Virus record (IMG/VR): IMGVR_UViG_3300045282_000043
Coordinates: 1 to 45,938 of that record
Length of the DNA stretch: 45,938 nucleotides
DNA from: a virus
Strand: one strand, 5' to 3'
The translations under genes and the position numbers were made by a program. Below, one piece after another: positions 1 through 45,938 of this stretch (its first letter is position 1; every line of letters begins with the position of its first letter). The notes beneath the pieces were generated by a model, which was not told where the DNA came from, did not search any database, and saw only the letters and a program-made list of their open reading frames with translations.

Positions 1-84
1 AACAAGCGAAGAAGAAGTCTGATCATCGTTGTTCTTCCCACATTGCATCTCTGCGTATTCTTGTAGCCTCTAAATCCTTTCTAA
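1..84. repeat. Terminal direct repeat, left copy
   Basis: These 84 bases are identical to 45855-45938. The simplest explanation is that the contig is circular and the ends overlap. A true short terminal repeat of a packaged linear molecule is the alternative. The copy holds the first 26 bases of the coiled-coil gene that starts at 45880, so the late operon reads through the junction without a break. Confidence 0.95.
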
Positions 85-265
85 CTCTTATATATATTTC
101 TCCATCTTCTATTTTAAATTCAGTTCTATGCATTAATCCACAATCACAACATCCCCATAATCCAGGTTTATCACCATCTTTCATAATAGTAAACCACTCT
201 CCATCTTGTATCTCAATTGGATTTTTAGCGGTAGCATCTGGAAACTTTTTAACATCAAAACTCAT
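23..265 (-). CDS. Small hypothetical protein with a CxxC pair (80 aa)
   Basis: I do not recognise this protein. It has an acidic and basic mix and a Cys-Cys-Asp-Cys cluster near residue 39, which could bind metal. An upstream in-frame ATG exists, but ATG 265 is preferred because it has a strong AGGAGAAGGG ribosome site just upstream and overlaps the terminase stop codon as ATGA. Its own stop overlaps the next start (position 26, equal to 45880) in the same ATGA fashion. It therefore sits in the late operon between terminase and the small virion protein genes and is probably translationally coupled. Confidence 0.7.
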   Translation of the reverse strand: MSFDVKKFPDATAKNPIEIQDGEWFTIMKDGDKPGLWGCCDCGLMHRTEFKIEDGEIYIRVRKDLEATRIRRDAMWEEQR

Positions 266-1959
266 GCTACCCTTCTCCTCGCGAAGCGGCTTCGACGACT
301 CATAGGAATACAATCATTCATAGTCAATCTATCTTGCTTTTCGATAGCTTCCATGCGACGATACATTTTAGTAGTATCATTATCCACTTCGTAATCAGAT
401 AAAATATTTTGTCTCTTAGCCGCTAAGTCTAAATTTCCAATCTCACCAGCTATAAACTTCTTAGCAGCCTTGCAAAAATAGCGAAGATCATCCAGAGGAT
501 CATCTCCTTCAAATTCTGCGATATCCTCAATCTTCTTCTCATCATAAATAGCCATAGGAATGGTATCAATTAATATTTTGCAATCTTCAAATATTTGTAA
601 TACAGGTAAGTTCTCTTCTTCTGGCTCATCATAGAATTGCTTCTTATAATTTTCAAGAGCGTTGGGTCCGTAGTTTCTGTAAATTTCCTGAGCCGCTGCC
701 ATATCATAAAATTCACCTTTAGCTCTAAGATTTATCTTCTTTTCCCATCTTAAGAAATCATGTACAACTTGCAATCCGGCTACTCGGCTACCGGGAGTAT
801 TCTCGCTAGATGATGGAACCAAATCAGAATACTTTTGAAATTCATCTGCAATAAGTTCACCTCCTCTATTCTGCCAAGCTGATCCACAAAGAATAGTATG
901 TACTGGCTGTTCGTTGTTCTCATTGTTTATCTCTCTAATCTCTGATGCCCAGAAGGGAATATCCCTACCATACCATGCTCGTTCTCTATAAATGTAAACC
1001 TTATGTTGTGGGCTAACGGCTCCCCACATTGCATAGCACATTGCTCGCTTGCCCCAGTCAATAGACAATATCTTTGGCCACCATTCAGGTATTTGGAATC
1101 GTTTAATAACATGCAGTGCGTTATCAGGTTCACCAGGAAAACGCATTGGTCTAAAGGTTGTAAATACTGATCCTTTATAAGCGTGCCAATCTCCATACCT
1201 TTTCGCCTTATATTCTGCTTCAGATGTAACCTTAAGAATTTCAAGCTTCTTAACATACATAGGATCATATTCCATACCATATGGATTATCTTCTGCTTTA
1301 GCTGGAATGAATATTCTAAAGAGTCCTGTGCTAATATCTCTAATAACTGAATAGCCTTCTTCATTAGGTCTAACAAATCTATTATAAACGAATGTCTGTC
1401 CTATTCCTCCAGGATTTGTACCATTTCTAACAATTGCAATATTGAAACTAGAAGAAGGTCTAACACGGCTACCAACCATATAATGATAAGGATGAGCTGA
1501 AAAATGTGTAAGTTCATCGAAAGCACAATAATTATACTGAGCGGAATCGTAGCTTGTAATATCAGAATCATGCTGAACATGACCGAAGTCCTGATAAGAA
1601 AGATATTCTGACCATTCCCATGTATGCTTCTGTTCATTGTATTTAGCTCCAGTCTTTGGATAATATTCCTTTGAAAGTCTGATTATCTCTTTTTCGAGAT
1701 CTGGGAACTTGCGACGAAAGATGATACCTTTGTAACCACGAAACTTATAAAATCCTCTAAAGAGCGGTAATAGTGTTAGGAGCCAGCTCTTACCACCATA
1801 TGCAGCTCCACCATAGAGAGCTTCAAAGATTTCATCTGGAAGCTCTAAGAATCTTTCTTGAACTGGATGTGGTTTAATATTTTTCTCACGTAGAAAATCT
1901 TCGTATAATCCATTTCCAGGATCAGAACTGATAATATTATTTGCTATTGAGATTGGCAT
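262..1959 (-). CDS. terL: Terminase large subunit
   Basis: This is the ATPase/nuclease motor that packages phage DNA into the prohead. The 565-residue length is normal for the family. A Walker A-like loop (YGGAAYGGKS, residues 49-58) and a Walker B segment (CAFDEL, with D148-E149) form the ATPase. The C-terminal RNase H-like nuclease starts at SIDWGK (D301), and acidic residues near DPLDDLRYF are likely metal ligands. The gene is in the leftward late operon. Its start overlaps the preceding stop by one base and its stop overlaps the next gene. The identity is firm from motifs and context, but the packaging strategy (pac or cos) cannot be read from this sequence. Confidence 0.95.
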   Translation of the reverse strand: MPISIANNIISSDPGNGLYEDFLREKNIKPHPVQERFLELPDEIFEALYGGAAYGGKSWLLTLLPLFRGFYKFRGYKGIIFRRKFPDLEKEIIRLSKEYYPKTGAKYNEQKHTWEWSEYLSYQDFGHVQHDSDITSYDSAQYNYCAFDELTHFSAHPYHYMVGSRVRPSSSFNIAIVRNGTNPGGIGQTFVYNRFVRPNEEGYSVIRDISTGLFRIFIPAKAEDNPYGMEYDPMYVKKLEILKVTSEAEYKAKRYGDWHAYKGSVFTTFRPMRFPGEPDNALHVIKRFQIPEWWPKILSIDWGKRAMCYAMWGAVSPQHKVYIYRERAWYGRDIPFWASEIREINNENNEQPVHTILCGSAWQNRGGELIADEFQKYSDLVPSSSENTPGSRVAGLQVVHDFLRWEKKINLRAKGEFYDMAAAQEIYRNYGPNALENYKKQFYDEPEEENLPVLQIFEDCKILIDTIPMAIYDEKKIEDIAEFEGDDPLDDLRYFCKAAKKFIAGEIGNLDLAAKRQNILSDYEVDNDTTKMYRRMEAIEKQDRLTMNDCIPMSRRSRFARRRVA

Positions 1960-2306
1960 TAGTTTATTTTTGGTTCAATTTTTGGAGCCGCATCTACTCT
2001 AGATTTCTGATCATCAGCTTTTATTTGTGCTTCTTGAGCTTTAACTAGATCACTTGGCTTACCAGATTCAGCCGCAAGCAATCTCTTAACATCAGCTAAT
2101 TCTTGTAATACTTGACTATAACGACCATCAACTAATATCTCAATACGATCTAATTTAACATCTCTAGCTGTACTAGCATTAGCAACTTTATCTACAGTAT
2201 CTTTAGTTTTATTTACAGTTGTTATAATTGAAATAATAGCAGTCGTTAAAGCACCAATAACAGTAATGATGCCCGTTACAATAGCTGCAATTGTAACGGC
2301 ATTCAC
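1959..2306 (-). CDS. Membrane-anchored coiled-coil protein, possible lysis protein
   Basis: The protein has 115 residues. Residues 4-28 form a strongly hydrophobic segment rich in Ile, Thr and Ala (one membrane helix). A predicted helical region with Lys, Asp and Gln follows, then a Pro/Lys tail. This architecture, next to another small membrane protein and a lipoprotein gene, suits a holin, i-spanin or similar envelope protein. There is no diagnostic motif. The start overlaps the stop of the two-helix protein upstream, and the stop touches the terminase start. Confidence 0.6.
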   Translation of the reverse strand: MNAVTIAAIVTGIITVIGALTTAIISIITTVNKTKDTVDKVANASTARDVKLDRIEILVDGRYSQVLQELADVKRLLAAESGKPSDLVKAQEAQIKADDQKSRVDAAPKIEPKIN

Positions 2307-2524
2307 TTAACTAATCCTCCAATGAGTTGAAGAATTACAAACACAATCCAACAAGCTAAACCAAATGAGAATAATCTTAATTTTGTATCTACACTATCTT
2401 TCCCTGATGGTAATACAGCCGCTAGTATGAACATAAGACCAGCTAATGCCAATAATAAAATTGGAAATATTGTTAAAGGAACTGTTTCAGGTCTCATATT
2501 AGTATATGTATTAGGCTGATTCAT
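2303..2524 (-). CDS. Two-helix small membrane protein, holin candidate
   Basis: The 73-residue protein has two hydrophobic segments, about residues 17-38 and 50-70, separated by a short polar turn containing Lys and Asp. This is the size and topology of class II holins, which form the lesion that starts lysis. The call is from topology only. It overlaps the next gene by four bases (ATGA), and two more small membrane genes lie close by. Confidence 0.6.
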   Translation of the reverse strand: MNQPNTYTNMRPETVPLTIFPILLLALAGLMFILAAVLPSGKDSVDTKLRLFSFGLACWIVFVILQLIGGLVK

Positions 2525-2530
2525 AGTTTA

Positions 2531-2893
2531 TTATTGATGAGAGCCTTCATACTGAACCGTAGCCGTTGTAGTAGTTACAGTAGTAGAAATTCTAGCACGA
2601 ATAAAATTCAGCAATCCAACAAATGTAAACACTACATCAGCACTGGATACAACTGTAATAGGAGCCGATGCCGTTCCATCCGGTTTAGGAATAGCAGCCC
2701 ATACTCCAGTATAATCAGGTTCATTAGCTGTTTCTAGTTGTACGGCTCCGGCTCCAATAGTTCCATTACCCTTAATAATAAATGTATGATTTCTAAAAGA
2801 TGTAGGAATACCTAATACGTTTCCAGCTCCAGTGGTTGCTGAATCCTGTAATAGAAACGGAACACCACTCATTGCGGCTTGATATGTTGCCAT
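2531..2893 (-). CDS. Probable virion protein, beta-rich (120 aa)
   Basis: The sequence is rich in Thr, Val, Ala and Gly, with alternating hydrophobic residues and almost no charged helices. This resembles small phage decoration or accessory virion proteins with a beta-sandwich fold. The segment FRNHTFIIKGNGTIG and the final TTVTTTTATVQYEG strand are typical of such proteins in my experience. It resembles in style the proteins at 31569-31937 and 37604-38065. No function can be assigned. It is unusual that this gene lies among small membrane protein genes. Confidence 0.55.
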   Translation of the reverse strand: MATYQAAMSGVPFLLQDSATTGAGNVLGIPTSFRNHTFIIKGNGTIGAGAVQLETANEPDYTGVWAAIPKPDGTASAPITVVSSADVVFTFVGLLNFIRARISTTVTTTTATVQYEGSHQ

Positions 2894-2949
2894 CTTCGAT
2901 GATTCTCCTCGTATGTGAGCTTAGTTATTAGATAGGTATCTTACAACCA

Positions 2950-3144
2950 TCACCACGGAGTGGGAGGTTGTTGATTCACAAATAGAACATAAATGATTGC
3001 AATAGCAGCCGTTAAGCCCTGTGCTAATGCCATTAAATCAGATGGAGGATTAACATGTAATACATGCAAGAAGAGAGGAAACAACCACCAAAAAAGTACA
3101 AAGATTACAGTTGCGTACAACATACGCCAAAGGAATGCTTGCAT
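2950..3144 (-). CDS. Two-helix small membrane protein, second holin candidate
   Basis: A 64-residue protein with a strongly hydrophobic, Trp/Phe-rich first helix (about residues 8-28), a short loop, and a second helix (about 41-57), ending in a Pro-rich tail. The ribosome site AGGAGAAG lies directly upstream of ATG. With the proteins at 2303-2524 and 1959-2306 it gives three membrane proteins in 1.2 kb, which suggests a lysis or superinfection-exclusion module. Confidence 0.55.
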   Translation of the reverse strand: MQAFLWRMLYATVIFVLFWWLFPLFLHVLHVNPPSDLMALAQGLTAAIAIIYVLFVNQQPPTPW

Positions 3145-3154
3145 TTCTTCTCCT

Positions 3155-3406
3155 CTATTTACTTGAAACTACTCTAACAGATGACCAAGTTCTGCGTGAT
3201 ATTGCTTCCGGCTGATTATGAAGCCAAATCTGTAATTCTTCACCTGTCTTACCTTCAAATGCCATAATCTCCATTATTGCATATACCAAATCGGCTTGAT
3301 CACCCCATGTAGGTTCTCTACCAAGTTCTTGCATACAAATAGCATTAATAGTTCCGTAAAATTCACATAATCTCTCAGGAGTTATATCAATAGGATATGT
3401 TGTCAC
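3155..3406 (-). CDS. Hypothetical protein (83 aa)
   Basis: I do not recognise this protein. It looks helical and soluble, with two Cys residues in the first half and several Trp, and no catalytic motif is visible. It lies between the lipoprotein gene and a two-helix membrane protein gene, so a role at the envelope or in lysis is possible. It lacks any lysozyme, amidase or endopeptidase signature. Confidence 0.5.
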   Translation of the reverse strand: MTTYPIDITPERLCEFYGTINAICMQELGREPTWGDQADLVYAIMEIMAFEGKTGEELQIWLHNQPEAISRRTWSSVRVVSSK

Positions 3407-3416
3407 CTGTGGTGCC

Positions 3417-3752
3417 CTATGTTTGTGGAAGAAGTGCTATTAGAACATCAAAATAAGGTCTGAGTCTGCTATCAGCCACTAAGAGGTTTTCACTATCTAT
3501 TAAACTTTTTCTGACTGCAATCTCGCTAGCATGTATATCAGAACTAATAACTCCCCTAGCTAATAGCAAAGCATCGTAGCCGTATGTGCAAACCGGCTGT
3601 GGAAGATACTCTTGACTACATGCTTCAGATATACTCCATTGAAAATCATTCAATAAAGATTCGAGATCGTGTGGAACTGTTTGGATTGCAGAGCAGCCAA
3701 CTACGCCAAATAGAAGGAAGGTGAGAAAAGTTAACGAAATGATCTTTCTCAT
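3417..3752 (-). CDS. Lipoprotein, possible outer-membrane spanin or envelope protein
   Basis: The N-terminus is a lipoprotein signal: Met-Arg-Lys, a hydrophobic stretch, then lipobox VVGC with Cys20 as the predicted lipidated residue. The mature part is about 91 residues with two further Cys residues in SEACSQEYLPQPVC. A lipoprotein beside small membrane proteins recalls o-spanins of phages of Gram-negative hosts. At this length it could also be a superinfection-exclusion lipoprotein. The signal is clear but the role is inferred. Confidence 0.6.
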   Translation of the reverse strand: MRKIISLTFLTFLLFGVVGCSAIQTVPHDLESLLNDFQWSISEACSQEYLPQPVCTYGYDALLLARGVISSDIHASEIAVRKSLIDSENLLVADSRLRPYFDVLIALLPQT

Positions 3753-3768
3753 ATATCCTCATCCGCCG

Positions 3769-4302
3769 CTAGGCGACATCTATCACCTCATATGAGTCAA
3801 GCTTTCTCTGTTCAGGCGTATAGAAATGGTAATGAACCTCTCTATCTTTTCCAGTTTTAGTTTGTTCATTTCTTTCACGTCTAATAGATTCTACGGTTTT
3901 ACTCGCAGCCGCAATCACACTAGGCAATCTGTCAGCACGTACATCATCCAGCTTCGCTGCTAGCTGTGCTATGGAATTGTTTAGGAGTGATAACGCTGAG
4001 TCGTGTGCCAAACCAAGTTTAATTTGTGATTCATTATTTTCTAAGATGTTATCTAAAATTGGTTGTTGATGTGTTTCGGAAGGTTTTTGGAAGGGATTAA
4101 AAGCAGCTTTAGACACCAATTCTTCGTTGGACACCAAGCCGGATTGCACTTCGGCCAGAATGGGCATTGAAGAAGTTGCATCTTTTCTTCCTATTCCAAA
4201 TAATGACATAGCAGACTTACGAGATGAACTCTCCTTTAATCTGTTGATCAAGTTCATCGGAGAACTTAATCTAGCTGTTGCATCTTTATCATTGAGAATC
4301 AT
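3769..4302 (-). CDS. First gene of the late operon; putative small terminase or virion-assembly protein
   Basis: A 177-residue, mainly helical protein. It carries the motif AFNPFQKP near residue 68, one of several Phe-Asn-Pro-Phe motifs in this genome, and ends in HYHFYTPEQRKLDSYEVIDV. It is the first gene after the late promoter at 4345-4373 and has a GGTGGAG ribosome site. A small terminase would be expected upstream of TerL and none is otherwise recognised, so this is the best positional candidate. That is inference, as no DNA-binding motif is obvious. Confidence 0.5.
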   Translation of the reverse strand: MILNDKDATARLSSPMNLINRLKESSSRKSAMSLFGIGRKDATSSMPILAEVQSGLVSNEELVSKAAFNPFQKPSETHQQPILDNILENNESQIKLGLAHDSALSLLNNSIAQLAAKLDDVRADRLPSVIAAASKTVESIRRERNEQTKTGKDREVHYHFYTPEQRKLDSYEVIDVA

Positions 4303-4344
4303 TATTAAATCTCCACCTCAGCCTACACCTCGACCAACGAGGAT

Positions 4345-4373
4345 AGGATAGCATGGCTCGTTCCGGCTGTCAA
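4345..4373 (-). promoter_or_regulatory. Late promoter (sigma70-type)
   Basis: Read leftward, a perfect -35 TTGACA (4368-4373) is followed by exactly 17 bases and the -10 hexamer TATCCT (4345-4350, four of six consensus). The predicted start near 4338 leaves a short leader before the ATG at 4302. Everything downstream to 22966 around the circle is co-oriented, so this is the best candidate for the main late promoter. Confidence 0.7.
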
Positions 4374-4406
4374 GTATGAAAACGTTAATGTTTCTTCAAT
4401 TCTTGT

Positions 4407-4433
4407 CTGAAATATTCAGTCTGAATATTTCAG
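4407..4433. promoter_or_regulatory. Tandem dyad operator candidate upstream of the late promoter
   Basis: The 27 bases are a perfect 13-bp inverted repeat around a central T. Each half is itself a dyad of the form CTGAA-NNN-TTCAG, so there are two adjacent palindromes 14 bp apart centre to centre. They lie about 35-60 bp upstream of the late -35 box, where an activator or repressor dimer pair could act. A hairpin terminator is less likely because the arms are AT-rich and no rightward transcript is expected here. Confidence 0.55.
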
Positions 4434-4587
4434 TCATTTTAATATTTGATTTTTTTATTTTATTTTAGATGATTTAATATTTATTCACTAGCACATGTTC
4501 AATAGTCCGGACTGTACCGCACTCAGGGAGTCAATCTTTTGGTGGGCCTAGGGTGTATGGTCTGATTGTTGAATGAGATGGGAGTGA

Positions 4588-4617
4588 GTCTGGCACAGAG
4601 TTTAATCCATGCCAGAC
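4588..4617 (-). other. Stem-loop after the leftward G+C-rich gene pair
   Basis: GTCTGGCA (4588-4595) pairs with TGCCAGAC (4610-4617) across a 14-base loop, ten bases beyond the stop of the 4628-4879 gene. It lacks a T-run on the leftward strand, so it may be a weak or Rho-dependent end point or an RNA-stabilising 3' hairpin and not a classic intrinsic terminator. Confidence 0.45.
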
Positions 4618-4627
4618 CTAGCAGAGA

Positions 4628-4879
4628 TTACGAAGTCTTACGATTCTCAGCAACAGTTTGATTGATTCTCTTCGCTGTCTCAGAACCCTTTGCCGTGAGC
4701 GTTACGTAATGGCTCTTGATAGTCACCAAACCGGCATCCATGAGAATGTCTCGAATGGTCTGCCAGTCGCTCATATTCATCTCGCAAAAGATATAGAGCA
4801 TGGATTCAGGTGAACCATTCGTCTCTTCGAGTGTCCCGACGATAGCAGCGATACGAGCAAGTAGTAAGTCTTTAGTCAT
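4628..4879 (-). CDS. Small winged-helix-like protein (83 aa)
   Basis: A helix-rich small protein. The segment from DWQTIRDILMDAGLV to VTLTAKGSETAKRI looks like a winged-helix fold (helix-turn-helix, then a short beta wing), so DNA binding is possible. The first ATG (4885) is only one base from the GAGG ribosome site. ATG 4879, seven bases from it, is the better start. Base composition is richer in G+C than most of the window. It follows a hairpin terminator (4893-4928), so it is probably expressed at a lower level than the gene before it. Confidence 0.6.
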   Translation of the reverse strand: MTKDLLLARIAAIVGTLEETNGSPESMLYIFCEMNMSDWQTIRDILMDAGLVTIKSHYVTLTAKGSETAKRINQTVAENRKTS

Positions 4880-4892
4880 GTTCATACCTCAG

Positions 4893-4928
4893 AAAATAAA
4901 AGAGAGATGGTTTGCAGTCCCATCTCTC
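4893..4928 (-). terminator. Intrinsic terminator between the two leftward G+C-rich genes
   Basis: Read leftward, GAGAGATGG and CCATCTCTC form a perfect 9-bp stem with a 9-base loop, followed at once by TTTTATTTT. It starts eight bases after the stop of the 4936-5460 gene. The gene at 4879 lies immediately downstream without its own obvious promoter, so partial read-through (attenuation) is likely. Confidence 0.8.
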
Positions 4929-4935
4929 ATGTTTA

Positions 4936-5460
4936 CTACTTGACCGGCGCAGCCGCGAGTGCAGCCTGTCGCTTCACTTCGGCGGCATCATATGCCGGTT
5001 TGATAAGCGCAACAGTCTCCTCGATGGTCATGCCGTTGTTGACGGCCGTGCTCTTGATAACCATCTTGAAAGACTTCTGAACAGCTTCAGGCCAAGTCTG
5101 GTCAACAAACTCAGAAACGGGGTCCGCCGCTTCAGCGTAAAGCAATTCATTGTCACCGAGAATGAATCGCTTCACCATTGCGGTTTCGATATCCTTCTGT
5201 GCTACTCCGCGCTTCTCAAGCGTTGCGATACACTCCGCGTAGTCAACAGGAAGCGTATCCGCTTGTGATTCGTCCCAGTTCTCATAGGAAATCATTTGCG
5301 AAGATTTCCCCTTGGTGAAACCGAACATGACACGCGTTCCCTTACCGCTACGGTCCTTGTTCGCTTCCAGTTCCTTCGCGTCGATTTCCGCTTTCCTAGC
5401 CTCTCGTTCTGCCTTCTCTTGTTCCTTCTCAGTGAGCTTCGCTTCGGCTGCTTGTGTCAT
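4936..5460 (-). CDS. Leftward early gene, G+C-rich, hypothetical (174 aa)
   Basis: The N-terminal 40 residues are a charged Ala/Glu/Lys helix (probable coiled coil). A globular part follows with TRVMFGFTKGKSSQMISYENWDES and a helical end with a small Ala-rich tail. I do not recognise it. An in-frame upstream start exists at 5511, but ATG 5460 follows the ribosome site AAAGGA at normal distance and is preferred. G+C-rich codons, its own promoter (5507-5534) and a strong terminator suggest high early expression. It is transcribed opposite to the main early block. Confidence 0.65.
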   Translation of the reverse strand: MTQAAEAKLTEKEQEKAEREARKAEIDAKELEANKDRSGKGTRVMFGFTKGKSSQMISYENWDESQADTLPVDYAECIATLEKRGVAQKDIETAMVKRFILGDNELLYAEAADPVSEFVDQTWPEAVQKSFKMVIKSTAVNNGMTIEETVALIKPAYDAAEVKRQAALAAAPVK

Positions 5461-5461
5461 T

Positions 5462-5497
5462 GTGTCGTCCTTTCGATATCGCCGGTATTGGCGACAC
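5462..5497 (-). other. Leader hairpin enclosing the ribosome site of the 5460 gene
   Basis: In the leftward leader, GTGTCG (plus 5492-5497) pairs with CGACAC (plus 5462-5467), one base before the ATG. An inner CGCC/GGCG hairpin and the ribosome site AAAGGA lie inside. Folding would tie up the ribosome site, so translation may be controlled. The stem is short and this is a weak prediction. Confidence 0.35.
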
Positions 5498-5506
5498 GAG
5501 GATTGT

Positions 5507-5534
5507 CTCATAGGTCAACTCTTTTGTGTGTGAA
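5507..5534 (-). promoter_or_regulatory. Leftward early promoter
   Basis: Read leftward, -35 TTCACA (5529-5534) lies 16 bases from -10 TATGAG (5507-5512). The -35 box is inside the 20-base element shared with the rightward early promoter. It would drive the 5460 and 4879 genes. The -10 is only a moderate match. Confidence 0.5.
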
Positions 5535-5546
5535 AAATGTGTGACA
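5527..5546 (-). repeat. Divergent-promoter element, leftward copy
   Basis: Read leftward this is TGTCACACATTTTTCACACA. It matches the copy at 5850-5869 on the other strand at 19 of 20 positions. Each copy contains two TCACAC words 11 bp apart, about one helical turn, and overlaps a -35 box. A shared regulator or a common sigma contact is likely. Confidence 0.65.
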
Positions 5547-5849
5547 TTTAATCTGACGTGTCGAATGATTCTCGCGTTCTAGAGTCTGAAGTCTCTTCAC
5601 TGTTCCCGCTTGTTCTGGCACGGTCTTGCACGTTCACGGCGCTCCACACAACGTCACAGCATGGCCCTTTTGCCCGCAACAGCCAGCGTTTGCAGACGTT
5701 TAGGTGGAAAACGCCGTTTTTGCCCGCGAGTTGTGAAGGATGTAGGGGTCGGGGTTTTCTAGAGTGTTCTATCCTCTCTCTTATTATATCTTCTATTATT
5801 ATTGTTAATATTATTAGGAATGATATAGGGAATGATTAACTCCCTGAGA
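5547..5849. other. Divergent intergenic region, possible replication origin
   Basis: About 300 bases with no convincing gene (one open frame looks random). The left two-thirds are G+C-rich and hold the direct repeats TTTTGCCCGC (5668-5677 and 5718-5727, exactly 50 bp apart) and TTCTAGAGT (5578-5586 and 5758-5766). The right third (about 5767-5838) is a very AT-rich stretch of TTATTA-like repeats. Repeats next to an AT-rich melting region between divergent early promoters suit an origin. No DnaA box was seen, so this is inference. Confidence 0.4.
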
Positions 5850-5869
5850 TGTCACACTTTTTTCACACA
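5850..5869 (+). repeat. Divergent-promoter element, rightward copy
   Basis: TGTCACACTTTTTTCACACA, differing at one position from the oppositely oriented copy at 5527-5546. Its right part contains the -35 box TTCACA (5862-5867) of the rightward early promoter. Confidence 0.65.
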
Positions 5870-5890
5870 TAACCCCACCCTACCTATGCT
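5862..5890 (+). promoter_or_regulatory. Rightward early promoter
   Basis: -35 TTCACA (5862-5867), a 17-base spacer and -10 TATGCT (5885-5890). Transcription would start near 5897, giving a leader of about 40 bases before the TTG start at 5938. All genes from here to 22973 are on the same strand, so this is the likely main early promoter. Confidence 0.65.
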
Positions 5891-5937
5891 AGACTGTCGC
5901 GTGGGCAGACTCCCGCTTACGCCCAACAGAGGTTAAC

Positions 5938-6399
5938 TTGAGCACGCGCAGTCACTTACAGCAATCGGCGCAGTCGCTAGAACCCGCCGGAGCCGTCCGG
6001 ACCCTTCCAGACTCAACCGGAGCCGTCCGGACGCAAAAGCCAATCTCAGCAACAAAAGAGTTACGTAGAAGATTAAGAGAATCAAATACACAAGCAATAA
6101 AACTACTCTATGCATCTGATATGACATTACAGGAGATTGGAGATAGATTATCTATTTCAAGAGAACGTGTAAGGCAGATATTGAAAGGCTATATTACTGC
6201 TAATGAAGGCGGTAAGCATCTAAAAGTTGTGCAGAGAAGAAAAGCTAAAGCTAGGATAATAGAAGAGAAAAGAATAAGAACACGTCAACATGGCCGTTAT
6301 TGTTATGTTCATTATGGATGCCGTTGTGTGATATGCACTAAAGCAAACACGGATTTTTGTAGGGCAGCATATCATCGAAGGAAGCGTAATGAGCAATAA
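5938..6399 (+). CDS. Sigma70 region-4-like HTH regulator with a C-terminal Cys cluster
   Basis: The first early gene, starting with TTG five bases after AGAGG. Residues 62-84 (MTLQEIGDRLSISRERVRQIL) match the region-4 helix-turn-helix of sigma factors, including the SRERVRQ recognition helix that contacts -35 boxes. The C-terminus is very basic and has several Cys and His residues (CYVHYGCRCVIC) that may bind zinc. No region 2 is present, so it is not a complete sigma factor. A transcription regulator that retargets or blocks host RNA polymerase is plausible. Residues 15-33 contain the repeat GAVRT twice. The next gene overlaps it by 11 bases. Confidence 0.7.
   Translation: MSTRSHLQQSAQSLEPAGAVRTLPDSTGAVRTQKPISATKELRRRLRESNTQAIKLLYASDMTLQEIGDRLSISRERVRQILKGYITANEGGKHLKVVQRRKAKARIIEEKRIRTRQHGRYCYVHYGCRCVICTKANTDFCRAAYHRRKRNEQ
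5987..6032 (+). repeat. Pair of 16-bp G+C-rich direct repeats
   Basis: CCGGAGCCGTCCGGAC occurs at 5987-6002 and 6017-6032, exactly 30 bp (10 codons) apart, within the start of the sigma-like gene. The core palindrome GTCCGGAC also occurs at 4505-4512 in the late control region. It may be only a coding repeat or may be a protein binding site. Confidence 0.6.
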
Positions 6400-6790
6400 A
6401 AAGACTATGAGTGTCTTTACTGACACTCCAGTCACACAAACAGATTGGAAGAAAGAAATACTTGATAATATCGCATTAGGTGGTAAAGCATCTCAGACTG
6501 TAAAGCCTATCATCGGCGGACACCTTAATCACGTACTGAATCTATCATCTGGTTTGCCACGCTTTCAAACAAACGTCATTAAAAGATTCACGTTCATTCA
6601 CAATCAACCAGCTTTGCTGAGTGTTCTAAATCCATTTGCTATTAGATGCTGTCTCTGTAAGCAAGTGATTAGTTATCCTTGCTGGTATTATGAGGTGAAA
6701 TATGCTGTAAATCACTTTCACTACTTCGTATGTTTCGACTCGGCTTCGCCGGAACGTCCGTCAACTAAGTGTTATAGGAGAGAATTATGA
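6389..6790 (+). CDS. Hypothetical protein with a Cys/His cluster (133 aa)
   Basis: Not recognised. The C-terminal half has RCCLCKQVISYPCWYYEVK followed by HFHYFVC, a spacing that suggests a zinc-binding finger. The N-terminal part is helical. The start is supported by AAGGAAG upstream and by the 11-base overlap with the regulator gene. It contains LNPFAI, a weaker version of the NPF motif seen elsewhere. DNA or RNA binding is possible but unproven. Confidence 0.55.
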   Translation: MSNKKTMSVFTDTPVTQTDWKKEILDNIALGGKASQTVKPIIGGHLNHVLNLSSGLPRFQTNVIKRFTFIHNQPALLSVLNPFAIRCCLCKQVISYPCWYYEVKYAVNHFHYFVCFDSASPERPSTKCYRREL

Positions 6791-7008
6791 TTACAGCAGC
6801 TATTCTGTTTGAAGATGGTAAACCAGTAAGAGCATGGAAAGATGATAGGTCTATCTATAATGCATATGTTTGGGCACATAAGCATTATTGTCTTGAAGAT
6901 GAAGGATTACTATTACATAGACTACCTGAGTGGTTAGAAGTAAAATTCTATATTCTAACCGAAGAATCTTTTAACAAGCTCATTAATGGAGAGAACAACA
7001 ATGAATGA
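6787..7008 (+). CDS. Hypothetical protein (73 aa)
   Basis: Not recognised. A compact alpha/beta-looking small protein beginning MITAAILFEDGKPVRAWKD, acidic towards the middle. It is coupled to the previous gene by an ATGA overlap, and its end overlaps the start of the next gene. It is probably one of the small host-modifying early proteins. Confidence 0.55.
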   Translation: MITAAILFEDGKPVRAWKDDRSIYNAYVWAHKHYCLEDEGLLLHRLPEWLEVKFYILTEESFNKLINGENNNE

Positions 7009-7213
7009 AAACATCTGGTATCATCAGTGTAGCGACAGAGCCGTTAACCTACTGCAATATTGGCTCAGTCGTGAACGTGTCATTGATGCACGTAGCAGTA
7101 GACTCAATCAATCATTAGAGTTTATTGCAGAGCAAGCCGCGCATAATGCACGCATCGCAGTAACGATGGATAGAATGGCGAAAGGAGAAATTAAAACATT
7201 ATTTGCCATTTAG
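7001..7213 (+). CDS. Small early protein (70 aa)
   Basis: ATG 7001 is chosen over the in-frame ATG 6986 because GGAGAG lies at normal distance before 7001. The protein is helical, with MDRMAKGEIKTLFAI at the end. Codons are richer in G+C than in the neighbours, as in the next gene and the ssDNA-binding protein gene, which may mean strong expression. Function is unknown. Confidence 0.55.
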   Translation: MNENIWYHQCSDRAVNLLQYWLSRERVIDARSSRLNQSLEFIAEQAAHNARIAVTMDRMAKGEIKTLFAI

Positions 7214-7237
7214 CATAAGCAGAGGCGGTCACTTACA
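7212..7237 (+). repeat. Intergenic box, copy 1
   Basis: This starts with AGCATAAGCAGAG and ends with ACTTACA. It matches 23 of 26 bases of the box at 7651-7676. It lies in the gap before the gene at 7273. It may be part of a promoter, an RNA processing site or a translational element. No clear -35/-10 pair was found. Confidence 0.6.
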
Positions 7238-7272
7238 CAAGAGTAAACAGTTAGTCCAACAGGAGAATGAAA

Positions 7273-7581
7273 ATGAGCAACTTTCGTAACACGCCGACAC
7301 TAACCTCAGATAACAAAGAAGGAATGGTTAAGAGGTATGTCCATCAGCCGTTAACGAACGACCACTATGGAATCCATTTCACTATTCAAGAGAATGGTCG
7401 CATCCTTTTGCGTAGTGAAGGAACGCTTGTAGCAGGCTCGAAAGATGAATACGAGTATGACGAAGTAGAGATTCCTGCTAGTCTCGTATTCAAACTTGCT
7501 ACACTACTGAAAGCAACTCGAACGATTAAATTCGTTTCTGTTGCTGAAGCAGCGAATATGCCAGCAGTGGAAGAGGTTTAA
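7273..7581 (+). CDS. Early protein, probably beta-rich (102 aa)
   Basis: Not recognised. ATG 7273 is preferred to ATG 7267 because AGGAG (7261-7265) is seven bases from the former and only one from the latter. The middle (GIHFTIQENGRILLRSEGTLV) looks like beta strands and the end is helical. Codon use is less AT-rich than most early genes. It has its own non-overlapping leader with the box at 7212-7237, and a strong hairpin follows it, so it may be a small, strongly expressed unit. Confidence 0.55.
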   Translation: MSNFRNTPTLTSDNKEGMVKRYVHQPLTNDHYGIHFTIQENGRILLRSEGTLVAGSKDEYEYDEVEIPASLVFKLATLLKATRTIKFVSVAEAANMPAVEEV

Positions 7582-7598
7582 GAGGTTTAGTTTTCTGA

Positions 7599-7628
7599 GA
7601 GCCGTTCTGCTATAGAGTAGGACGGCTC
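7599..7628 (+). other. Strong RNA hairpin after the 7273 gene
   Basis: GAGCCG (7599-7604) and CGGCTC (7623-7628) begin a stem that extends to about 12 pairs with two G-T pairs and a six-base loop. No T-run follows, so it is not a typical intrinsic terminator. An mRNA 3'-end stabiliser, processing site or Rho-dependent end are possible. Confidence 0.5.
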
Positions 7629-7650
7629 AATTGAGCACTAAAAACCCCTA

Positions 7651-7676
7651 AGCATAAGCAGAGACGGAGACTTACA
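7651..7676 (+). repeat. Intergenic box, copy 2
   Basis: This is near-identical to 7212-7237 (three differences in the centre). It lies 18 bases before the zinc-ribbon gene at 7695, whose ribosome site is weak. Two similar leaders in front of two non-overlapping genes suggest a shared control signal. Confidence 0.6.
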
Positions 7677-7694
7677 AAATGATAGGCAAAATCA

Positions 7695-8375
7695 ATGATA
7701 TGGAATTGTCCACAGTGCGGACAGGAATTAGGAGAACTTAATGCTTATTGTATGTATTGTAAACATTCTAATGGAACTACAATCTACAATCCAGACCCAT
7801 ATTTCGTACGTGAAATTAGAATCTATCACATAGGAGTAAAGATTATGGATTACGCTCAGATGAACGAGGCCGATGCGATGCAAGCAATAGAATCAAATGT
7901 CAATATGACTCCGCAGGAAAAACTCCATGCGAAGTTATTTTGGCATGAAACAATGCTAGTAAAAGATATGGATTTACTGACATTGCGAGCACATAGAGAA
8001 GAGTTAGCACAAATAGCATTTGAAGCTAGAGCAAGATTACATGCTGTAGACGCTGTAGAAGAGGATACGAAAAGGAAAGCTAAAGCAAACAATAAGCCTA
8101 CTGGATTCGAACGTTCACTAAACGTAGATGAAACAGCCACAAATGCAATAAACACGATTAAGACACGTCAAACTAAACTCTCCAAGGCAGAGAAGATTAT
8201 TGCTAACATGGTAAAGAATGGAATTGATGAAGAGACTGCAAGAAAGCTAATGAATGCTGGAACATTGTTAGCAGCTGCGAAACTAAAAGATTCTGAAGAG
8301 GCTAAAGAGGAAACAGCAAAGCTAGAGAAGGCATCTAGTGCTTTTAATCCTTTTGCTAAGAAAGTGAGTCAGTAA
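7695..8375 (+). CDS. Zinc-ribbon plus coiled-coil protein ending in FNPFAKK
   Basis: The N-terminus has a four-Cys ribbon (CPQCG, then CMYCK, residues 4-23). A long helical, Ala/Glu/Lys-rich body follows. The C-terminus is SAFNPFAKKVSQ. The FNPFAKK segment also occurs in the large late protein at 22966-26784, there with an identical 23-base DNA stretch. It may be a replication or recombination adaptor given the helicase gene next door. The family is not recognised. Confidence 0.6.
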   Translation: MIWNCPQCGQELGELNAYCMYCKHSNGTTIYNPDPYFVREIRIYHIGVKIMDYAQMNEADAMQAIESNVNMTPQEKLHAKLFWHETMLVKDMDLLTLRAHREELAQIAFEARARLHAVDAVEEDTKRKAKANNKPTGFERSLNVDETATNAINTIKTRQTKLSKAEKIIANMVKNGIDEETARKLMNAGTLLAAAKLKDSEEAKEETAKLEKASSAFNPFAKKVSQ

Positions 8376-8415
8376 TGATTATCAAATTTGCAGTTAATAT
8401 AGCAGGCGAAGCCTG

Positions 8416-9990
8416 ATGGCTCTAACACAAATACTCCGTCAACAGTGTAAGGTCTGCGATAAGATAGCAGTAGAAATATCACGCATCAAAATCGGTAAGA
8501 CTCTTCTAATCAAACTTGCTTGTGGACACACTCTCTCTTCACAAGTATTAGCTACGGGAGCCGCTAGCGTATATGAGAATATCATATTCACAGATGGCGG
8601 AAAGCCTAGACCGTATCAAATAGAAGCAATAAAGTTTGGTGAAGCTGCTGATTGTAATTTCATATTAGCAGATGAACAAGGTCTAGGAAAGACAATCGAA
8701 GTTGGTTCACTTCTCAAATTACATCCTGAACAGTTGCTTCCGGCTGTAATAGTTTGTCCCTCAGCCGTTAAGCTCCAGTGGCTTTACGAATTGAAGCATA
8801 TCTGCGGAACGGATAAACAGTTTCTTCCTCAAGTGATCTCTTCTGGAATTGAGAAGGCCATTCCCGGCTTTCAAATCTACATCATCACATATGACATTCT
8901 GAAGAACAAGGACGTTCTTGATTTCCTTCCTGAAGGATACATCAAAACAGTCATTATTGATGAATGTCAAAAGATTAAGAATCATCTCTCTGAAAGAGCG
9001 AAAGCCGTCCAGAGAGTTGCACGTAGCGCAAAGCATGTAATTCCTATGAGTGGTAGTCCAATCTACAATCATGCTGGAGAATATTTCACAGTATTGAATT
9101 TAGTCGCTCCAATGAAGTTTCCACACTATCAAAGATACATAGACAACTATTGTGATTCATATAACAACGGCTGGGCACAGAAGATTGGAGGATTAAAGAA
9201 TAAAGACCTTTTTCATGCTGAGACAAAGGATATTATCATTCGTCGAACGAAGGCAGAAGTTCTGCCTGATTTGCCAGAGAAAGAAAGAAAGTTTCATCAC
9301 GTTGAATTAGACAGAAAACTTAACAAGGTGTATGATGCCTTGATAAAGGAACTAGAAGATTCAATGTATGATGAAGATGCTTTCGGTGCTACAGGCAGTG
9401 CAATAGCAATCATGAGCAGAATGAGACATATTACAGGCATATCAAAGGTTGCTGAGTGTGTAGACTTCGTAACAGAGTTTCTGCTATCTACAGATAGAAA
9501 GATAGTAGTCTTTGTTCATCATCACGATGTGATGGGAATGTTACAGACTCAATTAGACCAATGGTGTGCTGAAGGAGATTTTGGTAAGGTGTGTGTTCTT
9601 CACTCTGGCTTGAGTGGAAATGAAAGAACAGCATTAGTAGAAATATTCAAAAGCTCCGCCGACAGGCGGGTGATGCTGTGCATGTTCACAGAAGGATTAA
9701 ATCTTCAATTCTGTTCTGATGCTATCGTTCTTGAACGTCAATGGACACCAAAGAAAGAAGAGCAATCAGAAGATAGGTTCCATCGGTTTGGTCAAGTAAA
9801 CAAAGTATCTATCACGTATTTCATTGCTAGTGGAACGATAGATGATTTTCTAACAGAATTAGTAGAAATAAAGCGTGCTCGCATAGCGGCTACAGTAGAT
9901 AATGAAGATATAGAATGGAATCAACAATCCTTAATGAAGGAGCTTGCAGAAGCTCTGATTACTCATGGTAGAAAGGCTTGGAGTTTATGA
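8416..9990 (+). CDS. SF2 DNA helicase/translocase, SNF2-like
   Basis: The 524-residue protein carries motif I DEQGLGKT (K92), motif II DECQ (D182), motif III SGSP and motif VI QSEDRFHRFGQ near residue 453. The last is the hallmark of SNF2/RapA-type ATPases that move along double-stranded DNA. Residues 1-50 add a small domain with Cys and His (CKVCDK, ACGH) that may bind zinc. In phages this family is found among replication and recombination genes and may remodel forks or remove bound proteins. The gene overlaps the next start by four bases (ATGA). Confidence 0.9.
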   Translation: MALTQILRQQCKVCDKIAVEISRIKIGKTLLIKLACGHTLSSQVLATGAASVYENIIFTDGGKPRPYQIEAIKFGEAADCNFILADEQGLGKTIEVGSLLKLHPEQLLPAVIVCPSAVKLQWLYELKHICGTDKQFLPQVISSGIEKAIPGFQIYIITYDILKNKDVLDFLPEGYIKTVIIDECQKIKNHLSERAKAVQRVARSAKHVIPMSGSPIYNHAGEYFTVLNLVAPMKFPHYQRYIDNYCDSYNNGWAQKIGGLKNKDLFHAETKDIIIRRTKAEVLPDLPEKERKFHHVELDRKLNKVYDALIKELEDSMYDEDAFGATGSAIAIMSRMRHITGISKVAECVDFVTEFLLSTDRKIVVFVHHHDVMGMLQTQLDQWCAEGDFGKVCVLHSGLSGNERTALVEIFKSSADRRVMLCMFTEGLNLQFCSDAIVLERQWTPKKEEQSEDRFHRFGQVNKVSITYFIASGTIDDFLTELVEIKRARIAATVDNEDIEWNQQSLMKELAEALITHGRKAWSL

Positions 9991-10208
9991 TTGACACAAA
10001 TGGTAATGTTATTGATGTAGAAGCAAGAATCAAACATTTAGAAAATTTAGGGGAAATTGATTCCAACTGTAAGATGTGTCAAGAGATATTTTATCCAGCT
10101 ATTAAAGCTGGAAAAATGATTTCAAATGTATTTGCTCCAAGACATAAAGCTAGTCCACGTTGTGAGTCTGGTAAATATGCTCATTGTACTTGTGACACTT
10201 GTTTCTGA
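9987..10208 (+). CDS. Cys-rich small protein (73 aa)
   Basis: ATG 9987 overlaps the helicase stop and is better placed than an upstream TTG. Two Cys pairs lie at CKMC and CTCDTC, with a further Cys in PRCESG, so zinc binding is likely. The end pattern (HKAS, CESG, HCTCDTCF) is one I associate with widespread phage hypothetical proteins. The function of those is unknown. Confidence 0.6.
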   Translation: MIDTNGNVIDVEARIKHLENLGEIDSNCKMCQEIFYPAIKAGKMISNVFAPRHKASPRCESGKYAHCTCDTCF

Positions 10209-10220
10209 TAGGAGAAGATG

Positions 10221-10400
10221 ATGAAAACTTTGAATTTGAAAATCATTATTAGATTACGCGATGGTAAACAGCAACAATTTACTATTAGTGGCAGTATTCA
10301 GAATCCAGACATTGATATTGAAATAGTATCTTTTGATATTGAAAGGGCTATTAATGTCAATACAGAATATCGTGCTCATGTTGAACTTCTAGAAGAATAG
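10221..10400 (+). CDS. Hypothetical protein (59 aa)
   Basis: Two adjacent ATGs (10218 and 10221) exist. The second is six bases from AGGAG and is preferred. The short protein alternates hydrophobic and charged residues (LKIIIRLRDGK, DIDIEIVSFDI) as in a small beta fold. No function is recognised. Confidence 0.5.
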   Translation: MKTLNLKIIIRLRDGKQQQFTISGSIQNPDIDIEIVSFDIERAINVNTEYRAHVELLEE

Positions 10401-10414
10401 GAGTGGCGAAGCCG

Positions 10415-10585
10415 ATGAAATCTTACAAACTGACTGTGTTCATCGAAATTGATGATTACAATCTAAATGCTCCATCACTGGAGACGTGTAAAGACTATGT
10501 GATTGATTCACTAAACACTCCAGACAACGATCATTTTGGTATTAAGAAAATTGAATGTCAAGCTGAAGAAGTGGAGAATTTCTAA
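10415..10585 (+). CDS. Hypothetical protein (56 aa)
   Basis: A GTG at 10403 lies inside the ribosome site itself, so ATG 10415 is preferred. The beginning KSYKLTVFIEIDDYN resembles the beta start of the preceding gene product, so the two may be diverged duplicates. It ends one base into the next gene. Function is unknown. Confidence 0.5.
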   Translation: MKSYKLTVFIEIDDYNLNAPSLETCKDYVIDSLNTPDNDHFGIKKIECQAEEVENF

Positions 10586-11142
10586 TGTGTATGCTGGGCG
10601 AACTACTTGAACCAAAACTATTAACTGAAAAACCTGTAATAGGTTATAGAGGATGGTATATTAAAAATGTAAAAGAAGATGGTTATGAGTTATTTCCATT
10701 AAATAAACAATTAGATATTCCATTTAATAAAGATATAACAAAGGCAATTTTGTGTAGATATGATGAAAATACTCACTTCTTAGAACATGAATGTGGCTTA
10801 TATAGCTACTACAACTACTACTACTACTACAACAACAATAACTACTACAACTACTACAACTACTACTACTACAACAACTACAACAACTACTACAACTACA
10901 ACAACTACAACAACTACTACAACTACTATGTTGCCGGAAAAATTCAACATAGTGGAAAAATTGCACATCACAAATTAGGTTATCGTTCAACACTTGGTAA
11001 GCCAATACTATTAGTCAAATTAACTCCCAAGGAAGAATTAGATAAGAATTTTCAGAAATTTCTAGAACATTTCAATACAGTAGTGCAGAGAACAGCAGAT
11101 TATTACGGATGTGAAACAATCTATCATGAGGATTTCAAATGA
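10585..11142 (+). CDS. Phage protein with an expanded Tyr/Asn-repeat loop (185 aa)
   Basis: Residues 1-72 (GYRGWYIKN, AILCRYDEN, HECGLYSY) and 116-185 (VAGKIQHSGKIAHHKLGYRST) look like the two halves of one conserved small phage domain whose function is unknown. Between them residues 75-115 are only Tyr and Asn, encoded by a TAC/AAC microsatellite. The repeat sits in the turn between CGLY and VAGK, so the fold may tolerate it. The ribosome site GGAG is clear, and the stop overlaps the next start as ATGA. The tract may be a slippage-prone, prion-like or binding segment. Confidence 0.65.
   Translation: MCMLGELLEPKLLTEKPVIGYRGWYIKNVKEDGYELFPLNKQLDIPFNKDITKAILCRYDENTHFLEHECGLYSYYNYYYYYNNNNYYNYYNYYYYNNYNNYYNYNNYNNYYNYYVAGKIQHSGKIAHHKLGYRSTLGKPILLVKLTPKEELDKNFQKFLEHFNTVVQRTADYYGCETIYHEDFK
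10807..10929 (+). repeat. TAC/AAC trinucleotide microsatellite
   Basis: Forty-one consecutive codons are TAC or AAC apart from one AAT (10837) and a terminal TAT (10927). Only the first codon base varies (T or A). Order is irregular, not a higher-order repeat. The period of three keeps the reading frame open on gain or loss of units. Confidence 0.95.
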
Positions 11143-11750
11143 ATACAAATTTGAAGGATATAAATTTTGGTTTCAACACTTTTTGCGGACCGTCTGTAAT
11201 GAGTGCTTTAACAGGCAAATCAACAGATGAGTGTGCGGCTGTAATTTCAGCCGTTAGCGGTCGACAAGAAATCAGAGCCGTTAGCACCGCACATCTTATA
11301 GAAGCATTCAGAAGGCTTAGATTCGATATGAAACAGATAGATAAGATGGGTTATAGTCTATTCTCTAATCTATCTTATCTATCGCGTAGCGATGGTATGT
11401 ATATTGTAATGGTTCCTAAGCATGTAGTTGCTATTGAAGTAAGAGAGAATCAGATTTGGTTAGTAGATAATCACAGTAAACAACCTGTCGATGCCTCTGC
11501 AAGTGCAAGACTCACACAGAAATGTGAAGCAGTCTACAAGATTATAGAAAGACCAAGACCAATATTTATTGAAACTATCATTAGAGTAATTAATAATTAC
11601 GATAGTTACATCAGTATTGAAGCTATTGATAGATATGAGAATGCTGATGATGTACGTAGGAATCTCGGACGATTCACATTCAAAGATAGAAACGAACTCA
11701 CGAAGATTGTCAAAGAATTTCAACAATTTACACAGGTTGGAGAGAAGTAA
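11139..11750 (+). CDS. Papain-fold/C39-like cysteine peptidase-like protein (203 aa)
   Basis: The N-terminus NTFCGPSVMSALTG has the Cys16-Gly-Pro pattern of C39-like and related papain-fold peptidases. His95 in KHVVAIE and Asp110-Asn111 in LVDNHSKQP fit the His and Asp/Asn positions. Residues 140-203 form a helical appendage. A papain-like fold is fairly likely. Activity could be protease, amidase or transglutaminase-like, or lost. No signal peptide is present, so it acts in the cytoplasm unless exported by another route. It is coupled to the Tyr/Asn-repeat gene by ATGA. Confidence 0.55.
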   Translation: MNTNLKDINFGFNTFCGPSVMSALTGKSTDECAAVISAVSGRQEIRAVSTAHLIEAFRRLRFDMKQIDKMGYSLFSNLSYLSRSDGMYIVMVPKHVVAIEVRENQIWLVDNHSKQPVDASASARLTQKCEAVYKIIERPRPIFIETIIRVINNYDSYISIEAIDRYENADDVRRNLGRFTFKDRNELTKIVKEFQQFTQVGEK

Positions 11751-11944
11751 TGTATTTGATTCTTTCTATCTCATGTGTTCATTGTAATAAATGTGTAGTT
11801 AAGTTAACATCAGAGCATCCATTAGAAGAAACAAAAAGAGATGTTGAAGCTGAAGCAGGCAATATGTCTTGTTTGCACACTAGAGTAGTTGAATTAGTAC
11901 CAGATGGAGCCGTAAGGGAGCTTGAGGTGAATAATGACGTTTAA
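11750..11944 (+). CDS. Small Cys-containing protein (64 aa)
   Basis: The N-terminus ISCVHCNKC suggests a metal site. The rest is acidic. GGAGAAG precedes the start, which overlaps the peptidase-like gene stop by one base. It has the look of a small phage regulator or adaptor, but nothing specific is recognised. Confidence 0.5.
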   Translation: MYLILSISCVHCNKCVVKLTSEHPLEETKRDVEAEAGNMSCLHTRVVELVPDGAVRELEVNNDV

Positions 11945-11950
11945 GAAAGA

Positions 11951-12142
11951 ATGGAATGTGAAATAATGCAATTACCAGCATCAACATTTTGTTCTTTTTG
12001 TAATAAAAATTATAATAATTGTAAAGTAGCTATTAAACATGATACTAACGAAGTATCTATTTGTACTGATTGTATTATGGTTTGCCTTGATACAATATTT
12101 AACTTGTGTGACAAGAAAATAAAAGAGACTTCTAATGATTGA
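11951..12142 (+). CDS. Stand-alone ClpX-type C4 zinc-binding domain
   Basis: The 63-residue protein is almost entirely one domain. CSFCNK, a middle part ending VSIC, and TDCIMVCLDTI follow the pattern of the N-terminal zinc domain of ClpX (CSFC ... YICDECVDLCNDI). The four zinc Cys are those of CSFC and ICTDC. In ClpX this domain dimerises and binds adaptors and some substrates. A free copy could compete for adaptors or redirect ClpXP. There is no AAA+ module. ATG 11966 is an alternative start and leaves the domain intact. The stop overlaps the nuclease gene. Confidence 0.75.
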   Translation: MECEIMQLPASTFCSFCNKNYNNCKVAIKHDTNEVSICTDCIMVCLDTIFNLCDKKIKETSND

Positions 12143-13067
12143 TATAATCTCCTCACCGAAGGTGAACATAGTATTAGATGCATCAAAGATAGACTTATTT
12201 GAAACGTGCCCTGCCAGATACAACTTCAGACATAATCATAATAAAGGATTGCCTATTGTACAAAAGGCTAAAGCATTAGATTTGGGAACATTAGCACATG
12301 AAGGATTAGGAGTCTACTTCACTGCGCTCAGTAGAGGAGAACATTACAATGATAGAATGCAGGCTTGCCTGATGAAAATGCGAAGCATTGCAGCCGATCC
12401 TACCCAATCCAATTCAGAACCAGAAGAAGCGCAGAGATTGTTTAGAGCTGTAGAAGAAAGCTGTGATTATTGGAGAGCAGAGGATGAGAATTGTATTGAA
12501 GTATTGAATGTAGAACAGCCGTTCGCATACGTGCTCTATGAAGATGATACTGTAAGAATTATTATTTCGGGCAAGATAGATCTTCTATGTAATTTCAGAG
12601 GAATAGGAAGAAACTCTAGCTACGAACGGCAGCCGATAGACCATAAAACATTCTCACGAGATGGAGTTGTATTACGTAAATCCAATCAATTTATTAATTA
12701 TTGTGTAGCAGTAGATTCTAACTATTTGGTTGTCAATCGCATAGGATTACAAAACCCTAACGTGAAGAATCCGAAACCGATTGAAGAGAGGTTTGTAAGG
12801 TTGCCACTCTCATATGATCCAATCTATAAGCAGGATTGGAAAGATAATCTCACCAAAATGCTTTTGAATGAGTATCTTGGTTGTATTGCAGAAGATTCGT
12901 GGCCTGAAAAGCCCACGTCATGCAACAAGTTCAATCGTCTATGTGAATATTATAATATCTGCGATAGCAGTGGACAGGATGCAAAAGATAACAAGTTAGA
13001 GAATGAATATATTGAACAAGAAGTTTGGGACGTTACGAAGAATCTCACAAGTGAGGTAGACAGATGA
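12135..13067 (+). CDS. PD-(D/E)XK nuclease, Cas4/RecB-like
   Basis: A 310-residue DNA exonuclease of the RecB-like family. The catalytic core is visible as GKID (D149) and PIDHK (D169, K171). Cys25 in ETCPARY together with Cys263, Cys270 and Cys276 near the C-terminus suggest the iron-sulphur cluster of Cas4 and AddB. Phage relatives usually sit with RecA-like ATPase and ssDNA-binding protein genes, as here, and process ends for recombination or replication. It overlaps both neighbours slightly. Confidence 0.85.
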   Translation: MIDIISSPKVNIVLDASKIDLFETCPARYNFRHNHNKGLPIVQKAKALDLGTLAHEGLGVYFTALSRGEHYNDRMQACLMKMRSIAADPTQSNSEPEEAQRLFRAVEESCDYWRAEDENCIEVLNVEQPFAYVLYEDDTVRIIISGKIDLLCNFRGIGRNSSYERQPIDHKTFSRDGVVLRKSNQFINYCVAVDSNYLVVNRIGLQNPNVKNPKPIEERFVRLPLSYDPIYKQDWKDNLTKMLLNEYLGCIAEDSWPEKPTSCNKFNRLCEYYNICDSSGQDAKDNKLENEYIEQEVWDVTKNLTSEVDR

Positions 13068-13294
13068 TAGTAGCTTCTGAGCATAAAAGAGATATAGGAA
13101 AAATATATACTGCACATATAACTGATACGAATGGAAAATATTTTGATATGAGACTTTTAGTTATAAAAGAATCTACATGAGAAGAATACATTAAAGAAAT
13201 ATTAAAAAATAGTGATAGATATACTACTTTAGATCATTTAAAACAAACTAGAGCTTATTATGTTCCATATTTTTATGAAGTTCACACAGATTAA
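13064..13294 (+). pseudogene. Small ORF interrupted by an in-frame TGA
   Basis: ATG 13064 overlaps the nuclease stop as ATGA. The frame runs 38 codons to TGA (13178-13180), then continues open for 37 more codons to TAA at 13292. Both halves look like ordinary coding sequence for this phage (ending AYYVPYFYEVHTD). TGA is a normal stop elsewhere in this genome, so either a point nonsense mutation, a sequencing error or read-through is involved. The product is not recognised. Confidence 0.55.
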
Positions 13295-13367
13295 AACTTC
13301 TCGTTTGCTGGCCGTTGTGTACTATTGAAAGTGGATAGAGTCAACAGTAGCGCCGCAGGCGAGAATA

Positions 13368-13426
13368 GAGAGAGCCGCAAGCACACACGAACCTATCAAT
13401 AGAGTTCTGGTCTTAGCGGCTCTCTC
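13368..13426 (+). other. Long-armed stem-loop upstream of the tRNA gene
   Basis: GAGAGAGCCGC (13368-13378) pairs perfectly with GCGGCTCTCTC (13416-13426) around a 37-base loop. It ends 11 bases before the tRNA acceptor stem. It does not fold as a tRNA. It may be a transcript processing signal or a small RNA. The 13295-13437 gap otherwise shows no gene. Confidence 0.5.
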
Positions 13427-13437
13427 GAATCGTTTAT

Positions 13438-13522
13438 GCCAGCATGGTGGAACTGGAAATACACTTGAGACTTAAAATCTCACGCCTTAAATGGATTGAG
13501 GGTTCGACTCCCTCTGCTGGCA
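13438..13522 (+). tRNA. tRNA-Leu (UAA anticodon)
   Basis: A complete cloverleaf. The 7-bp acceptor stem is GCCAGCA/TGCTGGC (13438-13444 and 13515-13521). The D arm is GTG/CAC, the anticodon stem is TGAGA/TCTCA with loop CTTAAAA (anticodon 13473-13475), and the T arm is GAGGG/CCCTC with loop TTCGACT. A long variable arm is present, as expected for Leu. CCA is not encoded. It would read UUA codons, which are very common in this AT-rich genome. Confidence 0.95.
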
Positions 13523-13538
13523 CTAATAGGAGGATAAG

Positions 13539-13733
13539 ATGGTAGTAATTCTCAAGATGGAAGATGGTTATCAGAGATTAGTTAATACAGATCATATATT
13601 ATATTCATTTAAAAGAGGAGATGGTGATTATGGGTTATTAATGACAGATAAATCTAAAGTTTGGTTGACTTGGAGAGAATTCGATCAATTAGTCACAGCT
13701 ATAGCAAAGGGTTCTGATGGCAAAGACGGCTGA
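13539..13733 (+). CDS. Hypothetical protein (64 aa)
   Basis: Not recognised. AGGAGG at ideal distance supports the start. The short protein has alternating charged and aromatic residues and a WLTWREFDQLVTAI helix near the end. It overlaps the following zinc protein gene by 17 bases. Confidence 0.55.
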   Translation: MVVILKMEDGYQRLVNTDHILYSFKRGDGDYGLLMTDKSKVWLTWREFDQLVTAIAKGSDGKDG

Positions 13734-14079
13734 AAAGCACATTCACAAGTTCAAACGATTAACATACAAGAGTGGAAATACTGTATTCTTTTGTGTTGAT
13801 GCAGACTGTAATAAGAAACTCAATACATCATTAGCTCTTGGAAAGCGTTCTATTTGCTGGCGTTGCGGAGAGCCTTTCATTCTAACAGAATATTCATTAA
13901 GATTGGCTAAACCGCATTGCGACAGTTGTCACAAGCCGAAGAATGATTCTAGAAAAGAATTTTTACCTGATTTAAAATCAATGGAAGAACATGTTACGAA
14001 TCTTAATGGTCCGCTAACACTAGCAGAACGATTGCAGATGGCAGTTAAGCCTGCGCAACCAGAAGAGGATGAATTATGA
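13717..14079 (+). CDS. Zinc-binding protein with three Cys pairs (120 aa)
   Basis: Residues 26-73 contain CVDADC, CWRCGEPF and CDSCHKPK, consistent with one or two zinc ribbons. A short acidic helical tail follows. I associate this type with phage hypothetical proteins near recombination genes. It is coupled to the next gene by ATGA. Nucleic-acid binding is likely but the role is unknown. Confidence 0.6.
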   Translation: MAKTAEKHIHKFKRLTYKSGNTVFFCVDADCNKKLNTSLALGKRSICWRCGEPFILTEYSLRLAKPHCDSCHKPKNDSRKEFLPDLKSMEEHVTNLNGPLTLAERLQMAVKPAQPEEDEL

Positions 14080-14267
14080 AAAAGAAAGCTCTAATTCAGA
14101 GACTTGAAGAAGTCTCATATGCAATGGATTCTTATCCACAAGATGTTACCTTAGTAACAGCAGTAAAAGAATTAAGAGATATTCAAAATAGATTAGATGA
14201 AATTATTAATGAGATTGAAGATGAAGGAGTTAGCGAAGAAGAAAAAGTAGAAATTAATGAAGGCTAG
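14076..14267 (+). CDS. Small acidic coiled-coil protein (63 aa)
   Basis: A single amphipathic helical protein with a strongly acidic end (EIEDEGVSEEEK). It is coupled by overlap at both ends, to the zinc protein and to the RecA-like ATPase, so it may be a subunit or adaptor for either. No family is recognised. Confidence 0.55.
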   Translation: MKKKALIQRLEEVSYAMDSYPQDVTLVTAVKELRDIQNRLDEIINEIEDEGVSEEEKVEINEG

Positions 14268-15147
14268 TAACATATCTCTTAACGGCCCATATTCTTTCTT
14301 ATTTAAAAGTCCTTTTGGATTCGGTAAGACCTTAGCGGCTGCTAGCTTCGCATTAGAAGGACCAGTTTATCTATCGTATTGGGATAAGAAAAGTCCAATA
14401 GAGTTACAGACTTATTTCACTGAGAAGAGATTTGGCTCCTTAGCAAAGAAGATATTAGATAACATTGAATACGATGTCTATGACTCTTCTAATGCAGGAG
14501 ATTATTTGAATAAAATTATTGGATTCTTGGATGATTGTAGATACTTTGCTATTATAAATGATTCTATTACATTTATGACTTCTAGTGCAGTAAATTGGTC
14601 ATTGAATTTTGGTAAGAATCAACGTGTGATGAAGAAGATGAAAGATGTTATTCCAGATTTTGACCAATATAAAGTTGAAACATCTCTTGTTAGTCAATGC
14701 ATAGATCTCTCCCGTAAACTTCCTTGTCATGTTATCTGGACAGCACATCCATTATCGGGAATATCCGTTAGCGGCTCCGGAGCTTCTATGGTAGTTAGTA
14801 AAACTAATCCTATTGTATCATATGGTTCTAAAGTTGCTAGTTTAGTTCCTGGTTCATTCACTGAAATATATCATTTCTCTCAGCGTTCAGATTTTGCTTC
14901 TGGTAGCACCAATAAAAGATATTTAGTAGCTACAGAAGCTATCGGTGATGAGTTTGCTAAGAGTCCTCTTCTAGGTGATTACGTTAAGGAATTTGATATA
15001 ACTAACAAGTTATTTTATCAAGTATGGAAAGAGCTATTAGACAAATCAAGAGGTATTGAGCATAAGAAGTTAGATGAAGAAGAAGTAAGGAATCAATTAA
15101 ACAATCCATTTAGTAAACCAGCAGAAGCAGGAGGTTGGAAAGTCTGA
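14257..15147 (+). CDS. RecA-like ATPase (Sak4/AAA_24-type)
   Basis: A 296-residue ATPase. The Walker A variant SPFGFGKT (residues 18-25) and a likely Walker B near YFAIINDS are visible, with HVIWTAHP as a sensor-like strand. Phage proteins of this type act in single-strand annealing or recombination with an ssDNA-binding protein, which is encoded 0.6 kb downstream. The C-terminal NNPFSKPAEAGGWKV carries a version of the NPF motif found in other proteins here. Confidence 0.75.
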   Translation: MKASNISLNGPYSFLFKSPFGFGKTLAAASFALEGPVYLSYWDKKSPIELQTYFTEKRFGSLAKKILDNIEYDVYDSSNAGDYLNKIIGFLDDCRYFAIINDSITFMTSSAVNWSLNFGKNQRVMKKMKDVIPDFDQYKVETSLVSQCIDLSRKLPCHVIWTAHPLSGISVSGSGASMVVSKTNPIVSYGSKVASLVPGSFTEIYHFSQRSDFASGSTNKRYLVATEAIGDEFAKSPLLGDYVKEFDITNKLFYQVWKELLDKSRGIEHKKLDEEEVRNQLNNPFSKPAEAGGWKV

Positions 15148-15383
15148 TGTCTGATGAAGTATACGATAGTTCAGAGAAGCCTTATCCAATAGAAACAGCT
15201 AATCAATTATCTGATAGAGTAGCAGGAGGACGTTTGCGTAATCCACCTGTTAGATTAGTAGTAACTGAACAAATTAAAGATTTAGAAAAAGAAATTAAAG
15301 CTCGTAAGGATTTGCTAGATGCGTTAGATGCTAATCCTGGTGTAGAAGGTGTATTAGATAAAATGAGAAAGTTGCATATTTAA
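15147..15383 (+). CDS. Small coiled-coil protein (78 aa)
   Basis: ATG 15147 overlaps the stop of the ATPase gene. A TTG upstream is less likely. The N-terminus is polar and probably unstructured. Residues 37-78 form a charged helix (EQIKDLEKEIKARKDLLDAL). Its position between the RecA-like ATPase and the ssDNA-binding protein suggests an accessory role. It is not recognised. Confidence 0.55.
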   Translation: MSDEVYDSSEKPYPIETANQLSDRVAGGRLRNPPVRLVVTEQIKDLEKEIKARKDLLDALDANPGVEGVLDKMRKLHI

Positions 15384-15389
15384 TAATCA

Positions 15390-15731
15390 ATGGAAGATAT
15401 AACTACGTGTTATGAAAGAGGGGGTCAACCAGAATGGGATAATAATGATTATCAGAGAGACTTCACTTGGTTAGGAATAAGGAGAGATTTGCTCACAATG
15501 CCAAAATATCCAATTCCAGAAGATGTTAGAAAGCAACTAGAGAATAGCTATACATATCATGCTCCTAAAGGAGATCAACCAGAAAGATATGTCCTTATTA
15601 GAGATAAAGCTAAAGAGTTAGCAATAGTTATTTGTGAGAATAGTCCTGCTAGCAGAGAACGTAGTATTGGATTAACAGATTTAGAGAAAGTAGTGACTAT
15701 GGTTAATAAGGCTATTGCTTGTAATGAATAA
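15390..15731 (+). CDS. Acb2/Tad1-like helical-hairpin protein, anti-defence candidate
   Basis: Residues 50-113 (YTYHAPKGDQPERYVLIRDKAK, then SPASRERSIGLTDLEKVV, ending NKAIACN) match, from memory, the phage family now annotated Acb2/Tad1 hairpin domain. Acb2 proteins bind cyclic oligonucleotide signals and block CBASS immunity. Tad1 does the same for Thoeris signals. Residues 1-48 are an additional N-terminal part I do not recognise. The assignment rests on the YH.P...Q..RY..IR..AK pattern and the SRE.S motif, and ligand specificity cannot be told from this. Confidence 0.65.
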   Translation: MEDITTCYERGGQPEWDNNDYQRDFTWLGIRRDLLTMPKYPIPEDVRKQLENSYTYHAPKGDQPERYVLIRDKAKELAIVICENSPASRERSIGLTDLEKVVTMVNKAIACNE

Positions 15732-15772
15732 CAATCCATCCACAAACCAACAACACCGAAGGTGAAACAACC

Positions 15773-16153
15773 ATGCGCGCAATCTTGACGCCCGATGACT
15801 TGAAACGCGGTGATCTCGTAGAAACTACTTGGCATCCAGCTGAAATCGTTGATTACAACGAGAAGGCTGCTGATACCGATGGTTCTACTAATTGTATTTT
15901 CCAGTTTAAGATTATTGATGGAGCCGGTAAGGGCGTAGTCTGTACGAAGTTATTCAATGAGAAGGCTCTTGGATTTGGTAAGACTCTATGGGCTACGTTG
16001 AAGTTTCCATATGATCCTGTTAAAGGCTACGAATTGAGTTCTGAACTTTTCAAGCAGACTATCGGGCATAAACTTATGATTTATATTAAGCGTGGAAAAA
16101 GCAACAAAGGAAATGAGTTCAACGATGTTGCCGATTTCAAGCCTATGGTTTAG
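15773..16153 (+). CDS. Single-stranded DNA-binding protein, OB-fold (DUF669-like)
   Basis: A 126-residue protein with beta-rich segments (FQFKIIDGAGKGVVCTKLF, KLMIYIKRGKSNKGNEFNDV) typical of phage OB-fold DNA-binding proteins of the DUF669 type. The neighbours (RecA-like ATPase, polymerase) support ssDNA binding. It has a clear AAGGTGA ribosome site and G+C-richer codons than nearby genes, which would fit the large amounts needed. A stem-loop follows the gene. It lacks the acidic C-terminal tip of bacterial SSB. Confidence 0.65.
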   Translation: MRAILTPDDLKRGDLVETTWHPAEIVDYNEKAADTDGSTNCIFQFKIIDGAGKGVVCTKLFNEKALGFGKTLWATLKFPYDPVKGYELSSELFKQTIGHKLMIYIKRGKSNKGNEFNDVADFKPMV

Positions 16154-16161
16154 CTAGCTCT

Positions 16162-16203
16162 GTTGCCGGAGTGATAAATCATCATCATTCCGGCAACTCT
16201 TCT
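16162..16203 (+). terminator. Terminator-like hairpin after the ssDNA-binding protein gene
   Basis: GTTGCCGGA (16162-16170) and TCCGGCAAC (16189-16197) form a perfect 9-bp G+C-rich stem, followed by TCTTCT. The T-run is weak, so termination is probably partial. This would leave abundant mRNA for the binding protein and less for the polymerase. Confidence 0.6.
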
Positions 16204-16214
16204 ACGGAGAACAG

Positions 16215-16481
16215 ATGACCAATCAACACGAACCAAAGTGGATGACAAAGGCAAAGGAGACATATAATTATCACAGAGTTAAGATGCTAGCTAATGATAA
16301 ATGGACGACTATTCAAACAGCAAGATTATTGAGACGTTCGATAGGCTCTATCAGTGAAGATCTTATGTTAGCAAGAGCTTGTAAAGATCATGAAGAAAGA
16401 TTAAAGAAGTTTGATTATCAATATGAAGCTCTTGATTGGATTAGAGAAAAAGAAAAAGAAAGAAAGACTTCGAGTTTGTGA
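16215..16481 (+). CDS. HTH-containing small protein (88 aa)
   Basis: Residues 30-55 (WTTIQTARLLRRSIGSISEDLMLARAC) fit a helix-turn-helix of the kind that reads a DNA site. The C-terminus is very charged (REKEKERK). It lies just before the polymerase gene and could regulate transcription. The family is not certain. Confidence 0.55.
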   Translation: MTNQHEPKWMTKAKETYNYHRVKMLANDKWTTIQTARLLRRSIGSISEDLMLARACKDHEERLKKFDYQYEALDWIREKEKERKTSSL

Positions 16482-16702
16482 TGCCTTCACATCAGGAACG
16501 AGTAAAAGAGAATTACAAAGATATTATTGTACACAAATATATAGTAGAAATCTTTATGAATGAAACTGATTCTATCTTATTACATGATGTTTTATTTGTT
16601 GCCTTCGTTTCTGATATTTGTAAGATAACTAGATTATTTGATGAACCAATATTTAATTTAAATGAAGTTCACAAAATAGATATTAAACTCCAGAAAAGCT
16701 AA
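16481..16702 (+). CDS. Hypothetical protein (73 aa)
   Basis: Not recognised. ATG 16481 is used; a GTG immediately before it is possible. The protein is hydrophobic in the middle (SILLHDVLFVAFVSDI) but too short and mixed to call a membrane protein. The stop overlaps the polymerase start by one base. Confidence 0.5.
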   Translation: MPSHQERVKENYKDIIVHKYIVEIFMNETDSILLHDVLFVAFVSDICKITRLFDEPIFNLNEVHKIDIKLQKS

Positions 16703-19179
16703 TGCCAGTTTATGTACCCGGCATCGGCTCCGTCACTCCACAGCTTCTAATCGTTGGGGAAGCACCTGGAAAATATGAAGATGAAACAGGTATTCCATTC
16801 GTTGGACCAGCTGGTAAAATTCTTGATGATTGTTTATTTAAGGCTGGAATACGGCGCTCTGATACTTATATTACTAATGTTATCAAGTATAGACCTCCTC
16901 TCAACGATCTCAAAAAGTTACATCTCATTGGCGTTAGCATCGACGACTCGATACGAGAGCTTTGGGATAACGAGATTAATAAACTTCATCCTAATTGCAT
17001 TTTGGCTGTTGGCGATCTGGCATTACAGGCAGTATGTGGTGTTACTGGTATTCTTAACTATCGTGGCTCTATTCTTACAGCTAGAGACGGAATAACAAAG
17101 GTTGTAGCAACTATTCATCCAGCAGCGTTGTTTAGTCATGGAGCTACAGAGGACTCCGACGCTAAAGGTGGATTGAGTTGGGTTTGGTTGAAGGTAATAG
17201 AAGCAGATATTATTCGAGCCGCTGAGGAATCATTAACTAAGACTATAATTCTTCCAGATAGAACTCTATCGATAGCCCACAACAGTTTAGATGCTCATAG
17301 GTTCTTTCGTGAATATTCATCACTCGACAAAGCAGCTGTTGATATTGAGTCTATCAATTGCGTACCTGTCTGTGTGGGTTTCGCTTTCAACAAACATCAC
17401 GCTATCTCAATACCTCTCTTACGTAATATTGGTTCTCATATTCTTACTGATATGAGTGACAATGAACTCGACGAATGTTGGAGAATGATTGATGAACAAC
17501 TCAGACGAGTTGGAATTATTGGACACAATTTCATGTATGATGAATACAAATTATCACTTATTGGATATGAATGTCCATCTGTTATTAGTGACACCCTCAT
17601 TAAAACTAGAGTTATCTTTCCTGAGCTCCCCGATAAAAGACTCTGTGTCGTTAGTTCTCTCTGGACCAGAGAACCGTATTATAAAGACGATGGAAAAGAG
17701 TTCAAAATTGGAAAGATTAAATTTGATAAATTTCTTGAATACAATGCTAGAGACTGTGCTGTTGAATTTGAAGTAGATGAAGCACAAGAGGCTGACTTAG
17801 ATGATCTAAGTGAGAAGTTTTCGGTGCCGCTACGATCCTATTACTATGATTATATGATGAAGAAGCATAAGTTATATTTGAAATTTCAGATGACAGGTAA
17901 GAGAGTTGATGTTGCTAGAAAGAGAGAATTATTAATCAAATACACAGAGATGGCTAGAGTAGTTCACGAGCGAGTCTGCGAGCGCGTGGGTGATGATATA
18001 AATGTTAAATCATATCCACAAGTATTCAATTTGTTATATAAAATCATGAAGTTTAAAGTTAGAAAGAGAGACCCAACCAGTGAAGATACCATTGTCTCCT
18101 TATTGGGTTCTTGTAAGAAAAAAGAATACAAACAGATCTTACAAGATCTTCTCGAAGAGCGTAGAATTAGAGATCAAAAATCTAGACAGATCTCTTTCCA
18201 TCCTGACTATGATGGAAGATGCAAATCAGCTTACAATATCTCAGCGACTGAAACTTGCAGGAGTTCTACTGGCATTCTTAAAAAGCCGCTCCGTCCAATC
18301 AAAATCGGTTTGGCGGACCATACTATTTCGGCGCATGGAAGATTAGGAAAAGATATTAAATCAATGTTTATTAAAGATGATGGAATGGTTATCCTAGCGG
18401 CTGATGCAAGTCAATGTCAAGCAAGAATTGTTGCAGTTCTCAGTGAAGATTGGGAATTGTTAGAAGCCTTCGATAAAGTCGATATACATAGACGAACGGC
18501 TGGATTGATATTTGGCTATACAAGTAAGTTAGAATTATCAGCAGATTTTAAACATCCAATAGTAGATAATTTAGCTAAAGATGGTCCAGAAAGATATACA
18601 GGTAAAACAACTAGACATGCTGGAAATTTTGATATGAAGAAGCATACTTTTATGATTAATTTTAATACTAATGCTCAGAAATATGAAATTCCTATGGATA
18701 TATCAGAATGGAGAGCTGGAGCAATGTTAGAATTATTTCACTCAGCTTCACCGAAACTTTCTTCTATCTTTTGGAGGGATATAAAAGATGCCATTGACTC
18801 TACTCGTGTTCTTATTGATCCTTTTGGTGGCGTTCGTATATTTAATGGTCGTATGGATGATCATTTATATGGAGAAGCGTATGCAAACATCCCACAAAGA
18901 ACAGAAGCTCACCTAGTTCAAAAAGCAGCATTAGCTATTGATGAAGAGTTAAAGGGTGATAAGGGATTTCTTTGGAGTCAGGAGAAACACGATGCTTTGT
19001 ATTTGCAAGCACCAGAAAACAATTGGATGCCGTACGCGAAACTCATGAAAAGAGAAATGGAAAGGCCAATAGATTTTCGGACATATTGCACGCTAAAGAG
19101 AGATTATGATCTTATAATCCCTTGTGAGTTGGAAATTAGTCACACAAATTATGCAGAGTTTGAGAAAATTAAATTATGA
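16702..19179 (+). CDS. Family A DNA polymerase fused to uracil-DNA glycosylase
   Basis: An 825-residue replicative polymerase. Residues 1-180 are a family 4/5-type UDG domain (GEAPG at 19-23, GIPFVGPAG, HPAAL at 139). The 3'-5' exonuclease follows (DIE at 214-216, IIGHNFMYDE, YNARD). In the PolA domain, motif A is DASQCQAR (D568), motif B is R631...K635...H639...F643, and motif C has HD (D764). Gln replaces the usual Glu of motif A, and motif C lacks the Glu after HD. SPO1-type polymerases, as I recall, share the UDG fusion. The UDG part could exclude or excise uracil during synthesis. Confidence 0.9.
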   Translation: MPVYVPGIGSVTPQLLIVGEAPGKYEDETGIPFVGPAGKILDDCLFKAGIRRSDTYITNVIKYRPPLNDLKKLHLIGVSIDDSIRELWDNEINKLHPNCILAVGDLALQAVCGVTGILNYRGSILTARDGITKVVATIHPAALFSHGATEDSDAKGGLSWVWLKVIEADIIRAAEESLTKTIILPDRTLSIAHNSLDAHRFFREYSSLDKAAVDIESINCVPVCVGFAFNKHHAISIPLLRNIGSHILTDMSDNELDECWRMIDEQLRRVGIIGHNFMYDEYKLSLIGYECPSVISDTLIKTRVIFPELPDKRLCVVSSLWTREPYYKDDGKEFKIGKIKFDKFLEYNARDCAVEFEVDEAQEADLDDLSEKFSVPLRSYYYDYMMKKHKLYLKFQMTGKRVDVARKRELLIKYTEMARVVHERVCERVGDDINVKSYPQVFNLLYKIMKFKVRKRDPTSEDTIVSLLGSCKKKEYKQILQDLLEERRIRDQKSRQISFHPDYDGRCKSAYNISATETCRSSTGILKKPLRPIKIGLADHTISAHGRLGKDIKSMFIKDDGMVILAADASQCQARIVAVLSEDWELLEAFDKVDIHRRTAGLIFGYTSKLELSADFKHPIVDNLAKDGPERYTGKTTRHAGNFDMKKHTFMINFNTNAQKYEIPMDISEWRAGAMLELFHSASPKLSSIFWRDIKDAIDSTRVLIDPFGGVRIFNGRMDDHLYGEAYANIPQRTEAHLVQKAALAIDEELKGDKGFLWSQEKHDALYLQAPENNWMPYAKLMKREMERPIDFRTYCTLKRDYDLIIPCELEISHTNYAEFEKIKL

Positions 19180-19592
19180 GAAAGTGTATTTTGAGAGACA
19201 ATGCAAATTCAGAATTTATTATTAAGGCTTCAGATAATAAGATAGAAATTAGCGCAGAAGGATTAGAATTTGGTGATGAATATCATACAATGCATGAACT
19301 TTATCAGCATAGGATGGCATTGACTATAGCATTATTTAATACTTTAAATGAAGATATAATGTGGGGTGATATTGAAGATGAAAAGAAAGTGATAAAATCA
19401 AAATTACATCACGATGGAACTATGTTTGAAGGTGGATATTTTATTGTAATGGCAATTACATCGGTAGGACAAATTAGTTATCATTATCATCTAAAACATT
19501 GGGATAAATTTAGAATTCCAGAAGTTGAACGTGCTCCACAATGGGATGGACACACATCATTAGATGTATTAGGTAGATTGGAGAAAATATGA
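19176..19592 (+). CDS. Hypothetical protein (138 aa)
   Basis: Not recognised. It is coupled to the polymerase stop by ATGA. The sequence is acidic and aromatic-rich, with alternating beta-like segments (GYFIVMAITSVGQISYHYHLKHW). The polymerase context suggests a replication accessory or a host-acting protein. No motif is visible. Confidence 0.55.
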   Translation: MRKCILRDNANSEFIIKASDNKIEISAEGLEFGDEYHTMHELYQHRMALTIALFNTLNEDIMWGDIEDEKKVIKSKLHHDGTMFEGGYFIVMAITSVGQISYHYHLKHWDKFRIPEVERAPQWDGHTSLDVLGRLEKI

Positions 19593-19801
19593 ACAACATG
19601 CTCGTTGAAAGAATTTTCATGTGGAAAGTAGAATGTATTCCTTGGGAGAAAGGACCAATTAAGAGTATGACTATACAAATAGTTGCTAAAGACAGGAAAG
19701 AAGCAGAATTGTTAGTGTTAGATCACGCATATAGATTTTTTGAACAAGATATGCACTATCTTTGGAATGAGTCTCTTGAAGGATATAGAAAGATAGGATG
19801 A
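19589..19801 (+). CDS. Hypothetical protein (70 aa)
   Basis: Not recognised. It starts in an ATGA overlap. The pattern FMWKVECIPWEKGPIKSMTIQIVAKDRKEAELL suggests a small beta-beta-alpha fold such as is found in many phage early proteins. Confidence 0.5.
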   Translation: MNNMLVERIFMWKVECIPWEKGPIKSMTIQIVAKDRKEAELLVLDHAYRFFEQDMHYLWNESLEGYRKIG

Positions 19802-19805
19802 AATT

Positions 19806-20012
19806 ATGATTATTCATCCTCCAAATGGTAGAGCATATTTAGTTCCACGTAGACGTAGTGATTCAGGTGTTGATTCAACAACTTGGATATATCACTGTTA
19901 TTTACAATTTAAAGAATTAATACAATCTAAAAAATGGGATGATGATTTAGTATTTATGTGGAGAGAAGATTTTAATGAATTATATAACAATTATCATCCA
20001 GAAAATAAATGA
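19806..20012 (+). CDS. Hypothetical protein (68 aa)
   Basis: Not recognised. It is short, basic at the start (PRRRSDSG) and aromatic-rich and acidic at the end. It is followed by an ATGA overlap with the next gene, within a run of small coupled genes between polymerase and helicase. Confidence 0.5.
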   Translation: MIIHPPNGRAYLVPRRRSDSGVDSTTWIYHCYLQFKELIQSKKWDDDLVFMWREDFNELYNNYHPENK

Positions 20013-20239
20013 CTAAAATTTGTTTAATCGCTGGCAACAGCGAAGAAGCCTATAGATTTGCTAGATTACAAAGTTTAGAACCTTCACAATGGTTTTATCC
20101 GAAGTCTCCAGATGAACTTCTATTCAAGACTAATTTCCATGTCATTGTAGTAGGAACGGCTGGACAGAATATGCCATCTAATTTATTTGAGAAGATATAT
20201 CAACTAGCTTTGCAAAGAGGAAAGATTGACCGAAGATAA
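20009..20239 (+). CDS. Small Rossmann-like phage protein (76 aa)
   Basis: MTKICLIAGNSEEAYRFARLQ and FHVIVVGTAGQNM resemble two beta-alpha units. I recall similar short proteins in other phages under hypothetical names, often with WFYP in the middle as here. Function is not known. It is coupled to both neighbours by overlap. Confidence 0.55.
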   Translation: MTKICLIAGNSEEAYRFARLQSLEPSQWFYPKSPDELLFKTNFHVIVVGTAGQNMPSNLFEKIYQLALQRGKIDRR

Positions 20240-20387
20240 TGAAAAAACTACAGTTCTATTTGTTACTAAGAGAGAATTGATAATATTAGTTAATGCAGCC
20301 GGAAGCAGCCAACCCAGTAAGGAGGATGAGATTGTACAATACAAACTCTATCACAAACTTCTTTCTAAGATAGAAGAGTTTAAGTGA
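20226..20387 (+). CDS. Small TTG-start protein (53 aa)
   Basis: TTG 20226 follows AGAGGAAAGA. The open frame ends with TGA 20385-20387, which overlaps the helicase GTG start as GTGA. Tight overlap on both sides supports translation. The sequence has a beta start (TTVLFVTKREL) and a helical end (QYKLYHKLLSKIEEF). It is easily missed because it lacks ATG. Function is unknown. Confidence 0.55.
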   Translation: MTEDNEKTTVLFVTKRELIILVNAAGSSQPSKEDEIVQYKLYHKLLSKIEEFK

Positions 20388-21637
20388 GTGCGAGTTGGAT
20401 AACAGACCTTGTAGAAGAGAATCAAGTTGTAGAAACACCTATTTCATGGATTTACTGGTCTTTGATGTTTGCTATATCGTCAGCAGCAGCTAATGCCTAC
20501 ACTCTTAGGACGCTTAAAGGCAATCTTTTATATTACCCTAATTTGTATATTATACTTATGGGAGAATCTGGGCTTGGTAAAGGATACCCTGTTAATCTTG
20601 CCAAAAGATTATTACAGGAAGCGAACATTACTAGAGTTATTGCAGGACGCAGCAGTATACAGGCGATCATTAAAGAAGGAGCGACAACGAGAACAGAGAA
20701 AGGAAAACCACTCCTAACAGATTCTAGAATGGCAATAATAAATGGAGAGTTATCCACTGCTATTATTCAAGATCCAGATAGTTTAACAATCTTAACAGAT
20801 TTATTTGATAGGAATTATAACCAAACTTGGACAAATATGCTCAAAGGTGATGGTCAAGAAAAACTCAAAGAAGCATATGTCACTTGTTTGTTTGGTAGTT
20901 CACCAGCTCACTTCTATGACTCAATACCGCAACCAAATATCGAAGGTGGTTATATAGGAAGAAATTTAGTTGATTATCAAGAAAGAAGATCAAAAGATGT
21001 TGATCTCCTTGATTCAGAAGAAGAAAGTGTTGATGAAGATCGTTTTACAAATTACATAGTTCCTCACTACGTTCCTCATTTGCAGAAGATTGCAGGAGGA
21101 AAAGCAAGATTAGTTCCTTCCGAAGCCGCTCGTACCATATTTAATTCTTGGCGTAAAGAATGGAGAGCTACACAATCCAAATATAATGATAGAACTGGAT
21201 TTGTTAATAGAGTACCAGATCATGTTCTAAAAGTAGCAATGTGTCTCTGTCTAGCAAGATATGATAGTGCAGGAATAATCAATGAAGCTGATATAACAGA
21301 GGCTATTATGAAAGTAACAGCATTGATTTATTCGAGTGAAAAAGCTGCTTCTGGCACAGGATTAGATCCTCTTGCAGCACAAACTAAACGAGTCGTTGAT
21401 TGGCTCATTGCGGCACCGGAAAATAATCTAACTCGAAAAGAATTATTAATTCGAGGTTTTGGTGATTTTGATAATCTTACATTAGATAAGATAACAGACA
21501 CTTTAATGGAAATGGGATGGGTTAAGAGACAGAAGGTTGGAGTTGGAGTTAATATGGATTGGCTTTTAATGTTGCACGGAGAACCAAAGGAGAACTTGAT
21601 GAAGTTCAGAGCACAAGGAAACGGGAAGATGAGATGA
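20384..21637 (+). CDS. DUF3987-type helicase/ATPase
   Basis: The 417-residue protein starts with GTG coupled to the preceding stop. Walker A is GESGLGKG (G60 to K66), an acidic Walker B-like strand is MAIINGELS, and CLFGSS is a likely sensor. The order and the YIGRN segment match the DUF3987/virulence-E-like helicases of phage replication modules. The N-terminus lacks a primase domain and no other primase is recognised in the window, so priming may come from the host or an unrecognised small protein. Confidence 0.75.
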   Translation: MSASWITDLVEENQVVETPISWIYWSLMFAISSAAANAYTLRTLKGNLLYYPNLYIILMGESGLGKGYPVNLAKRLLQEANITRVIAGRSSIQAIIKEGATTRTEKGKPLLTDSRMAIINGELSTAIIQDPDSLTILTDLFDRNYNQTWTNMLKGDGQEKLKEAYVTCLFGSSPAHFYDSIPQPNIEGGYIGRNLVDYQERRSKDVDLLDSEEESVDEDRFTNYIVPHYVPHLQKIAGGKARLVPSEAARTIFNSWRKEWRATQSKYNDRTGFVNRVPDHVLKVAMCLCLARYDSAGIINEADITEAIMKVTALIYSSEKAASGTGLDPLAAQTKRVVDWLIAAPENNLTRKELLIRGFGDFDNLTLDKITDTLMEMGWVKRQKVGVGVNMDWLLMLHGEPKENLMKFRAQGNGKMR

Positions 21638-21870
21638 TTATAGAATTTAATGAGGATGGAGATGAACTTCTTCCAAAAGGTATTTTAGAACAACATAATG
21701 ATGGTGGTTGTTTTAAATTAACATTACAACGTATGATAGATCCAGGAGATGGATTAGTTGATACTAAAATCTATTGGTCAGAGGATCAATCTTTATTATT
21801 AGAATATGCAGCTCATTTAGTTAATAAGTATTATTATCCAGAAATTATCATAGTGGACGACTCTAAGTGA
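21634..21870 (+). CDS. Hypothetical protein (78 aa)
   Basis: ATG 21634 overlaps the helicase stop (ATGA), which is why the longer upstream frame is not used. The protein is acidic with a beta-like centre (CFKLTLQRMIDPGDG, TKIYWSEDQ). It ends in a GTGA overlap with the next small gene. Not recognised. Confidence 0.55.
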   Translation: MIIEFNEDGDELLPKGILEQHNDGGCFKLTLQRMIDPGDGLVDTKIYWSEDQSLLLEYAAHLVNKYYYPEIIIVDDSK

Positions 21871-22043
21871 GCACAATCAAAATCCAAGTTGTTCCAGCAA
21901 AGTATAGAACTGAAGTTTTAGTGGATAATAAATTTGCTTATCAGACTGGCATTCATCCAGATATTGAGATGGTTAATCTTAGAAGACTAATTGAACTTTT
22001 GGGATTAGAAAATGTGGAAGTGACAGACAAGGAGAGAGTGTGA
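21867..22043 (+). CDS. Small GTG-start protein (58 aa)
   Basis: GTG 21867 overlaps the previous stop, and its TGA overlaps the next GTG start. The frame has no ATG near the start, so it is easily overlooked. The protein has a beta start (STIKIQVVPAKYRTEVLVDN) and a helical end (NLRRLIELLGLENVEV). Function is unknown. Confidence 0.55.
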   Translation: MSTIKIQVVPAKYRTEVLVDNKFAYQTGIHPDIEMVNLRRLIELLGLENVEVTDKERV

Positions 22044-22288
22044 TAGAAAAAAGATTCAAACCTGGGGATAGAGTTTATATTAAACAAGATGTAGATATTT
22101 GGAAGGATAGAGATAAAAAAGATAAATATGGTGGAAATGAAAAACCAGCTAGAATTACAATTATAGAAGTGATAACGCAAGAATGTTATGGTGGTACACA
22201 AATTCATTATCATTTAAGAATGTATTGTGAAAAAGGACCAGCTATTTGGGATCTTTTAGAATATGAAGTGACAGATTCTTTAGAGTAA
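22040..22288 (+). CDS. Hypothetical protein, possible small beta-barrel (82 aa)
   Basis: The GTG start is in a GTGA overlap. The start RFKPGDRVYIKQDVDIW resembles KOW/SH3-like barrels that open with a F.PGD.V pattern. The rest is beta-like with two Cys. A role in binding nucleic acid or protein is possible. Not recognised further. Confidence 0.55.
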   Translation: MIEKRFKPGDRVYIKQDVDIWKDRDKKDKYGGNEKPARITIIEVITQECYGGTQIHYHLRMYCEKGPAIWDLLEYEVTDSLE

Positions 22289-22292
22289 AAAT

Positions 22293-22451
22293 ATGATTAA
22301 AGAATTAGAACTTCAAAAAGCACACTTAGTAACTTATTTATTATCTAAAGTCTCTGCTGAAGATTGGCACGCAGTTGCCGATGCTGCTATGGACTTAAGA
22401 GAGATTGAAGCTAAGATTGAAATCATTCAAAAACTTGGAGAAAAACGATGA
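22293..22451 (+). CDS. Small helical protein (52 aa)
   Basis: ATG 22293 opens a frame that ends in an ATGA overlap with the next gene at 22448. The composition is helical throughout, with WHAVADAAMDLREIEAKIEII as a likely amphipathic helix. It is too short to be flagged by simple length filters. Function is unknown. Confidence 0.55.
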   Translation: MIKELELQKAHLVTYLLSKVSAEDWHAVADAAMDLREIEAKIEIIQKLGEKR

Positions 22452-22654
22452 CACCAGAACGGGAAGCTCATCTCAAACGTATTAAGGCTCGTTTTGCTAA
22501 TAATGTGGAGAAGAAATATCGAGAAGGTCAGAGAGAACACGGAGGAGATTTAATGCATAATAATTTATTAGCATTAGTTGAAATGGCTATTTCCGAAGCC
22601 GTTGACCAGGTAGTCTATCTTGAAACAATTAGAGAGGTTTTGATAGGATCATGA
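22448..22654 (+). CDS. Small helical protein (68 aa)
   Basis: Not recognised. It is basic at the start and helical, with HGGDLMHNNLLALVEMAISEAVDQVVYL in the middle, a pattern found in several phage hypothetical proteins. It is coupled by overlap at both ends. Confidence 0.55.
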   Translation: MTPEREAHLKRIKARFANNVEKKYREGQREHGGDLMHNNLLALVEMAISEAVDQVVYLETIREVLIGS

Positions 22655-22848
22655 TGCAGGTTGTTAAGAAGTGGAGAATAGAATTATTTTTTCCTATAGA
22701 GAATAAGAGTTCTGTATTTTTTATACACGATAATTTTTATTCCAATATGCTTAATAAATTATCTGAAATTCATTATGAGAATGTACCATCTAGTATAAAA
22801 ATAGAACTTATAGAGGGACCAAAACAAGAAGGAGTTTTTCATCAATGA
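22651..22848 (+). CDS. Hypothetical protein (65 aa)
   Basis: It starts in an ATGATG pair (22651 or 22654). The protein has beta-like ends and aromatic residues (VKKWRIELFFPIENKSSVFF). It ends in an ATGA overlap with the last early gene. Not recognised. Confidence 0.5.
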   Translation: MMQVVKKWRIELFFPIENKSSVFFIHDNFYSNMLNKLSEIHYENVPSSIKIELIEGPKQEGVFHQ

Positions 22849-22973
22849 TTCAAAAGTTTGTCAGAAGCATCTATCGTTATTTCAAATATTATAGACATGA
22901 TAGTATTATGTCAGCAGAATGGATGGAAGAACTCAGAAAAGGAAATAAAGATTCAATAATTTGTTCTATTTAA
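22845..22973 (+). CDS. Last early gene, small basic protein (42 aa)
   Basis: ATG 22845 overlaps the previous stop. The 42-residue frame ends at 22971-22973, overlapping by eight bases the stop end of the convergent late gene. It is basic and aromatic at the start (KFVRSIYRYFKYYRHD). Read-through from each side would give antisense RNA here. No strong terminator is visible between the two units. Confidence 0.5.
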   Translation: MIQKFVRSIYRYFKYYRHDSIMSAEWMEELRKGNKDSIICSI

Positions 22974-25900
22974 CATTAGGTTTAATTCCTAACTTTCTTA
23001 ATTTAAGACCTCCAGAAGGTTGTCTTTCAGTATAGCTTTGGTGCATACCTGCTAGGCTTGCGGCTCCCATAGCTACATCTAAACCAATGTCTTTAGACCA
23101 ATCTGGTTCGGAATGCATTAAAGCCTCTAAATCTTGTATAAGTATTGGAGTGAATCTCTTAACAAGTTCTGTTGGAATTGATGTCTTTTGATTATATTGG
23201 TTAGTATAACCACCAAATGATAATGGATGATTAATGGGATCAGTTTTTTCAAAACTCTTTGCTGTTGCTAAATCATGAACAAATGATGCTAATGGAGATT
23301 CTTGATTTTTCAAATATTTTCCAGTTATTTCCATACGATTAGTTGGTCTTGAACTATCATCTTTATTAGCTAGGAATCTGGCTGCGGCTACAACTAATTG
23401 TTGTCTACCACCCCAAGGATCAACTACATTATTATTGGGGAAACGAGATTTCATAAAGTCTGATGATAAGATATTAGAACTAACTTTAGCACCTGCAATA
23501 GAATTCAATGTAGTAATAGCCGTTCCAATCGAAGCAATCCCCAATAGAGCTTTTAATCCATCAATACGCATTCCTTGCGGAAGGTCCGTATAAATCTTTG
23601 GATTCGTAAACATTTGAATACGAGATGACATCATCTTAGGAGACCATAAAACCATATTAAGTTCATTAACTACTCTATCTAGATTATATGGAAGTTCTCC
23701 TCTACCGCTAACAATATTAACATATCTAGTAATAGCTTTAGCTTCTTTGCTTGCAATTTGTGTCGTAGAAATTAGATTATTCTTTTTAGCTAAATCAACA
23801 AATTCTGGATTCTTTATATCAGAAGATATTCCATTTTCTTTAGCAAATTTTTTTAATCTATTAACAGCTTTCATATCATCTGTATTTACAAAATGTTCTT
23901 CAGTAAACAATTTATGTCCCAATTTTTCTGCTTTCTTAAACATATCAATAGCAGTATCAAATCTTACTTTATTCATAAATCCAGTATATGCTCTGCTCGA
24001 AGCCGCTGCTGACTGCGGAATACCAGTCCATTTAGGTGCTTCACCGATAAAACTATTTAGAAATTCTTCTTCAGCACCCATCAAATTACCAATATTAGAG
24101 AAATAACCTCCAGCTTCTTTAAATTTCATATAATCTGGATGTTCTTTAATAGCTTGCATAGATGAATCAAAAAACTCTTTATTACCATAAAACTTAAACA
24201 TATCTCTAAAAGCTGGATAGAATTCTTTTCTAGCAGCGAAACCGGCTCCATGTCTAAGTGCTGGAGCTAAAGAAAACATATTATTCATGCTCTTAGCAGT
24301 ACTAGCTACTTTAGCAATATTTATACCAACGGCTCCAATTCCTCCATGTAACTCAGTAATTTTATTAGCAAATCCTTGACCAAAGACTTCATCTAAAATT
24401 GCTAATTCATTACGTTGTGGAACACCTTCTCCATTAAACAATTTGAATAGAGCTGTATATCCTCTTGCTCGTTCACCGTCTGTAATTTTAGCTCTCTTAA
24501 CGGCTGTGAATAAACTATCAACCTGTGGTTGAGTCATCTTTAGTTTATCTAAATCAACTTTATTAAATTCTCCTTTTAAGGAAGATAATTGTTTGGAAGC
24601 TCCTAGAACACCTTCATCTTTAATAGATGCAAATTTAGCAAATCTTCTAGCTTGTTCAACTTTATTTATCTTATCTTGTGATACTCTAGCTTCTTTGATA
24701 TCACCCATTGACTGGAATAGTTTATCTAATGCTTTACCATAAGGACCAGAGTTTGATTCGAGAACACGAGATGAAGGCTTTATTCCTCCTAAGCCTCCGT
24801 GAAGTTCTGTGATGTCGTCAGGAGATTGAGAAGTTTCCTTTTTAGGAATCTCTTCACTAGGCTTTCCAGAAACTTCATCTGCAAACTTTTGACCTTCTTC
24901 ATACTTAGAAAATTGACCAGATTGGAAAGACTTCTCTTCTCCAGCAGCTTCTACAGGCTTAAACCCTGTAGATCCTTCTGTATCAGTTGTATGACCTATA
25001 ACCTCTCCATTTTCATCAAGATATGGTAATCCAGCTTTTACTGGACCTTTATCTTTAGTAGCTTCTTCAAATAAATCAAAGGGTTCTTTTGGTTCTACAA
25101 TCTTAGCATATTCAGGAGGTTTCCAACCTTCGGCTGATTGAGATATAGGCTCTTCAACTTTAGGTCTAACACCACCTGGTAAATCTTTTCCCATATTATG
25201 TCTATTACGAGCTATATCATATAATTGATCTTCTGTGCTTCTTCCTACTGAACCAGGAGAATCTGTTCCTATCTTGAATAGATTAGGATCAAGATTAGGA
25301 CTTCTATCTGGAGAAGGCTTTTCATTAGCTTGTCCAACAAGACCAATTTTTCCAACTTTGGAATATAAATCTTGTAATTCCTCTTCTGTAGGATCAAATC
25401 CTAATCTCTTAGCAGCCGTTCTGATATCTTCACCAGTCTCTTTAGCAATACGTAATAATTGTTCTCCTTGACCAGCTCCTAATGAACTGAGTGTCGTTCC
25501 ACTTTCGGTAGATTTCTTAGCAAAAGGATTAAAAGATTTATTAGGCGGTTCAGTAGGTTGTTCTAGAATCTTCTCAGCAATAGGTTTCACAGGCTGTTGA
25601 ATAGGAGGTTGTTCTTGATTTCCTCCTTCTAATAACTTCTGTTCATTCTGCGGAGCAGCAACGGCCTTCTCATATTCAGGTCCTAACGAATCAGCTTCGG
25701 AATAACCAAAATCCCTCTGAACGGCTTCAGGTTGTCTAATAGATTCTCCAGCAAATTCATATGGATCATTCTTCAATTTATCAGCTTGTCTAACAGGAAC
25801 TTCATCGGCAAATATCTTAGCAGAGATTGGAAGTCTTTCTTGATCTGTTGTACTCTTTTTCTCCAGTTCAGACATAGTTCGTCTAACTGAAGGTTGAGGA

Positions 25901-26784
25901 ATACCAGTTTCATCTGAAATATTCTTAGGAGTTCTAGGAACATCATCTTTAGTTAATGCAATAGCAACAGCATCTTGTTGTGGAGTTGTATCTTTTAATG
26001 CTCTTTTAGTAAGATCAGTTCTAACATTACGTCTGATAGGAAGAGGTTCTTCAGCCGTTACCGACTCGGGTTTGATAGCAGATTCTTCTTTGAGAAATTT
26101 AGGAATAATAGCATGTGCTGCAAATGGAGCTAATAAACCTGCTGCTTGTCCTAATCCTCTAGCTGTATTACCTTCTCCTATATTTTCGCCAGCACTAGCA
26201 GCAGCAGGACCTATTACTGGTAATAGCGCTGCGGCTCCATGACCAATCTTTTCACTAAGAGTAGGAGATTCTTTAGCTTTTTGAATTTGTTCTTTATGAG
26301 CTTCATACAAAGCCTTAGCTGTTAATTCGGCAGAATCAATAAGATGTCTTATAGCATAAGCTGGTCCCTTCCAATAATCACTTGGTGTAGTAGAGGGAAG
26401 AACTGTTTCAGCAGCTCCTTTAATAGCTTCTGTTACACTATCTAAAAAACTTTTAGTTTCTGCGTGTTTATTAGGATCATATGAACCTTGACCTGGATCT
26501 TTTAATTCATCAGCAGCTTTGATACGTTCTTCAGATGATGGATTAGGAAGTTCTTCTTTTTTTATTTCTTTAAGTTTTGGTACAAAAAGATTTTTATTAG
26601 TTATAGTATCATACGCTCTCTTAAATATACTTTTCTCTTCTGATTTTGCATCTACAGCTTTAGCATATGATGGAGGTTGCCATTCATTATCTCCAGAATC
26701 ATCCACTGCTTGTGCATAATCAGGTGGTTCCCATTCAGGAGGATCACCATCACCACCAAAGGGATTATTAAATGGAAAAGCCAT
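22966..26784 (-). CDS. Large internal virion/ejection-type protein (1272 aa)
   Basis: The last and largest gene of the late operon. The first 650 residues are low in order: Pro, Glu, Lys and Ser-rich, with repeats of EWQPPSYAKAVD type near the start and again near 570. They contain FNPFAKK near residue 420. The second half is more globular, with long helical stretches. By size and its place after two coiled-coil virion genes, it resembles the large DNA-ejection proteins of short-tailed phages. No lytic transglycosylase or peptidase motif was seen. Its stop overlaps the last early gene. Confidence 0.65.
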   Translation of the reverse strand: MAFPFNNPFGGDGDPPEWEPPDYAQAVDDSGDNEWQPPSYAKAVDAKSEEKSIFKRAYDTITNKNLFVPKLKEIKKEELPNPSSEERIKAADELKDPGQGSYDPNKHAETKSFLDSVTEAIKGAAETVLPSTTPSDYWKGPAYAIRHLIDSAELTAKALYEAHKEQIQKAKESPTLSEKIGHGAAALLPVIGPAAASAGENIGEGNTARGLGQAAGLLAPFAAHAIIPKFLKEESAIKPESVTAEEPLPIRRNVRTDLTKRALKDTTPQQDAVAIALTKDDVPRTPKNISDETGIPQPSVRRTMSELEKKSTTDQERLPISAKIFADEVPVRQADKLKNDPYEFAGESIRQPEAVQRDFGYSEADSLGPEYEKAVAAPQNEQKLLEGGNQEQPPIQQPVKPIAEKILEQPTEPPNKSFNPFAKKSTESGTTLSSLGAGQGEQLLRIAKETGEDIRTAAKRLGFDPTEEELQDLYSKVGKIGLVGQANEKPSPDRSPNLDPNLFKIGTDSPGSVGRSTEDQLYDIARNRHNMGKDLPGGVRPKVEEPISQSAEGWKPPEYAKIVEPKEPFDLFEEATKDKGPVKAGLPYLDENGEVIGHTTDTEGSTGFKPVEAAGEEKSFQSGQFSKYEEGQKFADEVSGKPSEEIPKKETSQSPDDITELHGGLGGIKPSSRVLESNSGPYGKALDKLFQSMGDIKEARVSQDKINKVEQARRFAKFASIKDEGVLGASKQLSSLKGEFNKVDLDKLKMTQPQVDSLFTAVKRAKITDGERARGYTALFKLFNGEGVPQRNELAILDEVFGQGFANKITELHGGIGAVGINIAKVASTAKSMNNMFSLAPALRHGAGFAARKEFYPAFRDMFKFYGNKEFFDSSMQAIKEHPDYMKFKEAGGYFSNIGNLMGAEEEFLNSFIGEAPKWTGIPQSAAASSRAYTGFMNKVRFDTAIDMFKKAEKLGHKLFTEEHFVNTDDMKAVNRLKKFAKENGISSDIKNPEFVDLAKKNNLISTTQIASKEAKAITRYVNIVSGRGELPYNLDRVVNELNMVLWSPKMMSSRIQMFTNPKIYTDLPQGMRIDGLKALLGIASIGTAITTLNSIAGAKVSSNILSSDFMKSRFPNNNVVDPWGGRQQLVVAAARFLANKDDSSRPTNRMEITGKYLKNQESPLASFVHDLATAKSFEKTDPINHPLSFGGYTNQYNQKTSIPTELVKRFTPILIQDLEALMHSEPDWSKDIGLDVAMGAASLAGMHQSYTERQPSGGLKLRKLGIKPNVK

Positions 26785-27740
26785 TATTCTGCACCAGCAT
26801 CATCATTCTGATCTTGAGGTTGTTCTGTATCAGGAGAATGATTCTGATTCCATTCATCTAATTTTTCTGCTGGAATTTTATATTTTTGTCCATCTTTTCC
26901 AGTCACAGTATATGTTCCATCTTGATTCTTTGTAGGAGCACCAATAGCATCACCTTTTGTAGTTTCTGTAGTTATTTGATTTCCAGCAGAATCCTTTTTT
27001 ACTTGTTTTGTTCTTGAATTTTGTTTCAATAATTTATCATGTTCTGCTTGGAGTGCTTTGAATTGAGCATCTTTTTGATCCAATTGTAATTTTCCTTTAG
27101 CCATTTCTGCATCGTGATATGCTTTTGTATTTTCAGCTATAGTCTTATGAAGTTCTAATTGTTTTTCTGCATTAGCATTTTTATCTGTTAATTGTTGTTG
27201 AGCTAAATCCATCTTTTGTTTATATTCATCTTGTTTACGTTGCAAATCAGACATTTTTTGTTCATGTATTTGATCACTCTTCTCTTGGTTAAGTTTCTGT
27301 TGTCTATCCTTAATATCTAATGCACCTTCACCCATTTTATTCTGTTGAATTAATTTTTGACTTTCTAAATCCAACCCTTTTTGTCTAATTCCTAATTCAC
27401 CTTTTTGATAATCATTCATAGCATTAGGATCTCTACCCATCATCATTTGATTAGGTTGCTGTTGAGTTTGTATCTTATTATCAGGTTGTTGACCGTGTAA
27501 TTGTCCTTCTGTAGCAGTTCTCACACTTGTAGGATCATACATTCGTCTTAATCTTTCTTGTTTAAGAGATAAATCTGCCATAAAATTAGCTTTCTTTTGA
27601 AAATCATCATGTTCTCTATTCCTTATTTGATCATAAAGACCTAATACATCTTGATTAGATTGTCCTTGTCCACCGGGAGGTTGCCATACACTAGAACCAC
27701 CAGAAGGATTAGCAGCTAATGAATCCATAAAAGTTGGCAT
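26784..27740 (-). CDS. Coiled-coil internal virion protein candidate (318 aa)
   Basis: ATG 27740 is chosen because the perfect GGAGG ribosome site precedes it. A longer frame runs into the upstream gene and is not used. The protein is Gln, Lys and Asn-rich with a long helical centre (about residues 110-230) that should form a coiled coil, and flexible polar ends. It lies between two other putative ejection proteins. The role is inferred from composition and position. Confidence 0.6.
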   Translation of the reverse strand: MPTFMDSLAANPSGGSSVWQPPGGQGQSNQDVLGLYDQIRNREHDDFQKKANFMADLSLKQERLRRMYDPTSVRTATEGQLHGQQPDNKIQTQQQPNQMMMGRDPNAMNDYQKGELGIRQKGLDLESQKLIQQNKMGEGALDIKDRQQKLNQEKSDQIHEQKMSDLQRKQDEYKQKMDLAQQQLTDKNANAEKQLELHKTIAENTKAYHDAEMAKGKLQLDQKDAQFKALQAEHDKLLKQNSRTKQVKKDSAGNQITTETTKGDAIGAPTKNQDGTYTVTGKDGQKYKIPAEKLDEWNQNHSPDTEQPQDQNDDAGAE

Positions 27741-27741
27741 T

Positions 27742-28719
27742 TTAACCTCCAAATCCTCGTGGGAAAACAGTTTGTAAATTTCTATTATTAATATTCTGTT
27801 GACCTTGATTAGCTGATGTAGCACCTAATACTTGATTTCCAAACATATTAGTAAGTGCTGGAGTCGTTCCGTATAGTGATGTTTTACCTTTTAATGCATC
27901 AGAAGTTAATCCTCTATTAGTTTTAGCAGCATCTAAAGATGCACCAATATTGAATTCACCAGTTTGAGTCTGTCTATTAGCATTAGCTTCAGCAATGGCA
28001 GCCGCTGTGGATGTATTAAATTGATCAGTTTGTGTTTGACCTTGTGAATTATAAGCATTGATTTGATTAATAATATCTGCATTCTTTTGATCCGCTGCTG
28101 TTCTTGCAGCATTAGCACTTGCACTAGCGGAAGCATATGCAGGAGCGGCTGCTATCTTATTAGAAGCTACATTTTGAGCAATACCAGCATTAACATTGAT
28201 ATTTGCATTTCCAATTGCATCAGATTCATCTCTAGCCATTCTAGCTTGTGTAGCATTAAAATTAGGACTATATCCACCTGAAAGTGCTCTCTGTCTTTCA
28301 ACATTCTGTTGTGCATTTGCATAAATAGAACGAGTAGGAGAAACACCTCTAGCTCTTAAATTCTGTATATCAGAATCAGAATATCCTCCTGTAGTTGCTA
28401 AATTTGATAGATCAGATAGAGAACCAGTTACATCTGGAGATTGTGAATATGTAGAAGTTTGTGGTGCAATGGATCTAAAATTAACAGGCGACGGAGCTGT
28501 TGTAGCAGATGCTGATGCTATTCCTGGAGTTATTGGGTTAGAAGCAGAACTTTTAATAAGATCATCATATTGAGCCATGATTTTATCATAATCACTACCT
28601 TGTGCGTTAGCGGCTGCCGTAAATGTAGCTGGATTACCAAATGACTGAGTAGGTAATGCTGGTGGTGGCGGAGGAGCATTCACTGCATCAGTTGGACGAG
28701 GAACACCTGCATATGGCAA
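27742..28719 (-). CDS. Ala/Asn/Gln-rich virion protein candidate (325 aa)
   Basis: A proline-rich start (PPPPPALPTQ) is followed by Ser/Thr-rich sequence and a long Ala, Asn and Gln-rich helical region (about 140-270) with repeating NADIINQINAYNSQGQTQT style units. Such composition is common in phage ejection and internal virion proteins. It forms a block with the next two leftward genes. The family is not recognised. Confidence 0.55.
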   Translation of the reverse strand: MPYAGVPRPTDAVNAPPPPPALPTQSFGNPATFTAAANAQGSDYDKIMAQYDDLIKSSASNPITPGIASASATTAPSPVNFRSIAPQTSTYSQSPDVTGSLSDLSNLATTGGYSDSDIQNLRARGVSPTRSIYANAQQNVERQRALSGGYSPNFNATQARMARDESDAIGNANINVNAGIAQNVASNKIAAAPAYASASASANAARTAADQKNADIINQINAYNSQGQTQTDQFNTSTAAAIAEANANRQTQTGEFNIGASLDAAKTNRGLTSDALKGKTSLYGTTPALTNMFGNQVLGATSANQGQQNINNRNLQTVFPRGFGG

Positions 28720-28728
28720 TTTGTCCTC

Positions 28729-29064
28729 CTATACTCCTGAAAGAATATTCCAATCAGATGTTAATTGAGCTTCAATATCTGCATCGCCAGCGGCTGTTAT
28801 TACAGATAAGATTGGATTGAAAACAGCACTAGTAGTGAACGAAAATACATTAGTTCTCATTACAAACCAAGGAGCATATGTTTGAGCGAATCCAGCAGGA
28901 TTACTAACTATTTGTCTAGCAAAAGTTGCTCTTTGTATATGATTTGGTGTATTAGTAGCTTCTGTTAAAACAACCCAAGCTATTTTACTAAGAGCAGCCT
29001 GTAATCTTAGTATAAAACTTAAATCTTTTGCAAGTGCTTGTTGAGAAAATGAATCATTTGCCAT
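28729..29064 (-). CDS. Small virion-associated protein candidate (111 aa)
   Basis: A helical N-terminal half (LSFILRLQAALSKIAWVVLTEA) and an RATFARQIVSNP segment look like a compact helical protein often found near tail genes. It is coupled to the tail-fibre gene stop by a one-base overlap. Function is not known; a tail or assembly role is inferred from position. Confidence 0.55.
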   Translation of the reverse strand: MANDSFSQQALAKDLSFILRLQAALSKIAWVVLTEATNTPNHIQRATFARQIVSNPAGFAQTYAPWFVMRTNVFSFTTSAVFNPILSVITAAGDADIEAQLTSDWNILSGV

Positions 29065-30818
29065 TACATCAACTCCAATCTAATATGCAGAGCATACGTC
29101 ATGCCTGCAAGATTACTCGCATAATTCACTGTTTGATACTGAATAGTTGTTGAAGCCTTCACATAAATTACAATAACACCAGACGATGCCGTTCCTACCG
29201 TATTAGCATTCAAAGCACCAGTCTGTCCGATTCCAGCAACTCCAAGAACAGGAGTTGCATCAATTGTTATAGAAACATTACTATCTTTATCCGTATAAAT
29301 AATTTGAACATTAGGAAGATTTGATGTTACTGAACCTGCAACAGTTTCTACAACGTAAGCAGATATTCTATACAATCCTTCTCCAGTAGAAGGAACTACG
29401 AATAATGTAGATGCTCCAACATTAGCAGTTAATCCAGCAGTATCAATTTTTGCCATTATTCCAGATGTATTAATAGCAGCAGTATCAACCATAGCAAATG
29501 CTTTACGTGTAGGTCCTGTAGTTTGAGTTCCATAATATTTATCTGTTAGAAATTCTATTACACCTGCTTCTGGAGCTGTAAGAAGAGTTCCAGAGGTTAA
29601 TTTTAATGGAGCCGTTCCAGCTGAAGCTGTTCCTGCTTTAATATGTAATCCAGCAGTAGCTCCAGTTAGACCAATACCAACATTCCCATTACCAACTATT
29701 ACAAAATCAGATTCTGTGCCACGAGCACTTAGCGAAAGCCAATTCGATGCCGGTGTAGCTGATGGGAGCAACGAAATAAACGCATCAACCGTGACGTTAT
29801 CGGTAAAATGAATCTCACATCTTTTGCCTGAACTATGTGAATCAATTCTGAGTTGCGACCCTGACCCATAGGTCGCACCTCCAGTACGTTGAAGATGTAA
29901 CAACTCCTGCGGAATCGTCGTGCCAATTCCGACAAATCCAGTTGTCAACATACGCATCACTTCAATAGCGCCATTATTTCCAACAAGGAAATTGATGAAA
30001 TCAACTGTGCCAACGCCAGATGTTGACTGCAACGTTAACATCGAACTATTCGTTGTGCCACCTAGCACTAATGGAGTAAATAGTGACGTACTGATATGTG
30101 CCGTACCTGTCACGTCGGCCGTATAGGATGCGCTGCCATTACCTCCAACACTTAACAACGCTAATGGTGCGGTTGAGCCAATACCTACATTCCCTGTGCT
30201 AGAAATGCGTGCTATTTCGATACGGTTGATGCCAAACACAATCGGTAATGCCCCGTTCGTGTCAATAAGCAACGCACTTCCATTTGCTTCAATCCAACCT
30301 AAATTAGCCTTAGTTAACCCTGCTAGGGTGCCAACGGCAGCAGACCCTTCCATGATGAATTGCACATACTTGCCGGCGTCATTAGTGAAGAAGAATACTG
30401 ATTCACCAGTATTTAAGGTTCCATTGACTTGGACTACCGGGCTCGCGCCATCAATACGTAGTGTCCGATCTGGTGTAATAGTGCCAATACCAACACGATG
30501 ATTTATATTATCTACGAAAAATGTAGGAGAATCAACGCTTAACATCTGTAATATTAATCTATCAAACGAAGCCGGAATCACCCATTGTTCATCGCTATTA
30601 AATCCATCATATATAATACTAGAATTGCTCCCTGGTAATCCTTGAGGACCTTGTAATCCAGAACTTCCACTACCAGAACTAAATGCAAAAGAATTGATAA
30701 TATCTTGTTGTTGTATTAAATTAAGAATTAAATCTCTAATAACTTGATATAAAGCATTATCTTTTTGTTGTAAACTTGTATTTTGTAATTGTGGAAGCAA
30801 TCTAGCTAAATTAATCAT
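29064..30818 (-). CDS. Tail fibre / receptor-binding protein candidate with VGIG repeats
   Basis: A 584-residue fibrous protein. Residues 1-45 are helical. Residues 50-66 hold a short collagen-like GLQGPQGLPG stretch. Four units with core VGIG followed by P and L-x-I/V/L recur near 108, 205, 295 and 380. The C-terminus is a beta-rich head (from about 470). Such repeats are typical of trimeric fibres. Residues of about 110-366 are encoded by clearly more G+C-rich DNA than the rest, which suggests exchange. It is the most likely determinant of host range in this window. Confidence 0.75.
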   Translation of the reverse strand: MINLARLLPQLQNTSLQQKDNALYQVIRDLILNLIQQQDIINSFAFSSGSGSSGLQGPQGLPGSNSSIIYDGFNSDEQWVIPASFDRLILQMLSVDSPTFFVDNINHRVGIGTITPDRTLRIDGASPVVQVNGTLNTGESVFFFTNDAGKYVQFIMEGSAAVGTLAGLTKANLGWIEANGSALLIDTNGALPIVFGINRIEIARISSTGNVGIGSTAPLALLSVGGNGSASYTADVTGTAHISTSLFTPLVLGGTTNSSMLTLQSTSGVGTVDFINFLVGNNGAIEVMRMLTTGFVGIGTTIPQELLHLQRTGGATYGSGSQLRIDSHSSGKRCEIHFTDNVTVDAFISLLPSATPASNWLSLSARGTESDFVIVGNGNVGIGLTGATAGLHIKAGTASAGTAPLKLTSGTLLTAPEAGVIEFLTDKYYGTQTTGPTRKAFAMVDTAAINTSGIMAKIDTAGLTANVGASTLFVVPSTGEGLYRISAYVVETVAGSVTSNLPNVQIIYTDKDSNVSITIDATPVLGVAGIGQTGALNANTVGTASSGVIVIYVKASTTIQYQTVNYASNLAGMTYALHIRLELM

Positions 30819-31108
30819 GTTGACTCCGGATATGATTTCGCAACTGGTTTTACAAAAATAATAATTTTAGAAACTCCAAATGTTTCATTAATTTCAGTAG
30901 TTCTAATCTCTAATTTGGCATTCTGTTGAGTAAAATTGGATAATCTATTTGGATTTATTTCAGTTTTTGTTTTTAAAGGAACTTGTTTTAAAGAAGAGAT
31001 CTTAATCTCATCTTGACTAAACAATGTTAACCAGAGATTACCAGAACCCTTGACATTTAAACGAACAGCGCCATAATGATTAATTAATGCTTCATCAGAA
31101 GATTTCAT
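30815..31108 (-). CDS. Hypothetical tail-region protein (97 aa)
   Basis: Not recognised. It overlaps both neighbours by four bases (ATGA). The sequence is beta-like (AVRLNVKGSGNLWLTLFS, AKLEIRTTEINETFGVSKIIIFVKP). It lies directly upstream of the tail-fibre gene in the late operon and may be a fibre-attachment or tail accessory protein. Confidence 0.5.
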   Translation of the reverse strand: MKSSDEALINHYGAVRLNVKGSGNLWLTLFSQDEIKISSLKQVPLKTKTEINPNRLSNFTQQNAKLEIRTTEINETFGVSKIIIFVKPVAKSYPEST

Positions 31109-31548
31109 GGAATCATTCCAAATGATGAAAGTCTTTTTCTACTAATAGCTGAATTAAGATTAGGAGCTAAAGAATTTGTAGTAATCGGACTAGGATTAGA
31201 ACCAGAACTTTGAACAATAGAATTATTTGTTAAATTTCCAAAACTAGTAGTTCCAGATATAGGAGGTTGAATAACAGGAGGTTGATTATTTGGTGAAGCT
31301 ACTGTATCAGAACCTCCTATAGGAGTTACAGGATTAATAGTTGAAGGTTGAGTAGAAGATTGATTAGTAGTTCCAGATTGATTAGCTAAAAAAGATTGAG
31401 AATTAGCATAATCATTAGGATCATAATTTTCTCTATTGGGATCTTGCATCCAATCCCAAAATCCCTTAGCTTTACCTTGAGAGCCTAATTTTTGATTATA
31501 AGCAGAACTATAATAAGCATCATTTAACTGTCCATATGTGGATGGCAT
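31105..31548 (-). CDS. Ser/Thr/Asn/Pro-rich linker-like protein (147 aa)
   Basis: After about 45 residues containing FWDWMQDPNRENYDPND, nearly all of the protein is low-complexity Ser, Thr, Asn, Gln and Pro, with little hydrophobic core. It ends in a short basic tail. Disordered virion proteins of this type can act as internal or linker proteins. No family is recognised. Confidence 0.5.
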   Translation of the reverse strand: MPSTYGQLNDAYYSSAYNQKLGSQGKAKGFWDWMQDPNRENYDPNDYANSQSFLANQSGTTNQSSTQPSTINPVTPIGGSDTVASPNNQPPVIQPPISGTTSFGNLTNNSIVQSSGSNPSPITTNSLAPNLNSAISRKRLSSFGMIP

Positions 31549-31568
31549 AAATTAATTCCTTTTAAACA

Positions 31569-31937
31569 TTAAGCTACACCAATTTCACCTTCACCTTGAA
31601 TAGTTAATGACGTTGCCGCTGATGCCCCACCAACGAGAAAATCAGCAGTATCTAATCTCAGTAATCCAAACCAATCTAAGAAACTATTAGCTGCTACAGA
31701 TGTCGCAGTTCCTATAACTTCTGTTCCAGCAACATTGCCACCTGTAGCGCCTAACCAGAATGAGCATGTTACAGCACCAGCAGTTTTATTAACAACTCTA
31801 ATATGTTTAAGAATAATATAACATGGGGACGATCCGGCTCCGACTCCACCTGTAACAGTAGGAGGATTAAGAATATTAGTTGTTAAAGTATTAGATAATG
31901 CAACCGGTCCGAATCTAAAAGTCTTGTTCATTGCCAT
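31569..31937 (-). CDS. Beta-sandwich-like virion protein (122 aa)
   Basis: GGGAGA at normal distance supports ATG 31937. The sequence has alternating hydrophobic strands (YIILKHIRVVNKTAGAV, TCSFWLGATGG, SLTIQGEGEI) and many Gly, Ala and Thr residues. It is similar in style to the proteins at 2531-2893 and 37604-38065. A tail or fibre accessory role is likely. No sequence family is claimed. Confidence 0.55.
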   Translation of the reverse strand: MAMNKTFRFGPVALSNTLTTNILNPPTVTGGVGAGSSPCYIILKHIRVVNKTAGAVTCSFWLGATGGNVAGTEVIGTATSVAANSFLDWFGLLRLDTADFLVGGASAATSLTIQGEGEIGVA

Positions 31938-31949
31938 GTGAGAATCTCC

Positions 31950-33212
31950 CTAGGGCAGAAATGCTGTCTTGATAAATGGACTAGGAATTTCTGTATCTAC
32001 AGTAGTAATAGAATTGATAAAACTTTCAGAAATTGAAACTGGAGTGAAATCACTCTCAGTTTGATAATCTTCATCGAGAGCACTTCGTGAAAGTATCTTT
32101 TTAGGATAATTTAATAAACTAAAGAAATCATCTTCAATAAATTCATCCTGATAAGATATGATATCAGATAAAGTAAGTGAATTTGTATTAATAAATGAAC
32201 TTCTAAAATATAATGTATCATTAGTTTTATTTTTATCTAATACATAGATTCCAGAAGCATCCTCGAATAGAACTTGAATAATTCCTACTGGAATAGTACC
32301 CGAGAATTGTGTTCCAGTTCCATCTCCTATAAATGAAATTGTTACAGGACCTGAAAATCTTCCGAATCCAATAGGAAGAGTAAACCAAAATCTATTCCAT
32401 GTTCTAAATATTATAGAATATGGATTTGTATCTTCATCTATAATTATAATTTCAGTAAGACCTGTAATAGGATCAACAAAACTAAGTTGTATTTGAAAAA
32501 TCTGATTAACAATATCTTGAGCCGCTGCTTCTATTTGAGCTTGAGTTTGTGTTCCTACTCCAGCAATTGTTCCAACAGTAGTAGTATCAATAGAAAATTT
32601 AATTACGTCACCAACTTTAACGGGAGTTTGAGGATCTTCTTGAATTATTGAAAATGAACTAATTCCATATGTTCCATCAATAAATATACCATCAAATGCA
32701 TATATATTTGATAAACTTGATCCACCAAAAGCTGTAGAAGCATATACAGATATTGAAATAGTTTCTGTTACAAAAGTTAATGTAGGAATTTTATTAAATG
32801 TAATATGTAATATTCCAGATCCTTGATGAGTATCTGATATCCCATTGAATACTAATATTGCATTACCAACTGCATATGTAAGACTAACAGATATATTACC
32901 ACTGAGAATTGTAAATCCAGGTGGAAGATCAAAAAAACTAATTGGTAGACCACCATCTAGAGAAAATAAAGCAGTTCCTAAATCTAATATAAAAGTTATA
33001 TTAGAATTTGTAACTACTCCACTTCCAACAGAACTTAAATGATCTATATATACTATAGAACCATGAAAAGCAGAATATATTAATTGAGTATTAGATCCAT
33101 CTCCATAAATAAAAAGTGGAGGATCATCACTCACAAATCCAACAGAACCACCTCCAGGTGATCTTGATGAACATACAACACTTGCAAAATTTACAATAGA
33201 AAAAGTTCCCAT
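31950..33212 (-). CDS. Large beta-rich tail protein candidate (420 aa)
   Basis: The protein is nearly all beta-like, with repeated patterns of Ile, Ser, Thr, Gly and aromatic residues and few Lys or Arg. It lies immediately after the tail-hub gene (one-base overlap). The DNA is very AT-rich. It may be a tail needle-, knob- or fibre-type component. No motif gives a more precise role. Confidence 0.55.
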   Translation of the reverse strand: MGTFSIVNFASVVCSSRSPGGGSVGFVSDDPPLFIYGDGSNTQLIYSAFHGSIVYIDHLSSVGSGVVTNSNITFILDLGTALFSLDGGLPISFFDLPPGFTILSGNISVSLTYAVGNAILVFNGISDTHQGSGILHITFNKIPTLTFVTETISISVYASTAFGGSSLSNIYAFDGIFIDGTYGISSFSIIQEDPQTPVKVGDVIKFSIDTTTVGTIAGVGTQTQAQIEAAAQDIVNQIFQIQLSFVDPITGLTEIIIIDEDTNPYSIIFRTWNRFWFTLPIGFGRFSGPVTISFIGDGTGTQFSGTIPVGIIQVLFEDASGIYVLDKNKTNDTLYFRSSFINTNSLTLSDIISYQDEFIEDDFFSLLNYPKKILSRSALDEDYQTESDFTPVSISESFINSITTVDTEIPSPFIKTAFLP

Positions 33213-34732
33213 CAGTTCACATCTGCTCCTAAAATGATTTCATCAATATTATGAATTGCAACTGTATTAATTCCCATTCTAAATGACCAAGGAGACCACC
33301 TAATATTTTTCCAATCCATACCATTAGCATAATTTCCCATTAGCATCTGTTTAGTAGGAAGAATAATATAAATTTCTTTCTGAATAGGAGCATTAATGAA
33401 TTGGATATCACCAAATGCATTCCTATTCAATTTCTTCCAAAACTCTTCAATTTTCCAACTTAATTCTGGTGTCACATAACGTCCATTAAATTGACTCACT
33501 CCCTGATAAGTGCATATAAGTAAGAAATCTACTGATGAACTTCCAGAATCGAGAACAGTAGCAATTCCATGAACACAAGTTCCTAAAGCATTATCAATAG
33601 TTGTATCTGGCCATGAAGATGGAACATCGCTATTATCAGACCAAGCCATTGTTTTAGCTCTTTTAAACATATACAATACATCTCTCATTTCTTGAGCATT
33701 AGTAATAGGATTACCATCTAATGGAAATATGATTAATCCATCAATTTGACTAATAGCCTCTGGTTCTCCGATATTGCTTACTAAAGCAAGAGAAATATCA
33801 TTGTATGTAGTTGTTAAGATTAATCTATTATGATATAAGCTAAGAACGGCTCCGGCTGGAATTGTTGTATAATTATCCAATAATCCAGAAGCATCAGCTA
33901 GTAAATCAGCATCATAAAATGATATATCATTTAATGCAGTTGATGTATTATTATTAAGAATAGCATTAGGAACGAAAAAGAACTGATAACCAGATAGATC
34001 ACCATTAAATGTTCCTGGAGGAATAACTTTAGTTGCTACTAAAAGTCTTTTAACTACATTAGGATCACCACTTGTTGGAATAGTTCCAAAACTTACAGAA
34101 GAAGCCGCAGCCGTTGTGAACGATGTAAAAATAGAAGGTGGAGCGTTATATCCAGATTTTGTTTGAGAAACAAAACCAAAAATATGTTGACCAGGATCTG
34201 TATGTCCTGCTGCACCATTCGCAACAGTCATTGCACCAGTTAATCCAGAACCAGCCGCAGAGCGGGCAGGAGTTCCATCACCAGCATAAACATATAATTT
34301 CTCATTTTGTAATCCCTTTTGGAAGATTAAGTCACCATTTATATAATTACCAAAAGGACTGATGTATGCTCTACCTGCATATGGAACAAATGCAAAATCT
34401 GTCATACCAGCAATAGTTAATAAAGGACCATATACTGTTTCAGCATCAACAATATGATGAATACTTCCAGTTCCTGCATCGTAATTATAAGTTAGAACTA
34501 TTAGTGTATTAGCAGTTTGAGTTGGATAATTATATATACGACGAATATTAGTTAATGGAACTAAAACATCTTGAGAGATGCCAATTCCAGGCCTAGTCTT
34601 AAATCCTTGTGCAAAAAAATCTACATTGTTACAATCTGAAAAATGATCTTTTGGAGTTGTATTTTTATCTCCACGATCCCATAGACCATTGAACTTATCA
34701 AGTGTAAGTCCTTGATGATCGCGCACAGCCAT
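33212..34732 (-). CDS. P22 gp10-like tail hub / DNA stabilisation protein
   Basis: The 506-residue protein begins with LDKFNGLWDRGDKNTTPKDHFSDCNNVDFFAQGFKTRPG, then repeated strands with Phe, Tyr and Gly, and ends near WSPWSFRM. That is the form of the beta-propeller packaged-DNA stabilisation and tail-hub proteins of P22-like podoviruses. It follows the probable adaptor gene with a two-base gap, the same order as in P22-like genomes. Assignment is by general resemblance and order. Confidence 0.55.
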   Translation of the reverse strand: MAVRDHQGLTLDKFNGLWDRGDKNTTPKDHFSDCNNVDFFAQGFKTRPGIGISQDVLVPLTNIRRIYNYPTQTANTLIVLTYNYDAGTGSIHHIVDAETVYGPLLTIAGMTDFAFVPYAGRAYISPFGNYINGDLIFQKGLQNEKLYVYAGDGTPARSAAGSGLTGAMTVANGAAGHTDPGQHIFGFVSQTKSGYNAPPSIFTSFTTAAASSVSFGTIPTSGDPNVVKRLLVATKVIPPGTFNGDLSGYQFFFVPNAILNNNTSTALNDISFYDADLLADASGLLDNYTTIPAGAVLSLYHNRLILTTTYNDISLALVSNIGEPEAISQIDGLIIFPLDGNPITNAQEMRDVLYMFKRAKTMAWSDNSDVPSSWPDTTIDNALGTCVHGIATVLDSGSSSVDFLLICTYQGVSQFNGRYVTPELSWKIEEFWKKLNRNAFGDIQFINAPIQKEIYIILPTKQMLMGNYANGMDWKNIRWSPWSFRMGINTVAIHNIDEIILGADVN

Positions 34733-34734
34733 GA

Positions 34735-35433
34735 TTAGAAATTAGTACCTCGACGCTTATAAGAGGCTCTAAACGGCCTACGTCTAGTAATAATAGATTG
34801 CATTCCTTTAATTGGAATACCTAATGCTCGCGAAAGTGCTGTTCCAGTCAAACTATCAAGTGCAACGGCTCTGGATTCATTTTCAGCAATAAACATAGCA
34901 CAGAGAGCACCTGTCTTATAAATAAGATAAGTCTCAACATTTGTGAATGGAAGATTTACATTAATATCTTTAATTAGAATAGGAAGATTAAATAAACTAC
35001 CAATATAATCAATTTTTAAATCAATATCAGTATTAGCAGCTATTAATTTTACTCTTCCTTGTTCTAATGCCCAAATTCCAAATCTCGAAGTTGGAGTTAA
35101 ACCATCTAAATAATGAGGAATTGTATCTTTTTTATACATTGGAGTCCACTGATCTAATCCGGATGTGGATTCCCAAAGTTGTTTAATTTCTATTAAATTG
35201 GATGGAAAAGCCGGAGTTGTATCGAATCCTAATCTATTAACACCTGCTTTGATAGTAATAGCTGCACTTTCATCATTTGTAATAGGAATATCATTTTGTT
35301 CGTATAATTCTTGTAATTCAGCTAAAGCCAAATTTAACATCGGCAAACAGGTAGCATTATCATATACTGCCTGAGCAGCATCATTCATACAAGCTCCTGC
35401 TACTGATGTAATTATAGATGAAGGTTTAGGCAT
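34735..35433 (-). CDS. Head-tail adaptor/completion protein candidate (232 aa)
   Basis: The helical N-terminus (MLNLALAELQELYEQNDIPI) is followed by beta segments and a long helix with ETYLIYKTGALCAMFIAENESRA, typical of connector proteins that join portal and tail. It ends with a basic tail (RRRPFRASYKRR). It is placed before the tail-hub gene, as gp4-like proteins are in P22 relatives. The family assignment is inference. Confidence 0.5.
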   Translation of the reverse strand: MPKPSSIITSVAGACMNDAAQAVYDNATCLPMLNLALAELQELYEQNDIPITNDESAAITIKAGVNRLGFDTTPAFPSNLIEIKQLWESTSGLDQWTPMYKKDTIPHYLDGLTPTSRFGIWALEQGRVKLIAANTDIDLKIDYIGSLFNLPILIKDINVNLPFTNVETYLIYKTGALCAMFIAENESRAVALDSLTGTALSRALGIPIKGMQSIITRRRPFRASYKRRGTNF

Positions 35434-35434
35434 A

Positions 35435-35791
35435 TCAAGACCAAATCAATCTGACTCCTACGATAGCAACAGTAACAGTAATAACTAGACTTACGAATGA
35501 AGAATCTAATCCTATGGATGTAGGATCTGTAACGTGAATTGGAACACCAGTATCCAAAGCAACTCCCTTGAGAATCATGACACTAGTGTTCCCGGCTGGA
35601 GGAATAATTGTTAATGCAGTAGAAGCTAAACCAGAAATTACTGGAGCCGTTATCGTGTTATCACCAACGATTAGAGTAATAACATCTATTTGTCCAGGGG
35701 ATGTAATATTATCAAGCGCAGACTGAATTATATGACTCTCTATATCTCCAGATAATTCAATTTGAACGTTTCGTGAACTAGTTACTGACAT
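35435..35791 (-). CDS. Small beta-rich virion protein candidate (118 aa)
   Basis: ATG 35791 with GAGAAG before it is preferred to the in-frame TTG at 35803. The protein is beta-like with many Ile, Thr and Val (VITLIVGDNTITAPVISGLASTALTII) and a hydrophobic C-terminus. It overlaps the previous gene by 14 bases. The role is probably structural; nothing is recognised. Confidence 0.5.
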   Translation of the reverse strand: MSVTSSRNVQIELSGDIESHIIQSALDNITSPGQIDVITLIVGDNTITAPVISGLASTALTIIPPAGNTSVMILKGVALDTGVPIHVTDPTSIGLDSSFVSLVITVTVAIVGVRLIWS

Positions 35792-36032
35792 AAATCTTCT
35801 CAAATGTTGGAGAAAGAATAATTGGAATTATATCTCCTTCTTTTAATTCTGAAAATGATTCACTTTCAATAACTAAACCTATGTTTCCTTGTCCACTTTG
35901 ATCATTTGTAAATGCTCTAATGTATTTGCAATCATTTGGAATAGCATCTTTTATGATTTTAACTTTCTCTGTTCCGTATTTACATATATCAACAAGAATC
36001 ATTGGATGAACTAACAAAATCATCTGCTTCAT
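35778..36032 (-). CDS. Hypothetical protein (84 aa)
   Basis: Not recognised. It has mixed beta/helix features (QMILLVHPMILVDICKYGTEK) and is coupled by ATGA to the Cys-rich protein gene upstream. Its place among head-tail genes suggests a virion or assembly role. Confidence 0.45.
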   Translation of the reverse strand: MKQMILLVHPMILVDICKYGTEKVKIIKDAIPNDCKYIRAFTNDQSGQGNIGLVIESESFSELKEGDIIPIILSPTFEKIYVSN

Positions 36033-36769
36033 ACAGCGAACTTCAAGTTCTTTGCTTCTGGGTGGCTCACATCAATAGCTTTGCAAGTTGGACACACGGG
36101 AAATAAAGGATTCCGCATACCTCCACAAGCAAAACAACGTACTAACTCAGCAATCTGGAAATCTTTGAGCCACGGTTTATCGTTAAGATTAAGTTCTCTA
36201 GCCGCAAGCCTCATAAGATCCCAAATAGCAAGTGGATTGCCATTTGTACGTGCCCAAAGACTATCAGCGATACGAACAAGAATCTTATACCAATTATCCT
36301 GTTTAGCTTTAACTTCAGCTAACTTATTTTTATATTTCATTTTAATCTCTACAGCATTCAATTCACCGAGAACATAGAATAATCCAGGCATTGAATCATC
36401 CATGTTTGAACCCAACATACTATTACAATAATCTTTAATTACAGAATCAGAAATTTGAATACTGCTAACTGAAATTTCTAATAGAGGTTGTTCCCAATCA
36501 TAATCCTTCCACCAACTATGACCAGTAATTAACAAAGTAGAAGGTTGTTCGTAGCTTCCGGCTTCGATTGTAAATCTACCCTCTTCAAGTGTATGTTTGA
36601 GTTCATCAATTCTTCCAGGAAAAATAGATACTAAAGTGCATTTATCCATAGGATTCTTAGTTGAACGAATTAATTTCCTTTTATTTAATGTTGGAGAAAT
36701 AAACTCTAATGGAGTAGAGCCGGCCATAATAGTCTTACCTACGGGATTGGGATCTGAGAAATCGATCAT
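36029..36769 (-). CDS. Hypothetical protein with C-terminal zinc ribbon (246 aa)
   Basis: Residues 1-110 look like a beta-rich domain and residues 110-210 are helical. Near the end CFACGG and CPTC form a four-Cys ribbon. The ribosome site GGAGAAAAA supports the start. It could be an assembly factor, as some podovirus head genes carry such ribbons. No family is recognised. Confidence 0.5.
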   Translation of the reverse strand: MIDFSDPNPVGKTIMAGSTPLEFISPTLNKRKLIRSTKNPMDKCTLVSIFPGRIDELKHTLEEGRFTIEAGSYEQPSTLLITGHSWWKDYDWEQPLLEISVSSIQISDSVIKDYCNSMLGSNMDDSMPGLFYVLGELNAVEIKMKYKNKLAEVKAKQDNWYKILVRIADSLWARTNGNPLAIWDLMRLAARELNLNDKPWLKDFQIAELVRCFACGGMRNPLFPVCPTCKAIDVSHPEAKNLKFAV

Positions 36770-36787
36770 TTTTTCTCCTTCGGAGAG

Positions 36788-37318
36788 TTAATTCACTGAA
36801 CCAGGAACGACAACAGCATTACCATAATGAAGAGCATCTCCAATTTCAGTTTCATTACCGAATAATTCTTTTTCCATCTTTTCAATACCAGCAATATACT
36901 CTTCCTTGCTCATCGTATCCTTATATTTAGCAAAATAGTTGCTTGCGGCTCTGTTCATGAGAATATTCTCAATAATATGCCTACAAGCCTCAAACCAAGG
37001 TGGAAGATACTTTCCTGTCTTATCTTGGAAAGTCCAAACGACCTCATAAACAACTTTTTCAAGCAAATCAGTTTCACCTAAAACAACTGTTAATCTCTCA
37101 AGAACATAACGGTGTCTAATATATTGCTTATATTTAGGAAGTAAACGGACTTCTGGAAACATAAGTTCATTTCCATGATCATCATGAGTAGTTAATCTTT
37201 TTTCTAATTGATCATCACTCCATACAACTCTGTAATTAGGTCTACCATCAGAAATATCTCTGCTATAATGCTCAATTAGCTGTTCATTGATTCGTTCTAT
37301 TGGTTCCCTCAACTCCAT
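36788..37318 (-). CDS. Hypothetical virion-region protein (176 aa)
   Basis: ATG 37318 is better than the upstream TTG because GAGG sits eight bases before it. The protein is charged and helical, with RYVLERLTVVLGETDLLEKVVYEVVWTFQ in the middle. I associate similar proteins with phage head genes but cannot name a function. Confidence 0.5.
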   Translation of the reverse strand: MELREPIERINEQLIEHYSRDISDGRPNYRVVWSDDQLEKRLTTHDDHGNELMFPEVRLLPKYKQYIRHRYVLERLTVVLGETDLLEKVVYEVVWTFQDKTGKYLPPWFEACRHIIENILMNRAASNYFAKYKDTMSKEEYIAGIEKMEKELFGNETEIGDALHYGNAVVVPGSVN

Positions 37319-37320
37319 AT

Positions 37321-37497
37321 TTACGGCCTCAACGTCCAATATGGAGAATTCAAAGGAACATTGGATTCAATACCTCCACATTCTCTTAGAATCCTAGCAT
37401 ATTCAGGTTCTTCTTTAACTTCTTCTTTTTTAACTTCTTCTTTAGTTTCTTTACGTTTCAATAAATCTAAACTCTTTTCTGCAACTTTGTGATCCAT
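37321..37497 (-). CDS. Small Lys/Glu-rich protein (58 aa)
   Basis: ATG 37497 follows AAGGA, and the 58-residue frame ends at 37321, three bases before the next start. The centre repeats the unit KEEVKKEEVKEE, so it is probably an extended charged helix. It was found by reading the gap between two larger genes. Function is unknown. Confidence 0.55.
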   Translation of the reverse strand: MDHKVAEKSLDLLKRKETKEEVKKEEVKEEPEYARILRECGGIESNVPLNSPYWTLRP

Positions 37498-37514
37498 GAG
37501 AATCCTTTAAAAGA

Positions 37515-37594
37515 GGGCTGCTCTTGTCCTTTACATCCTGCTCACTGGATTGTGAGGGCACTAGTCAGAATGTTGCCATGCACAAGAGCAGCCC
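37515..37594 (-). terminator. Long stem-loop with T-run, possible late attenuator
   Basis: Read leftward, GGGCTGCTCTTGT (plus 37582-37594) pairs perfectly with ACAAGAGCAGCCC (plus 37515-37527), followed by TCTTTT. The 54-base loop contains a second hairpin CTCAC/GTGAG (plus 37541-37545 and 37552-37556). It follows the probable decoration protein gene by nine bases. A partial terminator or RNA-protecting structure would favour expression of the capsid genes over later genes. Confidence 0.6.
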
Positions 37595-37603
37595 AACTCA
37601 AAC

Positions 37604-38065
37604 TTATTCACCCATTACGTAAACAAGATTGACATTGAATACTCCAGTAAGCAATGCAGCCGTTGCTACGGTCAATGTCATTCTTCCATCAGCAGTCATC
37701 TTGATATATGTAGCAGTTGTGAATTTAGGAATTGTAACCAACGTGATTCCAGCAGTCCACGATGCAACAGCAGTAGCAGCTAATATAGCAGCTGCACCAC
37801 CGCCACCAGCTGAAAGACCTAATGCAATAGTAGCTGATCCACCTGATGTTAATGCAGTAGTTACATCAATCGTTCCGCCAAGAATAATTGCTTTAGCTGG
37901 AATAATAGGACTATTACCAGGCGTGATTAATCCAATAGCTCCACCATCCAAACTGAAATCATATTGAAACTTAGCTGTTCCAACAGGACCGGAGAAACGA
38001 TTTGTAGCTAAACTTTTAATAGTAGCCCAAACATTTCCTCGTCCTAACTGTTCCGATGATGCCAT
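37604..38065 (-). CDS. Probable head decoration or accessory capsid protein (153 aa)
   Basis: An Ala, Gly and Thr-rich beta protein with GGGGAAAILAATAVASW in the middle and a TADGRMTLTVATAALLTGVFNVNLVYV end. This composition is typical of strongly expressed virion surface proteins. It has its own ribosome site, preceded by a small CTCGC/GCGAG hairpin (38074-38086), and a terminator-like stem-loop follows it. The function is inferred. Confidence 0.55.
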   Translation of the reverse strand: MASSEQLGRGNVWATIKSLATNRFSGPVGTAKFQYDFSLDGGAIGLITPGNSPIIPAKAIILGGTIDVTTALTSGGSATIALGLSAGGGGAAAILAATAVASWTAGITLVTIPKFTTATYIKMTADGRMTLTVATAALLTGVFNVNLVYVMGE

Positions 38066-38116
38066 TTTTATTCTCCCTCGCTATGCGAGATCTTTTTTCA
38101 AGACAGAGAATTGTTA

Positions 38117-38824
38117 TTATACTAGAGCAATCTCTTTACTTTTTTCTTTTTCTATTTCTGAAATACTTGGAATATTTTGTGAAATTAAGACATTACCATT
38201 TTGATGTTTATAATTAGTCATCCATTTACCATTATGCTTCTCAGGCCAAATAGTTACAGACATCATATGTCCTACAGCCGCATCGAGATCACAATAAACA
38301 TCAAATCCGGCATTACGTGCGCGATTAAAAAATCCAACGTCATCGCACCAACCATCTTTTTCAATTTCTCCAAGTCGTACGTAAGGCTTTTCTAAAGCCT
38401 CAAAAACCTTCATTGAGATTAAAACACAACCAAGACCACAATTAACACCTTTAATTAAACCACTCTGTTCGTCTAAGAATGTAAATTTACAAGAACCAGA
38501 TTCAAATGCTTCATCAAATAAAGCAGGTCGATGAGGAAATGATCTTAACAGATATAAACCAGATACAATATCTTTATCATGAACTAACAACTTCATTAAA
38601 GTATCTGCTGGCATAACCATATCATCATCTACAAAGAAAATATGTGTGCATTCATTCTTAACTGCTTCTTCTACAATTAGATTTCTAGATTTAGCAGGTG
38701 ACTGTCCATGAACAGTAACAGTTAAAGAATTATTAGGTCTCAACATAGACAGAAAATGTGGGAGGAAATCGGCTTTACGAATATGTTCTCCAGTAGATAA
38801 GCCGATTAGAACTTTTTTGTCCAC
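38117..38824 (-). CDS. GT-A type glycosyltransferase (235 aa)
   Basis: The start KKVLIGLSTGEHI, a strand ending FFVDDDMV (DDD near residue 66, metal and sugar-nucleotide binding) and a later DAAVGHM fit the GT-A fold of family 2-like glycosyltransferases. GLYLLRSFPHRP and CGLGCVLISMKVFEAL are usual in phage-encoded members. It overlaps the methyltransferase gene by 19 bases, so the pair is probably one module. It lies amid capsid genes and may modify virion or host surface sugars. Confidence 0.75.
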   Translation of the reverse strand: MDKKVLIGLSTGEHIRKADFLPHFLSMLRPNNSLTVTVHGQSPAKSRNLIVEEAVKNECTHIFFVDDDMVMPADTLMKLLVHDKDIVSGLYLLRSFPHRPALFDEAFESGSCKFTFLDEQSGLIKGVNCGLGCVLISMKVFEALEKPYVRLGEIEKDGWCDDVGFFNRARNAGFDVYCDLDAAVGHMMSVTIWPEKHNGKWMTNYKHQNGNVLISQNIPSISEIEKEKSKEIALV

Positions 38825-39357
38825 CAGATTGTGTCCTTTACATGAATGTCTGAGAAGAATTCATTAACAGATCTGTAAACTCCATCAAAACTTGTGTAAT
38901 CATGTCCGGCAATTATTCCATCAGATTTAATATACATTAAAGCTTTCGAGATGTCGTGCCGAACGGCGTCGTATGTATGATTGCCATCGATGAATATAAA
39001 ATCTGCTTTTGCTGGCGGAGTAAAATCTTCCCATTTAGAAACAATAGGAATCACTTTTTTAGATTTAATATGATCATTAAGATTAATACAGAATTGTTCA
39101 AATGCAGATTCATCAATTACAATAATTTCATTATGTGCAGGAATTACGAAATCCCAAGGATCAATGCAATAAATTTTACAGTTTTCAGGAGCATTATCAG
39201 CTATAGCTTTTGCACTTCTTCCGCAAAAAGATCCTATTTCATAAATAATGCTATTATCTTTTAAATCACTAGCTGTTTCTGCAAGAAAAGACAACTCCTC
39301 CCAGGACATCCATCCGGCAATCCATTTGGAACGAAGAAGGAGTTGTCTTGTTGTCAT
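38806..39357 (-). CDS. Class I SAM-dependent methyltransferase (family 24-like)
   Basis: YEIGSFCGRSA (residues 39-49) is the SAM-binding glycine motif. IYCIDPWDF, ADFIFIDGNHTYDAVRHD and GIIAGHDY follow in the order found in the Methyltransf_24 type. There is no NPPY or other DNA-methyltransferase motif, so sugar, lipid or protein is a more likely target. The gene overlaps the glycosyltransferase gene, which suggests methylation of a transferred sugar. It starts three bases after the preceding capsid-region gene. Confidence 0.75.
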   Translation of the reverse strand: MTTRQLLLRSKWIAGWMSWEELSFLAETASDLKDNSIIYEIGSFCGRSAKAIADNAPENCKIYCIDPWDFVIPAHNEIIVIDESAFEQFCINLNDHIKSKKVIPIVSKWEDFTPPAKADFIFIDGNHTYDAVRHDISKALMYIKSDGIIAGHDYTSFDGVYRSVNEFFSDIHVKDTIWWTKKF

Positions 39358-39360
39358 TGG

Positions 39361-39693
39361 TTAGTTTGTTCCAGTAACAATCACGTAATGGGCACCAGTT
39401 GTAAATCCAGCATCAGCAAGAGGATTGTAAACAAGCAGATATGCTTTGTTAGCTACTGTAGTTACTCCACCAAGAACATTGCCACCAGTTGTGAAACCAG
39501 TAGTTGTTCCAGGAACAATACAGAGCATATGCTGACCTGTTACAGGTGGATTAATAGTTGCTACAGATGTATTACCAGTAAGAACAGTGATAAAAGAAAT
39601 AGGAGTAATAGTAGCGGCTGCTGTTACAGTTACAGGTGCAGGTTGTGAATTATTTTGTACTGTAGAGAAATTCTGAAAAACATTATCAGCCAT
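39361..39693 (-). CDS. Small beta-rich virion protein next to the capsid gene (110 aa)
   Basis: The first gene after the major capsid gene, with a strong AAGGAG ribosome site. The sequence is Thr, Val and Ala-rich with almost no Lys or Arg (ITVLT..., TGQHML, NVLGGVTTVANKAYLLVY). Size, place and composition fit a capsid decoration protein. Not recognised by motif. Confidence 0.55.
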   Translation of the reverse strand: MADNVFQNFSTVQNNSQPAPVTVTAAATITPISFITVLTGNTSVATINPPVTGQHMLCIVPGTTTGFTTGGNVLGGVTTVANKAYLLVYNPLADAGFTTGAHYVIVTGTN

Positions 39694-39710
39694 TTTTTTC
39701 TCCTTTTTTC

Positions 39711-40964
39711 CTAATAACCCGAAGGAATAGCGAGTGAATCAATGTAAGCCGTAGCTGCGGGATTAAGCACGAAGGTCTGAAATCCAATTACCATATAGAA
39801 AATATCCGCTGCGGCTACTCCGCCGCTCGCTCCACGGAGTTCAAAGATTTTCCTACCATCAGATGTATAGAATCCAACAGGAAGAATCTCTGCACGACCC
39901 CAGACCGAGCTAACAATAAAGTCAATACGCTTCTTAGACCAATTAAAATGTGTCTTAATAGGAGCACCGGCTAGCTGCATGTTATCACCAAAATAGAGAT
40001 TAAGATTTTCATCCTTAGCTTGTTTATGAATAACAGAAATTAACTGTCCAATTTCCTCATAAGCCTGTGCCTGACACGGATGTGTCCAAGCAGTAGGATC
40101 AAAGTTATTATCAATACCAACACGATTACCGATCTTATTAATAGCTAATCTAGGAAGTGGCAATGTTAAAGCAGCATTTCCACCATTAACTCGGTTAGAC
40201 CGAATTTCTGGAGTGCTCGCTCTATCATAACCCAACCATGAACCAGTAGATGCATTACTATGATGATATTGAACACCATACAAAGCAGGTAATGCAGTAG
40301 GATTAGTTAATCCATCAACAATCAGTACATCTGTAGCAACGGCACCGGCAATAGCAGGAGTTACCTGAATCTGCTTATTCTCTACGTCCCAGAATGTAAT
40401 AACACCCTTACCACGAAATGTAGCCATAGTAGTATCATAAACCTGAACTACCTGATCATATCGAACTAAACGTGCTCCATATTCAGAATCTAGCGTATAT
40501 GTATCTACACCACCGCTAGTGGCTACAACAGTAATAGTTCCTACTTGACCAGTTCCGGTACCTTGTAATTGAGAATCTAACTGTCTTTTAATTTCAACAG
40601 TGCAACCAGCAGTTAAACGACGAACTGCGTTGATAACAGACTTTCGCCTGTCATCTGTTGACCATTGAGTTAATTTAGTATATTCAATATTCTCACTTAA
40701 GAATACAGGACGAACAACGGCTTTATCCCAAGTGGGACCGCCGCCGCGACCCATATCTCCGCCATCAGGATTAAAATACTGAAAGCGGCCACCGGGACGT
40801 AATTCCATAGGAGCACGCATCTCACGATATGATACAACTTCTACATCACGCTTTTTAATATTACCGTAAAATGTGTCGTCAGACTCGAATACAGTTGTTA
40901 CCTTCGGTAGAACTCTTTCAAGTTCTGTACCGGCGACAACTGATTCAACAACGGCTCCGGGCAT
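39711..40964 (-). CDS. Major capsid protein (HK97 fold, P22-like)
   Basis: A 417-residue protein directly after the scaffold gene, with length and order matching P22-like coat proteins. The Gly-rich loop MGRGGGPTWDKA, the helical SVINAVRRLTAGCTVEIKRQLD segment and a C-terminal beta part (FELRGASGGVAAADIFYMVIG) fit the HK97 fold in which hundreds of copies build the head. The assignment rests mainly on order and on general sequence form. Confidence 0.8.
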   Translation of the reverse strand: MPGAVVESVVAGTELERVLPKVTTVFESDDTFYGNIKKRDVEVVSYREMRAPMELRPGGRFQYFNPDGGDMGRGGGPTWDKAVVRPVFLSENIEYTKLTQWSTDDRRKSVINAVRRLTAGCTVEIKRQLDSQLQGTGTGQVGTITVVATSGGVDTYTLDSEYGARLVRYDQVVQVYDTTMATFRGKGVITFWDVENKQIQVTPAIAGAVATDVLIVDGLTNPTALPALYGVQYHHSNASTGSWLGYDRASTPEIRSNRVNGGNAALTLPLPRLAINKIGNRVGIDNNFDPTAWTHPCQAQAYEEIGQLISVIHKQAKDENLNLYFGDNMQLAGAPIKTHFNWSKKRIDFIVSSVWGRAEILPVGFYTSDGRKIFELRGASGGVAAADIFYMVIGFQTFVLNPAATAYIDSLAIPSGY

Positions 40965-40977
40965 ATGTTAACTCTCC

Positions 40978-42273
40978 TTAATCTCGCATGAAGAAATCTG
41001 TTACAGATTCACCTTTTTGCATCCCATTTTTACTTTTTGGTTGGGACGGTTTTCCAGCAGAAATTGTTTTCCGCGCTACGCGCGGAGTTGATTCTTCTTC
41101 AAAATCTTCTGTATCTTTGTCCTTATTTGCAGGACGAGAATCCTTTAAAGCTTCAGATCTAGCTTTTAAAATAGCATTTTTAAGATTTCCTTTAGCTTTA
41201 GACAGATAGAACGATTTGATTCGCCCTAATGAATCCTTCGAGAATTTATTGTCCGTTGCGGCTCGCCAAAGTTTATCTAAACTCTTAATCACAGTAGGAT
41301 CTTTAGATATTGAACTAGTAAGAATCTTCATTGCGTCTGCTACAGCATTCTTCTTAACATAACTACTCATATTACCTTTTGGATCAATATAATCTGTAAT
41401 TGTAGCTCTTAGAGTATTATCAACTTGTGATTGCAAATCATCACGAGAACTTTCATATCGTTCTCGTAAGAAAGAAATTCTTTCACTTTCTGCCTCATTC
41501 TTTTCAGTGCTATTTTCTTTTGATCTATCCACTCTATTCGATGGTGGAGTGAATTTAGCACTTCCAAAAATGAATTGGTTAACAAGCAGAGCGGCTTGCT
41601 TTAAATCATCATTATTTGTATCATTAGCTTCTTGAACCATTTCCATGATTAACCTCTTGTTTAAATTTCCAACAACATGAAAATATGCTTCTTTATCAAC
41701 CTTTGCTAATGTTGGAAGATAATCGTCAACAATAATATTAAATGCTTTATCATCTGCATCTTTTACACTCCTAAGGACTTCCTCAGTGTTGCCAGATAGA
41801 AGTTGAGATTCAAAACTGTTGAAGGTTTCAGATTTTTCAGCAACTTCTTTAGCATCATCAAATGAACCAAATAATTCATTATACTGTCTATCCCTTGACA
41901 TCATCTTTGCTAAAAATGGAAAATCTTTAAATAATTCTGGATATTTCTTTGATATCTCCTTCATCCTAGGAGGAGCTTGAATATCAATATCATCATCTGG
42001 CTTCGCCAGGTCTAGCTTCTCTATTTCTTCATCGGGTTCAATAAGTTCTAAATCATCGCCTTCATCGCCTTCTTCAGCATGAATTTCATCTTCGTCATCT
42101 ACTTCTTTAGTTTTAATTATTTTCTTTTCAGATTTAGACTCTTCTTCATTATCAAGTTCACTAAATAAATCGTTAATATCATCAGCCGTTTTGGGGCTAG
42201 GAATCTTACTAGCACCTTCAGGAGCTAATACATCAGGAGGATAGAACAACTCAGCTAATAGGTGCCTGTGCAT
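40978..42273 (-). CDS. Scaffolding protein candidate (431 aa)
   Basis: A very charged protein between portal and capsid genes. Residues 30-100 are strongly acidic (Glu/Asp runs). The centre is helical and the C-terminus is basic (ARKTISAGKPSQPKSK) followed by a short helical end, as in scaffolds whose C-terminus binds coat protein. The start overlaps the portal gene by 23 bases and has GGAGCAAG before it. No protease motif was seen. Confidence 0.65.
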   Translation of the reverse strand: MHRHLLAELFYPPDVLAPEGASKIPSPKTADDINDLFSELDNEEESKSEKKIIKTKEVDDEDEIHAEEGDEGDDLELIEPDEEIEKLDLAKPDDDIDIQAPPRMKEISKKYPELFKDFPFLAKMMSRDRQYNELFGSFDDAKEVAEKSETFNSFESQLLSGNTEEVLRSVKDADDKAFNIIVDDYLPTLAKVDKEAYFHVVGNLNKRLIMEMVQEANDTNNDDLKQAALLVNQFIFGSAKFTPPSNRVDRSKENSTEKNEAESERISFLRERYESSRDDLQSQVDNTLRATITDYIDPKGNMSSYVKKNAVADAMKILTSSISKDPTVIKSLDKLWRAATDNKFSKDSLGRIKSFYLSKAKGNLKNAILKARSEALKDSRPANKDKDTEDFEEESTPRVARKTISAGKPSQPKSKNGMQKGESVTDFFMRD

Positions 42274-44632
42274 TTCTTGCTCCAGTTATTTTTTCAGATT
42301 GTTTCGGTTTCATTGCTGGAGGTGTTCCAGGTGAAACATCTGAAGTTTTTGGCTTTCCCTTGACACCAGCTAATTGTAATTGATCATCATGTAATTGTTG
42401 AGCTTGCATCTGTTGATTAACAATGGTCATATGAGCTTTCATATGTAATAGAACATTTCGGTATCCATCAGGATTTTCTTTTTTAGCTAACCTACCGGCT
42501 GGACTAATTAACCAACTCTTACAAACTTTAGCTTCTATTGCATGATCATCTACATCTTGATCAATTTCAACAGAAGGCTGTTCCTGTGGTTGTTCAGGAG
42601 GTGGAATACCATTCTGTTGATGTTGTGGATCTTGTTGATGCAGCTGTTGAGCTTGTTGGAATAATTGCATAGACTCTGGAGAAGGAGGAATAGGAACAGA
42701 ATTAATTAATTCATCAATTTCTTCATGTTGCTTTTCTTTATCTTCTTGACCAGGTAAGTGGAATTGTGGAATCTTAATAATCTTACTAATATATGGAAGA
42801 TTCTCAGGGTCCATCAACGCACTCGTTACCTCGGCGTTATTTAATTGCATAAGCTGCATAATAATATCAGCTTGCTGTTCATCACTTACTGGAAGTTTTT
42901 CATCAGGTTCTAATTCAATAAAACCTATCTTTCCATCAATCTCAGCACGTCGAATGAATATGTTGATAAATTTACCAGCATCATTCCTCTCAACAATTCT
43001 TTCATCATCAATCATATTCTTCATATACATTGGAATTACTTTACCAAATATCTTCTTCCACCAAATAGTCATCATACGCCAAGGAGTTTGTAATCTTTGC
43101 AATGCCATTCCTTTAGACATTGCATATTCACTAGCTGTTCGAGAGCTACCGGCTCCTTGACTTCCACCAAAAATAGATGGGAGAGCACCTGAAACAAATT
43201 GTCCTAATTCTTGTACAATTTTATAGAAATTAAATACTTCAGGAGATAATGAAGCTGTTTGTGATGTATAAAAACTCTCACCTATATTGCGGCTTCCACT
43301 TGTAGGTTTCGTAGCCGTTAACGTACCAGGTTGTGCTTCTATCTGACGTTGAGCATTGAAATTTACAACAGCAGGATCAGCCCAAGTTTGAGCTATTCCA
43401 TGCTCAATAGTTTGGAGTGTAAGAGAGATAAGATCGTTAATAATATCTTGAACATTTGTTAATAATTCTCCAAGAGGATCATGATTTAAGAAATCAGACA
43501 TTGGATTAATAGCTATAGTCCAATGATCATCTAAAGATTCATTTTTATATTCTGCAGGAATATCATTAATCATTACAAATCTAGCACCATCTGGAAACTT
43601 CTTCTTAAGTCTCTTACAATCTTCTTCTGGAAGAATATTGAAAGCGGCTGGTCTGAACCAACGATTTTTAACTGTTACATTTTCATCTGGAACTTCTCCA
43701 CGGTATTGTGTATTCATTCTTCCATATTGTTCATATGGATCAGTAGTTCCTATATTACTCCAACCTCCATGTGGAAACTTATCATATAGATCTTGATAAC
43801 ATTCTAAAGCATTTGCATAATGAGTTTCATAATCAAAATTGAGATATGGAGTATCTTTCTGTTTCTTTGCATAATTAGCTATCTTAACATATAATCCTCC
43901 ATAAACTTCTAAACAAACACGCGACTTAGGTTCACTCGTAGTACCAACAAGTCGAGGAATCTTTAATTTAACTTTTTGTTGTTGAGGATCTAATTTAGCT
44001 TCACACTCAACACAAAGTGGAGGATTATCTTCCTCTTCTTTTATATCCTCATCAGAAGGATCAAACATATTATCAGGAACTCTAGCTCCACATTGTGGAC
44101 ATACATAAGCATCAATTTCTTCATCTTTATATTTAGGCTTCTCAACTGTTCCATATTCTTTATCTTCTTTAATATAATTGTAACAACAAATTGGACTTTC
44201 TGTGCAATAAATATAAAGTGCATGAAGCCATAAAAAAATCACATCATTATGTTTATAAACTAATTCAGCAATTTTATCACCAGCTTTAGCAGTACTTACA
44301 TCAAGAGGATTTTCTGCATCATCAGGAACGCAGTTAATTCCTGGAATCTGAATGCTGAGAGCGGCTATGATAGTCTCAAGAAAAGCCTTAAACACATTTA
44401 TAGGCTTATCATAATATTCTTGATCAGAATCTGAAGAACTAGCATTTTGATTATAAACTCTGTAATCTTGAGCTTTCTCACTCCAATATACTTGAGAGAA
44501 ATTATTCCAATAAAGTTTCAATAAACGATAACGTCTAATCTGCCTCTCACGTACAGCTCTATCTTCTTGATCGAAATGGTCAGCTACAGTCTTTAATAAA
44601 CTACAAATTTCATCATCAAGTTTTTCAGACAT
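42251..44632 (-). CDS. Portal protein with a zinc-ribbon insertion (793 aa)
   Basis: A long portal of the podovirus type: it forms the dodecameric ring at one head vertex through which DNA enters and leaves. Sequences from SDFLNHDPLGELLTNVQDIINDLISLTLQ to SRTASEYAMSKGMALQRLQ are typical portal core helices. Two CxxC pairs near residues 177 and 209 (CPQC and CVEC) form a zinc-ribbon insertion in the N-terminal wing. The last 150 residues are Gln-rich, like a barrel or tail extension. The start touches a small basic gene by one base. Confidence 0.85.
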   Translation of the reverse strand: MSEKLDDEICSLLKTVADHFDQEDRAVRERQIRRYRLLKLYWNNFSQVYWSEKAQDYRVYNQNASSSDSDQEYYDKPINVFKAFLETIIAALSIQIPGINCVPDDAENPLDVSTAKAGDKIAELVYKHNDVIFLWLHALYIYCTESPICCYNYIKEDKEYGTVEKPKYKDEEIDAYVCPQCGARVPDNMFDPSDEDIKEEEDNPPLCVECEAKLDPQQQKVKLKIPRLVGTTSEPKSRVCLEVYGGLYVKIANYAKKQKDTPYLNFDYETHYANALECYQDLYDKFPHGGWSNIGTTDPYEQYGRMNTQYRGEVPDENVTVKNRWFRPAAFNILPEEDCKRLKKKFPDGARFVMINDIPAEYKNESLDDHWTIAINPMSDFLNHDPLGELLTNVQDIINDLISLTLQTIEHGIAQTWADPAVVNFNAQRQIEAQPGTLTATKPTSGSRNIGESFYTSQTASLSPEVFNFYKIVQELGQFVSGALPSIFGGSQGAGSSRTASEYAMSKGMALQRLQTPWRMMTIWWKKIFGKVIPMYMKNMIDDERIVERNDAGKFINIFIRRAEIDGKIGFIELEPDEKLPVSDEQQADIIMQLMQLNNAEVTSALMDPENLPYISKIIKIPQFHLPGQEDKEKQHEEIDELINSVPIPPSPESMQLFQQAQQLHQQDPQHQQNGIPPPEQPQEQPSVEIDQDVDDHAIEAKVCKSWLISPAGRLAKKENPDGYRNVLLHMKAHMTIVNQQMQAQQLHDDQLQLAGVKGKPKTSDVSPGTPPAMKPKQSEKITGARNAQAPIS

Positions 44633-44799
44633 TATTTTCTCTTCTTTTTCATAAAGAGACTTCTATTTTTAGGACTAGTTTTATGTACCATTTCTTCAGC
44701 CACCTCAGGTGATGGACCCACTCCGTGATGTTTATTAGACTTTCCTCCGTGAGCAATCATTGCCATGAATCTATATTGTTTACCGCTAACAGCTGACAT
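44632..44799 (-). CDS. Small basic protein upstream of the portal (55 aa)
   Basis: A frame of 55 residues from ATG 44799 to TAA overlapping the portal ATG by one base. The form VSGKQYRFMAMIAHGGKS followed by GPSPEVAEEMV and a Lys-rich end is one I recall from small phage proteins adjacent to portal or terminase genes. The role is not established. It was found by reading the gap. Confidence 0.6.
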   Translation of the reverse strand: MSAVSGKQYRFMAMIAHGGKSNKHHGVGPSPEVAEEMVHKTSPKNRSLFMKKKRK

Positions 44800-45053
44800 T
44801 AGAATTTCTTTGAAAGAGTTAATTTCTTAGGCTTAAAGCTCTTAGACATTTTCGACATCATACTATCAAATCCTTCTACACTAGGACTAATAGAACTAGC
44901 TTTCATATTCCCTGTGAATTTCTTCTTCTTAAGTGCAATATCTGTTTTACTCTGTCTATTAGCAAAGAAACTTTTCAGTGGCTTAGAATTATTATTCTCT
45001 CCACTTCCACTACTGAATTTTATTGGATTCTTAAGTTTCAGACTCTTCATCAT
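44799..45053 (-). CDS. Basic hypothetical protein (84 aa)
   Basis: A strongly basic, Lys- and Ser-rich protein (LKKKKFTGNMK, MSKMSKSFKPKKLTLSKKF), with two adjacent ATG starts. It could bind DNA or be internal to the head. It overlaps the next gene by one base. Not recognised. Confidence 0.5.
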   Translation of the reverse strand: MMKSLKLKNPIKFSSGSGENNNSKPLKSFFANRQSKTDIALKKKKFTGNMKASSISPSVEGFDSMMSKMSKSFKPKKLTLSKKF

Positions 45054-45056
45054 TTA

Positions 45057-45293
45057 CTAACTCATTACCACAGCATGAGATCCAGCAACTCCAGCAACAA
45101 TAGTATATGTCAATGTAGTAGCTGGAGTTAATGGGAAATAGAAAGATCCAGTTGCATCTACAACATTCACAGTTCCATCATTGTAATCAAAATTAATAAA
45201 TTTAACCTGATTGAATTGTTTAGCTACGTTATTATTGTTAATATCACGTGCCGTTACTCTAGCAGTTGCATTGATCTTAGGAATGTTTGCCAT
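45057..45293 (-). CDS. Small beta-rich protein, paralogue 1 (78 aa)
   Basis: The sequence from FDYNDGTVNVVDATGSFYF to LTYTIVAGVAGSHAVVM matches in pattern the protein at 45308-45538 (strand, turn, aromatic F.., then TxVxTYxIxAG and a VV end). The two are probably tandem duplicates. A small virion protein is likely. Function is unknown. Confidence 0.55.
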   Translation of the reverse strand: MANIPKINATARVTARDINNNNVAKQFNQVKFINFDYNDGTVNVVDATGSFYFPLTPATTLTYTIVAGVAGSHAVVMS

Positions 45294-45307
45294 TGCTATT
45301 CAATCTC

Positions 45308-45538
45308 CTACGTAACTGTAATTACAGTCGCACCAGCAGTGATAACTTGTGTAACAGTTGTAGATGCAGAATAATCAAAATAGGTTGTACTACCAGCTCC
45401 GGCTCGTGTAACTGAAATAGTATTCTTTACAAAATCATATTCAACATCAACTACATCTGTAAATGTTAAAGCTGTAACAGCTTGCCCTGGACCTGTCGAA
45501 CCAGTGTAAACAAACTTTGCCGGAGATGCATTAGCCAT
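45308..45538 (-). CDS. Small beta-rich protein, paralogue 2 (76 aa)
   Basis: It resembles the next gene product: DVEYDFVKNTISVTRAG, TTYFDYSASTTVTQVITAGATVITV. The gene is preceded by the coiled-coil gene with a short gap. Low charge and many Thr and Val suggest a virion surface protein. No family is recognised. Confidence 0.55.
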   Translation of the reverse strand: MANASPAKFVYTGSTGPGQAVTALTFTDVVDVEYDFVKNTISVTRAGAGSTTYFDYSASTTVTQVITAGATVITVT

Positions 45539-45541
45539 TCT

Positions 45542-45880
45542 CTAAGCCTCTTTCTCTTCAACATCAAGTTCTTTTTCTAGTTTAGTAATCCTATCATCTG
45601 GTAATCCAATATGTTTCTTCTCTTGTAATATCATAGCCTCTGCTCTATCTCTAGCTTCCATAGCTGCTTTACGTCTAGAGAAAAGTCCCGATGCCGCAGC
45701 CAATGAATTCAATTCAATAGGTGGAGCTTCATATGTCTTAGGCTTAACAATACTAAAAAGAGTTTCTGTAAGTTGTTTCTTCTCGTCATTAACGAATGCT
45801 AACTGTTGCTTTAGAGTCTCACATGATTGACAGACTTCATAATCTTTGATTCCTAACAAGCGAAGAAGAAGTCTGATCAT
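45542..45880 (-). CDS. Coiled-coil protein with an N-terminal CxxC (112 aa)
   Basis: ATG 45880 follows GGAAG and is preferred to a GTG at 45895. A basic amphipathic start (MIRLLLRLLGIKDYEV) is followed by CQSC, a helical stretch and an acidic end (ITKLEKELDVEEKEA). It spans the circle junction: its start is duplicated at positions 24-26, where it overlaps the stop of the 23-265 gene. Function is unknown. Confidence 0.55.
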   Translation of the reverse strand: MIRLLLRLLGIKDYEVCQSCETLKQQLAFVNDEKKQLTETLFSIVKPKTYEAPPIELNSLAAASGLFSRRKAAMEARDRAEAMILQEKKHIGLPDDRITKLEKELDVEEKEA

Positions 45881-45938
45881 CGTTGTTCTTCCCACATTGC
45901 ATCTCTGCGTATTCTTGTAGCCTCTAAATCCTTTCTAA
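45855..45938. repeat. Terminal direct repeat, right copy
   Basis: Identical to 1-84. See the left copy. If one copy is removed, the reading frames of the late operon join without a gap. Confidence 0.95.

What the first reader, a model, noticed from the sequence alone, without database searches (positions are those of the whole stretch)
10807..10929. Coding TAC/AAC microsatellite making a 41-residue Tyr/Asn tract
Long trinucleotide repeats are rare in phage coding DNA. Here the repeat interrupts an otherwise conserved-looking small domain at a turn, keeps frame and gives a sticky, prion-like tract. Strand slippage would make its length vary between virions, a possible route to diversity or aggregation-based function.
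Basis: partly seen in the sequence, partly recalled or inferred. Interest (0 to 1): 0.65.

Follow-up and report, generated by a model that had tools for sequence, protein, structure and literature searches.

The report
Phage protein with rewritten tyrosine-asparagine loop
A group of uncultured ~45-kb phages all carry one small protein with a 25-64-residue tyrosine/asparagine loop in the same place, whose DNA spelling is repeatedly rewritten by in-frame insertions and deletions while its composition is kept, which points to a selected 'sticky' loop rather than a junk repeat.

Summary
It is neither an artefact nor a lone microsatellite. Counting the window, 22 tract genes were found in about 22 uncultured phage contigs. 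All carry a mixed Tyr/Asn tract at the same point of the same domain, including those found by a search that did not ask for the tract. Tract-free relatives (about 40 phage proteins; profile match 98.9%, E=1.3e-17) mostly have an ordinary 12-56-residue insert there, so this is a natural insertion site. Within each tract the first codon base is about half T, half A. The third base is almost uniformly C or uniformly T, switches about seven times on a poorly resolved tree, and always agrees between Tyr and Asn codons. Among the models I simulated, only in-frame indels at any base phase, about 100-fold more frequent than point mutation, plus selection keeping both residues, reproduced this. Two phages differing at 4 of 4,213 flanking bases differ by a 12-base tract deletion. 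Self-association through Tyr 'stickers' is the likeliest function but is untested. The domain matches no Pfam, NCBIfam, PHROG or solved structure.

The parts
10585..11142 (+). Gene of the tract protein, 185 aa, member of an unnamed phage superfamily (GYRxW ... GLYS ... GKI ... GYRS)
   Evidence: profile match to tract-free relatives 98.9%, E=1.3e-17
10585..10806 (+). Domain part before the tract: MC start, GYRGW strand, ECGLYS strand
   Evidence: Alignments A2 and A6; AlphaFold2 model
10807..10929 (+). Tyr/Asn tract, 41 residues (24 Tyr, 17 Asn), residues 75-115, mostly predicted disordered
   Evidence: pLDDT below 50 at residues 74-110
10930..11142 (+). Domain part after the tract: two long strands with GKIxxxG and GYRS, C-terminal helix, stop codon
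8416..9990 (+). SNF2-type helicase, the gene most often found near the tract gene in related phages (20 of 21 loci); context, not part of the tract system as such
   Evidence: Pfam SNF2-rel_dom E=2.7e-32; neighbourhoods

Best explanation
The gene encodes a small phage protein, probably cytosolic and probably early (both inferred from its place among replication and recombination genes), of a widespread but unnamed superfamily ('GYRxW...GIYA...WGxVxxHxxGYRAE'). In one group of ~45-kb phages the natural insert site of the domain is filled by a disordered Tyr/Asn loop. SHOWN: every member of the group found has the loop; its composition (about half Tyr, half Asn, short runs, 25-64 residues) is kept while its order, length and codon spelling are not. 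STRONGLY INFERRED: the DNA of the loop is rewritten by frequent in-frame block duplications and deletions at any base phase (slippage or unequal recombination), which spread one third-codon base through the tract, while selection on the protein keeps both Tyr and Asn. INFERRED, less sure: what is selected is multivalent weak stickiness (Tyr as sticker, Asn as spacer) that lets the protein self-associate or coat a partner, as in disordered regions where composition rather than sequence matters.
For: All loci from a search not requiring the tract have it, or its remnant at a contig end. 427 Tyr and 406 Asn over all tracts. Third base nearly all C in 11 tracts and all T in 11, against about 10% C in the rest of these genes; type differs between sister genes and between two paralogues of one contig; about seven changes on the tree, no clustering, Tyr and Asn codons agree in 21 of 21. 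Only the sense frame gives the same residues in both codon types; the next frame is poly-Thr in the C type and poly-Ile in the T type. Simulation needs selection for both residues plus any-phase indels about 100 times point mutation. Direct 12-base in-frame deletion between two phages with 4 differences in 4,213 bases. More alternation of Tyr and Asn than random order gives, combined z=3.8, and internal duplications. Evenly mixed tracts occur only in this family in the sample. Tract disordered in the model. Tyr-based multivalency drives phase separation of the RNA polymerase II tail (PMC10519987).
Against: No experiment on the protein. The fold has no solved relative, so the domain's job is unknown. 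A loop selected only for solubility or length could look similar. The simulation is a simple model; a hypothetical first-base A-T flipping mutator would mimic the selection term. The tree is poorly resolved (3 of 18 branches well supported), and the deletion pair involves a contig that starts inside the tract.
Confidence: 0.6

Rival explanations
1. The tract is a neutral trinucleotide repeat that expands in a tolerant loop and has no function.
For: It lies at a naturally variable insert site, and in-frame indels in a loop would be tolerated. Third-base uniformity is typical of slippage.
Against: Every group member has it. Neutral simulations make the first codon base uniform too (diversity 0.06 at R=100 against 0.52 observed). 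Other phage repeats of this kind are pure Asn runs.
Confidence: 0.12
2. A targeted diversification system rewrites the loop to vary a binding surface, as diversity-generating retroelements do.
For: First codon base highly variable, other bases nearly constant; sequence differs in every phage.
Against: No reverse transcriptase (PF00078) in nine records of the group. Retroelement mutagenesis of AAY codons would vary the second base too, but position 2 has diversity 0.05. Length varies.
Confidence: 0.06
3. The tract acts at RNA or translation level, for example as a run of NAY codons read by queuosine-modified tRNAs, slowing or sensing translation.
For: Tyr, Asn, His and Asp, the residues of queuosine tRNAs (own knowledge), make up most of the tract.
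Against: Ser 15 and Cys 4 are about as frequent as His 17 and Asp 10 once mutation type is considered. Codon type C or T differs between paralogues in one genome. No TGT or QueC gene in nine records.
Confidence: 0.05
4. Selection keeps the loop for binding a specific host or phage partner (or nucleic acid) through Tyr side chains, not for self-association.
For: Tyr-rich low-complexity regions are enriched in DNA-binding and DNA-processing proteins (PMC6821194); the gene lies among replication and recombination genes.
Against: No conserved order of residues that a specific site would need. No positive charge in the tract.
Confidence: 0.2
5. The repeat is an assembly artefact.
For: Three related contigs begin inside the tract (L070, L146, L147), a sign that assemblers struggle there.
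Against: The same feature in contigs from many metagenomes, always in frame and in the same domain position.
Confidence: 0.02

Closest known systems
Unnamed phage protein superfamily 'GYRxW...CGIYA...LWGxVxEHxxGYRAE' (e.g. Streptomyces phage BRock gp216, APC46446.1; two tandem genes of uncultured huge phage LR756511.1; about 40 IMG/VR proteins)
   Same: Same domain order and motifs; insert at the same point; profile match 98.9%, E=1.3e-17; BRock also found by structure comparison
   Different: Their insert is 12-56 ordinary residues, at most 31% Tyr+Asn; most lack the MC start
Prion-like or Q/N-rich domains, including those catalogued in phages (Tetz and Tetz 2017, PMC5694896)
   Same: Asn-rich, Tyr-rich, low complexity, predicted disordered
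   Different: No Gln; inserted inside a folded domain; no aggregation test done; PLAAC not run here
Tyr sticker regions of phase-separating proteins (e.g. RNA polymerase II C-terminal domain, PMC10519987)
   Same: Many evenly spread Tyr residues in a disordered stretch
   Different: No fixed heptad; Asn as the only spacer; short; phase separation not shown
In-frame trinucleotide repeats of eukaryotic genes (polyQ, polyN)
   Same: Codon uniformity and in-frame length change, as expected of slippage
   Different: Two residues kept mixed instead of a pure run; whole codon type switches between sister genes
Diversity-generating retroelement target genes
   Same: A codon position varies strongly in a loop of a conserved domain
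   Different: No reverse transcriptase found, second base constant, variable length

Membership tests
Unnamed phage GYRxW/GYRAE superfamily | Shared motifs: GYRxW strand, G-[IVL]-Y-[AS] strand, insert, GxVxxxGxxxxHxxGYR[AS]E strands | tested here: met
   hhalign 98.9%, E=1.3e-17 over 84 columns; 97.1%, E=6.5e-11 with BRock and LR756511 proteins
Unnamed phage GYRxW/GYRAE superfamily | Same fold | tested here: inconclusive
   BFVD search returns BRock gp216 (prob 0.77, E=0.086) and an uncultured phage protein (prob 0.94, E=0.023); no solved structure
Prion-like domain | Asn/Gln-rich disordered stretch | tested here: met
   17 of 41 Asn, no Gln; pLDDT below 50
Prion-like domain | Self-propagating or amyloid assembly | not testable with these tools
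   Needs purified protein or a reporter assay
Diversity-generating retroelement target | Reverse transcriptase and template repeat nearby | tested here: not met
   No PF00078 match in nine records; template repeat not searched
Diversity-generating retroelement target | Adenine-directed variation at first and second codon bases | tested here: not met
   Diversity 0.52 at base 1, 0.05 at base 2
Phase-variable contingency microsatellite | Length changes switch the reading frame on and off | tested here: not met
   All tracts stay in frame; the observed deletion is 12 bases

The most novel reading that the evidence does not exclude
A phage protein that forms condensates or fibres through a Tyr/Asn sticker loop whose DNA is continually rewritten by in-frame recombination while selection holds only composition, giving a family of natural sequence-scrambled variants of one phase-separating loop.
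Probability: 0.3. Interest if true: 0.75.

Novelty: new variant of a known kind. Interest (0 to 1): 0.57.

Why it matters
It is a natural experiment in which evolution has scrambled the order, length and codons of a disordered loop many times while keeping its composition, inside one folded domain. That separates selection on protein composition from repeat mutation unusually cleanly, in phages, where aromatic and Asn residues are reported to be under-represented in low-complexity regions (PMC6821194). It also defines a phage protein superfamily for which Pfam, NCBIfam and PHROGs gave no match. If the loop drives self-assembly, the 22 variants are a ready test set for sticker-spacer rules.

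Tried and rejected
Pfam, PHROGs and NCBIfam scans of the protein with and without the tract: nothing significant. tblastn of tract-removed versions against phages and plasmids: no convincing hit; the Streptomyces plasmid hit lay outside the annotated frame and the Gordonia GRU1 hit ran antisense to the annotated gene. Bacterial genome scans with A1 and A3: none. The tract-free superfamily was first a lead from memory; a consensus written from it found LR756511.1 and BRock weakly, and it was then tested with profiles and a DNA motif scan. Foldseek against PDB with two models: nothing. PDB sequence search with the superfamily profile: nothing. Codon-phased duplication alone was rejected because it does not make Tyr and Asn codons agree in third base. 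Retroelement, queuosine and frame-switching ideas were rejected as listed. Paper searches found no earlier description (open-access library only).

Full report
CHECK. The window is an IMG/VR virus record of 45,938 bases. ORF 10585-11142 encodes 185 residues and contains 41 consecutive Tyr/Asn codons at 10807-10929, exactly the stated coordinates. Chance cannot make this, and no other run of 6 or more such codons was found in the window. The codons end in C in 39 of 41 cases, although the phage's larger genes use TAT and AAT in about 84% of cases.

RELATIVES WITH THE TRACT. Most long-ORF cases were pure Asn runs; the evenly mixed Tyr/Asn tracts all lay in proteins with the same flanks as the window's. 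A second pattern and a profile search whose patterns lay outside the tract extended the set to 22 tract genes (one row there is the near-copy L146, and a 23rd, broken copy lies in L145). In one search every relative had the tract or, at a contig end, its remnant (L146, L147). The proteins share a near-invariant MC start, invariant G20 and R22, G-x-Y-x-Y before the tract, and G and GxR positions after it.

RELATIVES WITHOUT THE TRACT. A consensus recalled from memory found two tandem genes in LR756511.1 and, weakly, BRock gp216. Profile comparison confirmed the link (97.1%). A DNA motif for WGx(V/I)xxHxxGYR(A/S)E gave 48 contig stretches, about 40 of them tract-free. An alignment of twelve of these matches the tract family at 98.9%, E=1.3e-17. 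Most carry 12-56 ordinary residues at the insert point, with at most 31% Tyr+Asn (the boundary rule mis-cut two short cases). So the Tyr/Asn loop is a group-specific filling of a general insert site.

HOW THE TRACT EVOLVES. Across tracts there are 427 Tyr and 406 Asn; the commonest others are His 17, Ser 15, Asp 10 and Cys 4, mostly the single-transition neighbours of TAY and AAY. The third base is nearly uniform per tract: C in 11 and T in 11, the latter without exception. The two paralogues of contig L070 differ (28 of 28 C against 0 of 42). On a tree of the tract-removed proteins the type changes seven times with no clustering, and Tyr and Asn codons agree in all 21 tracts. The tree is poorly resolved; well-supported branches alone force three changes. 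Diversity is 0.52, 0.05 and 0.04 at codon positions 1 to 3. Tracts show internal block duplications and alternate more than random order would.

SIMULATION. In a simple model of one tract, point mutation plus block duplication or deletion in multiples of three, the observed pattern appears only when indels may begin at any base (joining the first base of one codon to the rest of another), outnumber point mutations about 100 to 1, and a constraint keeps Tyr between 33 and 67% of the Tyr+Asn residues (0.49, 0.03, 0.06; concordance 1.00). Codon-phased indels leave Tyr and Asn codons independent (0.51-0.57); without the constraint position 1 also becomes uniform (0.06). The constraint stands in for selection on the protein. 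A first-base A-T flipping mutator would be an alternative, but I know of none.

DIRECT CHANGE. Contigs IMGVR_UViG_3300009012_000002 (L136) and 3300010329_000002 (L146) differ at 4 of 4,213 bases after the tract, and one 12-base deletion explains their tract difference. The second contig starts inside the tract, so an assembly error cannot be fully excluded. Three of about 21 related contigs start inside the tract; by my rough estimate about 0.15 would be expected, which fits a site that assemblers cannot pass, through repeats or population variants.

STRUCTURE AND CONTEXT. AlphaFold2 gives most of the domain pLDDT 70-93 in the window protein (tract mostly below 50) and a mean of 82 for the better-aligned L134 protein: strands, an insert starting with a weakly predicted helix, two long strands, and a C-terminal helix. 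No solved structure resembles it; BFVD returns an uncultured phage protein and BRock gp216. The gene lies among replication and recombination genes, with an SNF2 helicase within the examined span in 20 of 21 loci; its place in the cluster varies and two contigs have a second copy.

READING. Composition kept, order free, codon type irrelevant and loop disordered: this is what one expects of a disordered region selected for bulk stickiness. I therefore favour Tyr-driven self-association or coating of a partner (about 0.45 for self-association alone), with the rewriting-plus-selection account at about 0.8. The molecular role of the domain is unknown, and no experiment bears on it.

Noticed in passing
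window 10585-10590 and all full-length tract relatives; L182, L184: Met-Cys start kept in all full-length tract proteins and in the LR756511 and L184 relatives but not in most of the superfamily; after Met removal Cys would be N-terminal, perhaps catalytic or modified.
   Followed up: no
L070 2-313 and 1780-2316; L145 2574-2873 and 4001-4558: Second copies of the tract gene. In L070 the two copies use opposite codon types (all C, all T). In L145 one copy ends early, just after its tract.
   Followed up: partly
window 10787-10978 (+): The tract also opens an overlapping frame of 63 codons that reads mostly poly-Thr. In T-type relatives the same frame would be poly-Ile, so it is unlikely to be a gene.
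   Followed up: partly
window 11139-11750 (+): Next gene has an FCGPSVMSAL motif like papain-type or C39 cysteine peptidases; it has relatives in 10 of the 21 loci.
   Followed up: no
window 16702-19179 (+): Family A DNA polymerase fused to an N-terminal uracil-DNA glycosylase domain.
   Followed up: no
L123 3254-5383; L134 3011-5152: The SNF2 helicase of some relatives has an extra N-terminal part with an HEVAHA motif, like a SprT-type metallopeptidase, that the window's copy lacks.
   Followed up: no
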